Source: Notolepis coatsorum (taxonomy: Eukaryota > Chordata > Actinopteri > Aulopiformes > Paralepididae). From it: DNA of 64,000 nucleotides. The DNA lies in the NCBI GenBank assembly GCA_963971535.1, contig OZ020592.1, positions 56,118,336 to 56,182,335 of the forward strand, given 5' to 3'. A program made the position numbers and the translations under genes. How positions within the stretch are numbered: the stretch's first letter is position 1; the number at the start of each line of letters is the position of its first letter. The notes under the pieces were generated by a model that searched no databases, was not told where the DNA came from, and saw only the letters and a list, made by a program, of their open reading frames with translations. Positions 1 through 64,000 of this stretch are shown one piece after another.

Positions 1-57
1 TAACTCTTAATCAAAACTTCTAAACAACAGGATGTCATATCTGAAGTTTGAGTTTAC

Positions 58-171
58 CTTCATGTGATACAGAATGTCCCCTGCATCCAAGTCAACCCTG
101 TTTGACTTCTTGTTTATCGACATCACAGCAAGACTGACGTCCAGCGCTCCCTGCACTCTGCCCCTGGAGAT
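58..171 (-). CDS. osbpl7: osbpl7 exon: middle of PH domain
   Basis: A 38-codon exon with acceptor ccccgaag| at 172 and donor AAG|gtaaac at 57. It contains SLAVMSINKKSNRVDLD and ends DILYHMK, corresponding to the family segment DV-LSVMSINKK--RIDLDTE--IYHLK. The SINKK wording fits ORP7 better than ORP3 or ORP6. Phase 0 at both ends. The rest of the PH domain and the ORD domain lie left of the window. Confidence 0.92.
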
Positions 172-275
172 CTTCGGGGAAAGGTATGGAATGTAGAAAT
201 GTGTGTTATTTCATAATAGCTGGTATAGTTCAAAATTCATGATTACCTGTATCTCAAACACACACGTTCACTTAC

Positions 276-329
276 ATCCAGTTGATTTTTGTAATACCGC
301 AAGACCCCTGCCTCCAAGAGAAAGTATCT
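276..329 (-). CDS. osbpl7: osbpl7 micro-exon inside PH domain
   Basis: An 18-codon exon, RYFLLEAGVLRYYKNQLD, with acceptor tttttcag| and donor GAT|gtaagt. It continues the PH beta-sheet directly after GWHK, as R(Y/F)F-L--G-L-Y does in ORP7. It is far too short to be found as a stand-alone open frame and was identified by family continuity and splice sites. Phase 0 at both ends. Confidence 0.92.
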
Positions 330-380
330 CTGAAAAATAAGTAAATAATTGACTATTTTAATAAAGTTAAATAATAAATA

Positions 381-747
381 AAAGCATCCATCAAATCACA
401 AGTCACTTTACAATAAGGGGCAGGGTTAGTGAGACAAACAACACCATACAGAACACATACAATGCATGCAGAACACTTTACAATGCATCACTGTGCCTCA
501 CTGCATCACTGACCACAGGGTGACTGTTACCATCTTCCTGGACTTTTACTTTTAAAACAACATTGTTCAATATTACACTTACTGTACACTTACTGTAGAC
601 TTCTGTATATTTTTACTGTATATTTTATACTAGAATGTATATACATAACATACGAAATGTGAATCCCGGACCGTACTTTATTATTAAAGTATTTCTATTC
701 TATTCTATTCTATTCTATTCTATTCTATTCTATTCTATTCTATTCTA
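381..747 (+). repeat. LINE 3'-end debris with (ATTCT)n tail, osbpl7 intron
   Basis: The sequence ends in TTATTAAAGTATTTCTATTC followed by about eleven ATTCT pentamers (692-747), the usual pattern of a LINE 3' terminus with a simple-repeat tail. No coding remnant is recognisable. Confidence 0.45.
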
Positions 748-945
748 TACACACAAGGATGGAGGGGGGAGGAGAAGGCAGTGGTGAAGAGACGAGTCTT
801 GAGGCGGGGTTGGAAAATAGAGACAGACTATTGAGTCCCTCGTGTCTCAGGGTAGTGAGGTCCAGAGCTTGAGGGACGCCCACCATGGAGAAGAAGCTCT
901 GACCCTGAAACTGAGGTTGGACTTGGGGGGATGGAGAGCATGCAG
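748..945 (-). repeat. L2-like LINE ORF C-terminal scrap
   Basis: The minus strand reads a short peptide resembling the last residues of fish L2-type ORF2 (RLKTRLFTTAF). It lies immediately downstream of the osbpl7 exon donor at 956, inside an intron. Coding is not intact. Confidence 0.4.
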
Positions 946-956
946 TCAGTGCCAAC

Positions 957-1100
957 CTTGTGCCAGCCTTTCAGAGGCCACTTCCTCCTCTTGTGAAGGT
1001 ATCCCTCACAGATCCCCGGAGCGCTCATGTCCTGGGGGTTGTCGCCAGAAACCTGCATGTCCACCTGAAGATCTTCCATCACCTCCCAGTCTTTGATGTT
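957..1100 (-). CDS. osbpl7: osbpl7 exon: linker and start of PH domain
   Basis: A 48-codon exon with acceptor cctcag| at 1101 and donor AAG|gttggc at 956. It starts NIKDWEVMEDLQVD, which matches the conserved WEV(V/M)E segment ahead of the PH domain. It ends EGYLHKRRKWPLKGWHK, the hallmark first strands of the ORP3/6/7 PH domain, whose KRRKWPLKGWHK signature is nearly invariant in this group. Both edges are phase 0. The intron upstream (1101-2610) holds a piggyBac-like MITE. Confidence 0.93.
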
Positions 1101-1153
1101 CTGAGGACCGGGGAGGGGGGGGGGGTGTATTTGACAACAATGAGTGTTATTAA

Positions 1154-1962
1154 CTCATTCACTGCCAACAACGATTCAACTCGTTATTGGTCGCCAATCG
1201 TTGAACACCAACAACGAGTATACTCGTTATTTGATCGTTATTTCTTTTATTTGATATTTCCATTCATTATCCATCCAGGGAGCCTGGTGTTATCATAGGG
1301 AATGAGTCTGAGATCGCAAAAGTATTTTCTAGTAACCTGAACCTAGGGCTTTACCCAATCGCATTGAATCGTTTTCGGGACTCCCATTTCATTATGCTGT
1401 GGTGGGTTATGTTGTGGGCCAAATGGACATACGATTTACCAGATGGCAATCAAATTATTGGAATATTCTTTTTGGAATCCCACCGGCCACAGGTAAGAGC
1501 AATTTAACGTCAATCTCAGCATATGTTGTTGTACTAACGAATGCCGTTATTGACAATCAATTAATCAGAAACGACCCCCCCCCCCCCTTTCATGCATTCA
1601 TAATGGAACATAATACCGATCATATGCATTTGAATTGTTTATTGTAGCGTGTGTAGGGACGAAATGCCAATGGATTTAGTATAATACACGTCACAGGCTA
1701 TTACTAGCCTCCCAGGAATTACCCTAAACCACTCTAAAACCATACTTATATTCACCACGGTATAAAACGGGAATGTATGGATGGAAAAAAGATTTATTTT
1801 TCACATCTTGAACGATAGATACTCGATGTCAAATGGGCCTATTGCATCCATAGCTATAATATAGAATATAGTTATAGCCCTGCAAACAAGATAACGGACG
1901 CCATTGGTTTAATGCGTGGCAGCGCATAGCCATATCCCGGAAACAGCGTGGCAGCCAATGAG
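1154..1962. mobile_element. piggyBac-like nonautonomous element (TTAA), copy 1
   Basis: Flanked by TTAA at 1150-1153 and 1963-1966. Inverted ends read CTCATTCACTGCC on the left and GGCAGCCAATGAG on the right. No transposase reading frame. It belongs with five further copies in the window that share TTAA targets and CAC/CTC-TT--GCC ends. It sits in osbpl7 intron 1. The internal tract of C (about 1577-1587) is simple sequence. Confidence 0.7.
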
Positions 1963-2141
1963 TTAAGGCCATGACATTTTCTTCAAACTGATACACTTAG
2001 TTAGAATACACTCAGTAACATCTCTTGCACTCAATCGGCCACAAAGATCGGCCTCACTACTCAGACAAATAAGAGCCAATAATCCAGAGAACAAGTATAG
2101 ATTCTAACTAATTAAAAGGGATATCTATTTTCTTCATTTTC

Positions 2142-2218
2142 GAGTGAGCTGATTGGTTGAGTTTTCTAGTGAGCTGACTGGCTGGGTTTTCTAGTGAGCT
2201 GATTGGCTGGGTTTTCTC
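2142..2218. repeat. Short tandem repeat (about 28 bp x 3)
   Basis: Three imperfect copies of a unit containing GTGAGCTGATTGGCTGGG and TTTTCTA, next to the first coding exon of osbpl7. No other feature is seen between 1967 and 2610. Confidence 0.6.
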
Positions 2219-2610
2219 TTGGTACCCGGCACCTGGCCGTAAAATGCAAAAGATATCATCCTGCTCACCATTTCTTATTGTAATGAAGTTGTTTTGCTTG
2301 CCTACAATGACATCACATTTGGTAGCTGCAAAATATATCATAACTGATATAAAACAAAATGATATTCCCTATATTCCCCCAAAATTATATTCCCTAAATA
2401 CATCCCATAAAGGCAGCAATTTGAGGAGGGGACGAAAGACGATGCCATACCCTTTCTTAGCACAAATTAAATGCATCTAGTGTGTATTTGATTCTATATG
2501 AGTACATTTGAAACTCTGTACTCAAATAGGCTACACGCTGTGTGATTTAACAGAATTGTAGCAGACAGTGGATCTTAGAGAACAGGAATATGTCTCTCCT
2601 CCTGACTCAC

Positions 2611-2742
2611 CTGTCTAGAGTGGCGAGACGAGGCAGTGCTGCTACTCCGTGAATGTGTGGGTTTGTTCCACGTCACCAGAGACGACTTCTCCAGGCCACT
2701 CATCGACTGGCTGCGGTTGAGATCAGGCCGATAGGATTCCAT
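2611..2742 (-). CDS. osbpl7: osbpl7 first coding exon (oxysterol-binding protein-related protein 7)
   Basis: Start codon at 2742-2740, 44 codons, beginning MESYRPDLNRSQSM and ending SSRHSRQ, followed by a consensus donor (CAG|gtgagt). The peptide is serine-rich and polar, as expected for the variable N-terminus of the ORP3/6/7 group. The exon ends in phase 0, which matches the phase-0 start of the next coding exon at 1100. ORP7 is a sterol/lipid-binding protein: it has a PH domain that binds membrane phosphoinositides and a C-terminal ORD lipid-transfer domain, the latter beyond the window. The exon probably extends into 5' UTR above 2742, whose boundary I cannot place. The gene choice rests on the PH exons downstream and on neighbouring mrpl10; osbpl3 or osbpl6 are the alternatives. 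Confidence 0.82.
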
Positions 2743-2939
2743 CACAGAATGAGGACCTCAAACTTCCCTTCCTCTCCAATGATTGGCTGTTGTTGTTCTT
2801 TTTTAAGGTGAAATCCGTCACTACAAACCCCCCGTCATGTCAGGTTGATATAGGCCTCTAGACAAGGAAGGAAACACAGTAATCAAATTACTTTCATTAA
2901 ATCAAAAAATAAAACATTTTAATAGGGATGCACTGATAC

Positions 2940-3561
2940 CGATGCCTGGCTAAAACATGGTATATCTGTATCAGATATCGGGCCAATACCAGGCTAAAAC
3001 ATGGTATATCTGTATCAGATATCGGGTCGACACCAGGCTAAAACATGGTATATCTGTATCAGATATCGGGTCGACACCGGGCTAAAACATAGTATATCTG
3101 TATCAGATATCGGGTCGACACCAGGCTCAAAGATGGTACTGTATATCTGTATCAGATATCGGGTCGACACCAGGCTAAAAGATGGTACTGTATATCTGTA
3201 TCAGATATCGGGTCGACACCAGGCTAAAACATGGTATATCTGTATCAGATATCGGGTCGACACCAGGCTCAAAGATGGTACTGTATATCTGTATCAGATA
3301 TCGGGTCGACACCAGGCTCAAAGATGGTACTGTATATCTGTATCAGATATCGGGTCGACACCAGGCTAAAAGATGGTACTGTATATCTGTATCAGATATC
3401 GGGTCGACACCAGGCTAAAACATGGTATATCTGTATCAGATATCGGGTCGACACCAGGCTCAAAGATGGTACTGTATATCTGTATCAGATATCGGGTCGA
3501 CACCAGGCTCAAAGATGGTACTGTATATCTGTATCAGATATCGGGTCGACACCAGGCTAAG
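2940..3561. repeat. 44/49-bp minisatellite of about 13 units
   Basis: Tandem units share TATCTGTATCAGATATCGGG followed by TCGACACCAGGCT. Two length classes alternate: 44 bp (ACATGGTATATC) and 49 bp (AGATGGTACTGTATATC, a 5-bp ACTGT insertion). Each unit contains near-palindromes around GATATC and GTCGAC. The array is embedded in a dispersed repeat whose left edge reads TAGGGATGCACTGATACCGA, typical of a fish hAT-type terminus. Open frames across the array are periodic artefacts. Confidence 0.9.
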
Positions 3562-4486
3562 TGTCCTACGCTATACGTATTGGCCTGATACCAAGTACCC
3601 GATCCAATCCAATCCATTAATTTGACTGAACAGTATAGACATCATAGACCATAAATTGCCCAATGGATCACTGGACAGAAATATCTGAGATATACAGTAA
3701 TCCATGTTTTTCCATTAGATGGATCTCACATGCTTCTACAGGGTATGTGCTGAAAATGTAGAAAATAAAGTCGCTTTGCTTTCGTTGCTGACATGTTGGA
3801 GAGGAGAGGAGAGGAGAGGAGAGGAGAGGAGAGGAGAGGAGAGGAGAGGAGAGGAGAGGAGAGGAGAGGAGAGGACTCGGTAGAAAATAGCAATGCACCA
3901 TTGGCATGTATGATGATCAACAGCAAGTTCAAGAGTTCAAAGACATCTTGTGTTTGAAAAACGACAATGCTATAAACCAAAACTTTGTTTTAGCCCGGTA
4001 CAGTATACAGTATCTGCTCGCTATCCGACAACAGCATGGTACAGCCCAATTCAACCCAATTCAATTCAAAAACTGTAATATAACCAGAATTGTTGGCAAA
4101 TTGCCCTTGCATATTCCTTCAAATCATTGCCTGCATATATTGCATCCTATATACAGTAGTATATATATATACTATATATCACGACCCCCTAGTGATCTTC
4201 TTACAGGGCCAGGTCAACAGCACGATGACCTCTGACAACAGGATAACCCTGACCAGACAGACCTATGGCCTCCCAAACCAAAGTGAAAGTATTAGATGCA
4301 CTAAACAGAGCAGAGGACTAGAGAGGGCTCATTGTAATCTGATTACCTAACAGATGTGAGTGGGGAGCTCTCAGTTCAAGTCCGGTCTGTCCGCAGCAGT
4401 ACCTGGACACGTGGCATGCTGGAGTAGACTACGGTATACCAGTGTACATCACACTGGCTCTGCAACTGACTCAAACTGAACACCTT
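3562..4486. other. Noncoding stretch with (GGAGA)n microsatellite
   Basis: Contains a pure GAGAG/GGAGA pentamer tract at about 3797-3874 and otherwise AT-rich sequence without recognisable coding or element ends. Confidence 0.6.
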
Positions 4487-4494
4487 GTTTGTGT

Positions 4495-4887
4495 TAGGGC
4501 TGGGTGGTTAATCGCGTTTCAATTTAAATTCACGATATTGGTTTCCCACGATCATGAAAACAAGATAATCGAGAAAGAAGGATTACTGTACCACATGCCA
4601 TGTTGCTCTCATTTTGTCTTGTGTTGTAAATGCAGTGCACACTCCCTTCACAGCAGTTCGCTCCGCCCCTCCCCCAAACAGTAGTTTCAGCTTGTGTTGA
4701 GAGGGAGGAGGGAGCCACGCGTTTCTAGTTATTTTTAAACGTCTTTGGTAACTTGTAGAAGACAGAAAGGCAGCTTTTGGTCGAGAGAAAAAACAAATTC
4801 ATCATCATATGATGTTCTAAAATCAATGATTAATCGTGTTTAATAATCGTGATTTAAATATCAATCAAAATAATCATTGCAGCCCTA
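4495..4887. mobile_element. hAT-type MITE with 8-bp duplication GTTTGTGT
   Basis: Ends are TAGGGCTG (left) and CAGCCCTA (right), flanked by identical 8-bp direct repeats GTTTGTGT at 4487-4494 and 4888-4895. At 393 bp it carries no transposase. An 8-bp duplication and short TIR are diagnostic of hAT elements. The subterminal AATCGTGATT-rich sequence is shared in style with the partial repeat at 48992. Confidence 0.88.
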
Positions 4888-4895
4888 GTTTGTGT

Positions 4896-5570
4896 CCATA
4901 TAAACAGGTACATATAAAGTAAAACAGACAATTAAATGACTACAGGTGTCCCACAGACTCCCCCGATGGCTATATTTGACCAGCAGGTTCCCTGCAAGGC
5001 CAGGGGTAGATCACCCTCTTCACTCTAAGACTCTACCCTCAGGTCATAGATTCGGAATACCCCGGTTTAAGTGCAATATAGTAAAAACAATTTTGTTCCC
5101 TATGCAATAACCCTGCTCAATTTGCATATGTAATCTAGCACTTTAGATGTTGCTTTGTACAGTAACTTGTGTTATTCTGTTCTATTATATTGATGGGGAT
5201 TTTGGTACTTTTTTTTGCTTGTGCCCCTGCCTGCAAGTCAAGTTTCCCATCTGGGATAATAAAGTGACTGAACTCAAAGTCAAAGTCAACTTTATTGTCC
5301 ATTTATTGTCCATTTATTTTCCATAATGTGCAAGACATACAGACAAATTAAATCATGTTCCCCCCTTCCCACAGTGTATATAAAAAGATCTAATATAAAC
5401 ATAAAGTAACATATAGGACACTATAAACATAAAGTAACATATAGGACACAATGTACACACACAATATACAGGACTATACAATATAAACAGTAGCTAAAAA
5501 TGAAATGAATGAGTGAAATAAATATAGAGGTAAAAGAGAACTTAGTGCAAATATTCTAGCAGCAGTGGTA
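4896..5570. repeat. Two LINE 3' ends meeting tail to tail
   Basis: The plus-strand part ends GGGATAATAAAGTGACTGAA at about 5252-5271. From about 5276 the sequence turns into the reverse complement of another LINE tail (CAAAGTCAACTTTATTGTCC), followed by a short duplicated block (ATAAACATAAAGTAACATA). No coding remnant. Sequence from 5571 to 6075 is AT-rich with no recognised feature apart from AGTAACT-type repeat motifs at its right end. Confidence 0.5.
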
Positions 5571-6075
5571 CGTCTGTAGTGTGGTAGTGAAAGGTTAACC
5601 TTCTGTAATGTGGTAGTGAAATGGTTAAAGATCCCCTCCAGATGTATTTCAAATCCTTAAAAGGTTTCTATATGTTTTTTTTCGAACAAATTGTTCAATA
5701 AACTACTAAATGGCTTTTCTACACCTTTACCTTCATTGAGAATGCAAGGATCTATAAATATGCTAATTGAAAGGGGGGAAAAGCACACGTTGATATTTAC
5801 CATGAATTCCAAGTTGACAGGTTATATTTTTTCAAGACATATCATCAATACCTACTCAGTGTGTAGCTGAAGCTAAAGGTGTCAAGGTTGACCTATTAGT
5901 GACATCACACATGCAACTCAGATTTCAGGAAAGTACAGCGTTGCTCTCCCTCTCCAGGGGAAGAATGTGAAAAAGGCGCTCTGGTGACAAGTTCTGCACA
6001 AATAACCAGTGATAACTTTTTTCAGTAAATAGTAATCTAACTTGTTACTTTTTACAAACCAGTAATCTGATTACA

Positions 6076-6116
6076 GTTATATATCGTAATAGCTTACGCT
6101 CTGCTCGTAGTGGAAC
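6076..6116 (+). repeat. Left inverted terminal repeat of DIRS-like element
   Basis: Begins GTTATATATCGTAATAGC and ends CTCGTAGTGGAAC. A perfect match to the reconstructed right terminus. The inner half (CTCTGCTCGTAGTGGA) is also present in the short derivative at 29215-29492. Confidence 0.85.
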
Positions 6117-6566
6117 TGTCCCTTTATCCAGTCTAATAATGAATAATTTTCTCCACATGCACACACCCATCCGCCTGGCCACACCCACATCCGCTGCTCT
6201 ACATAAACGGGGTCGTGGCCACACCATCAGCTCCTTCCCTATTTTCACCACCGAAAAGTGTCTGTAACACACCACTTTAAGTTTAGTGCCGAAATAGTTG
6301 TTGGAAAGGAGCTACGTTGACATTGTATCTTTGTTTTTTCTCTCTCGCAAATTTACGAAAAAACTAAGAGATAATGTCTTCGCCGTCAGAGGGTCTACTC
6401 TAGACGCTCACAACGTTACCCTCCACCAGCGCTTCACTATCGCAGCGTCCTCCGTGCGTCGTGGGGCGTCTCTGGCTCCGCAGTCGTGGCAGCCAGGTGT
6501 GCCTGGGCGGCGCCCGGTGGAGAGTGTGCCTCGCCGAGGGGCCGTTGAGCCTCCATCTCCTGTGAG

Positions 6567-8588
6567 ATGGCCGGGTTCCGGCCCTGGTTCCCCCGCCAGA
6601 GGACAGTCGAACCTCGTAAGACGGCGAGCAGCAGGGGTGAACGGCCTGGTTTTGGTGTTGTGCTGGAGCCGAGCGAGAGTTCTCTTGCCTCTTCTCCTTT
6701 TCCGATGGAAACTGAGGATTACATGGAGGGGGCGGGAGCTCTCTTGTTCGAAGGCCCAGTGGAGACGTATCACTCTCCCCCTCGGGGAGTGGCAGGGGGT
6801 GCTGCGTCTCCTTGGGGTTCCTTGTACTCCGGGACTGGGTTAGAACCTCCAACCCCGAGACGAGATGCCCAGCTATCTGCCGCGTCGGACGTTGGCGGCC
6901 GAGGCAGCCTCCCGTACGCGAGGGACGCGAGTGACGTGGAGGAAGGTATGCAAGGGGAGTTGCTTGCCTTGTTCCCCGAGCTCATGGTGGCCGCCGCAGC
7001 CACTAATGGCGTGGCGTTGCCGCAGCCACTGCCAGCACCTGTTCCTGATGACATGATAGGTCATCTCTGGCAACGTTGTCCTGTGAGAGAGATGGGCGTT
7101 GTCTGCCCATTCTTCCCAGCAATGGAGGCTTACGTGGCACAGGGACAGGTAATATCCCGCATCATTGGCCTTACCCCCGCCTACGTGCCAGTCACGCAGG
7201 TGGTGGGTTTGGTCCAGGGGCTTAAAGGGGAACTCCACTTTTTTTGGAAATTAGCTTATTTAACATCTTCCCTGGAGTTAGACAAGAAGATGCATACCTT
7301 TTTTGTCTCTGTGCGTGCATTTTAGCTTTGGGAATAGACGCTCCGTTAGCATAGCTTAGCTTCATCACTGGAAGTGAGGCAGGACAGTAGCCTTACAGTG
7401 CCTTACAGTGTATTGCAAGGTCTGACATTGACCAAACTTGATATGCATGACCTTGGTGGGCTCTAGGTCAACTCCTGAAAAGGGGGTCAATGTCAGACCT
7501 TGCAATCAAAAGTTAGGGGGCGCACTGAAATTATGGCAAGGGTTATTAGCCCCCTAACTTTTGATTGCAAAGTCTGACATTGACCCCCTTTTCAGGAGTT
7601 GACCTAGAGCCCACCAAGGTCATGCATATCAAGTTTGGTCAATGTCAGACCTTGCAAGGCACTGTAAGGCTACTGTCCTGCCTCACTTCCAGTGATGAAG
7701 CTAAGCTATGCTAACGGAGCGTCTATTCCCAAAGCTAAAATGCACGCACAGAGACAAAAAAGGTATGCATCTTCTTGTCTAACTCCAGGGAAGATGTTAA
7801 ATAAGCTAATTTCCAAAAAAAGTGGAGTTCCCCTTTAAGGACGGGGTGCCTCGGCTTGATAGCCCGATGGCAGCCATACTTTGCCCTGAAATGGTGTGGG
7901 AGCCGTTAAGGAAGCCGGTTCCCCAGGGGAAGTCGGCTAGGCAGTTGGCGTCGTGGAGTGACCAGGTGTACATCGCCTCGACACAGAGCCTGGCTGCGAC
8001 CTCCAACATCACACAGCTGGCGCACTACATGCCGGGGCTGATGGCGGGCGGGTCGGTACTGGATGACCATCAACGGTACCTTCACGCCCAGGCGGCTGGA
8101 GCCATCCTGCACCTAACCCAGCGATAGCCGCCGGGAAGGAGTGCGCCCTGGCCACTCTCATTCAGCGCCACCTTTGGCTGGAGCAGGCGCGGGTGCCGGA
8201 CCAGAGGAGGATTCCGCTGCTCACGGCCCCCCTCTTCGATGCTGGACTATTCGGGTCGACCATGCAGCAGATGACGGCAGCCTGCAGGGAGATGGAGGAG
8301 GAGCGCTCCGTGCTCCAGCCCCATTTCCCCCGACCCGATGCCACTGGTGATGTCCGGAAGAAGCAACGCCGGCAGAGGCCTGCGACCGTTGCCTCCATCA
8401 CCGCCGCTGCTGGGCCTTCCGCCAAGAAGGCCAGGAGTGGAGGGAGTGCCGCGACCGCTGCAGCCAGTCGTCCCATGCCCGGAGGGTACGGTAGGGATCA
8501 ACGTGACCAGGAGCCTCCCCAGCACCGTCCCTCCGGGCCGGCTCCCCGTGGGGGCAAACGGCGCTCTGCACGCGGCAGGTGGCGCTAG
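6567..8588 (+). pseudogene. DIRS-like ORF1 (Gag-like), split by a MITE and frameshifted
   Basis: Coding-looking, GC-rich sequence runs in one frame from 6567 to the MITE at 7226. It resumes in the same frame after one TTAA is discounted (7839-8126) and ends at TAG near 8119. The protein then continues in another frame (about 8117-8588) with RHLWLEQARVPDQRR, LFDAGLFGSTMQQM and KKQRRQRP, and a basic Ala/Gly/Arg-rich C-terminus. The patterns HLWL---R-PD-----L and LFG---- followed by a basic tail resemble ORF1 of fish DIRS elements. The first part is acidic/proline-rich and otherwise unrecognised. One frameshift (about 8117) and one insertion disable it. Confidence 0.55.
7226..7834. mobile_element. 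Palindromic Kolobok-like MITE, TTAA target
   Basis: A nearly perfect inverted repeat: the arms, about 300 bp each, begin AGGGGAACTCCAC and face each other around 7530. The element is flanked by TTAA at 7222-7225 and 7835-7838. Removing it with one TTAA restores the interrupted ORF. TTAA targets with 5'-AGGGG ends suggest the Kolobok superfamily; piggyBac is the alternative. A relative sits at 48563 and shares GGAAATTAGCTTATTT and CCTGGAGTTAGACAAGAA. Confidence 0.88.
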
Positions 8589-8652
8589 TGACTCCCTTGT
8601 TTACCGCCCCCCACCCCCCCCCCCCCCCCCCCAACATATAATTTTGTTATTA

Positions 8653-8680
8653 AATAAAAAGTCCCTCCTGGTGAGGGACT
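8653..8680 (+). promoter_or_regulatory. AATAAA followed by 8-bp hairpin after Gag-like ORF
   Basis: AATAAA at 8653-8658 is followed directly by AGTCCCTC-ctggt-GAGGGACT, a perfect stem of 8 bp and 5-nt loop, then a T-run. It could mark RNA 3'-end formation, but the function is only suggested by layout. Confidence 0.4.
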
Positions 8681-11674
8681 GTTTTTTGTTACAAAACGTG
8701 TGTTTATTCACTATATATTGGGGATACGATGTATAACCCTCACCTAGCTGTGGGGTTGTGTGCTTGCTTAGGGAGTGGGGCAGTTTTCTTTGGAAATTGT
8801 TTTCTGGTCGCTATATATATGTGTGCTTAGCGAGGCCTGTGGCTAGCACTCGGTCGAAAGACTTGTCTTCTCTCATCATAAAAGACGGCGTTCTTCTTGC
8901 AGTAGTAAGAGTGAACTTTACCTTTTTTATCTGAGGGGGTTGTGTGTATTCTGTTATGTTTGGGGAACGTGGCATCGAGTCCACAACTAGGTTGAGTGTT
9001 AGCCTACAGAAGTAATCATATGTAGCTATTGTACCGAGGTCTTTGGACCCTCTCTTTAACGTCTGTTGTTTTTTCTTTACTTGGTAAAGGAATAAAAATG
9101 CGGGTGGCGAGTTTCGCACATAAGCCTGAAGCCTTGTATAAAAGCCCGTTTTTTACACAAACAAGTTTATCGTTTGTGGCTGGCGTGCGACTGTTAAGCT
9201 TTATCCTAGAGGTATATACGCTTTTTCATGTAGCATGCTAGACAACTGGTGTCATGCGCTGCTTGTTATTTTCATCGTATCCGGGGTGTGGGGTCATAGG
9301 GGGTGAACTGATAAACCCCTCCCCCCTTTTACTGATTGGCCAGGGGGTTGGACCTCCTGTTCGCCTGTCTTCCTGTCGAGCTGTGGGGTCAGCGTGTCAC
9401 AGGGAGGGGAAAGGGGGGGGGGGGGTTCCCTGGTCCCACACCATATTAGGATAGGTGGGTCACAGGATTTCCCCGGCCATAGAATACGTCACTGGGCGCG
9501 TTTCTATTGGCCATGAGACTTCCGTGAGTTCTTTCAGGCTCCGTACTACGGACCACTGTCATTGTCAAGGTTGGGTGATGCGATGCGTTGGAAACTGTTT
9601 GTTTTCTGCTCTGCTCTCTATTTGAATATGTATTGGGCTTTTGGTCACGTGGCTCAATGTTTACATATATCTTTTCAATTGTTACTCACGTGGAAAGTCT
9701 CTCTGGGGGATTCTCTGTCTTCCCTCTTGTGTACGGAGCGGTGTTGACAGGGTTTTTTCCCTCAGACGCGTCATATGGGACCCATATCTGTCTTATTTGG
9801 CCGGCTTCCTGCTGCTCGTCCCAGACGGCATGGAGGGAACGTTGTCTGGTTTTCTTATTAGAATTACCATTGATGTGTTTTTTGGGTCTCGACGTGTACA
9901 TAGCGCTGGCCCTGGGTGCTTTCGGTGTGGAACCACGTCATGGGCTGGCGCGCCTTGGTTGCCCATTCATAGAAACAGCGTTTTTTATCTCTACCGAGCG
10001 CCAGTGTACTAGGTTAGACTCGACGACTCACGTTCATCTCCGGGGGGAGATAACGGAGTAGATCAAAGCATTGGCGGAGGGGTCTCACACCTGTGGGGTG
10101 GGCCACCAGGTGCAGTGCATTCACGTACTGACCATCTTGGTGGCGCCCTCTGTGATGTTTTGGATCGACATGCGTACCTACCCCCCTCTTAGGACTGGGG
10201 ATGGCGGCGTGACTAGGACACAGGACTGGTTCTGGTCGCGCCGGACCAGGTCAGTTAACCCGTTGTCCGCCGGGGCGCAGATCTGCTGTTCTGGTAACCT
10301 GAAGGACTTTGTGCTTTTCCGGGGGGGAAATGCCGGGTCGGCCCGGGCGTCGTGGGGATTGATATCATGGATGTGTGTGTCATATGTATGCCACTACGAG
10401 TTGCCCTTCACAGTGATGTGCTTGGTCCATATTGTGTCTTACCTTGCGCTGTGTTAAGGGGCCTGGTCCTTCTCCATTTGTTTTCACCCTTCCCTCCCCC
10501 TGCTGGGCAGGGATGGGAGGGGGCTGTCGAGGAGCTTTTTCTATTGAACCCCTCTGGCATCCCTGTGTAGGTCCCGGTCCGCCGGGCCCAGATCCGAACT
10601 CGTTCTCGTCGACCTGTTGGCCTGGGTTAACCCTTAAAAAACTGAAACACTTGTACTGCCTGTATAGCCGGTGTATACGCGCAGTTATGTTTTCTGAGTT
10701 TTTTCTTGGTGGGTTAAAGGAACAACCGCCTCCTGTTAAACTAAACATAGGGGGGTGGTTGGTGTCCCGGTGTGTTGGTAACAGAGTCGACTCTCGGGTT
10801 GAGGCCGGGCTTGACCCCGTCTGCCCGCGAGTGTGCCCCTGCACCTTTCATGACGTCTGCCAATCGTGTCAGCCTTCTCTTGAACCTCGACCCCGCTGGA
10901 GGGGTCGGGTTTGTGGAGGTTGCGACATGGTGCACAGCATTCCGAACGCCCCTTCCGCCGGGGTACTGTTCTCACAGTAGACCCCTTAGGCGCCTGTCTA
11001 GTCCGCAGTGCTCCGGGCACAGGTCGAGTTGTGCTCTTGGGGCCTGTTGCCTGGATTGAGGGATCAACCTCTTTGGGGGTTGTCTCCCCGGCGCGCCGAC
11101 TGGCCCCACAGTGTTGTGGGGGTGTAGCCTCTTGTGGAGTGCTTCAGGGCGGCGTGCCAAAGGGGGGAAGGGCCTGCTCTTGGTTTGGGCCCTGTCCGAT
11201 ACGCTGGCGATGTGGGGGGTGGTGTCACCAGTGACCGTCTGGTGGGGTCCCGATGCTACGGCATCGTTGACCTCACCGGGCCCCCTTTTTCGGGGGGTCC
11301 TGGCCCTCAGGTTGTTCCTGGGGCTGGGTCCTCCTCCGCGCTCCGCTGCTACGGCCTTGCCACGGGTTGGGTTCTTAACCTTCAACCCCGTGATGTTGGG
11401 GGCTGTGACGGGGGTGTTTTGCTTCCCGTCCGTTCCCTGGTGGCATGTGGGATGCGCGCCTGAGTGGTCGCGGGTCCTTCTGTGCAAAGGTAAGTCCCCT
11501 GGTCTGCTCACCCTGTGCGTTTTGAGGTGCTAAACCCTCTTCGCACAGTCGGATCTGATTCCCTCCCATCCTCCTCTAGGGGGGTCCAGGGGGCTCGGGT
11601 CCTCCCCGGTTCTGATGGTTGTGGGGGGCCTCAGCGGGTACATCTGTCGAGCTTCCGCTCTGCTCAGCTCCTGT
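8681..11674. other. 3-kb GC-rich stretch of DIRS-like element, no ORF recognised
   Basis: Lies between the Gag-like ORF and the right inverted repeat, where pol genes would be expected. Open frames do not exceed about 180 codons and none shows RT, RNase H, methyltransferase or tyrosine-recombinase motifs. A run of C at about 8611-8632 and G-runs at about 9414-9424 are simple sequence. Either a decayed pol or an unrelated filler. Confidence 0.5.
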
Positions 11675-11929
11675 GTTCCACTACGAGCAGAGCGTAAGCC
11701 AGGCCCGGACTGGCCATCGGGACGTTCGGGACAAATTCCGATGGGCCAGAAGTAAAGTGGGCTGGTCCAAAAAAAAAAAATGTGGTGGGGGGGGGGGGGG
11801 GGGGGGGGGTCGACTGGCCCATTTAGTCCACTCCGATCGGCCCACTTTGGTAGGGTAGGGCTGAAAAAGCTAGATGTAAAAATGAAAATTGACACAGAAA
11901 GATGCTTAAAAATAGCCTACTAGCTCTTG

Positions 11930-12380
11930 CAGTGTGTGGGCCAGTGTGTGAGTCGGTGTGTGGGCCACTAATGTGGGCCGGTGTGTGGGCCGGTGTGTGG
12001 GCCGGTGTGTGGGCCAGTGTGTGGGCCAGTGTGTGAGTTGGTGTGTGGGCCACTAATGTGGGCCGGTGTGTGAGTCGGTGTGTGGGCCAGTGTGTGAGTC
12101 GGTATGTGGGCCACTAATGTGGGCCGTTGTGTGGGCCACTAATGTGGGCTGGTATGTGGGCCGGTGTGTGGGGCGGTGTGTGGGCCAGTGTGTGGGCCAG
12201 TGTGTGTGTCGGTGTGTGGGCCACTAATGTGGGCCGGTGTGTGGGCCACTAATGTGGGCCGGTGTGTGGGCCGGTGTGTGAGTCGGTGTGTGGGCCAGTG
12301 TGTGAGTCGGTGTGTGGGCCACTAATGTGGGCCGGTGTGTGGGCTGGTGTGTGGGCCAGTGTGTGAGTCGGTGTGTGGGC
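11930..12380. repeat. GTGTGTGGGCC-type subterminal tandem repeat
   Basis: About 35-40 degenerate 10-12-bp units (GTGTGTGGGCC, GTGTGTGAGTCG, CACTAATGTGGGCC) in a higher-order arrangement. Matching units occur in shorter form near the opposite end of the same hAT interval. A poly-A/poly-G tract (11769-11809) precedes it. From 12381 to 12672 the sequence is AT-rich with three ACATTCAGTATTCA repeats and nothing else recognised. Confidence 0.85.
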
Positions 12381-12676
12381 CACACTACATTCAGTATTCA
12401 ATATGGTCTGATATTAACATTCAGTATTCAATATTGTCTGATTCAATATTAACATTCAGTATTCAAGTAGAACAGCTAGCTAGCCGTTGTGGACACTCAC
12501 CTTTCCACAGCAAAACGGTAGGCAAGGCACCTTGGTTGAGAAATGCAGGCTTCAATCTATGTTGTTTAGTCTATCTGTTCAGTACTGTTCAGTACTGTTT
12601 CAAGATGCACAATGAGATCTTCTGAGAGAATATATATTTTTTTTTTAACAAATGTTTTTTATTTACCCTTTTTTAA

Positions 12677-13608
12677 CACTTTCAGTGCCAGGCCATGTTT
12701 TCCTTTTCACCCCGTTGATGCCACGGTCCACGGCCCATGTAACGTTAATATCGCCTAATCTATGTTTTAAATTATGCTATGTGTCTAATCTGCCCATCGC
12801 TTATCAAAGAATCATTTTCCAGTCAACATTGGCAAAGCAGATTGTGTTTTTATCGCTTCATTTCCTTTTTATAGCATTTTGAAAACCACTCGGTTTCGAA
12901 GAAAAAACAACACATTCCCTGATAATCGCCTTTTACTGGAATATTCCAGAACGTTATCATTTGTCGGTCTATTTATGAATCGTTTTCAAATAAACGCTAG
13001 ATGGTCGATAGTATATGTGTGCACACGCACGCTCGTGCCGTGCGCTGATAATCGCTGATATTATTTCCTCATGGCTTTTACAGTGAAACAGCCATATCAC
13101 ATATAGTGGAAACGCTTATATCTTGATGAAAACGAGTCTGATTATCCTAACACTGATAACATAGATTCCTTACCTGACATCAGATGGTATCCAAATGGTA
13201 TATTCCAATTCCTGATCACCATTCGAAAAAATCGATAAGTATATTGATCCAACGTGTGTACAGTATAACCCATGCTCGCCGCGGCTCAGAGGCTCCAGAA
13301 TGAACTCTGGTAACTCCGGCTGCATCAGTGGACTGGAAAATGTGGACTGGAATATTTTTTTTCCCCCATCCATTTTCATTGAGTCCATTCCAAAAGGGTG
13401 ATTTACCATCTGGGAGACGATAGGGGGCGCTTTTTTCACATCTGATCGCCGGCGGCCCCTGGATCTCCAACGGTAGGCTCGGGTGATGCAATATGATTTC
13501 AGATCGCTAATAATTATTTTTTTTTTTTTTTATCCGAGAAAAGCCGTGACGTGGCTTTCAACGTCACAATCGTAAACCAGAGATTAGCCGTGAGTGGCGC
13601 TCAAAGTG
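12677..13608. mobile_element. piggyBac-like nonautonomous element (TTAA), copy 2
   Basis: TTAA at 12673-12676 and 13609-13612, ends CACTTTCAGTGCC and GGCGCTCAAAGTG. 932 bp, no transposase. Close in internal sequence to the copy at 58486-61000; both contain CCATTCGAAAAAATCGAT and CCAGTCAACATTG. Confidence 0.85.
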
Positions 13609-13855
13609 TTAACATAAAACTAGACACACAATACATTAACAGTAGAAATCCACAATAAATCACAGGACTATGACCGACATAATAATAACAATAATAACAG
13701 TCCAGTACTTAAATCAAAATAAATGTAGATTAAAAGATATACACATAATAAATACAATACAATACATATGCCCTTGCTTGCTCTCTCCCCCCCCCCTCAG
13801 GACCCCCTTTTGGACAATCCATCCATTATTCTGTTTAACACCAGGAATTACAAAT

Positions 13856-15205
13856 TCATATGCTATCCTTTATCCTCTCCACCACATCTAACCAGGTTGC
13901 TATGCTGGCTTCATTAACACCTAAAATTAGTGCGGTAGATATCTCTAGATAAATCACATCGAGATAGGTAAGAACCCATACCTTCCGGCACATTTTATCC
14001 GGTTGAATCAAGCGTGATGCTATCAGCTTTTTAGCAGCCGTAAGACCGGACAAAATTTGTCTCTTTACCTGTATAGAGGCTGCTAACTGAGAAACATCAT
14101 TCAACAACAATACAGAAGGCAGTACAGGTATGGTCAGAAATAAAAATTCTGATAATTGCGTGGTTACTTCTTCCCAGAATATCTTAACAGGAGGGCATTC
14201 CCAATACATATGCATAAATGTACCCATATCATACTCCTTGCTGGCGTCTATCACATGCAGTAACCTACCCATATCATACTCCTTGCTGGCGTCTATCACA
14301 TGCAGTAACCGTCTAATATTATCCGTGATCAGGCGGCCTCTTATGAAGCCTGTCTGATCAGGATGAACTAAAGATGTCATATGCTTTTGAAGTCTGATGG
14401 CTAGTACCTTAGCGTACAGCTTAATATCGGTTCCGAGGAGGCTTAAGGGTCTATAACTACCACATTCGGTGGGGTCTTTGTCTTTTTTAAGAAGGACAGA
14501 TATGAGTGCCATATTAACGTCCCTGGAGAAGTTCCCCTCTTTGATTGAGTATAAAATCATGTCAAGTAATAGGGGTCCAATTACATCCCAACATGAGAGG
14601 TACAATTCTGGTGGGATACCATCCCATCCAGGGGCCTTACCACTTTGCAATTCAGATATAGCCTCCCTAAGTTCCTCTAGTGTAATAGGTGCATCTAACT
14701 GTTTAGCGTCTTCCTCTGAAAGTTTAGGTAGGTTAATTTGATCAAGAAATGTATCCAGTTTATTATGATCGAATACCACTTCTGACTTGTACAGGTTAGA
14801 GTAAAACGCACTAAAAGTCTCGTTGATTTTCTTGGGGTCTGTAACAAGTCCCTGTTGGTCCTTAATATCGGGTATATCAGCAAATTGTGCATTGGATCGT
14901 ATCTTCATAGCTAGTAGGTGACTCGGTTTAGAGCCATGAAAGTAATAATGTTGTCTTGTACTGCGTATTTGAAATTCAGATTGTTGTCTTAAAATGGAGT
15001 TAATCTCTTTTTTTAACACTTTAATTTGAGACTCCAATCGACATGAGTAGCTGCGTTGTAAAGAGGAGAACAACGACGAGTGAAGCGTTTCCAGTTCTAC
15101 CAATTTGGATTGACGTTTCTTGCGGAGGTTGGAGGCAAAGACAGTAGTGTTTTCCTTAATAAAACCCTTTACCGATCTCCATAACATTCTGGGGTCTTGT
15201 ACCAA
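13856..15205 (-). pseudogene. L1-like ORF2, reverse transcriptase with deleted catalytic core
   Basis: A 449-codon frame. It shows the RT finger region (SGKAPGWDGIPPELY, GSYRPLSLLGTDIKLYAKVL, PDQTGFIRGRLITDNIRR) and then a 15-residue duplication (RLLHVIDASKEYDMG twice, 45-bp repeat at about 14221-14311). It then jumps straight to the C-terminal segment (GTFMHMYWECPPVKIFWEEV). The palm motifs that should carry the DD active site are absent, so it cannot encode an active polymerase although the frame stays open. Confidence 0.85.
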
Positions 15206-15320
15206 ACCCGCATTAATCTGCAGGAATTCATTTAGTTTAATGTTGAATTGTAAATTGAATTCAGTGTTTTTTTACAGTGTCGAGTTAAAACGCCATCTTG
15301 GGGCTCGGGATGTCATTCTA

Positions 15321-15644
15321 CTAAATGAGCCCTTTAGGAGTAAATAGCTGTGATCTGAGTCCCAATTCCACGTCAAAGCTATCAAATAGTCTAGGGGAAG
15401 CAAAAACATAATCTATTCTAGAAAATGTCTTGTGTCTTGCTGAGAAAAAAGAGTACTCTCGGGCCGTTGGGTTGAGTAATCGCCACAGATCATTTACACC
15501 TGTATCCTTGGCCCAAGCCTGTAATGCATTAGAGGCCTGTTTCTGATCATTGGAAGTGGTGAGATTAGATTTATCAATCAAGGGATCCCAGATGGCATTA
15601 AAATCCACACCAGTTATAAATGAATACTCAGGGAGATCCAACAT
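15321..15644 (-). pseudogene. L1-like ORF2 endonuclease, C-terminal half
   Basis: Contains the APE-type endonuclease motifs VDFNAIWDPLIDK and SRIDYVFAS. It is separated from its N-terminal half at 17278-17648 by the hAT at 15655-17269. It breaks off in the last motif before the RT frame starts at 15205. Confidence 0.8.
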
Positions 15645-15829
15645 TGCTCTAGTGCAGTGCTTCTCAAACTTTTTCTGTCAGGCCCCCCTTTGGCGGACCA
15701 AAATATCTTGGGCCCCCCCCCCCCCCCCCCTCGCCCCAACAAAATAGTCATGAAATGGGCCATGTTTAAATTTATTGAAATAACACCAATATCGTGACCT
15801 TTCAAATTGACAACACTTTCCCTCGCGAG

Positions 15830-16166
15830 AGCCACCTTGCCTCGCTGTGAAACAGCACTGCAGAATGGTCAGCTCCCATCTCCTCACACAGCGCAGAGAA
15901 CAGGCGCGCTTTCAGGGGTCGGGTTTTGATGAAATTTACCACGTTTATAACTTCTGTCAAAACCTCATTCAGCTCAGGGCTAAGCTGTCTTGACGCTGGC
16001 GCCTCTCTGTGAATTTACAGTGCGTCCATTGCGCGTTTGGCGAGACCCCCTTGATGAGCGCCTGTAGCCCCCTCCTTTTCCCTGCCATGGCCTGCGCACC
16101 GTCAGAGCAAAAGCCCACACAGTTCTCCCATTTCAGTCCATGTTCTGTCAGGTAACTGTCAATCAT
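15830..16166 (-). pseudogene. hAT transposase, central catalytic fragment
   Basis: Reads YLTEHGLKWENCVGFCSDGAQAM followed by GKRRGLQALIKG and, after a frame change, FHSEARWLSRGKVL. C-(T/S)DGA--M-GK and F--E-RWLSRG are characteristic of the catalytic region of ZBED/Charlie-type hAT transposases. Frameshifted near 16015. Confidence 0.75.
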
Positions 16167-16177
16167 TTTGAAGAGCT

Positions 16178-16520
16178 AGGGCGGCTACGTGGCGTAGTGG
16201 GCAAGGCGCTCGCCATGAATTCTGGAGACGCTGGGCGTGCCTGTTCGAGACCAGCGCTCCACATTTGCTTTCAGTTTAGCTGGTCGTCCGTACTAATACA
16301 CATTGGCCGTATTAGGGGGTGGGAAACTGATGGGTGGGGATCGGGCGTTGTGGACAGCGACTCCTACAGGTCGGTTGGTGCGCCTGCGCAGTAGAATCAG
16401 GAAGTGTCGGGGGCAGCGTGAGCCTCCCACGCGTTACTCCTCGCCACTGAGAGATCGAGCTGCGCAGGTGAAAAGATGCGACTGCTGTTACCTCAAGTAC
16501 CGGAGGGGACTTGTGCTATG
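16178..16520 (+). mobile_element. tRNA-derived SINE, copy 1
   Basis: A-box-like GTAGTGGGCAAGGCGC and a degenerate B box (TGTTCGAGACC) near the 5' end, then a body shared with the copy at 35555: GTTGTGGACAGCGACTCC, CAGCGTGAGCCTCCCAC and TACTCCTCGCCACTGAGAG. Inserted within the hAT at 15655-17269. The right boundary is approximate. Confidence 0.75.
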
Positions 16521-16739
16521 TATGACTTAGTCCACATTGCAGCCGGCTTGTGGGAGGCAAGAAACAGCGTTCGTGACAGGGGAGGGTTGAATTGGATGAT
16601 ACGAAATTGGGATGGGAGAAAAATATAGAAAAATGGGAGAACAAGTGGACCAAAAAAAAGAAATTGAAGAGCTCATCAGCTGTCGCTCTGTTTTTGACAT
16701 ATTTGCAAAACAGCAGATGTTCACTCAGTGACTGGGAAT

Positions 16740-16995
16740 TTACAAAGCGAACATAAGAAATAAGCAAACAGTCTTTATTGCTGTCAGTCTTTGACAAGGC
16801 AACACGCATGTCATCCTCAAGGCTCAACTTGGCCATATATTTTGTTTTCAGAGCTGTCATGGATGAAAAGCCAGCTTCACACAGATATGTGGTGCTGAAT
16901 GGTATCAACACCTTAACTGCTGCATCATGAGATACTTGGTACTCAGCACCACACTCTGAAACTAGCTCTCCAGGTGGTATCAGATGAGATTTCAA
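16740..16995 (-). pseudogene. hAT transposase, C-terminal dimerisation fragment
   Basis: Reads FSTTYLCEAGFSSMTALKTK and LSLEDDMRVALSK, the C-terminal hAT dimerisation motif of Charlie/ZBED-like transposases. It lies upstream (minus-strand sense) of the catalytic fragment at 15830-16166, i.e. in permuted order. Confidence 0.78.
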
Positions 16996-17277
16996 TGAGT
17001 TCTTCCAAGAGTTTGGATGGAGATGTTTTTTTTTATCAAGAGTAACTTGGTGATCCTTTTCTGTGTTTTATTAAATAATGATTTTCAGATTTTGAGAAAT
17101 GGTCAAACGTATCCAAATATGGTATTTTCATGGAGAACAGTGCAGCTGCAACAGATAGCACTTTAGTGATAATTTTCTGTAATCCAAAACAAATAAAAAT
17201 AAAAAAAATAAAAATTATCTCAAGGCCCCCCCTGTCATGCCTCTGCGCCCCCCACTTTGAGAAACACTGCTCTAGTG

Positions 17278-17648
17278 AGTGTAGCGTAGAAGTTAGCGTC
17301 GTAAAGATTAGGGGCATAAGCCGCTACCAAAGCGATTTTCCTGTTACTGTAGTCTATTTTAGCAATAGTTACTCGGCCGTCTGCATCAGACCATACGTCC
17401 AACAATTTAATATTCAACTTTCGTTTCACGACTATGGCTACACCACGAGATCTAGTTCCAAAAGATGAGTAGCTTATGTTTTGATATATTTTATCCGCCA
17501 GCTTTACATTGTCAGCCAATAAAAGGTGCGTTTCGCTTAAAAGAGCCACATCAACCTGTTTGCTTTTCATCAATGTAAGCACGCTTTTGCGTTTATGTTG
17601 CATGTTTAGACCCCCAGTATTCCAAATCAATATATTCAAACTAGCCAT
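17278..17648 (-). pseudogene. L1-like ORF2 endonuclease, N-terminal half
   Basis: Starts MASLNILIWNTGGLN and contains LLSETHLLL and RGVAIVVKRKL, the conserved N-terminal strands of L1 APE endonuclease (N, E and surrounding residues). The ATG at 17648 is the natural ORF2 start. The frame runs into the hAT terminus at 17269, and the 8-bp duplication CTCTAGTG confirms the insertion point. Confidence 0.82.
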
Positions 17649-18439
17649 AATCTAAACATGTTGCAGTATTCCTGTGTGTAATTCGTCTGGAGTAGCGATT
17701 CATAATAGATATATATCCAACTATTGAGGTCCTGTTGAGAGCCGCGCTTGAGCATGATAACAAACATATAGAAAACACATACATATAATCCCCTATTCCC
17801 CCTATTCCCATTTCCCTCCCTCCCTTTAAAGTACACGACCAGTCTGCCCAAAACGAGCAATTCATCCTTAACTTTCCTATGCAAATTGCCATAGGATCTA
17901 AAACGATCAATTCTACCATTAGTAGAATGTCAACAGTGGCTTGGCCACTCTCCCGTTAAATAAAAAGGAGATATGAAAATAAAATAAAAATATGCCTCAA
18001 ATATCATAGTATATTCACTTTTACCTTATACGAACTTGTGTAAGTTAAAACACACCGAAGAGTAAAAGAGAGGTATTGGACTAAATTAGAGAAACCTCAA
18101 AGAGTAGAGAACATTTACTTAAATCTTAAAAGAACTTTGCTAAGTTTAAACACCTAGATGAAATAAAATGGAAAAGTAGTGGAGCTATTGCAAAATAATA
18201 AAAAGGTTTTAAATACGTATATGCAGTTCGTCCCCCAAGCCGGGGGTGGGCGATGTTCCGCTGTGAAGACTGTTGTTCCTCCGGAGGTGATCTAGGCCGT
18301 GTGTATAGTCACAGAGTGCTGTTAAAGTTGTGGTATCCTTGACTGTGTATTTCATAACGAATATGTGTGTAATAATTAGAAAACCATAATGCAAAAGCCA
18401 GATGTACCTTTTTAACAGCAGAGTGGATTTACAGTGCTA
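17649..18439. other. AT-rich L1 spacer, nothing recognised
   Basis: Immediately upstream (minus sense) of the L1 ORF2 start, so likely ORF1-ORF2 spacer or 5' sequence. No motif or element end seen. Confidence 0.4.
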
Positions 18440-18456
18440 AGTAAGGAAGTGATACT

Positions 18457-19540
18457 GGTGTTACAGAAAACAGTCATTTCAACAAACCCCCACTCGTGTG
18501 ACTGAGGATTGTATGTAAATGTGGTCACACTCAGCTGAGAGCAGAGTTCAGCAGCAGACAGCTGAACAGATTACAGGCAGAGAAACAGAGGTCTGGTCAC
18601 AGACCTAACTTGCTTTTGCTAAAGGTTCATGAAACTAATTCACAAACAAGATCATATTAATTAAACTGACTTAGTAGATAAAAGGTATTTGAATATCATT
18701 TAGAATGTCAAACTGGTTATTTTTAAGTAATAATGCTATTTCACTCTGGTTGTAAAGCTTGCTAGAATCTAAACCTTAGAACTATAAATTCAGTCTGGAA
18801 AAAAGCAGGCTTGTGATACTTTATATAGGAAATCTGGTATTAAAATATAGACAAACTCCACATTGGGTTAATGCTGAATACATATGTAACTTCTTACATT
18901 TAAGGTACAAATTAGAAAAGGTTTTAGTGTTAAACTGTCCATTCATCAAAAAGCCACATGAAGACCCCGCTGTTGATACTGGAAGAAGACCCAGAGGAGG
19001 AAAACAGGGAGGGGGGCGGACCGCCCCCAGAAGACAAACCTGATTGGACCAAAACGTACTACTAGACTGCTATTATTGGTGGATATCAGGGTATATAATA
19101 GAAAACGCAGTGTTAGAGAGACAGGCCAGACCCCCACTAGGGGGTTCTGTGTCTCTCACTACCGCCCATCCAGAGACTACTGTGAGCTGATTGCATGTGA
19201 GTAAATCATGGGAAACACCGTTGTTGTTTAGGTTAGAGTAACATGTATACAGATATCCATCTGAAACCAGGTTTACTCATGTGTAATGCTCAGTAAGATT
19301 CTCTATTTCATTTGATAACCATGACTACTGTTTATGTGCATACTAGGTTTGATGTGCAAACCTTATTAAGCCTATGTACAAACATGTTTGATGTACTATG
19401 AAATAATCCTTGTATGTAAAAAGCAATCTTCTGAATTCACTCTGAGCCCAGAGGCAAAATAAATGCTTGGAGTTGAACTATAGTTCCTTTTGTCTTGGCT
19501 GCACAGTTTAATTTCTCTATCAGTAGAGAAGACCATCACT
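18457..19540 (+). repeat. Candidate solo LTR within L1 region
   Basis: Contains a TATA-like GGGTATATAATAG (about 19089), a CT-rich transcript-start-like stretch, and AATAAA (19458) followed by a GT-rich segment, the layout of U3-R-U5. A TGTTACAG start is possible at about 18460. I could not find a convincing target duplication, so boundaries and nature are tentative. Confidence 0.3.
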
Positions 19541-19951
19541 ATCTTATGATCCTTCTTCATTTCCAGATAGCAACCTCATTGTACTGTAAATAACCTGAAT
19601 TATGTATAGAATATACGACAAAGTTCCAGAACATTCAATATGTCACAGAACGTTATTAAAGTTCCAGAATATTCCAATATGTCACAGAACGTTGTTAGAG
19701 TTCCAGAATATTCCAATATGTCAACAACAGGAAAGTGTACCCACACGGGGAAAACCTCAGGGCCCACACAATGACTTGCATAAAACTCATAGATCTAGCC
19801 GGCCCAGATATAGCGAACCATTAAAATAATACGATATCCAACGTCACATATTAACCTATTTATAAATCAAGGTTACAAATTTTTTTTGATGCCGTTTGGT
19901 GTTTAAGCCATAACGAAGTGATCAGAAAAAAAGAAAAAGACTGTATATAGC

Positions 19952-20372
19952 CTATCCTCCACGTAGTGGGTTCTCCATGTAGTCCTCGGCGTCTTCAGGC
20001 GAGGAGAGATGGACCCTCTGTCCTTTTTTATCAGTGATGGAAAGCTTTGCAGGATACCGCAGTGTGGGCTTGAGACCTTTCCCATAAAGTAGAGACATCA
20101 CTGACTTGTAACGGGCTCGTAGAATCACAACTTCACGGCTGTAATCCTCGTAGAAATAAAACTGGTTCCCCGTTGTATTTCAGAATACCCTTCTTCTTCC
20201 GTGTCTCCCGAATAATCATATCTTTTATTCCAATTTGGTGTAGGCTAGCAATAACCACCCTAGGTTTGTTGTTGCTGTTATTTCGGGATCCAATTCTGTA
20301 GCACTGATCCACTTCAGGTAACATAGAGAGGATACCCGGTCCCAGAATTTGAAGTAACACTGCTGCAAACAA
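19952..20372 (-). pseudogene. L1-like ORF1 C-terminal domain, frameshifted
   Basis: The minus strand encodes RIGSRNNSNNKPRVVIASLH and DMIIRETRKKKG, the L1 ORF1 RRM/C-terminal RNA-binding region. After a frameshift near 20165 it continues YSREVVILRARYKSVMSLLY, LKPTLRYPAKL, and ends SPEDAEDYMENPLRGG-stop. Typical L1-ORF1 C-terminal text (PA-L-I-----FSS-E-A--F). It abuts the Copia element in opposite orientation. Confidence 0.82.
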
Positions 20373-20381
20373 GTCATTGGG

Positions 20382-21086
20382 TTGTACACAGTATGGCCCT
20401 CATTCAATGGAAAGGCAGAGGACTATGAGCTCTGGGAAGAGCGCATGTTATGCTGCATGCACGGTGTGGGACTGAAGACGACGATCTTGACAGCCCCCAC
20501 GGGAGACCTGACGGCGGAAGCACAAGCCCTGGACGACAAGCATAATGCAGACGCATACTGTGAGTTAGCACCACTGCTCGACGACACAAGCTTGGGGCTG
20601 ATATTCCGTGACACTAAGGACAAAGGCAGAGAAAGCCTGGAAGTGTTGAGAGAACATTATATCGGGCAAGGAAGACCCAGAGTCGTGTCCCTCTACATAA
20701 CACTAACAGCACTGAAGAAGGGGCACACCGAGACTGTGACCGAATACGTCATCAGAGCTGAGCAGATCATTACGGCGTTGAAGAGTGCAGGAGAAGCACC
20801 AAGCGATGGGCTAATGATGGCGATGGTGATGAGGGGACTACCGGAGCTGTACAAACCGTTCACACTCCTGGTAACACACGGTTCAGCGGACATGACGCTG
20901 GGAAAGTTCAAGGCCAAGTTACGAAATTTCGAGGCCTCAGAAGATATCCACCCAGCCGCCGTGGAGGCGGGAGAGAGGGTGCTGAAGGCCCAAGCGACGC
21001 AGAGGGAGAAGACCAGGCCCACGACGGAGCTGGCGTGTTGGCGATGCGGAGAAAAAGGCCATCGGAAAAGTAACTGTTTGGTGTAG
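20382..21086 (+). pseudogene. Copia Gag with CCHC zinc knuckle
   Basis: A 234-codon frame. The N-terminal FNGKAEDYELWEERM is the conserved start of Copia Gag (DUF4219/UBN2 family). The middle contains RGLPELYKPF. The C-terminal knuckle is CWRCGEKGHRKSNC (C-x2-C-x4-H-x4-C). A stop at 21084 follows at once. The next 30 bases show the remains of a second knuckle broken by small indels, so the usual single Gag-Pol polyprotein is interrupted here. Confidence 0.88.
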
Positions 21087-21116
21087 CTTCTGCAAATCCA
21101 TGGGCACACAGACAGA

Positions 21117-22730
21117 GTGTGCATGAAGAAACGCGACCAGAGCGCGCGGTATGCGCATGGACAAGATGGCGGCAGTGGACAAGATGGCGGCGACGGTGGA
21201 CGTGAGACGAATCGAGACGACGCCCGGAGAGTAGCGGGACAAGAAGACTTCATCTTCGGGGCGCAGACAGCGTACGTCACCAGGCCAACGCAGCTGCAGC
21301 AGGCCCAAAGGAAGGGACTGATCGTGGACACAGGTGCGTCGTCCCACGTCATCAACAACAGGAGTCGGTTCAAGAACTTTGACAACACTTTCGACCCGGA
21401 GAGACACAGCATGGAGCTGGCAGACGGGAAGCGCACCTACGGGTTGGCGCAAGAGAGAGGAGACGCACAGGTATGCCTCATAGACAGTGAGGGGCGCCGG
21501 TGTACAGTGACGTTAAAGAACGCTCTCTACGTACCCTCGTTCCCACAAGAACTATTCTCTGTAATAGCTGCTACTGCGAACGGTGCCAAAGTATTCTTCA
21601 ATGAAGGTAAAAATGTTCTTGTAGAGCCTGACGGTACGCGATTTAACATAAAGGTGTACAAGAGAATGTATTATCTACAAACAGAGTGTAATGACAACGA
21701 CAAGTGTAATAATAATGATATGTGTAACGTGACTGTCAGTCACGATATTCAGACATGGCATGAGATTATGGGTCATTGTAATTACGAGGATTTACTGAAA
21801 CTGCAAGCAGTGACAGAAGGCATGCACATTGAAGGTGAAAAGCGTAGACCTGACAGAGAATGTGTAGTGTGCATAAAGGGGAAGTTTACTCAATCGAGAA
21901 ACAGAAATCCCACAGAAAAAGTAAAGGTACCACTTGCGCTAGTTAACACAGATCTAGCCGGTCCAGTAAGCAACGAGTCCATAGGAGGCTTTAGATATGT
22001 ACAGTCTTTTACAGATGTGTGTATAGGGGCAGTGTTTGTTTACTTTCTCAAAGCAAAGAGTGACACACTCCAGGCCACGGAGAAATTCCTTGCAGATGTA
22101 GCCCCTTATGGTAACATAAGATGCTTGAGGTCCGACAACGGAACCGAGTTCACAAATAGAGAGTTCCAATCACTGTTGAGAAGGAACAAGATAAGACACA
22201 AGACGTCATGTCCATACTCCCCACACCAGAACGGAGTGGCAGAGAGGGAATGGCGCACTCTTTTCAAAATGGCTAGGTGTAAGCTAGTAGACAGTAACTT
22301 ACCTAAGAGTCTATGGCATTATGTGGTGCAAGAAGCCACTTACACCAGAAACAGGTGCTTTAATAAGCACACAGGCACCACCCTGTATACAGCACTGACA
22401 GGAAAGAAGTGTAATCTAGCTAGGATGCACCAATTTGGATCAGTGTGTTATGCTTACCTGCAGGACAGAGGAAAGCTTGAGTCCAGATGTGAAAAAGGAC
22501 TCTTTGTAGGGCACGACAAAGGAAGCCCCGCTTTCCTAGTTTATTATCCCGGTAAAGGGAGAGTGCAGAAACACAGGCTAGTCAAATTTGTCACAAAGAC
22601 AACATGTGAGAATGAGACACAGACAGAGGAGCCAGAGCTGGACTCCAGAGTAAGGTGTGAAGAAACAGAGACACCTCAGCCTAGTGTACTTAGCACGGTC
22701 GTGCAGACAGCAACCCCCAGAGGACGATGA
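21117..22730 (+). pseudogene. Copia Pol: protease and integrase
   Basis: A 537-codon open frame, in the same frame as gag. Aspartic protease motif IVDTGASSHV (about residue 70). GAG-pre-integrase/HHCC region HEIMGHCNYEDLL with ECVVCIKGKF. Integrase catalytic core DLAGPV, RSDNGTEF and PHQNGVAERE gives D, D and E. The C-terminal GKKCNLARMHQFGSVCYAY and KGLFVGHD are typical Copia integrase C-terminus. The frame ends before RT, which continues in another frame. Confidence 0.92.
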
Positions 22731-23610
22731 CGAGGAGCACCCGAGGGTGACGTCACATGCCCCAAGCAGTGGGAGGTATCCCTCAAGGGAACACAAACCC
22801 CCAAAGTATCTGACAGACTATGCCCGGAGAGAAAGTGACGAGGATGACAGTACACTTACCAGCATTGATTACTGCTACAGAGTAGTCAGTGGAGTACCTC
22901 AGACCTTTAAAGAGGCCATAGTGTCCCCTGAATCAAGTAAATGGGAGAGAGCAATGGATGAGGAGATGAGGTCCCTAGAAAACAACCACACCTTTACTCT
23001 AACCAAGTTACCAGAGGGCAGACAGACAGTGGGAGGGAAATCAAGGAGGGTATTGAAGGCCACGACAAGTACAAAGCGAGATTTGTAGCTAAAGGTTACA
23101 GTCAGAGGGAGGGGATAGACTACGGTGAAACATTCTCCCCCACAGCCAATCTGACCAGTGTAAGGGTAGTGATGCAGAAAGCAGCTGAGGACAATTTGAT
23201 TTGACATCAGATGGATGTGAAGACAGCCTGCACGCACCCATAGATAGGGAGATATATATGGAACAACCTGAAGGTTATGAAAAGGAGAGAAGCTAGTGTG
23301 TAAGCTAGAAAAATCCATTTACGGCCTGAAACAGTCTGGGCGAAATTGGAACGAGATGCTTCATACATGTCTCATTGAAGATCACTTCCTACAGAACCCA
23401 GTAGACCCCTGTGTTTACGCAAGGGAGTCAAAAGAGCAGCAGACAACACTAGAAACCTAGAACAGGTGAAAGGTATGCTCTCCACCAGATTCAAAATGAA
23501 AGACCTTGGAAGGTTAAAGCATTTTCTAGGCATGGACTTTGAACAGTCTGCCAATTGTGTAAAAATATCCCAGAAGAGATATGTGGAAAAGATCCTGAAA
23601 CGTTTTTGAC
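22731..23610 (+). pseudogene. Copia reverse transcriptase, broken
   Basis: Fragments in shifting frames: FKEAIVSPESSKWERAMDEE, then YKARFVAKGYSQREGIDYGE, LEKSIYGLKQSGRNWNEML, MKDLGRLKHFLGMDFE. The segment between PVDPCVYAR and the next recognisable block, where the YVDD box belongs, is missing. Several stops and frameshifts (for example near 23085, 23203 and 23608). Confidence 0.88.
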
Positions 23611-25470
23611 ATGCAAGAATGTAGAACAAGGGAAACACCATGTGATCAAAAATTTTACTACCAAGAGGATGCTCAGAAATTGACAGATGTAAAAATGTAC
23701 AGAGAAGCTGTGGGTAGCCTCATTTATTTGACAACATGTACTCGACCTGACCTATGTTTTGTAGTGAGTAAATTGTCACAGCATTTTGCTGACCCCACAG
23801 AGGAGCACTGGATTACAGCAAAACATGTTTTTCGTTATCTCAAAGGTACAGCAGATAAACAGCTTTGTTTCAGAAAGAGCAGCGAAGGCTTAGGGCTTAA
23901 AGCCTACAGTGATGCAGACTGGGCAGCTGACACCACAGATAGAAGAAGTACCACAGGATAGGGTGACCATATTTTGATTTCCAAAAAAGAGGACATGCCC
24001 CCCCAGCCTCGAGATACTTAATGATACTCAGGCATGCGTTGCTCATGGGACGACTGGTTGCACTATGTTTTTAATGACGCCGCGCGCGCGCTCCCGCGCA
24101 TGCACAAATTGCACATAGATGTTCCCTCGCATAGCACAGACTAAAGACAGTGCCTAATTGCCTCTACGAATGGAATGTAACACATTTCATTCACAAGTTT
24201 TGTGTGAATGTATCTGAGAACGTATTTGAACACACCTGACAACCGGCCATATTGTTATGCAAAGTAGTACTTAGCGAGTTGGCGCATCAGTCGGGTGCAG
24301 CGCATTCCTGTGTGCACGCGTGTGCACATCCGTGCATGTGCGTGCTTCTGCTCACAGACTGTTTGCACGGCGTGCAACCCCGTCCCATGAGCAACGCATG
24401 CCGATACTCACCGTTTACTCAAAGATGCATTATTGTTTTAATATATTTAAAGTATGCCTCCTCTCTATGGATATACAATTATTATTTATATTATTTTACT
24501 GTATATAACACAACACTATCTCTCTATAACCAAAGACACAGCAAACCAAAGTTAACAATCAGCATGCTTGATGATTATGCCTAGAATTATCTGACAAATC
24601 TCAATGGCACAATAATTACTTAAAAATCAACCTGTAACAAAATAATAGCTCTCTTTTCAAGTCTTACTGGACAAAAATAAATAACAAAATATATGAAATA
24701 ATAGAAAATAGAAAATCCTGTTAACAAATATCTTTTTCAGACAAATCGTTTTTTTTGCCATGTTTCAATGAGATATTATGCAATGGTTTCTGCTGTCTCA
24801 TTTGGTGTATTTAACCTCGATTCATTTTGTTTGCATGCCACCCATCTTCCAGTCAAAGTACTATTATGATTGGGAATATTGTCACTGCTCCGTGGTTACT
24901 CCTGTCTGTAGAAACACCACAGTACTGGATTTGATTTGAGTGCTTCATGTGCGACATCAATCGAGTCAAGTGGGGCGCTATAACACATTGGCTTCGGATT
25001 TAGTGCGCGCACTAGTGAACTTCGCCTCCCATTTGTTCCGACGGGTCGGTACATTTGGAATTTCTTCTGCAGTTCATCTGTAAAAGTACATTCTTTGGCA
25101 TTGTGAATGTGAGCTGCGCTCCACTCTGTCCCCTCTTCCTCTGTTTGTGTGTGAGTGTAGTTGTAGAGCCGCCCACAAAGCTTCTCAGGGATTACGTCAC
25201 ACACGCAACAGATTACCGTAGTATTCTGTGCAATGCGCCAGTCAATTTAAGTATATGCAAACGGTCCGTGAAAGCCGGACATTTTCATGCATTTATAAAC
25301 CCCCCCCCGGACGGCCCGGACAGGGCGTGAAAAGAGGACATGTCCGGCCAAAAGAGGACGTTTGGTCACCCTACCACAGGATATTGTGTGAGTTTGAACA
25401 CAAGCAGCTCACTGGTTTCGTCGAAAACAAAGAAGCAGCCCACAGTGGCACTATCAACTTTTTTTGGTCT
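23611..25470 (+). pseudogene. Copia RNase H, split by hAT at 23959-25373
   Basis: The upstream part ends in AYSDADWAAD and DRRSTTG. After the hAT and one copy of its 8-bp duplication the frame resumes YCVSLNTSS and KKQPTVALS, the classic Copia RNase H continuation. About ten codons later it degenerates and enters the GA microsatellite. The remaining catalytic part and the 3' LTR are absent. Confidence 0.88.
23959..25373. mobile_element. hAT nonautonomous element in Copia RNase H (TSD CCACAGGA)
   Basis: TIR TAGGGTGACCA on both ends. Identical 8-bp repeats CCACAGGA at 23951-23958 and 25374-25381. Subterminal AAAGAGGACATG on the left and on the right (as reverse complement). 1415 bp without recognisable transposase. 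Excision in silico restores the host RNase H frame, so the insertion is unambiguous. Confidence 0.95.
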
Positions 25471-25488
25471 CATGAGTGTTTTACAAAG

Positions 25489-25799
<311 letters not shown>

Positions 25800-25974
25800 G
25801 AAAGCGAACAGGCTCTTGGAATGGGTGTCTGGGAGGAAGTGGGGGGTCTTTCGATGTTGATTAAACGGCAAGCAACTAATGTCATGAGTGCAAAATTAAA
25901 GGACAATAAATCTAATCTAACTGAAATTGTGTAGCACAGACCTTTCTATGGATCAAAACCTCAATATTATTATG

Positions 25975-27095
25975 GTGTAGTTAATGTGAGGATTCGCCTG
26001 TCCCTGGACCTTTTTCCTGTGTTTTCCCTGTCTACTCTCCTCTACTCTTCACCAGCCCCCACCCTTGCGATGATTTACTCTCCTCTACTCTTCACCAGCC
26101 CCCACCCTTGGACATCCTTGATCCTCTACCTTCACGCACCTGTTGGGAGTTTGCAATCACCTCGGGAGAGTACATAGGTTGCAGACTCCCCTCCAGTCCT
26201 TGTCGGGTCGTTCTGTGTTCTGGACTCTGTGTTCGTTCTGTATCTGTATCTGTGTACACTCTGTGTTCATGGAGTTCTGTACGTTACCATCCTGTACGTT
26301 ACCATCACCTGCCGCGTCTCCGGCGTGAGTCGACGTGCCAGCCATCACCACCTGTCGCCGTTTGCCTGGAGTGGGACACCGTCTTCGCTCTCTAATTCTC
26401 TACGGGAGGTTTTCCAGTGTTCCCACTCCAGACGTCAAGCCGGCTCGTCATCGCTCCCGATTCCACGGGAGGAAGGCGTCTCTTCATGATCCTCGTTCCT
26501 GGGGGTGAGGCTCGTCGTCGCTCCCTAGTATTCCACGGGAGGACGGCGTGTGCCCATCCCGTTCCCCTTGGACCCAGGCTCGTCGTCGCTCCCTAGTATT
26601 CCATGGGAGGACGGCATGTTCCCATCCCGGTCCCCTGGGACCCCCTTTGTTCTGCGCTGCCCGTCTGCAGCATCCGAAGAGGAGGAGGAGGATCTCCGTG
26701 CCAGGCCCCGCTGTCGGGCCCCTGTCCCCGTGTCAGGCCCCCGCCGTCGGGCCCCTGTCCTCGTGCCAGGCCTCCGCCATCGGGCCCCTGTTCCCGTGCC
26801 AGGCCTCCGCCGTCGGGCCCCTGTCCCCGTGCCCGGCCTCCGCCATCGGAACCCTGTCCTCATCCCTGTAAGCAGCTCTAGCCCTGGCCCTGTCCCTTAG
26901 CCTTAGTCCCTTAGCCTGTTCGCCTCTTAAAGGCACAGTGCCGCATTTTCCAGATTTCTTTGACTCTAGTGTTTTTGTGTTCTCCCTTAAAGGGACTGTG
27001 CCGCTTTTTGTTATGTAATAAATAAATGCCCTGTTTTGGCTTACGCTCATACCTGTCTTGTGTTGTGCGATTGGGGTCGGTTACAAACCATAACA
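25975..27095 (+). repeat. Candidate solo LTR with internal minisatellite
   Basis: CT-rich opening, a GC-rich minisatellite of about 36 bp (CCAGGCCTCCGCC, TCGGGCCCCTGTCC) at 26700-26860, then AATAAATAAA at 27017-27026 followed by GCTTACGCTCATACCTGTCT. This layout recalls fish Gypsy-type LTRs, but no terminal duplication was established. Repeated blocks around TATTCCACGGGAGGA (26529, 26596) are also seen. From 27096 to 27300 there is an A-run and GT-rich sequence only. Confidence 0.35.
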
Positions 27096-27427
27096 GTTAA
27101 TACTTCAGGTATCCTTAATCCCTAGGCTAAAAAAAAAGAAGAATGTATGCCAATGACAGGAAGTAATGGTATATGTGTGTGTGCGTGCGTGCACTGTGCA
27201 CGAGTGCACATCTAGAGGCGGGGTGTAGATTTTGGTCTCCCTGATGTTGACTCCTTAGCCACAGCCTTGGGTTGTTTAATACTGGACGAGTGTTTCATAA
27301 CGGCCGTTGTGTGGGCCGGTTTCGGGGCCGGTGCGTGGGCCGGTGTGTGGGCTGGTGCGTCTGAATGTCCCGGGCTGAATTTGTGTCCCAGTCCGCCCCT
27401 GGCGTAAGCTATTACGATATATAACAT

Positions 27428-28624
27428 ACTGGTCCTGCAACACCTCAAGCCCCTGGCGTGTGACTCCCTCGACCCCCTGCAGTTTGCATACCAGGCAAAC
27501 ATCGGGGTGGAGGACGCCATCATCTACATGCTCCACAGAGCGTACACGCACCTGGAGAAGCCGCGCAGCTCAGTGAGGATTATGTTCTTTGATTTCTCCA
27601 GCGCCTTCAACACCATCCAGCCTTCACTGCTAGCGGAGAAGCTCTCTGCGATGCAGCTGGAGCACGGCTTGGTGGCCTGGATCAAGGACTACCTCACTGA
27701 GAGACCGCAGTATGTCAGACTAAAGGACAGTCAGTCTGACGTACTGGTGAGCAACACCGGCGCCCCCCAAGGAACTGTGCTGTCACCCTTCCTCTTCACC
27801 CTCTATACCTCAGACTTCTGCCGCAACTCAAGCGGGTGCCACCTGCAGAAGTTATCAGACGACTCCTCCATCGTAAGCTACATCACCGACGATGATGAGG
27901 AGGAGTACAGAGCCCTGGTGGAGAGCTTTTTGGGGTGGAGCGACAGCAACCACCTCCAACTCAACACCAGTAAGACCAAGGAGCTGGTGGTGGACTTCCG
28001 GAGGGGCAAGAAGAGGCCCCCCCCGATTCCCATCACCATCCGAGGGGAGGAGGTGGAGGTGGTGGACTCATATAAGTTCCTTGGGGTACACCTGAACAAT
28101 AAACTGGACTGGTCGGATAACACAGAGGCCCTCTACAGGAAGGGACAGAGCAGGCTGTTCTTCCTGAGGAGACTCAGGTCCTTCAACGTGTGCAATTGAC
28201 TGCTGCAGTCATTTTACCAGTCTGTAGTGGCCAGCGTCCTCTTCTATGCTGTGGCATGCTGGGGAGGCTACATCAACTCAAGGGACACCAACAAGCTCAA
28301 CAAGCTGGTGGGAGTTGCCTTCTGGCCGCCGTTATGACGTGCCACCAAGTAGGACCAACCGCTTCGCCAAATCTTTTGTCCCCTCGGCTATCAGACTTTT
28401 AAACACAGACGGTAGTCATTTTAAGTAGCCTTTTGCACTTGGTTGTCTGTTTTTACTTTTACTTTTACTGCTGGATTGTGTATCACATGGAGTGTTTCTC
28501 TTTTTATTTGCCGTGCTGTCGTTGAGATGTTTTGTTGTTTGTCTTTGTTGCTTGTTGGTGAAGCTGCAAATATGAATTGCCCCACGCGGGATCAATAAAG
28601 TTGTCTGAATCTGAATCTGAGTCG
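27428..28624 (+). pseudogene. LINE reverse transcriptase (L2/CR1/jockey-like), 5'-truncated
   Basis: Begins within RT (LVLQHLKPLACDSLDPLQFAY), with palm motif A as MFFDFSSAFNTIQP, motif B NTGAPQGTVLSPFLF, motif C LSDDSS (usual F-DD), then TKTKELVVDFRR and YKFLGVHLNNKLDW. It stops at 28199 after SFNVCN and is frameshifted afterwards. Its 3' UTR ends CGGGATCAATAAAG with a (TCTGAA)n tail at 28600-28621. The 5' edge abuts the DIRS right terminus exactly. Confidence 0.88.
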
Positions 28625-28639
28625 AGCTACCTAGACTAG

Positions 28640-29214
28640 AGGTGATGGCAGGCAGAGAGGGGGATGAGAAGGAAGCTGGCTGCCATCATGGAGAACCCCT
28701 ACCACCCCCTCTACGACGAGCTAGTCAAGATGAGAAGCACGTTCAGCCACAGACTCATACCCCCCCGACACTCAACTAACCGCCTCGGACAGTCCTTCAT
28801 ACCAGCGGCCATCAGGCTCCACAACAGTGGGCAGCGACTAGCGGCCTCCAGGCTCCACAACAGGGGGCAGCGATTGCTGCCAGACATTGACCTAGGACTA
28901 ATAGGAACCCAAGGAGGACAATAACACTACCTTAGGCATACTGCACCTTATGTGGATACTGTGATACTGTGAATAATGTATATTTCAGTTAGTTAGATAG
29001 TAAATTATAACACTACCTGATGCATACTGCACCTTATGTAATACTGTGAATACTGTGAATATATATTTCAGTTAGTTATGATAGTAAATTATATTGACCT
29101 ATTTGTTTACACTGCTTGTGTTGTTTTTACTACCTGTACCCCCCCCCCTTCCCCCATGCTGCTATGATGCCTGAATTTCCCCAAGGGGATCAATAAAGGA
29201 ATATCTTATCTTAT
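28640..29214 (+). mobile_element. LINE 3' fragment with ATCTTAT tail
   Basis: Coding remnant HPLYDELVKMRSTFSHRLIP and LGQSFIPAAIRLHNS, the C-terminal end of the same type of LINE, with an internal duplication of the LHN-G block. The 3' UTR contains two near-identical TTTCAGTTAGTTA segments and ends CCCCAAGGGGATCAATAAAG plus ATCTTATCTTAT. Truncated at its 5' side by the preceding LINE tail. Confidence 0.8.
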
Positions 29215-29492
29215 ACGGTTATTCTATAACCATAGTTATGAGTATAGCGAGCGCTCTGCTCTGACTCACTGAGGGCCCTGTGGTCTTCGCCTTCGGTGGT
29301 GAAAGACTTGGGAAGGAGCTGATGGTGTGGCCACGACCCCGCTTATGTAGAGGAGCGGATGTGGGTGTGGCCAGGCGGATGGGTGTGTGCATGTGGAGAA
29401 AAGTATTCATTATTAGACTGGATAAAGGGACAGATCCACTACGAGCAGAGCGCTCGCTATACTCATATAACTATGGTTATAGAATAACCGTA
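29215..29492 (-). mobile_element. Short derivative of the DIRS-like element
   Basis: Inverted ends of about 48 bp begin TACGGTTATTCTATAACC and run to GCGCTCTGCTC. The interior, read on the minus strand, matches 6092-6250 of the DIRS-like element (ACTGTCCCTTTATCCAGTCT, CCACATGCACACACCCATCC, GGGTCGTGGCCACACCATCA) with few changes. It thus keeps both ends plus the 5' leader and lacks the coding region. Confidence 0.8.
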
Positions 29493-29975
29493 TGTTACTT
29501 TTCCAAGTGGCTGTGCGTTACTATTTAGTTACTATCTCATAATGCTGATGATAAGAGAGATGAGATGGGACGTGCGCTCGCGCACGCACACAGCCACACA
29601 CACATGAGAATAACAAACTATAATACCATGTTTTATATTACACAACGGTTTTACAATTTTATTTTTAATTAAAATTATATGATATACATTTTCTATTTTA
29701 TTTTGTTTGGGAACCACTGTCCTAGAGTGCCTGAGCAGTGGACAGCTGTGACCTTATATGGCCTAATGGCTGATGATGATGACGTCTGAGCAGCCAATCA
29801 TGATTTATGAAAAAAACTGTTGTCATTCTTATGTTGTGGCAGCAGCAGGGGGGACGACGACTTCGTAACCTAGTTACTTTCAAAGTAACTAAGTTACTTT
29901 GATAATCAAGTAATATGTAAAGTAACTAGATTACTTTTTAAAGGAGTAATCAGTAATCAGATCATTTTTACAAAC
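29493..29975. repeat. hAT-type terminus and AGTAACT-rich repeat
   Basis: TTTGGGAACCACTG at 29705-29718 is a typical hAT right end; no left partner was found. 29865-29965 is rich in AGTAACT/AGTTACT direct and inverted motifs, like 6005-6075 beside the full DIRS-like element. Confidence 0.4.
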
Positions 29976-32900
29976 AATCTGTGGCATCACTGCAAATAAC
30001 AATCTGTATAGTCAAAGTCACGCCTCCAAGAGGAGTTAACCATAAGAGGGAACTGAACTTAAAAACTGGGACAATGAGTTCATTGCACATTGTAATAAGT
30101 ACTTTAATACAGAGTAAATGGGGCAAATTCCCAGTCAGGGAACCTGGTTATGCTACATTCTATTATAACTCGGAAGTCGGAAATTCAGAGTTCCTACTAG
30201 AAAAATCGAATTAAAACAGTGTATTAACTCAAACTCGAGAATGATTCCTCAACCCCCAGTTCAAACCTCAGCATCATTTGATGTAATTTCAACATGGCCA
30301 CCCACATCGTATAAACGTTAAAGTTATTAGCTGTTTTAAGAATACATGTGTAAGTGCTATATGTTGATGTAAACTATCTTTGTGAGTTGTAGTTCATAGA
30401 GAGACAAATTTTATGAAAAAATTGCCAAGAAGTGTAGCATGAGCATCTGTGTTTTTCCCACTTTGTTGCTCGAACGCACATAGGTCGGAGACAATGCATT
30501 TCCCACTTCCAACTTCCCACCTCCAACCATAAATTAATGCAGCATTAATCAGACCTGATGTGATGCAGAATTATTGTCCACACGCATGGCCTATACAGGT
30601 TGGTAGGAACTAGGAAGGCTGTGCCATGCACTTGCCAGGACCAGCCCAGCACCCTGTGAGGAGTGGATTAACAACCTGCCACTAATTGGCTTTTCTCTGG
30701 CTCCTTTTTTAGCAACCGGACATACAGTAACAAGATCACAAGGCAGAGAACACAAACAACAAATAACAATGTGCCTAAGGGCCTGTGATGTTTGCAGCAG
30801 GGCTAAAGTTAGACGTACAACAAGTACAACAAAATAGAAATGGATGTATAATCTATGAGAGGGGAGATTATAGAAGTCCACCCAGAATCTGGATCACAGT
30901 GGCAAAATCACAGAGCATCCAGTTTATATGATTTTGAATCCATGACAAGGTCATTTGTAACCTTATTTGTCCCAATACAGCCCCTTATGTCTGGTAGATG
31001 TATACATAAAATCTATTATGGTTACATTTAGAACATCTAGAATATGTGTGTGCTTCCATTTGAGTTTAATGCATGCCAACTGCAAATAAAAACATCAGAA
31101 GGGGTATCTAAAATGAAGACACTAAATGAATCCTACATCTTGGGTAGAGTTGCAATTAACAATTATTTAAGTATAATTGATTCATCCAACAATTATTGTA
31201 TTGATAAATCGGTGCATTTAAACTATTAATTTTCATAAAAAATAAAAACAGAACATTTTAATTATTCATTTGTTTACTTCCTGGCAAAACCTTAGTGCTT
31301 CTGAACAAAATGTTCAGACGAGACACTTCTTAAACATTTAACTGCCACCCATGAAATTGGGTCGACAACAGGATGAAGCTGACCTCAGTCATGACGACGG
31401 CGTGGGGCGGAAACAGGATAAAGAGATTTGCAGGTGGCAGAGCTTGCTTACTCAAGGGGGGAACAGTAAAGAACACTCTGGGGTCTCAGTGAAACAATTA
31501 AAAGAAAAACTCAAAGTCGTGCTTTGAATTTGTCTTGTATGACACCTGCTATATAGCGGTACACCATCAGACAGGCAAGCTGCTAGTGCCCGGCACACAA
31601 ACCTAACGTCTGACAATAATCTAGATTAAGATACGTCTTTGTTATAATTCATAAAGCATTCACGAGGACATATGATGCTATGTTTATAATACACATCCAT
31701 CTGCGGTGGTACTCTTATCATTCGGTTAAATTGTCGCTACAGTGGCCAGTGGCCACGTGCGTTGATATAATATAGGGGGGAATTATATTTTTCACTTTTG
31801 ACTCGTGTCGTAATTTACAAGATGGTATGAGAACAGACTACACACCTTTTTATGTTTTTTCTTTTTACTGCAGAGGTACCGTATTCTTTCCACTTGAAGC
31901 CGCTTTAATTTAAAGAGTCAAATCGAAAATGGTGATCTTCGGGTGTGACTTTCAGAAGATACTTTATGCGAGGCTGGGGATGTGGCTGATGGTGGTCCTG
32001 CTGTGGGTCAGGCCGGTCAGCATTTATCACCCGGGGAGGATGTAGTAAGCATGCACAGTGGATGTAGGTCTATTTATAAACCACGACCACAGCAGCCAGC
32101 AGAGGCCAAGCAAGGGCCCATGACATTTGGCAACACCACCTCAAATTGTATCATGTGCAAGGGAATAAACAGATTAGAAATGATAATCCCTTTGGATTAA
32201 ACGCGTTTGGCAACAACATAGGCGCACCTACATTCCCAGCAATGAAGGATATCTTATGTAATGACAAACCAGCAGTAAATGAAAATGTTAAGATTTGGTT
32301 ATTCTCTAGTCCTTGACCCCATTACAGCAGCTGCAAGATGCACATTAAAATGCATGGCAATATCAAAATAGTGTGTAATGCCACACTAAAGAAATTTTTA
32401 TAGATGAACTACAATCTGCATTAAAATATGCAAACGTCTTGCACCTTTGAAGAGCTGCACATTGTTTGCACAGCCAGAGCAGGATGGCCAACAGATGTGG
32501 CTTGTTAGCTATAGGGTGCTCAGTCCTAAACCATTAGCCTATACGTATGGCAGCATTGGCAGGTAATAGATTGGCTAAGCACAAACAGGCCTCAATGACA
32601 CAACTAATTGTCGGAGAGGAAGTGTTTGCCCACAAGTTGCAACGCATAGTCCCAGGGCCATGGCCATATGGTTGTGGGATCTAAAGTAAACTAAAACCCA
32701 TTACAAATCTCTGCGTCCTCATGCCTACACCTTGATTTATAGAAATTCGAGACCCAAACGTTTTTGCAAGTAGGCCTTTTTTTTATTATTAATAACTCAA
32801 TGTTCTTTAGATGTAATATAAAGAGGTAATCAGATCAAATAAAATCTGATTAACTTGGGCAATAGTTTTGGATTTGTTCAGCATCTCGGTCAAACCAACA

Positions 32901-34256
32901 CAATCACAATCGTTTACCTTTTAATTAGCATGTTTTTTCTGAGTTCATTTTCAAAACGAACGGTGGAAGAGATTACCTGGTATTCTCGTCCGACTGTCAT
33001 CGTCGATTGTAATTATCCAGTAGTTGGCATATCCAGTAAACCTTCCATTTAGCCATTTAGAAAACTCCAGAATCACCGTATTGATGGAAACATCACGCCT
33101 TTAAGAAATGGATAAAAAAAATACAAGCAACATTTCCCATCAACGAATAATCTCTTCTTCGCTTGACATAATCTCGTTTTCCCGGTTCTTTCAATGAGTG
33201 ACATGCGTGCCCTCCAAATCCAAGGAGAGCAGTGAGTTCCAAGCAGCGCCGTGCGCAACGTGTCCAAGGCATTATCCGCATTAGTTGGAATTACACCGAG
33301 TGTCTGCAGACGTGCACGCCTGCACGGTGACAGTGGGGCATCTCGTTATTCAGTGTGTAATATATTTTATTTTAATGATGCATCTTCTCGAGGCAAGGCC
33401 TAATGCGCACATAATATAACTCAAATTACATAAAATGTCAAATTAATCTGATAAAAATGGTAGCCCTAGTCTTTAATTATAGTGTCTGAATAATAGTATT
33501 AGTGGGTTTTTTTTTTTTTTGTCATTTTGACTGCTGCTGCCTGGCATCAAACAGGGCTGAATACTGAAGTTATGGTTCAAGACGAGAAGGCAGTTATGAG
33601 AAGGCAGTAGAATAGACTAACGGACGAAGATTAACATGCTATAATCAGATTAATGGTTTAACAGGATCTGAGACCACTTGTGTTTATTTGGCTAGACTGG
33701 GTCCACAACAGAACGTTGCTGATGGATATTGTTCTTAATAAAATCCCTTAACAATTACCTCTTACAGCATAGCCTAATAATGGAAACAGATTGAGAGAAT
33801 AAAGTATGTCAACAAAGAACATGTATTTTTTTATATAATCTTTCTTTAATGGAAACATAAAGCATCTTAAATAACACAAAAACATGAGATAACCAAAAGA
33901 TTGAACAGACAGAAAGCAAAACAGAGGCTGGAGGACATGAAAACAAGAGTCACACAGGTAGGACATCCATTTCAAGTCTGCAGAAATTAGACCCCGTCTT
34001 CATTCCAAAAAACCATGGTGCTATTGGTGGACGCATGCTAATTTTTTTTGTCAGATTCCGCACTGTAGAAAAATTTACAAGATTATAGGCAAAATGTCGT
34101 AGTTTCCCAAAACCTATTCCAAAATCTCTCTAGGATAGCAACATTGCTTAGGATTGCAAATTCTACTTCCATGACATTTTTGTATTGTACGTCCAGCCTC
34201 GGTACATCCACCTTTACTCCATTCCATTTTAGCCACGATGCTGCTAACCAACAGTC
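29976..34256. other. Intergenic stretch, no gene recognised
   Basis: Mostly AT-rich, low in obvious element ends. It contains the presumed 3' UTR of mrpl10 at its right edge. Weak coding-like segments (for example minus 30591-30881 and minus 33073-33281) lack recognisable domains or convincing splice contexts. A GC-richer, less repetitive patch at about 33150-33350 could be a 5' exon or promoter of osbpl7, but nothing in the sequence proves it. Confidence 0.45.
33844..33849 (-). terminator. Possible mrpl10 polyadenylation signal (ATTAAA)
   Basis: ATTAAA on the minus strand, about 410 nt past the mrpl10 stop codon. A canonical AATAAA on the minus strand occurs further on at 33683-33688. Which is used cannot be told from sequence. 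Confidence 0.25.
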
Positions 34257-34513
34257 TCAGTCTGTAGTAGGGGAGTCCGCTTTGGGAGTTCCCTCAGCGC
34301 TTCCCTCGACGCCTCCTTCAAGGCTTTGCTGCTTGACGTACTGCTGAAGCAGGGCCGAGAGGTGAGCGGGGTGGTGGTGCAGCAGGGAGGTCGTCTGGGA
34401 GGTCAGCATGGTCAGGCCGCTCACCAGTTCCCCATGTATCATGGTCATCGTCGGCAGCCTGGAGAAGGTCGCCACCCCCTGCTGACTCAGCAGTGTGTTC
34501 TCTATACAGGCTC
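34257..34513 (-). CDS. mrpl10: mrpl10 last coding exon (mitochondrial ribosomal protein L10)
   Basis: Acceptor tctacag| at 34514, stop TGA at 34259-34257, 85 residues including the split glycine codon. Contains NTLLSQQGVATFSRLPTM, IHGELVSGLTMLTSQTTSLL and LLQQYVKQQ, the C-terminal L10 fold (human: LS-QGF-NYSKLPSL--VQGELVGGLT-LT-QT-SLL). MRPL10 (uL10m) is the L10 stalk-base protein of the mitochondrial large ribosomal subunit. The tail is acidic/Ser/Thr-rich and variable. The phase (1) matches the exon at 52375. Confidence 0.95.
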
Positions 34514-34619
34514 CTGTAGAGACCAGAGGAGACATTAGTGGTGTGGTGGTGGCTGGGAGACAAGTCACTGTGTCTTCTGCACAATTCTTCTTTGCTTTGA
34601 TTTGTCCGTTGTGTAGTTC

Positions 34620-34744
34620 AAATCAAGTGGTCCTTTATTAATCCACTTGGGGAAATTCAGGTGTCATAGCAGCATGGGGGAGGGGAGGTACAGGCAGAAG
34701 AGGTAATGATAGAAATAGTAATACTAATGAACATAGAACATAGT
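34620..34744 (-). repeat. LINE 3' end, minus strand
   Basis: The reverse complement ends CCAAGTGGATTAATAAAGGA and contains CCCCATGCTGCTATGA(C/T)(G)CCTGAATTTCC, as in the LINE tail at about 29150-29200. Lies just inside the mrpl10 intron. Confidence 0.7.
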
Positions 34745-35330
34745 CAGTGGCGACTGGTCATTAGGGGAGAGCCCCACCTAGTGTCACCAAAAGGAACTGC
34801 AGACAAATGTTATTCATTCTTAAAGATGCCTATTATTTGCTCAAATGTATTATGTATGGATATAGCATCTTACTAAATTGCATATACATTTTATTAGTAT
34901 TTGAGTTCATGTCATCTCTCTGCCTTGCCGTTTCAGATTGCGATCGTTAGGTCTAAAATAGCACGAATGGGGCTAGCCCCTCTATCAATGCAGGGTGTAC
35001 TGTACGTGGGAAAATCCAAGTGCGCATGCTCAGGGTCTTATTGATGGCAAGTGGGGCTCGGAGCCCCTAGCCCCAAGTGTATGTAATTTCGTATTTCAAC
35101 GTTTATTTGGCTGGTGTCGGATTACTGTCGGCAAAGAAGTCTTTCATTGCTAACGGCAGCTACTAAACTACCTAGCTAGTGACGTTATGTGAAAATGAAC
35201 ATGGTGGATTATTTACTCTAGCACAGGTTTGAAACCCTGAATTTGGAGGAGAAAATTGAAATCAAACGTCTGGGTCCATACCAAGCCACTGGATATCGTT
35301 ATAACTCAAACAGCTTGCAAAGGTAACCGT
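34745..35330 (+). mobile_element. hAT (ZMYM-type) 5' fragment
   Basis: Left terminus CAGTGGCGACTGGTCATTAG and, from about 35217, coding text FETLNLEEKIEIKRLGPYQ, characteristic of the N-terminus of ZMYM1/TTF-type hAT transposases (F-SL--EEK-EIKRLG). The right part of the element is absent. Confidence 0.65.
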
Positions 35331-35554
35331 TAACAATAACATCCATCCATGAGAACAACCTAGAAGAGGCTTTTACTGAGGCCGTCAGTCTGCTGAAAAT
35401 CATCATAACTCCTATGACGAAAGGAGAGGAATTTTTCCACCTTAACTAATTCAGCGCCGGAGCGATATGCCCGATATAGGTCTAGAACGCTTTAATCAAT
35501 GGGGGGACTGCGAGATTTGCGAGTGCTTAAAATATATCTTAAATTATAGCTATG
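35331..35554. repeat. Scrap of piggyBac-like repeat
   Basis: TTAACTAATTCAGCGCC and GAGTGCTTAAAATATATCTT match segments of the TTAA-flanked family (compare 46253-46275, reverse complement). No complete element. Confidence 0.4.
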
Positions 35555-35935
35555 AGGGCGGCTGATTGGCGCAGTGGGCAAGGCGCTCGCCACTAACACA
35601 GGAGACGCTGGGTTCGAGCCCAGCTCTCGGCGTTGCTACCAGCCGTTCATACTAACACAATTGGCAAGTGTTAGAGGGTGGGTGGGGATTGGACGTTGTG
35701 GACAGCGACTCCTACAGGTCGTTTAGACCATACCGTCCACCCCTAGTTTGGTGATGCCGGTGCGGCAGAAGCAGGAAGTAGCGGGGACAGCGTGAGCCTC
35801 CCACACGTTACTCCTCGCCACTGAGAGTTCGAACTGCTGCGGTGAAAAGAAGCGACAGGCTGCCTCCTCGTGTACCGGAGGGGAAACGTGATGCAAGGCT
35901 TCTGTCCTCACTACAACGACCAGTGGGAGGCATAG
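35555..35935 (+). mobile_element. tRNA-derived SINE, copy 2
   Basis: Near-perfect A box (TGGCGCAGTGGGCAAGGCGC) and B box (GGTTCGAGCCC at 35611-35621), then the same body as copy 1. Its 3' side is cut by the left LTR at 35936, and no remainder is seen beyond the right LTR. Confidence 0.85.
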
Positions 35936-36861
35936 TGTGAAGTGCCACAGAACAAGTGACACTTTTGGACAATGACATCCTGGGTCGTTCCTATATGACC
36001 AGTATAAATCTTTAAACTGAACTCTGGAAAGACAGCTCTATGATGGCTCTACTTATAAAAAATGGAACTGAGCCTTTAAATGTCTCCATAGAAGGGGCCG
36101 GTGTCTGTGAAAGGGGAGTTAACCTGAGGAATGTGGCCCTGAGGATGCAACAGCAGAGGAGAGAAAGCTGTAATGTTAACCCTTTCAGACGGGAAGGGTT
36201 GCTGGTTGAAAAACAGGGAGTCCTGAATCTATAGAGGGAGATCTTAAAAAAAGAAACTAAATAACAATTAAATGTTTGATGTGTACAGTAAAAGTTTTCA
36301 AAATGGCATGCTTATAATTGAGTGCCAGTAGAGAATAATACTAAAAGAATAATGTGTAAAAACTGTTTGTCTGGAGGGATTCTTTAAGAGATACTATGGA
36401 GAGGCCTCGTGCATGGTACGATGTCACATGGTCACCACAGACAAAGCCGTTGTCTGTTCTGAAGGAATAAGGGACTTTCTGTTACTTAAAAACCACTAGG
36501 TAACGAGAAGTAACGTTAGTACCAAGAAGGAGGAGCTCATACGAATTACGTATTGTACTCTGGTTTGCTAAACAAAAATGACAGCCTGTGACTTCACTGT
36601 GTTTAGACCAATCGGAAATATTGTAAGATGGATATAAAAGGGACGGTTGCCCTTTCAAGAGCGAGACTTTTTTGAGAGAAGAGAAGAATGGTGCTTGACA
36701 CTGGGCACAAGCCGTGCATGATGAGATGTTCTGTTTTCTGCTTATTTTAAACTGAATTGGGTGCTTTCCACTTCAGTCTCTTCTTGTAACTAGCTTTTTC
36801 TAATTAAAATTACCTCTTTATAAATATGATTTGTATCCTTTCTTCTGACCAGACGACCGGG
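35936..36861 (+). repeat. Left LTR (926 bp)
   Basis: Begins TGTGAAGTGCCACAGAAC and ends near CTTCTGACCAGACGACCGGG. Differs from the right LTR by only about two substitutions that I could find (CACATGG/CACGTGG and ATCGGAAA/ATCGAAAA). A TATA-like TATAAAAGGG lies at about 36633 and a polyadenylation-like ATTAAAATTACC at about 36803, so U3-R-U5 order on the plus strand is plausible. Confidence 0.93.
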
Positions 36862-36897
36862 AAGCGAACTGGCCCTACCCAAGACGAGAGCCAACTA

Positions 36898-37645
36898 GCC
36901 CAGAGACACTGTTTGTAAGGAGGGGAGACGATGTGAAGCGAAGTCAAAACGACCGTTCACAGAAAAGCGAGGGCTCCCTAGCCCAGAGACACTGTTTGTA
37001 AGGAGGGGAGACGATGTGAAGCGAAGTCAAAACGACCGTTCACAGAAAAGCGAGGGCTCCCTAGCCCAGAGACACTGTTTGTAAGGAGGGGAGACGATGT
37101 GAAGCGAAGTCAAAACGACCGTTCACAGAAAAGCGAGGGCTCCCTAGCCCAGAGACACTGTTTGTAAGGAGGGGAGACGATGTGAAGCGAAGTCAAAACG
37201 ACCGTTCACAGAAAAGCGAGGGCTCCCTAGCCCAGAGACACTGTTTGTAAGGAGGGGAGACGATGTGAAGCGAAGTCAAAACGACCGTTCACAGAAAAGC
37301 GAGGGCTCCCTAGCCCAGAGACACTGTTTGTAAGGAGGGGAGACGATGTGAAGCGAAGTCAAAACGACCGTTCACAGAAAAGCGAGGGCTCCCTAGCCCA
37401 GAGACACTGTTTGTAAGGAGGGGAGACGATGTGAAGCGAAGTCAAAACGACCGTTCACAGAAAAGCGAGGGCTCCCTAGCCCAGAGACACTGTTTGTAAG
37501 GAGGGGAGACTAGATGTGAAGCGAAGTCAAAACGACCGTTCACAGAAAAGCGAGGGCTCCCTAGCCCAGAGACACTGTTTGTAAGGAGGGGAGACTAGAT
37601 GTGAAGCGAAGTCAAAACGACCGTTCACAGAAAGGCGAGGGCTAC
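36898..37645 (+). repeat. 83-bp tandem repeat in retroelement leader, about 9 copies
   Basis: Units start GCCCAGAGACACTGTTTGTA and contain GATGTGAAGCGAAGTC and AACGACCGTTCACAGAAAAG. Period 83 bp (starts at 36898, 36981, 37064, 37147 and so on), with 85-bp units near the end through a TAG insertion. Copies are virtually identical. 83 is not a multiple of three, so it is noncoding. It occupies the position of the packaging/leader region. Two decayed units continue to about 37760. Confidence 0.95.
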
Positions 37646-37794
37646 CTAGCCCAAAGCTACGTGACACGCAGCCAAGGCGACCGTTCACTGAATGTTCCCT
37701 GGATGGCTACCTAGCCCGAGGCTACGTGACGCTAGCTAAAACGGCGTGTTCACTGGAACATGGGCTGACAAGCCAGGAGTGAACTGAATGCTAA

Positions 37795-38200
37795 CTGGAT
37801 GACAACCTCCAGCTCCAGGAGACGCTGAGGCAGCGGGAGCGGGAGCTCACGGCCCTGAAGGGGGCGCTGAAGGACGAGGTGGCCACGCACGACCGGGAGA
37901 TCCGAGACCCTCAGGGAGCAGTACAGCACCGACATGGAGAGGCTGAGGAGCAGCATGGAGCAGGTGTCCCAGTCTCAGGCAGGTATCGAGACAGAGCGGC
38001 AGCGTGTGAACACCTCGGTGCGCTCCCTGCAGCAGCAGCTAGAGGACTGCAGGGACGAGAGTGCCCACTGGATGGAGCAGTTCCACACCACCAGAGACGA
38101 ACTGCGAAGCACCAAACAGGAGCTGCTGCAGTCTCGTCTGGAGAAGGAGGAGTTTGAGGAGGAGCTGAAGGAGCTGCAGGAGCGAGATCACTCCCTGCAG
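37795..38200 (+). pseudogene. cgn: Captured cingulin (cgn) coiled-coil fragment
   Basis: Encodes LQETLRQREREL, TALKGALKDEVATHDREI, then (after one extra C at about 37902) ETLREQYSTDMERL, SLQQQLEDCRDESAHWMEQF, RSTKQELLQSRLEKEEFEEE and LKELQERD. These match the rod domain of cingulin, a tight-junction plaque protein, over about 135 residues without gaps or introns; ATKQELLQ-R-EKEE-EEEL favours cgn over cgnl1. The first part is in a different frame from the long ORF that starts at 37934. No other cgn sequence is in the window, so this is a host fragment carried by the element. Confidence 0.82.
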
Positions 38201-40369
38201 TGCATAAACCCAGGACCACGTGGTCACGAGGAAGTGAGGCAAGCGAGAGCAACCTATATATCTCCCCGTGGTGAACACTCAGGGGTGAGAGTGACATCTA
38301 CAAGGTCTCACAGACAATCACCAAACATAACAGTCACTAACTACCCAGTCTGGACCGATAACTCTGATACACCATGGTCAATCCTCACCTTCACTGGACC
38401 GTCATTGACGAACTATGGTAGATGGGAAACAAGCATGGTAACGGCAGGAGGCTCTTACTACCGAAACCTGAGGAAACAGGTAATGGAAAAAAGGACCAAA
38501 AAGCCCCTGAAACCAGGCAAGGCAGTAATCACAGAGTGTGATTATGAGGTGTTTCACGCGGAGAAAATTGTCCATGTGACACTAAGTCAAGACCAATACA
38601 AGGAGATAGAGTCCTCACACATAAACTGGGACAGACTGGTGTCCCGTATAAAGGAACTACTGCAGAAAAGGGAAATCTATGCTGGCCACGGTACTAAGGA
38701 CATGCCCTACCGACTAGCCATAAACCTGATGTGGGGCAGGTCTCGAGGATATGGCCAAAGAGGCATATGGTTGGGGAAAGCCGTAATCAGCGCGATCTCA
38801 AGCCTAAGGAGTGCAGGGCACACGGAGATCCGTCTCATGATGGAACCTAGGGACCATGAGTCAATAACCCTGGCCGTGGATAGAGCCGGGGAGGGTGAGG
38901 AAGACGAGGACGATGAGCCTGCATTGGTACCTCTCACTCCCCCTCCGAACCCTAAGGGATCGGGACCCGTACCCAGGAAAGAAAGGTCCAACTCCCAGAA
39001 CTCCTCCCGAGCAGCGGAGAGAGGGAGATCATCCACACCCAGGAGACCGACAGTACCGTTCGAACCTGAAAAGGCGGAACCTGCGCGATCTCAGGCCAGG
39101 AGTATCCATAGACTTCTAGGCCGTCCCCCGGACTCAGGGGACGACCCAGCAAGTAGCGAACAGGAGTATACTGATCTAAATCAGGACTCAGGAATGGAGG
39201 GAGACCGGGATAGGTCAAGCTCCAGAGCATCCTCCAAGTCTTCATCTCGATCAAGATCTAGGGAGAGAGTTCGGTACCCGAGGGGCGAACCTCCTAGACC
39301 TCGAAACAAGAGAGCGAAACCGGTCAAACTGAGACCTATAGGCAAGGGGCCTACTCTGAAAGGCACCACCTTTCAGTCACCCTCGGGCTTGACCTGGAGC
39401 TCAGGATTGGAGGACGTCTCCGAAGAGAGTGAAGGAGACTTGGAAGGAAAGGAAACAGGGGATATTATGCCAGCATATCCCGTGAGAGGGGGAACGGCTC
39501 AGGCCTTAGCCCGGTCACCCGTGGCAGAAAAAGTGTTGTCTCACCCTGGGGTAACAGAACCATACAAGCATGCACACTTACATGCAGGCTATGACATACT
39601 ACGTGAACAGGTGTACAAGCTAGACAGGGCCATGGCTGAAATAGCCAGGAGAGAAAGAAACTGGTTGAACGAGGCCCCGTCCATAAGCCCAATCCGAGCC
39701 CTGAGACACAGCACAGAGGAACACCGACCGGAAGTGAGCCCTCACTCCATACTAGCCCAATCTCCCGGAGACATTTACCGACCGAGAGGAAAGAGTTCAC
39801 ATACAGGCAGGAGTCTGCGTGACAGCACCCAATATGGAGAAAGCAACAAAGCACAAGAATTGTTAAGCAAAACCCAAGTGCTCAAAAAACTGGCCCCAGA
39901 AATGCTTCGAGGGGAGACCCAGGCTGCTTATATCCATAAGTGTGCTCAGATTTTCCATGGGTCACCTCTCTATGATGACCCGGAGGCCGCTCGCATTTTG
40001 AGACACCTCAAAGGACTGGAGGTCCCCGAAGGGGCTTCAATGGCCCAAATGATGGAAATGGAAGTAAGAATCCCCGGTCAAGATCCAGGGGAAAATATGG
40101 TGGAGAAACTAATCCCACAGGTGCGAGACGGGAGCTTGTCTCTCACTGTTGCAGCAGAATCAGTCATACGTGGAATGCCTAGGCAAAGATCAGGCTTAAT
40201 GCTTGAAAAGCTATTCATCGGTGTACCAGGTGGTAACCGTCTTGCAGCCAAATGCGCAGCATGGTCCCGAGACCAGTTACGGACGGAATGCATGCTGTAT
40301 GACCAAGTCAAAATGCTTTCTCAACACAAATACTGTAAAGATGTCCGTCTTTTCTCTAAACCAGAGTAG
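37934..40369 (+). CDS. Chimeric cingulin-Gag-like ORF, 811 codons
   Basis: Residues 1-89 are cingulin coiled coil and supply the start codon. From about residue 90 (CINPGPRG) the protein is retroelement-like. It has an N-terminal domain without known motif (about 120-310, including NLMWGRSRGYGQRGIWLGKA), an acidic patch (GEGEEDEDDEP), then a long basic/Ser-Arg-Pro disordered region (SRASSKSSSRSRSRERVRYP). The C-terminal helical domain of about 190 residues (LLSKTQVLKKLAPEMLRGET onward) could be a capsid-like module. No CCHC knuckle or protease follows. Gag identity is inferred from position between LTRs and composition; the family is unresolved. The frame is intact, at odds with the deleted pol. 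The domain limits are my estimates. Confidence 0.72.
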   Translation: MERLRSSMEQVSQSQAGIETERQRVNTSVRSLQQQLEDCRDESAHWMEQFHTTRDELRSTKQELLQSRLEKEEFEEELKELQERDHSLQCINPGPRGHEEVRQARATYISPRGEHSGVRVTSTRSHRQSPNITVTNYPVWTDNSDTPWSILTFTGPSLTNYGRWETSMVTAGGSYYRNLRKQVMEKRTKKPLKPGKAVITECDYEVFHAEKIVHVTLSQDQYKEIESSHINWDRLVSRIKELLQKREIYAGHGTKDMPYRLAINLMWGRSRGYGQRGIWLGKAVISAISSLRSAGHTEIRLMMEPRDHESITLAVDRAGEGEEDEDDEPALVPLTPPPNPKGSGPVPRKERSNSQNSSRAAERGRSSTPRRPTVPFEPEKAEPARSQARSIHRLLGRPPDSGDDPASSEQEYTDLNQDSGMEGDRDRSSSRASSKSSSRSRSRERVRYPRGEPPRPRNKRAKPVKLRPIGKGPTLKGTTFQSPSGLTWSSGLEDVSEESEGDLEGKETGDIMPAYPVRGGTAQALARSPVAEKVLSHPGVTEPYKHAHLHAGYDILREQVYKLDRAMAEIARRERNWLNEAPSISPIRALRHSTEEHRPEVSPHSILAQSPGDIYRPRGKSSHTGRSLRDSTQYGESNKAQELLSKTQVLKKLAPEMLRGETQAAYIHKCAQIFHGSPLYDDPEAARILRHLKGLEVPEGASMAQMMEMEVRIPGQDPGENMVEKLIPQVRDGSLSLTVAAESVIRGMPRQRSGLMLEKLFIGVPGGNRLAAKCAAWSRDQLRTECMLYDQVKMLSQHKYCKDVRLFSKPE

Positions 40370-41307
40370 AGAGGACGAAAGAATTTGTAATCTATTTCAT
40401 GCAAAGGGGATTTCCTGACAGCTACCATCTGGTAGGTTAGCACCTGTACCAACCATATCAGCTGCATGAGATGTACACTCACCAGCGCCTATGGATAAAA
40501 ATTGAGACTCTGCAAACTCTCATCAAGCTTAGCACCTTGACGCGGGGGGACAGAGCGAGCATCAGGGTCTCTATATCCGACGGGCCTATCAGATTTGTGG
40601 GGACTCGGAAGCTTCAGCATACAGGACGCTGTGGTGCTTGGGCGGCCGAGTCACTGGTTTATAGGTCTGTCAAAACGGATTGGAGGTTCTGGGGCTTAGA
40701 ACATTCGTGAGTTGGGCTTTATGCTAATTGAATAGGTATCAAAAGCCGAAAGAATATGAACTGAAATAACTGCGGTCAGGGGCCTCTGGAGTAAAATTTA
40801 TTACAGATTTGAGTTAAAACCTTACTCAAGTGTGATCTTATCAGCAAGCAATCCTCTCCAACCAAGACTCCTCCTAAGTGCTCGAGATCTGGAACAATGA
40901 GTGACGTAGAGGTCTGCAAAGCGCAGCAGACAGCCTAAGAGGTAAAAAATCTATCAGGAACAAGAGAGGGTTCATAAGAAACCACTTGAAGTGGCGTTTA
41001 CTCGCGACTAATAGGGCTAGGGAGCCCTAAAGTCACTTGAACTTGAAGTAACTAAATGCTTACTTAAAGTCAGAACTTAAGTAGAAAAAACTCTACTTTG
41101 TGAATAGCAGGCTGAAATAGCCATTGCGAATAGCAGGCTGAAATAGCCATTGCGAATAGCAGGCTGAAATAGCCATTGCGAATAGCAGGCTGAAATAGCC
41201 ATTGCGAATAGCAGGCTGAAATAGCCATTGCGAGCAGGCTGAAATAGCCATTGCGAATAGGAGCGAATAGCAGGCTAACTAGCCATTGCTAACAGGACGA
41301 GGCTACT
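40370..41307. other. Retroelement interior, noncoding, with 26-bp tandem repeat
   Basis: Protease and RT would be expected here, but no motif is seen. 41103-41280 holds about seven copies of a 26-bp unit (GAATAGCAGGCTGAAATAGC, CATTGC). The intervening sequence 40400-41100 has no recognised feature. Confidence 0.6.
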
Positions 41308-41469
41308 CACATGATCAGACAGGTATATGATAACCTTGGACATGCCGGAAGTAGGAGGATGTTGGTATACCTGAGAACTAACAACATTCTCATACATAAA
41401 GCCAAACAAAGAGCGATAACAGTCCGAAAGGCCTGTGAACAATGTGCGCTGGTAAAGGTGCACTGGTAA
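41308..41469 (+). pseudogene. Integrase zinc-finger (HHCC) remnant
   Basis: A short frame reads HMIRQVYDNLGHAGSRRMLV, then YLRTNNILIHKAKQRA and CEQCALVKVHW before a stop. H, H and C-x2-C with LGHAGS--ML-YL and C--CA--K follow the HHCC pattern of retroviral/LTR-retrotransposon integrases. The catalytic core that should follow is missing, so this is the sole surviving pol piece. Confidence 0.7.
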
Positions 41470-41504
41470 AGGGACAAAACCTGAACCAGTGCCGCATTCT
41501 TAGA

Positions 41505-41660
41505 CAAGGGGGGGGGGTCCCCCGGAGTCAGCGGACGACGCAGCGAATGGCAAGAAGGAATATACTGACTCAGGTCAGAAATCGGAAATGGAGGAAGACC
41601 GGGATAGGTCAAGCTCCAGAGCATCCTCAAGGTCCTCATCTAGACCTCCCAGACCTCCCA
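41505..41660 (+). pseudogene. Second, diverged gag-like segment
   Basis: Closely resembles 39120-39245 of the long ORF (CCCCGGACTCAG/CCCCGGAGTCAG, GACCGGGATAGGTCAAGCTC, CAGAGCATCCTC) but with clear differences, about a tenth of positions. It therefore derives from another member of the family rather than a fresh duplication. It sits downstream of the integrase remnant, out of normal order. Confidence 0.75.
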
Positions 41661-42200
41661 GACCTCCCAGACCTCCCAGACCTCCTAGACCTCCCAGACC
41701 GGACAGAGAGACATCGGCCTGGACCCGGGTTACAGGGCGACGAGAGCCCTGAATGGACCTGAAAGAGAGAAAAGAAATGAGTCCTCTGTGGACTGTATCT
41801 GTGATGTCCTGCGAGGCCTACGGACAGGGTCACAAGACCAGGCCAACCACACTTCAATAGAGGACTGCTGCTACAATTCTCGGGGATCCGTGGGGGTCGC
41901 CCGAGAAGTGACAAATCAACCTACCTCAAACTATGGGAGAGATCCAAGAGCTCAGAGGGGGCGACCCCAAGATGACCAAGATGACCAAGATGACCAAGGT
42001 GACCAAGATGACCAAGATGACCAAGATGACCAAGACGACAACAGCCTGGGTGCATCGGCCGGGAACAACAGATGCAAGTCTTCCCGCCGGATACCAAGCA
42101 ACAACGTGACCCCTATCCTGTCGAGCCGTCCAGCCAGGGAACAACAGATGCAAGTCTTCCCGCCGGCTACCAGGGTAACAAGGTACCGAGATGGCAGAGG
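41640..42200 (+). repeat. Low-complexity and duplicated blocks before right LTR
   Basis: CCCAGACCT 9-mers (41645-41700), GATGACCAA 9-mers (41972-42034) and a larger repeat with GGGAACAACAGATGCAAGTC at 42061 and 42137. Open frames through them (PPRP-, DQDDQD-type) are probably repeat artefacts or remains of a disordered Gag/Pol tract. Confidence 0.7.
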
Positions 42201-42454
42201 GGGTGTGGAGAGTCACAGCCACGTGACCCCACAATCGCCATCTCGTCCCCCAGTACAGACGCTATTAAGACAATGGAAAATGACCGCCCAGAATGACAGA
42301 GTGGGTGTGAAGTGCCACAGAACAAGTGACACTTTTTGACAATGACATCCTGAGTCGTTCCAATATAGCCGTATATACCTATTTTTCACATGTAATTATA
42401 TGCTTCATTATTCAATTAATGATGGACAATGATCTCCCAGAATGACAGAGTGGG

Positions 42455-43380
42455 TGTGAAGTGCCACAGAACAAGTGACACTTTTGGACAATGACATCCT
42501 GGGTCGTTCCTATATGACCAGTATAAATCTTTAAACTGAACTCTGGAAAGACAGCTCTATGATGGCTCTACTTATAAAAAATGGAACTGAGCCTTTAAAT
42601 GTCTCCATAGAAGGGGCCGGTGTCTGTGAAAGGGGAGTTAACCTGAGGAATGTGGCCCTGAGGATGCAACAGCAGAGGAGAGAAAGCTGTAATGTTAACC
42701 CTTTCAGACGGGAAGGGTTGCTGGTTGAAAAACAGGGAGTCCTGAATCTATAGAGGGAGATCTTAAAAAAAGAAACTAAATAACAATTAAATGTTTGATG
42801 TGTACAGTAAAAGTTTTCAAAATGGCATGCTTATAATTGAGTGCCAGTAGAGAATAATACTAAAAGAATAATGTGTAAAAACTGTTTGTCTGGAGGGATT
42901 CTTTAAGAGATACTATGGAGAGGCCTCGTGCATGGTACGATGTCACGTGGTCACCACAGACAAAGCCGTTGTCTGTTCTGAAGGAATAAGGGACTTTCTG
43001 TTACTTAAAAACCACTAGGTAACGAGAAGTAACGTTAGTACCAAGAAGGAGGAGCTCATACGAATTACGTATTGTACTCTGGTTTGCTAAACAAAAATGA
43101 CAGCCTGTGACTTCACTGTGTTTAGACCAATCGAAAATATTGTAAGATGGATATAAAAGGGACGGTTGCCCTTTCAAGAGCGAGACTTTTTTGAGAGAAG
43201 AGAAGAATGGTGCTTGACACTGGGCACAAGCCGTGCATGATGAGATGTTCTGTTTTCTGCTTATTTTAAACTGAATTGGGTGCTTTCCACTTCAGTCTCT
43301 TCTTGTAACTAGCTTTTTCTAATTAAAATTACCTCTTTATAAATATGATTTGTATCCTTTCTTCTGACCAGACGACCGGG
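42455..43380 (+). repeat. Right LTR (926 bp)
   Basis: Same length and nearly same sequence as the left LTR. It is followed by TAAGCATG, so the end reads GGG|TAAGC. Upstream, a 60-bp partial LTR start (about 42307-42370, with differences) precedes it, each preceded by CCAGAATGACAGAGTGGG, a duplication of the LTR junction. Confidence 0.93.
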
Positions 43381-43440
43381 TAAGCATGAAATGTGTTTTG
43401 CAACTTCACCCTATTGCATTTTTGATTAATGATAAAAAAA

Positions 43441-44040
43441 TAGAATAAGTGGCTTTATCCCTGCATTAAGGACTAAAGGTGGATTCTGTATAATGGGATT
43501 ATCAAGTAAAGCCATATAGTGATAATATGTGTACTTAGGAGACATATGATTATGTATTAAGGCAAAATAGAATAAGTGGCTTTATCCCTGCATTAAGGAC
43601 TAAAGGTGGATTCTGTATAATGGGATTATCAAGTAAAGCCATATAGTGATAATACGTGTACTTAGGAGACATATGATTATGTATTAAGGCAAAATAGAAT
43701 AAGTGGCTTTATCCCTGCATTAAGGACTAAAGGTGGATTCTGTATAATGGGATTATCAAGTAAAGCCATACAGTGATAATACGTGTACTTAGGAGACATA
43801 TGATTATGTATTAAGGCAAAATAGAATAAGTGGCTTTATCCCTGCATTAAGGACTAAAGGTGGATTCTGTATAATGGGATTATCAAGTAAAGCCATATAG
43901 TGATAATATGTGTACTTAGGAGACATATGATTATGTATTAAGGCAAAATAGAATAAGTGGCTTTATCCCTGCATTAAGGACTAAAGGTGGATTCTGTATA
44001 ATGGGATTATCAAGTAAATCCATATAATGATAATACGTGT
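43441..44040. repeat. 127-bp tandem repeat, about 4.7 copies
   Basis: Units begin TAGAATAAGTGGCTTTATCC at 43441, 43568, 43695, 43822 and 43949, almost identical. Starts 60 bp after the right LTR. AT-rich, noncoding. Confidence 0.95.
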
Positions 44041-44439
44041 AACGGATAAGGGAAATGGACCTCATCTAATTAAAGAGAGTCCGTCCCAGTGCAAATAAAA
44101 TAAAAGATTCCGCAACTTCAATCACTCGACCTTAGGTCGATGACTGACGGGGGTCGGAACGGTGCATTCGCTGTCTCTTGTCGGTCAGTGGTAACAACAA
44201 CATTTTGTAGACTCGTTTGGTTCTGCGTGTCAACCACTTCACAGGACGCTGTTTGATGTCAAGATAAGCAGACCAATGAGTTATGAAGTTATCGATCTGA
44301 CCTAAGAGCCAGCGTGGGCATTCAACACATAGTCTAGCAACGTTCAAGACAGGGGAAGGAAGAATTGGATAATACGAAATTGGGATGTGAGAATAATAGA
44401 AAATGGGGAGAAAAAGTGGATACATTTTTTTTTTATAGC
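44041..44439. repeat. Unclassified repeat with Charlie-like hAT scrap
   Basis: 44335-44425 matches 16570-16645 of the hAT inside L1 (AATACGAAATTGGGATGTGA versus GATACGAAATTGGGATGGGA). The preceding 300 bp are unrecognised. Confidence 0.4.
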
Positions 44440-45272
44440 TAGGGGTCTAATACACCCGTCGATTATCAGTGAGTTGCTTCCAGTCAACATGTACAAAACG
44501 GATTGTTTTTTTTATCTGTACATTTCCGCTTTATACCGCTTTGAATACGAGTATAGTTTTTGTGATTTCTAGTAATCCCAGGAAAATACGCGATAATAGC
44601 CCTTTAGTGGAATACACAAAACACGTTGTCATTTTTCGCCTGATTATCGAATCTTCCTGAAATCAACGCTAGATCATCATTATTATCCTTCCTCGTGCAA
44701 GAATGAAATGAGCCCTGGACCGCGGGGCTCCCCAACCCCCTCCCCCCCATCCTGCCACCAACGGCACACAGCCACACATACACACACAGAGACAGCGTCG
44801 ATCGGGGTAGAAATAAATATCAGATCAACGATCAAACTTACCTTGTATCTGATGTAATGCAAAAGAAAGAATCCAATTATCTGATCGCCATTCCAAATAC
44901 TGCTTGTGGAGGTCCGTACCACATTACCAACTGTTACATACTGACGGGCGGGCGGGGTTACTGTTCCATGCCATCGTTGTTGAGGCCTACCTCGCCTGAG
45001 TATTTAAACCCGGCCCGCACGGCTCGGATCGTCCCAGAAAAGAAACGACACGATTCACAATGGGGTGCAATACCAGCTGGAAGGCGTAGGCGGCGGTATT
45101 TGCCCTTTTGCGAGCTCAGACCCATTCCCAACGATAACATTAGGCTGGATGGATGAAAATGAATGGATATCGCTAATAAAAAAAATAACGATTAAAACCC
45201 GACTATACTCGTGATTGGCGCTCAAGCAATGGCGAGTTAACCCGACTATCATCGGGTCTGGCGCTGAATGAG
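44440..45272. mobile_element. piggyBac-like nonautonomous element, partial copy
   Basis: Right end GGCGCTGAATGAG followed by TTAA at 45273-45276, with a second internal end-like block GGCGCTCAAGCAATGGCGAG-TTAA at about 45220-45243. Internal CTTCCAGTCAAC and TGATCGCCATTCCAAAT match the family. The left end is lost. Confidence 0.6.
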
Positions 45273-45480
45273 TTAAAGATAAATGTTTACTCGCAATACC
45301 ATGGGACAGCCGCGACTTAACGCAAATTTGGCCAGCATCGAAAGCCAGTGCTGCCTTTCTCTTCAAGTGAGCCCACAGCTTTGGTGTGTGATATTTTATC
45401 ATCGTAATGTTATGGTCCTGGTCCGTGCTTTGGCAATGCTGTTGTGTTGAATCGCTTGATGATGGTAGTGTCATGTTTAA

Positions 45481-46338
45481 CACAATCTGCGCTAGAAACG
45501 AGTTAACTCGTTATTGCCCGCCATGTGTTCAGCGCCAGAAACGAGTTTACTCGTTTTTGGGATCGTTATTTAGTTTATTCGCTATATCTATTCATAATTC
45601 ATAGCTGCAGCCTCTGGTATAGCCTTCAGACCCTGTCTGAGCTGGCAGACGGTCAACACCGCCCTCTACTGCCAGGCGGAGCTATTGCATCTCATTGAAA
45701 ATGGGCTGGTGTGTTTTAGGAGGCGATCTGAGCCGGGCGGGCCCGTCATTGTGAAACGGTCGGTAGTGTGGTACGGACCTCCACGAGCATTATTTGGAAT
45801 TGCAATCAGATATTTGGATTATCTCTTTTGCATTACATCAGATACAAGGTAAGAACATTATATATAAATGTGATCGTTGACCTGACATTTATTTCTACTG
45901 CGATCACAGCTATCTGTGTGGACCGTGTATGGCTGTTTACCGTTGGCTGCGGTGGGGGGGGGGGGCGAGCGCCCCGCTACGACGGTCATTTCATGTATGC
46001 ACGAGGAGACATAATAATTATTTCAGGATGATTAGATAATCAGCCGAAGAATTACAACGTGATGACTGGATTACAGTAAAATGCCCTTTTCTCGTCTTTT
46101 TCCTGGAATTACTGAAAAGCACCCAAACCATACTCTATTCTAAACGGTATCAAACGGAAATGTACGGATGAAAAAACAATCTGTCTCTGGCATGTTGACT
46201 GGAAGCAACTCACTGAGACTCAACAGCGTTATTAGACCCATAGATATAATATAAGATATATTTTAAGCACTCGCAAATGTCGCAGTCTAAAACTATATCC
46301 ATTGAATAAAGACCTGGCAATGAAGGGGGATCAATGTG
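45481..46338. mobile_element. piggyBac-like nonautonomous element (TTAA), copy 4
   Basis: TTAA at 45477-45480 and 46339-46342 with CACA/TGTG ends. Internal GTTGACTGGAAGCAACTCAC is the reverse complement of the family motif at 44480, so it is inverted relative to its neighbour. 858 bp, no transposase. Confidence 0.65.
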
Positions 46339-46365
46339 TTAAAGACGAGGTTTTGTATCGACGGG

Positions 46366-47383
46366 GCACATCGACGGGGCACCGGTTGAGAGAGTCAACA
46401 GCTTTAAGTACCTCGGAGCCTACATATCCGAGGACTTGACATGGACCACACACATTAACAGTGTTGTGAAGAAGGCACGACAACGCCTCTACTTCCTCAG
46501 GCGCCTAAGGAAGTTCCAAGTCAGCCAGAAGATCCTTAAGAACTTCTACTCATGTACAATAGAGAGCATCTTGACCGGCAACATCACCTCCTGGTTTGGG
46601 AATAGCACTGCACAAGACCAAAGCAGACTACAAAGAGTGACACGTTCAGCCGAACGCACAATTGGAGGGGGGCTCCCCACCCTCCAGAACATTTACTACA
46701 AGCGTTGCAAGGGCAAGGCTAAGAGAATCATTAAAGACTCCAGTCACCCGAACAACTGCCTCTTTGAACTGCTGCGGTCAGGCAAGCGATACAGGAGTCT
46801 CAAGGCGAGCACAGAAAGACTCAGAAGAAGCTTCTATCCCCAGGCCATCAGGCTGCTAAACGAACAATGAATGAACACTACACAACAACAACCACCAAAC
46901 GCACATAGCACACACATCCACACGCACACACTCACTTTAAACAAACACACTGTAGCATCCACTCCACACACTTATAGCACACACCCACTTTAAACAAACA
47001 CACTGTAGCACCCACTCCCCACACTTTATATTTATGGATGAAGGATTGCACTACAACTCGTACACCTTACTGTAAATTGTACCTAAAATTGTACCTCATC
47101 CCATTTCTGCTTTGCACTAGATAGTACTGTACATTAGTACACTGCATAGTATTGTGTATTGTATATTATATGGTAACTCAGAACATTGTACATATGTCTA
47201 TACCGAACACTGTGACCTCATTTTCTTCTTCTAAATTCATGCTATATTATGTTATTATGTTATTTGATACTATCTTGTCTAGCACAGTCTCTGGAGCGTA
47301 ACAGTAAGAAGCATTTTGTATGAAAGTATTCTGTACTTCTGTATGACAACTATTAAAGAACTTGAACTTGAACTTGAACTTGA
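46366..47383 (+). pseudogene. LINE 3' fragment (jockey/L2-like), (GAACTT)n tail
   Basis: Encodes SFKYLGAYISEDLTWTTHIN, RLYFLRRLRKFQVSQKIL, TIESILTGNITSWFGNST and YPQAIRLLNEQ, the region after the RT palm. The 3' UTR ends AACTATTAAAGAACTTGAAC with three to four AACTTG repeats at 47354-47383. A second copy of this family is at 50926. Confidence 0.88.
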
Positions 47384-47744
47384 TAATGTGGTTGTCATCA
47401 TAGAACCCCTAAAAAGTTGTCTATGTGTGTTATGGTGTGGCCTTCAGTGGCGTTGAGCTCTATAATTAATTGAATCCATCACAAAGTGCAAACGAAATCA
47501 TCAAAATGCAATGAATAAGGTGTTTTTTTTACACAAAAAAATGCCTGCTTTCACCCCCCCCCCCCCCCCCACCCCACGCCTACCGTCAGGCCAGAAAAAA
47601 TCATTGCCCCACCAACATTTACATATAAAAAGTTTTTAAAAACACCACTGAACATAGTAATAGAAATAGAGCAAAGTAATGATAGTTCTATTTCGGGCTG
47701 CTTAAGTTTGTGGAAATTATGCTAGCTAGTATGAATATTCCCTA

Positions 47745-48558
47745 ACTGTATAGATAATACTGTTGACAAGCTGATCGATCTGGGGCTGAGCTCCGCCATG
47801 AGCGCCTGGATCCTAGACTTTCTAAGTGACAGGCCCCAGGTGGTCAGGGTGGGGGGTCATACCTGCAGCAAAATCACCCTGAGTATCAGGTCCCCCCCAG
47901 GGCTGCGTTCTGAGCCCCCTGCTGTACTCACTGTACACACATGACTGTGTGGCCAGGTTTAGCTCCAACTCCCTAGTGAAGTTTGCGGACGACACGGTGG
48001 TGGTGGGGCTGATCTCTAACACTGACGAGAAGGCCTATCGGGAGGAGGTTGATGAACTGGCACGATGGTGCCGGGACAACAGCCTACTCCTGAACATTGG
48101 TAAAACCAAAGAGCTGATCGTGGATTTTAGGAGAATACAGCAGGGGACACACACGCCATTGTGGATAAACGGGGCTATCGTGGACAGGGTGAGAAGTTTC
48201 AAGTACCTGGGAGTCCACATCACAGAGGACCTGACATGGTCTACACACATAGATTCTGTGGTGAAAAAGGCGAAACAGCACCTCTATCACCTGAGACAGC
48301 TAAGGAAGTTCAGAGTATCGGGGAAGATACTCCACTCCTTCTACTCCGGGGCTGTAGAGAGCATTCTGACTGGAAACATCACTGCCTGGTTTGAAAACAG
48401 CACAGCACAGGACAGGAAGGCACTCCAGAGAGTGGTGCGCTCAGCTGAGCGTACTACGGGCATTGCACTACCACTCCTGCAGGACTTATATAACAGGAGG
48501 TGCAAATCCAGAGCTCGCAGAATTATGAAAGACCCTCACCACCCCAACAACAGCCTGT
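47745..48558 (+). pseudogene. LINE RT fragment with FADD motif
   Basis: From about 47881 reads PPQGCVLSPLLYSLYTHD (one frameshift near 47890), then FSSNSLVKFADDTVVVGLIS with the catalytic DD, KTKELIVDFRR, and TWSTHIDSVVKKAKQHLYHL. It is cut at NNSLF by the TTAA-targeted MITE at 48563, so its 3' end is missing. Confidence 0.88.
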
Positions 48559-48562
48559 TTAA

Positions 48563-48990
48563 AGGAACACTCGAACATTTTGGGAAATTAGCTTATTTGC
48601 CATCTACCCTGGAGTTAGACAAGAAAATACATACCTTTTTCTTCTCTGTGCATGCAGTAGGAGTAGAAAGATGTTGGGAACTAGGCTAATGGAGGAATCT
48701 ACTTCCAGTGACTGACGCTAAGCTAGGCTAACGGTGCGCGTCTTCCTACTCCTACTGCATGCACAGAGAAGAAAAGGGTATGTATCTTAACACTCCAACA
48801 TTTTGGGAACCCTGGAGTTAGACAAGAAGATGCATACCTTTTTCTTCTCTGTGCATGCAGTAGGAGTAGGAAGACATTGGGAACTAGGCTAATGGAGGAA
48901 CCTACTTCCAGTGACTGACGCTAAACTAGGCTAACGGTGCGCGTCTTCCTACTCCTACTGCATGCACAGAGAAGAAAAAAGGTATGTATC
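48563..48990. mobile_element. Kolobok-like palindromic MITE, truncated and internally duplicated
   Basis: TTAA at 48559-48562, then AGGAACACTCGAACATTTTG and GGAAATTAGCTTATTTGCC, related to the MITE at 7226. A block of about 210 bp (CCTGGAGTTAGACAAGAA to GGTATGTATCTTA) occurs twice in tandem, each block itself an inverted repeat around CTTCCAGTGACTGACGCTA. The right end is replaced by the next repeat. Confidence 0.8.
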
Positions 48991-48991
48991 T

Positions 48992-49600
48992 TAGGGCTGG
49001 GCGATAACGATAAATATCGCGATATATTTTAATAATCGATATCGAATATCGAAATTAAAAGAAAATCGAAAAATAGTTTTTTTTTTGGTGACCTGCAACA
49101 GGGCAGTTTTAAAACCAGAGACAGTGGACAGACTTGTCTTTCTTGCCTGCAACTTAAAGTAATGGCTTTGCTTGTCCAAATGACAATACTGACCAAATTG
49201 AGATTTATTTTTCTCTTGTCCATTTATTTTGTTTGCTTTCTAATTTAAAATAGTTTGAAACCGTCTGTACACAGTAGGCTATGTGTGCTAGCAGAACTAG
49301 ACTCCAGTCACGAGTCACGGTGCACATGTGCGGTGGTTTGTCCACCAAAAAAGCGCCAAAAGATCGAAAATAAACTAGCAGAGCCAGAACTGTTCAACTC
49401 CCCTGGAGCCACAGCCAGCAGAGAAGCCGGTTTACTTTCGCTTTTAAACCAGCTGCAGCCTGAGAACTGGAGTGTGAGGGGATGTAACACTAAAGATGGC
49501 GGCAATGACAAAGAATTGCTGCAAAATAAACATACATCTGTTGTAAAAAAAACTTTTTTTTTCTTTCTTTTTTTGTATTTTCTTTTTTTATAATTTTTTA
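48992..49600. repeat. GGGCTGGGCGATA repeat, one end only
   Basis: Starts TAGGGCTGGGCGATAACGAT with ATATCGCGATAT motifs, a common fish hAT-like terminus. The opposite end is not found. It contains a 112-codon open frame (49255-49593) with PPKKRQKIENK, which I do not recognise, and ends in a T-rich tract. Confidence 0.5.
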
Positions 49601-50836
49601 AACAAACACATAAACAAACATGACAACACACGATTAGATATACAAGCATTGTAAAACAGTGTACATCAGTTAACTCATCGTTTGGATAAATGTCTTATAC
49701 AAGATATACCCCTAATACCTGCTATCTATTCCCCTACACACATATGCTCTTGCTCGCACCCCCCGCCCTGGACCCCCCCATGGATAATCCATCCATTATC
49801 CTTCGCTCCTAACCAAACACTACCATTAAATGCTAGCTTTTATTCTCTCCACCACTTCTAACCACATTGTCAATTTGGATTCATTGAGACCCAAAATTCT
49901 TGCTGTAGATATTTCTAGATAAATCACATCGAGATATGTAAGAATCCAGACCTTTCAGCACATTTTTTCCGGTTGAAACCATCGTGATGCTATCAGTTTT
50001 TTAGCCACTGTAATACCAGATAAAACCAATCTCTTTTGTTGTATAGGTACTGCATATTCAAAAACATCATTCAGCAGTAATATAGAGGGGTGTACAGGTA
50101 TATTCAGAATTAAGAGATTTGATAATTGCTGGGTCACTTCTTCCCAGAATATCTTAACTGGTGGGCAGTCCCAATACATGTGCATAAATGTCCCCTCGTC
50201 CCCATTTGTACATAAGGAGCATTTGGAGTCTTGTTTAAGACCCATTCTGTTCAGTCTTATAGGAGTCAAGTATGTCCTATGAATATAGTTAAGATTGATT
50301 TGTTGATGGTCCGGGTTCCTTGATGCAAGTCGAACATTTGCCCAGGCTTCTTGCCAATCAAAATCTTTTTCTAGGTCTGGTATATCCCTCCTCCAAACAG
50401 AGTCTAGGTGGAGGGTTTCATACGAAGCCGTTAGTAATTGATGATAAAAATCTGATACAAAACCTCTCGATGTCTCTCTTTCATAGAAAATTTTGTGGTA
50501 TCTGTGGTGTGCAATTGGTATCCTTAATGGAACACCGTGAGTCTTCAAACATAACAATAATTGTGCGTAAAAAAGATATGTGGAACCGGTGAGATTAAAC
50601 TTTTTTTCTATTTCATCATAGCTACAAATACCCTGTTTGTTGAAAACATCTCCTAATGTATGTATGCCTTGCTTTTCCCATCTAGGGAATCCTATAGGTC
50701 GTTTTCTAATCAGGAGTGCATTGTTATTGAATAAGGGAGTATGATTATGCCATTTATGTGGATTAGAATATTTTTTTTGTGTTTCACGCCATATCCGGAT
50801 CGGATGTGTAATTATGGGGCCAAATTGCAGGACCAT
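49600..50836 (-). pseudogene. L1-like ORF2 C-terminal fragment
   Basis: A 293-codon frame (50836-49955). It includes IGFPRWEKQGIHTLGDVF, LNYIHRTYLTPIRLNRMG and the C-terminal zinc-finger-like CSLCTNGDEGTFMHMYWDC (C-x2-C-x9-H-x4-C). A 3' UTR follows to about 49650, sharing GATAATCCATCCATTAT with the L1 at 13.8 kb. Same family, 5'-truncated. Confidence 0.88.
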
Positions 50837-50925
50837 GCAGCAACCGCTAAAGAAATCACTTTAAACAAAGTGTCACTTTAAAAAATAGAATCTTTAGAAA
50901 CACTTTAAAAGAAGGAGGTACTGTA

Positions 50926-51691
50926 TTCCTGGTTTGGGAATAGCACTGCACAAGACCGAAGCAGACTACAAAGAGTGACACGTTCAGCCGAACGCACAAT
51001 TGGAGGGGGGCTTGCCCCCCTCCAGAACATTTACAACAAGCGTTGCAAGGGCAAGGCTAAGAGAATCATTAAAGACTCCAGTCACCCGAACAACTGCCTC
51101 TTTGAACTGCTGCGGTCAGGCAAGCGATACCGGAGTCTCAAGGCGAGCACAGAAAGACTCAGAAGAAGCTTCTATCCCCAGGCCATCAGGCTGCTAAACG
51201 AACAATGAACACTACACAACAACAACCACCAAACGCACATAGCACACACATCCACACGCACACACTCACTTTAAACAAACACACTGTAGCACCCACTCCA
51301 CACACTTTATAGCACACACCTACTTTAAACAAACACACTGTAGCACCCACTCCCCACACTTTATATTTATTGATGAAGGATTGCACTACAACTCGTACAC
51401 CTTACTGTAAATTGTACCTAAATTGTACCTCATCCCATTTCTGCTTTGCACTATATAGTACTGTACATTAGTACACTGCATAGTATTGTATATTATATGG
51501 TAACTCAGAACATTGTACATATGTCTATACCGAACACTGTGACCTCATTTTCTTCTTCTAAATTACATGCTATACTATGTTATTTGATACTATCTTGTCT
51601 AGCACAGTCTCTGGAGCGTAACAGTAAGAAGCATTTTGTATGAAAGTATTCTGTACTTCTGTATGACAACTATTAAAGAAACTTGAACTTG
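50926..51691 (+). pseudogene. LINE 3' fragment, second copy of (GAACTT)n family
   Basis: Matches 46590-47383 closely (same coding end YPQAIRLLNEQ, same 3' UTR with repeated TTTAAACAAACACACTGTAGC). Ends AAAGAAACTTGAACTTGAA. 5'-truncated at CCTGGTTTGGGAATAGCACT. Confidence 0.88.
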
Positions 51692-51699
51692 AAACTATA

Positions 51700-52374
51700 G
51701 TTGAGATACATTAAGAGTTAACATTGTAAATTGTATATTGCATAGTAGTGTATATAAGAACCAGTTTCTCAGGAACCTAGCATGTCTTTATTTTTACCAT
51801 GCATATCTTGTGTCTTATCTATTTTATTTTTTCTATGCCTATTTCATTCTATTTTATTATTGTATTTTACACAATCAATGCGGGCAAGACCACCCGCATT
51901 TCACTGTATGCCCTGGTATGTATGTGACAAATAAACCTCTTGATTCTTGAATACATTGATATGGTCGAAACTGCTTAGCTAGCTCATTCTTCTCGTAACA
52001 GAGATATTTGTGAGGAGTTTTTTTTTATCAAAATCGATGGGCCTCGAAGGCTAATATATCCCTTTCTAGATACAGTGTCACACACACACATAGGAAATGG
52101 AATAACAAAAGCAGCAAGCTGGCAGTGTCCTTGTTGCCATAAGGTGATAAACCTTCAACTAGGGATGCCACAACTTACCGTATACTTCATGTGAGATATA
52201 TAGTATATAGTACTACATAAAACGGTTAGGCATTTATGACTCATGCTGACTTTAACATGTGCGTGTATTTCTTTGATATCTGGTGGGTTTTTCACAATTG
52301 ATGCTATTTGATGCACTTGAGCCAGACTGTGTCAAGTTGTTTTCTATGATTAGATGTAGATGAGGTACACATAC
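51700..52374. other. LINE-tail-like sequence, then mrpl10 intron
   Basis: 51880-51955 (GGGCAAGACCACCCGCATTT, then ACAAATAAACCTCTTGATTC) resembles another LINE 3' end. 51956-52374 shows nothing recognisable up to the mrpl10 donor. Confidence 0.4.
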
Positions 52375-52519
52375 CCAGCAGTACCATCTGGGGGCTGCTC
52401 CTCAGGACCTGCAGCATCTCCTTTGCCTTGGGCTCTTTACTAATAAACAGCACCGTCGGGCCGATGAACAGGGTTGCCATGTTTCTGTACGGGCTGTCTG
52501 CCAGGAATGACCTCATCAC
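52375..52519 (-). CDS. mrpl10: mrpl10 internal exon
   Basis: 145 bp with acceptor tttctcag| and donor TGG|gtatgt. Encodes VMRSFLADSPYRNMATLF, GPTVLFISKEPKAKEMLQVL and RSSPQMVLL plus one base of the next codon. This matches the family segment FLEDSKY-NL-PLF-G-N-LLVSEEPKVKEM. Its downstream intron (34514-52374, 17.9 kb) contains the endogenous retroelement and many other insertions. Its upstream intron is 10.9 kb. Confidence 0.96.
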
Positions 52520-52624
52520 CTGAGAAAGAGCACAATTAAAAAGCTAGAATGGCACTCAGAGAGACAACACACCTGCACCACAGCACACGTTGACCTGTGA
52601 ACTAAGGATAAATTGCATCATTAA

Positions 52625-53567
52625 CACTTTAATCGCCAAAAACGCCGTACCACGTCTTTCCCCGCCATGCTCATTCTGCCAAAGACGCCGTACCACGTCT
52701 TTGATATCAATATTTCAAAAATCTGTGATCGAAATCATATTTCTCCCCCGGAGACATGAGATCTACTGTTGCTCCCCTCTCAACTCTCCAACGGTTCAAG
52801 AGCGCCATCTGGTGGCCGATCGGCGGATCGCCCAGAGCAGAAACAGGAAATGGAAGCTGGTACTCATTCCAATTTGGTCCGATCACTCGGTAATAGTCCC
52901 AGGACTCGAGCTAGACACAACGGATAGCAATCCGTTACCAATAACTCGATAAACAACATGATTTGGACGTATATACTATTATACAACCTGGAAATGGATC
53001 GCATATTTCTACATCCCATAATAGGAATATTTCTGTTCCACGCTCATCGCCCAACGCTATGAGGAAGCTACGGTAAGATTCAGCGTTATTTTTTAACATG
53101 TTCGATACTAACTGCTCTAATGATCATATCACCCACACTAGATGAATCATCTAACGTTGGTCACGGAATTATAAACGACCCCCCCCCCCATCCGGTCAAC
53201 ATCAGATGATCAGTAGTAACTTCTAGAAGCACGTCCATTTGAAATTTTTTATCTCGCGCAGATTCCTATCAAACTGTATTTGATCATCAATATAATGCAT
53301 TTGGGGCTATAAATCACGTTCTGGAGAAAGCTGCAGAAAACGATAAAAACATACTTATACTTTAGACCGTATTTTAGTATGAATGAAAAAGTATAACGTT
53401 GCTACACCCTGAACAATAGATACTTGACGTTGAATGGGCCATAGTAATGTCAATTTAGCAATACAATTTAAAAAGTTATAGCCCTGCAAAGAAGGTAAAC
53501 ATCCCCATAGACAAATAGAGCTGGCGGAGGATGGTATATTAAGAATATAAGCCTGGCGACCAAAGTG
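52625..53567. mobile_element. piggyBac-like nonautonomous element (TTAA), copy 5
   Basis: TTAA at 52621-52624 and 53568-53571. Ends CACTTTAATCGCC and GGCGACCAAAGTG. 943 bp. Shares GAAAAAGT/ACTTATAC-type interior with copy 1. A repeated GCCGTACCACGTCTTT occurs near the left end. It begins about 100 bp upstream of the mrpl10 exon acceptor (52520). Confidence 0.85.
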
Positions 53568-53571
53568 TTAA

Positions 53572-54069
53572 GCATTAGGCATAAATGGGCATTTGAAGAT
53601 ATATCAATATTTACATTTTCAATATATATATATTTTTTTACAAATAGTGTACACTCCTAATGTGGTCTGCAGGGCTTATGTGATCCTCACTATAAGGGCC
53701 TAACTTGACTAAACAAAACAATAAATCTATAAAGCCCTGAGGAGGCTGAAAACCGGCTAAAACATAAGTTGACACGCCTGTGGCTCGTGCTGGATACTCG
53801 TCTGGTGAAAGGCTTGAATGTCCACAAGGTCCGTTCCAATAACACCCCAAATGGGCTTATTTACCACATAATTACTGAATGCACAATTTGCATGTGATAT
53901 GAAGTAAACGGTAAACGCCAAAGGTACCTTCAAATTAACAAACAAACACTACAAACAAAACGATAACCAAACAACGTGCCGTGTCGACGACGGTCAAAAA
54001 CTGTTAGGCTCTGCCGGTAACCAAACACACCTGCTGTCATCAGTCCCGTTACCCATTAAGTAGCTAAGT
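53572..54069. other. mrpl10 intron, nothing recognised
   Basis: AT-rich start, then sequence resembling no family I know. Confidence 0.4.
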
Positions 54070-55075
54070 CAGGGTTCCCACGCTTGCCTCGAAATCTTTT
54101 TCCATACTACCTCCTGATTTTCCAGGTACCATATTAAGTGATGATCTATAGGCCCCTGAAGTTTTCCGCCCCCATCCGCGCCCCCCTCCCATCACACACA
54201 ACCCCCTAGGACACCTGACTACTTACTTGATTTAAAAGATGTGCCAGTCAAGTCTACATTGTAAATGCTTAGAGATTATGTCTTATTGATAATATCAATG
54301 CATGAAATAATGCAACAAGCTGTAGATGAACAACAATTTATTGAACTGGAACACATGAGCACTGGTATTGATATATGTTCTCTCTTCCACTCCTCTCCTA
54401 TCTCATCCTGTCCTCTTCTCTCCACACCTCCCCTCGTGTCCGCTCCTGTCTTCTCTTCCTACTCTTCTCAACTCCTCTCCACTGTTCTCCCTTTTCCTCT
54501 GTCATCCTCCTCTTCCATCTTCGCGGCCTCTTCTCTTCCTCCTCCCTTGGGGGAACTAATGGGATAACTGGGGTTGCAACAAAAGTGCAACTAGGCTAAA
54601 AACCCAATGAAATAAAATAATAATAAATAATATGCTTCTTAGCAGATTTCTTAGCTTAACATAACAGACCTAAGTTTGGGGGAACTAATGGGATAACAGG
54701 GGTTGCAACAAAAGTGCAACTAAGGGCTAAAAACACAATGAAATAAAATAATAATAATAATAATAAATAATAATATATCCTTCTTAGCAGACTTCTTAGC
54801 TTAACATCCCAGGGAACTAATGGGATAACTGGGATGTTGTTTGCTCCTGACAAGAGTCTCAAAGTCTGGGGTGATGGTAGACAAAGCAACTCTGAGGTCA
54901 TGCTCAATGCCCCTCTCCACTCCTCTTACTCCTCCTCTCTACAGTCTGAAGATCTGAAACAGAATGTTATTTTGATGTCATCTCCATAACCTAAAATGGT
55001 GTTATATTTGTCTTTATGTGACCAATAAATATTACAATCTTTCATACATCCATAAAGGCTATTGCGCATACCTCA

Positions 55076-56705
55076 TTGCTTTAACTTATTGACAGACTCT
55101 TGCAGCTCTTTCAGAGCTTTGTCTAGAGCTGCCATCTCTTCCTTTTTATCAGCAACCCCTTTCCGATAGGCATTTGATTTTTGACAGCAGTGTAAAATCG
55201 TGCTTCTCTGCCATGCCTGCCATTTCATGTGCTTCTTTCTCCATTGTTTCAGCACTAGTCATTACTTTTTGCCGCTTTGTTTTCACCTTCTGGATTTCCT
55301 GGCAGAGCTACTTTCTTTTCTTCCCTTTGGTGGTTTGCTCTCTCAACTTCTTCTGGTCTTCCAGATACATCTCATATCTTGTCCTTGCTCCTCTGCAGTG
55401 TTGCTTGAGGTCTTTTGGAAGAGCTTAATCTGTGTGCCCAGCCATTGCATCGTGGACCAAGCGCATTGCTATTAGCGTCTTCTCCTGTAGGTTTTCAACA
55501 AGCATATCCTTGTTAACAGAGTACCCCCTTTCTACTGCAGCTTGTCCATGAGACAGAGTGAAGAGACATTTCATGATGTTCCACAGTTCTGCATACTCTT
55601 CTTTGCCACTGAGATATCTTCAGAAGAATTCATCAAGTCTGCAGCTGTAAACAAATTCTTGGAACTCTGCTTTGTGGTTTGTGTTGACATCGAGTGAGAA
55701 TGCTTTATACTGAGAAAGGACTTTGTCACACTCTGTGGCAGGGCACCATCCAGCATTGAGGAGAACCTGAAGGAGTTTCTCAAACATTGCTGTTGTACTT
55801 TCGGTTTCTGTCACAATCATCACAGGGTCAAGGGACCTCATATGCCGCACAGCTGGATACATGAGAGGACTTCTCTCCATAATTTTCTTGCAGGTCATTG
55901 CGAGTAAGGAGACGCATTCTTTTTTTAACTCCACGATTTTCACTGGATTTTCCTGGAGCTTCTCAGATGCCTTCTGCAAAGCCTGCTTGGTTGAAAATCC
56001 TATGTCCAGGTGTTTGAGAGGGACATGGATTTGCTTCTCTTGGGGGTCCAGTTTAGTGAGCTGGTGAGGTGTCTTGATCTTTGCCAGCTCTTCTCTCTTG
56101 ATAAAGCATGACAGCAGGCCTGTCAGGGTGCTTTGGAGCTCCTTTGCCAAGAATGGTACCATTGGGGCATCTGTCTGAAATACCTCCAAAAAAGGCTTCA
56201 GCTGTCTTGCAACAAAAGCAAAAAACTCAAGTTTAGCCAGGAAAAGAGGGTCTTCGGTTGCCTTCTTGACTGTCAAGTAGGACGCAGATGTTGGCACTTT
56301 ACTCTTCGGAAGTTTCTTGTGGCTGTGGATGTACGCCATCACAGCTGGCCACACTTCGATTGCCCGCTCAGCAACTTGCAAGTCTTCAACCCATCGAGTG
56401 GCACAGAACTTCAGAGGAAATCTTGCAGTTTTAGTCAGCTCACTGAAATCCTCTCGCCTTGCTGGCGAGTCATGGAACACCTGCCAAAGCGCTCTCAGCA
56501 CATCTCCGATTTTCCAACCTGTTTCCCTCTCTCCGGTCTGGAAACTTCCATGCACAACATGCAGTCCACAACATCCCAGGTTGATGAGCTTTGGTGCATC
56601 TGGGTCCTCTTTGCTCTTGTCCTCTTGGAATATTCTTAAGAACTTCTAATTCACTGTAGGGCCATCCATCAATATTTGCAGGAGCTTCTTGGGGTCCAGA
56701 GGTGA
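55076..56705 (-). pseudogene. Transposase-like gene with two nonsense codons
   Basis: The largest open part (56555-55620, 311 codons) contains WKIGDVLRALWQVFHDSPAR, RFPLKFCATRWVEDLQVAER and QTDAPMVPFLAKELQ. A TGA at 55622-55620 interrupts it, after which the same frame continues LWNIMKCLFTLSHGQAAVER and GYSVNKDMLVENLQEKTLIA to a TAA at 55427-55425. An in-frame stop near 56648 breaks the N-terminal side (ILMDGPTVN, LINLGCCGLHVVHG). A lysine-rich coiled coil in another frame follows to 55076. L--LSHGQA-VERG-S-N recalls the hAT dimerisation region and is common in fish and cnidarian transposon proteins. The N-terminus is missing. Confidence 0.7.
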
Positions 56706-56744
56706 CAGGGATCTGTTGATACCCTCCAAGAGCTTCTCTGCCTA

Positions 56745-57045
56745 TAACTGGCTCGTTATGAGAGCTAACGTTGGCTAGCTACTGTACCTGGCGCTGGCTA
56801 ACTGGCTCGTTATGAGCGCTAACGTTGGTAGCTACTGTACCTGGCGCTGGCTAACTGCCTCGTTATGAGAGCTAACGTTGGTAGCTACTGTACCTGGCGC
56901 TGGCTAACTGGCTCGTTATGAGAGCTAACGTTGGCTAGCTACTGTACCTGGCGCTGGCTAACTGGCTCGTTATGAGAACTAACGTTGGCTAGCTAATGTA
57001 CCTGGCGCTGGCTAACTGGCTCGTTATGAAAGCTAACGTTGGCTA
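56745..57045. repeat. 54-bp tandem repeat, about 5.5 copies
   Basis: Units contain CTGGCTCGTTATGAGAGCTA, ACGTTGGCTAGCTACTGTAC and CTGGCGCTGGCTAA. Lies at the upstream side of the transposase-like gene, inside the same transposon. Confidence 0.93.
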
Positions 57046-57492
57046 GCTAGTTAGCAAGATTGCACTGCTTACTAACTAACGTTGATAAACCCAGGTTTAC
57101 CACAGTTAAAACACAGCTACTTACATTTGAGGATAAACTTGCATAAGAAGTTTCACTCAAGTTTCACTGTAGATGCCAAGGCTCCCTTGGCTCACCAAGT
57201 TGCCTGCATCAAATTCCAACATCCAATATACCATATAGGATGCCAAGAGCATGCTCTACAACATGGGATCATCCATCTACAGCTGTTCACATGTAAAGGG
57301 TTTTTATAAACTCATGTTAATTCTGTGCTCAATCGTTAAATTTTATTACACATCATCCAATAAAATTTTCCAGGACAACTGTTTCTATTTCCATGTAATT
57401 GGTCACTTTTGCTCAGTTTCCATGCCTTTCCATACCTGGAAAATGAAAAAATTAATCCCATGTTTTCCAGGTACCGTGGGAACCCTGTAAGT

Positions 57493-57977
57493 ATGTCACC
57501 TACTGGTGAGCAACGGGAACTAATGCCACAAACCCAATTTGGCAGGCTGGCAGGCTGGCTGGCACAATGTATTCAGGCAGAAATCAACATAAATACATAA
57601 ATCCAAACAAATACATAAAATATAACATATGGCAATACAACCTCTAATAATGTCAGTTTTGGCTTCTACACTCACCTTCACTAAACAAATAATCATAAAG
57701 TCTGTTTTCAATGTACAGTATATATAAGGAAACCAAAATCCAATTTGTTAAATTTATTGAACATTGAAGAAAAGAAATGCAGTTGACAGTACACAAACAA
57801 AACCATCAGCTACAGTCGAATACCTATGTCATTTTGAATAGTTGAATAACTACCGTGCCCATCACTCCTGTAAAACTGCCCTCAAGTCATGATGAATATT
57901 TAGCAGAAGTCCAAGTAGACAGAAGAGGAGACTCCTATTGTGTAGCTGGAGTAGACCTTGTGTCATAAGTACTTATA
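57493..57977. other. mrpl10 intron, nothing recognised
   Basis: AT-rich sequence between the transposon at 54070-57487 and the AAT microsatellite. No element ends seen. Confidence 0.4.
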
Positions 57978-58075
<98 letters not shown>

Positions 58076-58167
58076 GTGATTTATATAGCTCTTTTCTAGA
58101 ACTCAGTTACTTTACACTAAGGGGTGGAGGTAGACAAGCAACAGACAAACATAACAAACACAACAAC

Positions 58168-58249
<82 letters not shown>
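57978..58249. repeat. Two (AAT)n tracts around a LINE tail scrap
   Basis: Pure trinucleotide tracts at 57978-58072 and 58167-58249. Between them, TTATATAGCTCTTTTCTAGA and TTACTTTACACTAAGGGGTGG look like an L2 3' end. Both tracts are likely the poly(ATT) tails of minus-strand L2-type LINEs. Confidence 0.85.
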
Positions 58250-58748
58250 GAGTCAATTTGTACCGCACTTTATATTTGTGAGAATCTCAAAGTGCTACAG
58301 GAGATAAAGATAAAAAGTTAAATGAATAAAACAATTAAAATGAATAAAACAACCAATGAAATGGAAGAACATAAAAAGTAAAATAAAATAAAATAATAAT
58401 CAAATGAATAGAAGTAAAAAGAAAAGTAAAAGAAAAATTCAGGCGAAAGCCTTGTTAAAAAGAAATGTTTTTAGGCCCCTTTTAACACTTTGACTTCCCA
58501 AGCTTAAAGTGGAAATGAAGCAGTGCGATAAATACATATTCATAGCATCACATTAGTATTTAGATAAGCCACAGAAGAAATCACGTTATAAAAATAAGCA
58601 GTTTCTAAGAAAAAACGATTTGTTGTGTGCATTTCTGAAGCATTTAGCATTATGGGCGCGGCCATTTTGTTGCTGACGTCATGGAGCTTGTTTGGTGTAT
58701 ACACTGCTGGTTAGTTGCCTATAGTGAATGGGTCAGTCGGTAAATAAA

Positions 58749-59171
58749 ATGTTGCCTACAAAACAACGGGACCGCGGTGGTTCTGTTTGTATTGCTCCTG
58801 GCTGTTCAAACTACCGTAATTTTACCATGTGAGAGAGAGGAAAGTTGGTTAATTTCCACAAACTACCAGTGAAAAAAACAGTGTTGTTGGCATGTTGGCT
58901 CAGGCTGGCTGCACTCAGGCGGCGTGATCAGCCTGTTGGACAGGGAAGGAGGATCTGCAGCGAACACTTCATTGCCTCGGATTATGTTGTTGGGGGTGGA
59001 AGGTTTGTCCAGAAGACCACTAATCAGCTGAAGCCTGATGCGGTTCCCTCGGTCTTCGACAGACAGACCGGCGTTAGCTCTCGGGAGCGATCGCTAGCTA
59101 GTTGGCACCAGCCGGGGACCGGCGTTAGCAACCGGGAGCGTCGCGGAGCATTCAGCCTGCTGGCTACCTAG
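58749..59171 (+). pseudogene. THAP domain exon, left arm
   Basis: From ATG at 58749 reads CIAPGCSNY (C-x4-C), then a TGA near 58830, then LVNFHKLPVKKTVLLACWL, GRRICSEHFIASDYV and LKPDAVPSVFD. C-----C / F-K-P / W / C--HF / LK-DAVP are the THAP C2CH zinc-finger landmarks. One in-frame stop; the following 40 residues are unrelated to known domains. Confidence 0.85.
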
Positions 59172-59427
59172 ATCCACTTCAACCAGCGTCGCGGAGCATT
59201 CAGCCTGCTGGCTACACAGCTTGTCGGTGTGCTAATAGCCTCGGCAAGCTAACGGTAGCTGGCTACACATCTTGTCGGTGTGCTAATAGCCTCTGCAAGC
59301 TAACGGTAGCTGGCTACACAGCTTGTCGGTGTGCTGGAGCCTCTGCAAGCTAACGGTAGCTGGCTCCAGGCTATTAGCACATCGACAAGCTGCTGGAGCT
59401 CCCGACGCTCGGCTGGTTGAAGTGGAT

Positions 59428-59845
59428 CTAGGTAGCCAGCAGGCTGAATGCTCCGCGACGCTCCCGGTTGCTAACGCCGGTCCCCGGCTGGTGCCAACTA
59501 GCTAGCGATCGCTCCCGAGAGCTAACGCCGGTCTGTCTGTCGAAGACCGAGGGAACCGCATCAGGCTTCAGCTGATTAGTGGTCTTCTGGACAAACCTTC
59601 CACCCCCAACAACATAATCCGAGGCAATGAAGTGTTCGCTGCAGATCCTCCTTCCCTGTCCAACAGGCTGGTCACGCCGCCTGAGTGCAGCCAGCCTGAG
59701 CCAACATGCCAACAACACTGTTTCTTTCACTGGTAGTTTGTGGAAATTAACCAACTTTCCTCTCTCTCACATGGTAAAATTAGTTTGAACAGCCAGGAGC
59801 AATACAAACAGAACCACCGCGGTCCCGTTGTTTTGTAGGCAACAT
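59428..59845 (-). pseudogene. THAP domain exon, right arm (inverted copy)
   Basis: Minus-strand copy of the left-arm exon, nearly identical from the FHKLPVKE segment to the end. It has lost four bases (CCGT, near 59790) after the first cysteine pair, giving a TAA there. The residues after the THAP module are the same as in the left arm. Confidence 0.85.
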
Positions 59846-61381
59846 TTTATTTACCGACTGACCCATTCACTATAGGCAACTAACCAGCAGTGTATACACC
59901 AAACAAGCTTCATGACGTCAGCCATGACGTCAGCAACAAAATGGCGGCGCCCATGTTGAAAACAGGGATATTATATTTGATTTTTCAGACAAATAAGATA
60001 GATTTCACATTTGATTATAGAACCCTGTCTTACACAAGGTACACAACAAACAAACTAGGATCACATTGCTCACTGCTTCATTTCCACTTTAATTCCTTTT
60101 TACCCCCCTTGAATGCCCAAGGCCACTTCAATGTTAACGTTAATATCGCCTAATTTATGTTTTAAATTATGGCTATGTGTCTAATCTGCCCGTTGCATTA
60201 TCAATGACCTATTTCCAGTCAACATTGTCGAAGCAGATTGTTTTTTTATCAGTTCATTTCCGTTTCATAGCATTTAGAAAACCCCTCGTTTTCACGGAGA
60301 AGAAAGAGGTTTCCATGATAAATCGCCTTTTACTGGAATATTCTAGAAAGTTGTCATTGTTCGTCCCTATTTATGAATCGTTTTCAAATAAACGCTAGAT
60401 TATCGATAGTATATGTGTACGCATGCGCGCTCGTGGTGCGCGCTGAAAATCGCTTCTCCTATTTCCTGACGGCGCGCATAGTCGAACAGCCATATCACAT
60501 AATCACATAAAAGCTTATATATCCGTGAAAACGGGTCTGATTATCCTTAGACTTGTAACATAGATTGCTTACCTGAGATCAGATGGTATCCAAATGGATT
60601 ATTCCAATTCCTGATGGCCATTCGAAAAAATCGATCTTTTTATTGATTCACCGTGTATATTGTAAAACACATATTCACCGCTGCTCTGAGAGTCCAGCAT
60701 GAAGCTGGTAGACGCCGGCTGCGTGAGTGAGAAGTAAAATGTGGAGTCCGAGTTTTTTTTTTCTCATTCATTTTCATTGAGTTCAATCCAAAAGGGTGAA
60801 TTACCACCTGGGAGACGATAGGGGGCGTTTTTTTCACATCTGAGCGCCTGAGGTAGCTGAATTTCCAACGGTAGACTCGGTTGATGAAATATGATTTCAG
60901 ATCGCTAAAAATAAAAAAAATAAATACAAGAATTCTCGTGAGTGGGCATTCAACCCGCGGGGGGTAAACCCGAGAAATCTCGGGCGTGGCATGCAAAGTG
61001 TTAAAAGCCTCGACGGATTGTGGTGCTCTCAGGTGGATGGGAAGAGCATTCCATAGTCTGGGTGCGGCAGAGCAGAAGGCTCGATCGCCCATGGTGTGAA
61101 GCTTAGTCCTGGGGGCTTTGAGGAGGTAGGCTGTGCCGGAGCGGAGGGAGCGTGAGGAGGAGTGGGGGGTGAGGAGTTCCTTGAGGTAGGCAGGGGCACC
61201 ACTGTGTACGCACTGGTGAGTGAGGAGGGAGACCTTGTACTCAATCCTGTGTTCCACGGGGAGCCAGTGAAGTGATCTGAGGGTGGGGGTGATGTGATCA
61301 TATTTGCGCACCCTCATCAGGATCCTAGCAGGATAAAAGTCTAATCTGCACATCTCTGGACAGGTGAGACATGTTAATCTA

Positions 61382-63130
61382 TCAATATAAAATAAGATAA
61401 GATATTCCTGTATTGATCCCCTTGGGGAAATTCAGGCATCATATTCTCACTATGTACAGTCCACCCTGGTATAATATACAGACTACCAATAATATCACTA
61501 TGTACGTATAGTACAGTCCACCCTGGTATAATATACAGACTCAATCTTAAGTCAACCCCAGGTACAAATAGATATCGCTAACCTTAGTCTACCCTGGTAT
61601 ACATAAACTGATTACACAGATTATCAATAAATAATATACATGTGCATATAAAAATATGATTGAAGATGTGAATGAATGAGACCTTGTGCAATGTGCGCTA
61701 GAGTCCATGCAGGGTTCAGTAGTTAAAAGCCTATCAGTTCTAACAGTACCCCAGCAGTTAACCTAGTCAGTCCATGTCCTTTGTTCTGAAGGTCCAGATT
61801 AATACCTAATTAGAATTAGTTCAACAAAAAGGTAGATTAGACTATCACCTAAAGTCCACGTTTATTATTTTCTATATATATATATATTGTTTTATTTATA
61901 TAAGATATATATTTACTGTTGACCTGATAGTGTTTTACTGTTCGCCTGTATAATGCTCCTTGTATCGCACGCTGTGTATACAGCGCGCACCCATTGGAAC
62001 GGAGAAAAAGTTAGTTAGTTTTGTATATACAGCGCGAGCGACTCACCACGTATTGAACGGAGAAAAAAGATACCGTTAGTCGGAGAATAAAAGTGAGGAG
62101 AGAGTTGTTTTTGCTACAGCGCTGAGGTGGTAACGTTGGGGCCGTTATTAGTCAACTGTGTCGTAGTATCGCCGGTCCGGGGGAAAAGTGGAGTGCCTGT
62201 CTGCCGACGGCGACAGGCAGACGATAACAGAGAAAGAGGACGTTTAGACTGAGTTCGGTTGAGGCTGAACTCAGATAGCATTAGCAACCAACGGACTATT
62301 TGCTGTTAGCCCCAGTATAAAGGGTTAACGAACTACCAGAAGCTCGGGCGTTGTTTGGACAATAGGAACCCGGTCCGTATGAGACCCTTCTATCCAGCGA
62401 CTACCCGGCCGACGGTCTTCACGGTCACTGTCTACATCAGCCTCTGGAGTAGGAACTCCAGAGATCGTCGTCTCCGCCCTCATTAGACTCCGCCCTCATC
62501 ATTCTCCTCCGGACAATTCACCATCCACCTCCATTCAGAGTTCCAACGGCCTGGTACCATTAATTTAGGAATTATAATATTCGGAAATTGTTATATATAT
62601 AAATTGTATAATAATTAGGATAATGTTTATAAGAAAATTGTATTAACCCCATTATATTTGTTGTTGTTTATATTTATTTACATTTGTGTTTATGTTACAC
62701 ATTAAATGTGATTATTCAACCTGGTACCCCTCTCACCTCCCATTTAATAGAGTGTCCGCCATTTTGTGTACATTTAATATTGGTTAATTAATCATTTAGT
62801 ATTTGTCAATCTCATTATTTAAATACAGTCAGGGTTGTGTAGCCCCTCAGCTACATCCTTGGTTGTGGAGCCTGATGGCTACTGGCACAAAGGACTGACC
62901 GAGGTGATTTATGATGTATGATTTACGATTTATGAGTCTATGGCTGAACGTGCTCCTCAGCTTTGCTAGCTCCTCATAGAGGAGGTGGGAGGGGTTCTCC
63001 AGGATAGTGTGCGTCCAGCGCCTTTCTCATTCTCCTCTCCGCAAACCACTTCCAGATTGTCCAGCCTTCCTCACCTGCTTGTTCAGTTTGTTTGTGTCTC
63101 TTGAGTTGATGTTACCCCCCCTCCCCTTAT
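61382..63130 (-). repeat. LINE 3' end and internal scrap, split
   Basis: 61382-61445 is the reverse complement of a LINE terminus (GAATTTCCCCAAGGGGATCA, ATACAGG). 62850-63130 (AGCCTGATGGCTACTGGCACA, CTCCTCATAGAGGAGGTGGG) resembles minus-strand sequence of the same class. Between lie a duplicated block (ACAGTCCACCCTGGTATAAT at 61457 and 61510) and an LTR-like segment. Confidence 0.45.
61917..62848 (+). repeat. Candidate solo LTR
   Basis: Starts TGTTGACCTGATAGTG, ends near CCCCTCAGCTACA. Contains duplicated promoter-like text (ACGGAGAAAAAG at 62000 and 62055, TATACAGCGCG at 61977 and 62026) and ACATTAAATGTG downstream. TG...CA ends fit an LTR, but no target duplication was found. Confidence 0.35.
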
Positions 63131-63370
63131 GGGGGACATGTGGTCAAATCTGTTGAAAAACGAATTCAGCTCACTTGCACGATCCAGGGACAACACGACA
63201 GCTGCCCGTAATTTCCCTGCCACCCAACTCTTTTTATTTGTTGTCTGTCTCGTGTGAAACTGCCTGCAGCGGTGCAGCCTTCTGGACCAGGTTGCCCTCG
63301 AACAAGTCGATCGTTGATTTTAACAGGAGATTCACCTGGTTAGCTAAATTAATACGTAAAATGTTTTTAC
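63131..63370. other. mrpl10 intron beside donor, nothing recognised
   Basis: No element end or coding remnant seen. The mrpl10 donor is at 63370-63369. Confidence 0.4.
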
Positions 63371-63538
63371 CTGGTTGGGGATGAACTTGACGGCTACACC
63401 ATGCTTATAGAGCCTGTGCTTGAGAAGCAGCATGTCTTCTGCGCAGGTGGCATTGTTCTGCACCACAGCAACCATCCTGTGGTCCTGGAAGATGCTCTTC
63501 GCCTGCTTCTTTAGGAGTAACACCAAACCACTCTCCTC
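63371..63538 (-). CDS. mrpl10: mrpl10 internal exon, L10 N-terminal fold
   Basis: 168 bp, 56 codons, acceptor actgtcag| and donor CAG|gtaaaa. Encodes EESGLVLLLKKQAKSIFQDH, RMVAVVQNNATCAEDMLL and YKHGVAVKFIPNQ. This matches human EE-GL--LL-------FQDNRM-AV-QN---SAED-LL--H-L-KH---K-FPNQ with identical exon length by my recollection. Phase 0 at both ends; V of the next exon follows directly. The mitochondrial targeting sequence and first exon(s) should lie right of the window. Confidence 0.96.
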
Positions 63539-64000
63539 CTGACAGTGCAATATTAGAGAAGGGAAAACGAGAAAGGTTCATGTCACAGATAACATGAACT
63601 CTTTGTGTAACTGAGGGGTACAATTCCCTGACTGTATTGAATAAGTATGGTATCATTAAACCACTACTGAGTTATGTACATTACTACTGGCCATACAGTA
63701 CACATGTATATGAAATGAACATATCCACAATAACACGGCTTCACAAGAAATACTGTTTAGAAGAATATTTATTAGCAGCACGAAGATTATCTTACATTAC
63801 TTATCAAGATTGAGAGTTGCGCTTGTAAGGCGAAGAATGTGCATGAATAGGTCAAGAGCGTAAGTCCATGAGAATATTACGCAGGAGATAATTAATACCA
63901 CCTGTATCATAAGAATTATATATGGTACACTAGAGATACTAAGAGGGTCCCTCCGGTTGTAGGCCAGCAGGGGAGAGGATTTGTCGGTAGCGAAAGTCTG
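63539..64000. other. mrpl10 upstream intron, nothing recognised
   Basis: The missing N-terminal part of mrpl10 (mitochondrial targeting peptide and the conserved HF---KL-A-TEY segment) was looked for on the minus strand and not found, so it lies right of the window. Confidence 0.45.

What the first reader, a model, noticed from the sequence alone, without database searches (positions are those of the whole stretch)
37795..40369. Cingulin fragment fused in frame to the Gag-like ORF of a young retroelement
Seen: 135 codons of uninterrupted cingulin rod sequence lie between the leader repeat and a Gag-like region of an LTR element. The last 89 are in frame with it and supply the start codon of an 811-codon ORF. 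Known: acute retroviruses capture host coding sequence from spliced mRNA and fuse it to Gag. Inference: this is a comparable host-gene capture in fish, giving a coiled-coil-Gag chimera that could multimerise differently or act on tight junctions. One extra base near 37902 separates the first 36 codons.
Basis: partly seen in the sequence, partly recalled or inferred. Interest (0 to 1): 0.88.

Follow-up and report, generated by a model that had tools for sequence, protein, structure and literature searches.

The report
Retroelement that captured a junction-protein gene piece
A mobile DNA element in a fish-like genome copied part of the messenger RNA of one of the animal's own cell-junction genes, cingulin, joined it in frame to its own protein and then multiplied, leaving both the donor gene and an earlier form of the capture readable in the same genome.

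Summary
The core observation holds. Window 35936-44327 is an LTR element with 5-bp target duplications (CATAG). Between its leader repeats and an 811-codon ORF lies cingulin sequence, 37795-38185; 84 cgn codons open the ORF. The donor gene lies in the same genome (C46). Two other copies (C48, C1) carry a longer cgn stretch. Over host exons A, B and C the C48 copy matches the spliced exons at 385 of 387 bases, with both introns cleanly missing: a recent capture of spliced host mRNA, not an ordinary part of Gag. The common form has lost 222 nt between 11-bp repeats and gained a frameshift; cgn-bearing copies were listed at 102 places (lower bound). Sixteen full-length ORFs are 99.6% identical while the LTRs are very diverged, so the cassette probably moved between LTR lineages by recombination. 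The window copy also lacks an intron covering the LTR tail and primer-binding site, so it descends from a spliced RNA. Not shown: that the ORF is Gag (no relatives found), expression or function, the 3' junction against the host exon, pre-capture relatives, or the enzyme source. This is a new variant of retroviral host-gene capture.

The parts
35931..35935 (.). target-site duplication CATAG, 5' copy
   Evidence: same 5 bp at 44328-44332
35936..36860 (+). 5' LTR up to the splice donor; the rest of the LTR and the primer-binding site are missing, as after splicing
36861..37794 (+). leader after the spliced junction, with 83-bp tandem repeats at 36895-37653
37795..38185 (+). captured cingulin segment: host exon A piece joined to exon C after a 222-nt internal deletion; one-base frameshift near 37902
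37934..40369 (+). 811-codon ORF: 84 cgn codons followed by the element's own protein (Gag-like by position only)
40370..42454 (+). stretch between ORF and 3' LTR without a recognised gene, with a diverged copy of an ORF piece (41517-41644)
42455..44327 (+). complete 3' LTR, TGTGAAGTG...CAACA, with a splice donor CCGG/GTAAGC (intron would begin at 43380) and 127-bp tandem repeats at 43437-44041
44328..44332 (.). target-site duplication CATAG, 3' copy

Best explanation
An LTR retroelement without a recognised pol recently took up part of the spliced cingulin mRNA of this same lineage and joined it in frame to its single long ORF (shown for origin, frame and intron loss). A copying error between two 11-bp repeats then removed 74 codons, and a frameshift arose, so the common form starts at a methionine codon inside cingulin (deletion and frameshift shown; their order and the use of that start inferred). 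This short cassette multiplied. Because the ORF is nearly identical between copies that have very different LTRs, it most likely moved between LTR lineages by template switching during reverse transcription, with enzymes supplied in trans by a partner (inferred). Most likely the cingulin piece is a tolerated passenger that supplies a start codon and a coiled-coil N-terminus (inferred).
For: Host exons A (71 nt), B (112 nt) and C (204 nt fetched) against long copy L051: 385 of 387 identical, with GT...AG introns between A/B and B/C absent. Second long copy L055: 227 of 228 identical to L051 from the 5' junction on. The deleted segment was found only in these two copies and three host exons: 5 matches from 4 candidates, all 4 scored. 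Repeats 222 nt apart. 102 distinct cgn-bearing places, window included and the two long copies not, from the lists; 40 of them were scored over 416 nt at 99-100%. 16 of 21 full copies, window included, keep the 811-codon ORF. The 16 ORFs differ by 0.43% per pair, while the best LTR match has a median of 87.8% identity over 25% of the length, in 208 of 210 pairs. 5' and 3' LTRs within one copy are at least 99% identical over the aligned part in 19 of 21, fully identical in 6 of 21.
Against: No pol, partner element or pre-capture copy was found, and the searches for them were limited. L051 has the same 3' junction as the window, but the host exon that ends there was not fetched, and the 3' junction of L055 was not read. 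pN/pS of 0.76 (16 copies) neither proves nor excludes a function. The 20 full copies were picked from the best cgn hits (14 plus-strand and 6 minus-strand rows of the 40), not at random. Fast LTR turnover or gene conversion could also explain the LTR/ORF contrast.
Confidence: 0.78

Rival explanations
1. A LINE-made processed copy of cgn fell into an older copy of the element, which later multiplied; the element's own reverse transcription played no part in the capture.
For: A LINE-like end lies inside copy L034 (LINE is my reading), so LINEs have been active in this genome; intron loss is equally expected.
Against: Both ends of the segment lie inside cgn coding sequence; by eye no poly-A tail and no duplication lie around 37795 or 38185; the fusion is sense and in frame over 201 cgn codons in L051 within a 928-codon open frame.
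Confidence: 0.08
2. The captured coiled coil is under selection: it helps the element's protein assemble or reach membranes, and this drove the burst.
For: The cgn part has one variable site in 16 full-length ORFs; the ORF has its full length in 16 of 21 copies; the first start codon of the frame now lies in cgn.
Against: pN/pS 0.76; the common form had already lost 74 codons and a frame; the burst is too young to measure selection well.
Confidence: 0.2
3. The stretch is an ordinary part of this family's Gag, or a generic coiled coil that only resembles cingulin.
For: Other coiled-coil families give weak scores, and the only PDB sequence match is weak (Protein swallow, E 0.086).
Against: In L051 385 of 387 bases equal the host cgn exons, joined at the splice sites; fish cingulins are the top protein hits.
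Confidence: 0.01

Closest known systems
Crocodilian endogenous retroviruses with captured KIT-ligand or nectin3 mRNA (PMC4299795; passages and section 15 read)
   Same: Host mRNA taken up by an endogenous element that then multiplied in the germline.
   Different: There KIT-ligand lies between pol and env and nectin3 replaces env, and the authors place the captures before the split of host species; here a fragment opens the element's own ORF, the donor gene is almost identical and the steps are still visible.
Acute transforming retroviruses with gag-oncogene fusions (recalled)
   Same: Spliced host mRNA, in-frame fusion at the Gag position, defective element.
   Different: No oncogene; host piece at the N-terminus; present at many genomic places; Gag identity not shown.
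Walleye epidermal hyperplasia virus with cyclin D-like ORFs (named in PMC4299795 section 15)
   Same: Fish retroviral element with host-derived sequence.
   Different: Separate additional ORFs in a virus.
Plant LTR elements with captured gene pieces, such as Bs1 (recalled)
   Same: Non-autonomous LTR element with a cellular cDNA piece.
   Different: Plant; different element type.

Membership tests
LTR retroelement / endogenous retrovirus | paired LTRs, TG...CA ends, target duplication | tested here: met
   5-bp duplication read in the window copy and found by script in 6 of 20 fetched copies; the script did not resolve the other 14, some of them cut by the fetched ends, nor the window copy
LTR retroelement / endogenous retrovirus | tRNA primer-binding site after the 5' LTR | tested here: met
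   a TGGCGTCCC motif in 18 of 21 copies, directly after the LTR end in the copies where one search shows it; absent in the window copy, L031 and L036, which are the spliced ones. tRNA-Asn is my recollection.
Retrovirus (Retroviridae) | pol and env genes | tested here: not met
   outside the main ORF no sense frame above 297 codons in the window copy or 20 others (the 20 fetched as 9.8-kb stretches); the only RT trace, in L034, reads as a LINE insert. Only three of these other frames were put to Pfam, so decayed pol is not excluded.
Retroviral Gag | sequence or fold of matrix/capsid | tested here: inconclusive
   no Pfam, PDB-sequence or protein-database hit for the part after cgn; structure jobs never accepted
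Acute-retrovirus-type host gene capture | captured sequence comes from spliced host mRNA | tested here: met
Acute-retrovirus-type host gene capture | in-frame fusion with Gag | tested here: inconclusive
   in frame with the element ORF; that ORF is not proved to be Gag
LINE processed pseudogene | poly-A tail and its own target duplication at the cgn segment | tested here: not met
   sequence around 37795 and 38185 read by eye

The most novel reading that the evidence does not exclude
The captured cingulin coiled coil changed how the element's protein assembles or where it goes in the cell, and that gain let one cassette sweep through many existing LTR lineages of the genome in a very short time.
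Probability: 0.17. Interest if true: 0.87.

Novelty: new variant of a known kind. Interest (0 to 1): 0.66.

Why it matters
Gene capture by retroelements is usually known either from tumour viruses or as old relics (general knowledge). Here the donor gene, an in-frame long capture, the shortened form and its burst stand together in one genome with very little sequence decay, so the steps of capture and its spread between LTR lineages can be tested directly. The window copy and two others also preserve the joined ends of an RNA intron, which shows that spliced element RNA was reverse-transcribed.

Tried and rejected
Gag identity: sought in Pfam, NCBIfam (only weak coiled-coil matches in the cgn part), PDB sequences, the large protein database (residues 150-811, 7999 candidates scored, residues 620-811, 824 candidates) and viral contigs; nothing found. 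An RT-like ORF in L034 looked like a trace of pol (E 0.044), but I read its translation as a LINE end and it had no PDB hit, so it was dropped. A search for a pre-capture junction gave only half matches among the 40 scored of 832 candidates, so empty copies are neither shown nor excluded. 7 of 40 top hits for the downstream ORF piece had no cgn place in my lists, but those lists are incomplete; the candidate numbers 823 against 127 or 331 are not copy counts. Purifying selection as the main cause of the identical ORFs was rejected, because synonymous sites are nearly as conserved (pS 0.0053, pN 0.0040).

Full report
What is there. The window lies at G000:C24:56118336-56182335 of a 3.42-Gb genome. 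An LTR element occupies 35936-44327. Its 3' LTR is complete (42455-44327, TGTGAAGTG...CAACA), and the 5-bp duplication CATAG flanks the element. The 5' LTR stops at 36860 and is joined directly to the leader. Between leader and ORF lies cingulin sequence, 37795-38185, and an 811-codon ORF begins inside it at 37934.

Is it cingulin? ORF residues 1-89 found 252 proteins among 588 candidates. Of the 120 listed, most are named cingulin or cingulin-like from fishes and the rest carry no telling name; the best has 91% identity over 76% of the query. tblastn with those 120 proteins placed all 241 matches in this stretch and none elsewhere in the window.

The donor gene. A search with P0001 (fish cingulin) residues 624-1215 gave 12 matches: exons on C46 at 79.455-79.468 Mb on the minus strand, three more on C46 on the plus strand, and a more distant set on C7, which I take for a paralogue. 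The part before them gave exon A (79484586-79484687), exon B (79484161-79484298) and exon C (79476641-79476742), all minus strand. It also gave two intronless places, C48:644950 and C1:103921955.

The long copies. L051 (C48) has the same kind of leader end and the same 5' junction as the window, then 201 codons of cingulin without a break in frame, then the start of the element ORF; the open frame at this place is 928 codons. Joined host exons A+B+C differ from L051 at 2 of 387 bases, and both introns are exactly missing: exon A ends before GTGAGG and exon B begins after CCCAG; exon B ends before GTACCC and exon C begins after TGTAG. L055 (C1) agrees with L051 at 227 of 228 bases from the junction on and has the window's kind of leader end. 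A search with the segment lost from the short form found only these two copies and the three host exons: 5 matches from 4 candidates, all scored. This is capture from spliced mRNA of this lineage's own gene.

The short form. All 40 scored cgn matches, the window among them, run the full 416 nt at 99-100%. The lists together give 102 distinct cgn-bearing places, a lower bound; those seen only were not read as DNA. Among L001-L030, 24 of 30 keep the ORF open to the end of the fetched piece; among 20 full copies plus the window, 16 of 21 have the 811-codon length, and the other five give 117, 464, 593, 808 and 826 codons.

Spread. The 16 full-length ORFs differ by 0.43% per pair, pS 0.0053, pN 0.0040. 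LTRs of the 21 elements match each other at a median of 87.8% in the best segment, which covers a median of 25% of the shorter LTR piece, in 208 of 210 pairs. Compared with the window, several copies share only a short LTR part, and the stretch after the ORF is 90-99% identical. Synonymous sites are nearly as conserved as the others, so purifying selection is not the main cause; recent movement of the cassette between LTR lineages is the simplest reading, and gene conversion or fast LTR turnover are alternatives. LTR pairs within one copy are at least 99% identical in 19 of 21; the lowest are 95.3% (L031) and 97.4% (L034). So most insertions are recent.

A splicing relic. In 13 of 21 copies the leader is preceded by ...TTTGCCCACAG/GAA, and 18 of 21 carry an LTR donor CCGG/GTAAGC by the pattern used; 18 of 21 have the primer-binding motif. 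In the window copy, L031 and L036 the two edges are joined at the 5' end and the motif is gone. In L038, L042 and L044 neither splice edge was found by these patterns, and in L049 and L050 the acceptor was not. I infer that the three joined copies descend from spliced RNA and that their LTR ends were supplied by strand transfer using the R region, which the target duplication of the window copy allows.

What it does. The cgn part is coiled-coil rod by homology (general knowledge of cingulin). That the frame's first ATG lies in it is direct from sequence; that it is translated is inferred. The rest of the ORF has no detectable relatives, so Gag rests on its position alone. No pol or env was recognised in the element. 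I judge the cgn piece most likely a passenger (about 0.75), with a selected role possible (about 0.2).

Literature. The closest precedent is PMC4299795 (passages and section 15 read): crocodilian endogenous retroviruses with KIT-ligand and nectin3 mRNAs. Searches for cingulin with retrotransposon (5 papers) or with endogenous retrovirus (5 papers) listed none whose title or abstract start concerns such a capture; I opened none of these. Other searches: (listings with abstract starts; of these only PMC4299795 was opened).

Noticed in passing
36895-37653: The 83-bp leader repeat carries ATGTGA, a start codon followed at once by a stop; 6 to 13 such sites lie in the 1.3 kb before the ORF in each of 21 copies.
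   Followed up: partly
35936-36861; L031; L036: Three copies have a spliced 5' LTR without primer-binding site; the other 18 of 21 keep the primer-binding motif.
   Followed up: yes
L048 about 1924-1970 (reversed locus): The primer-binding site runs on into what I recall as more of tRNA-Asn, as if the primer had been copied too far.
   Followed up: no
L034 6421-7311: What reads as a LINE end lies inside one copy of the element.
   Followed up: partly
G000:C46 79396511, 79404237, 79794343: Further cingulin exons lie on the opposite strand from the rest of the gene, which may mean an inversion, a second copy or an assembly error.
   Followed up: no
41517-41644: A diverged copy (81%) of ORF piece 39123-39250 lies in the stretch after the ORF.
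   Followed up: no
L039 leader end: In one copy a leader repeat is joined directly to the cgn start, probably by recombination.
   Followed up: no
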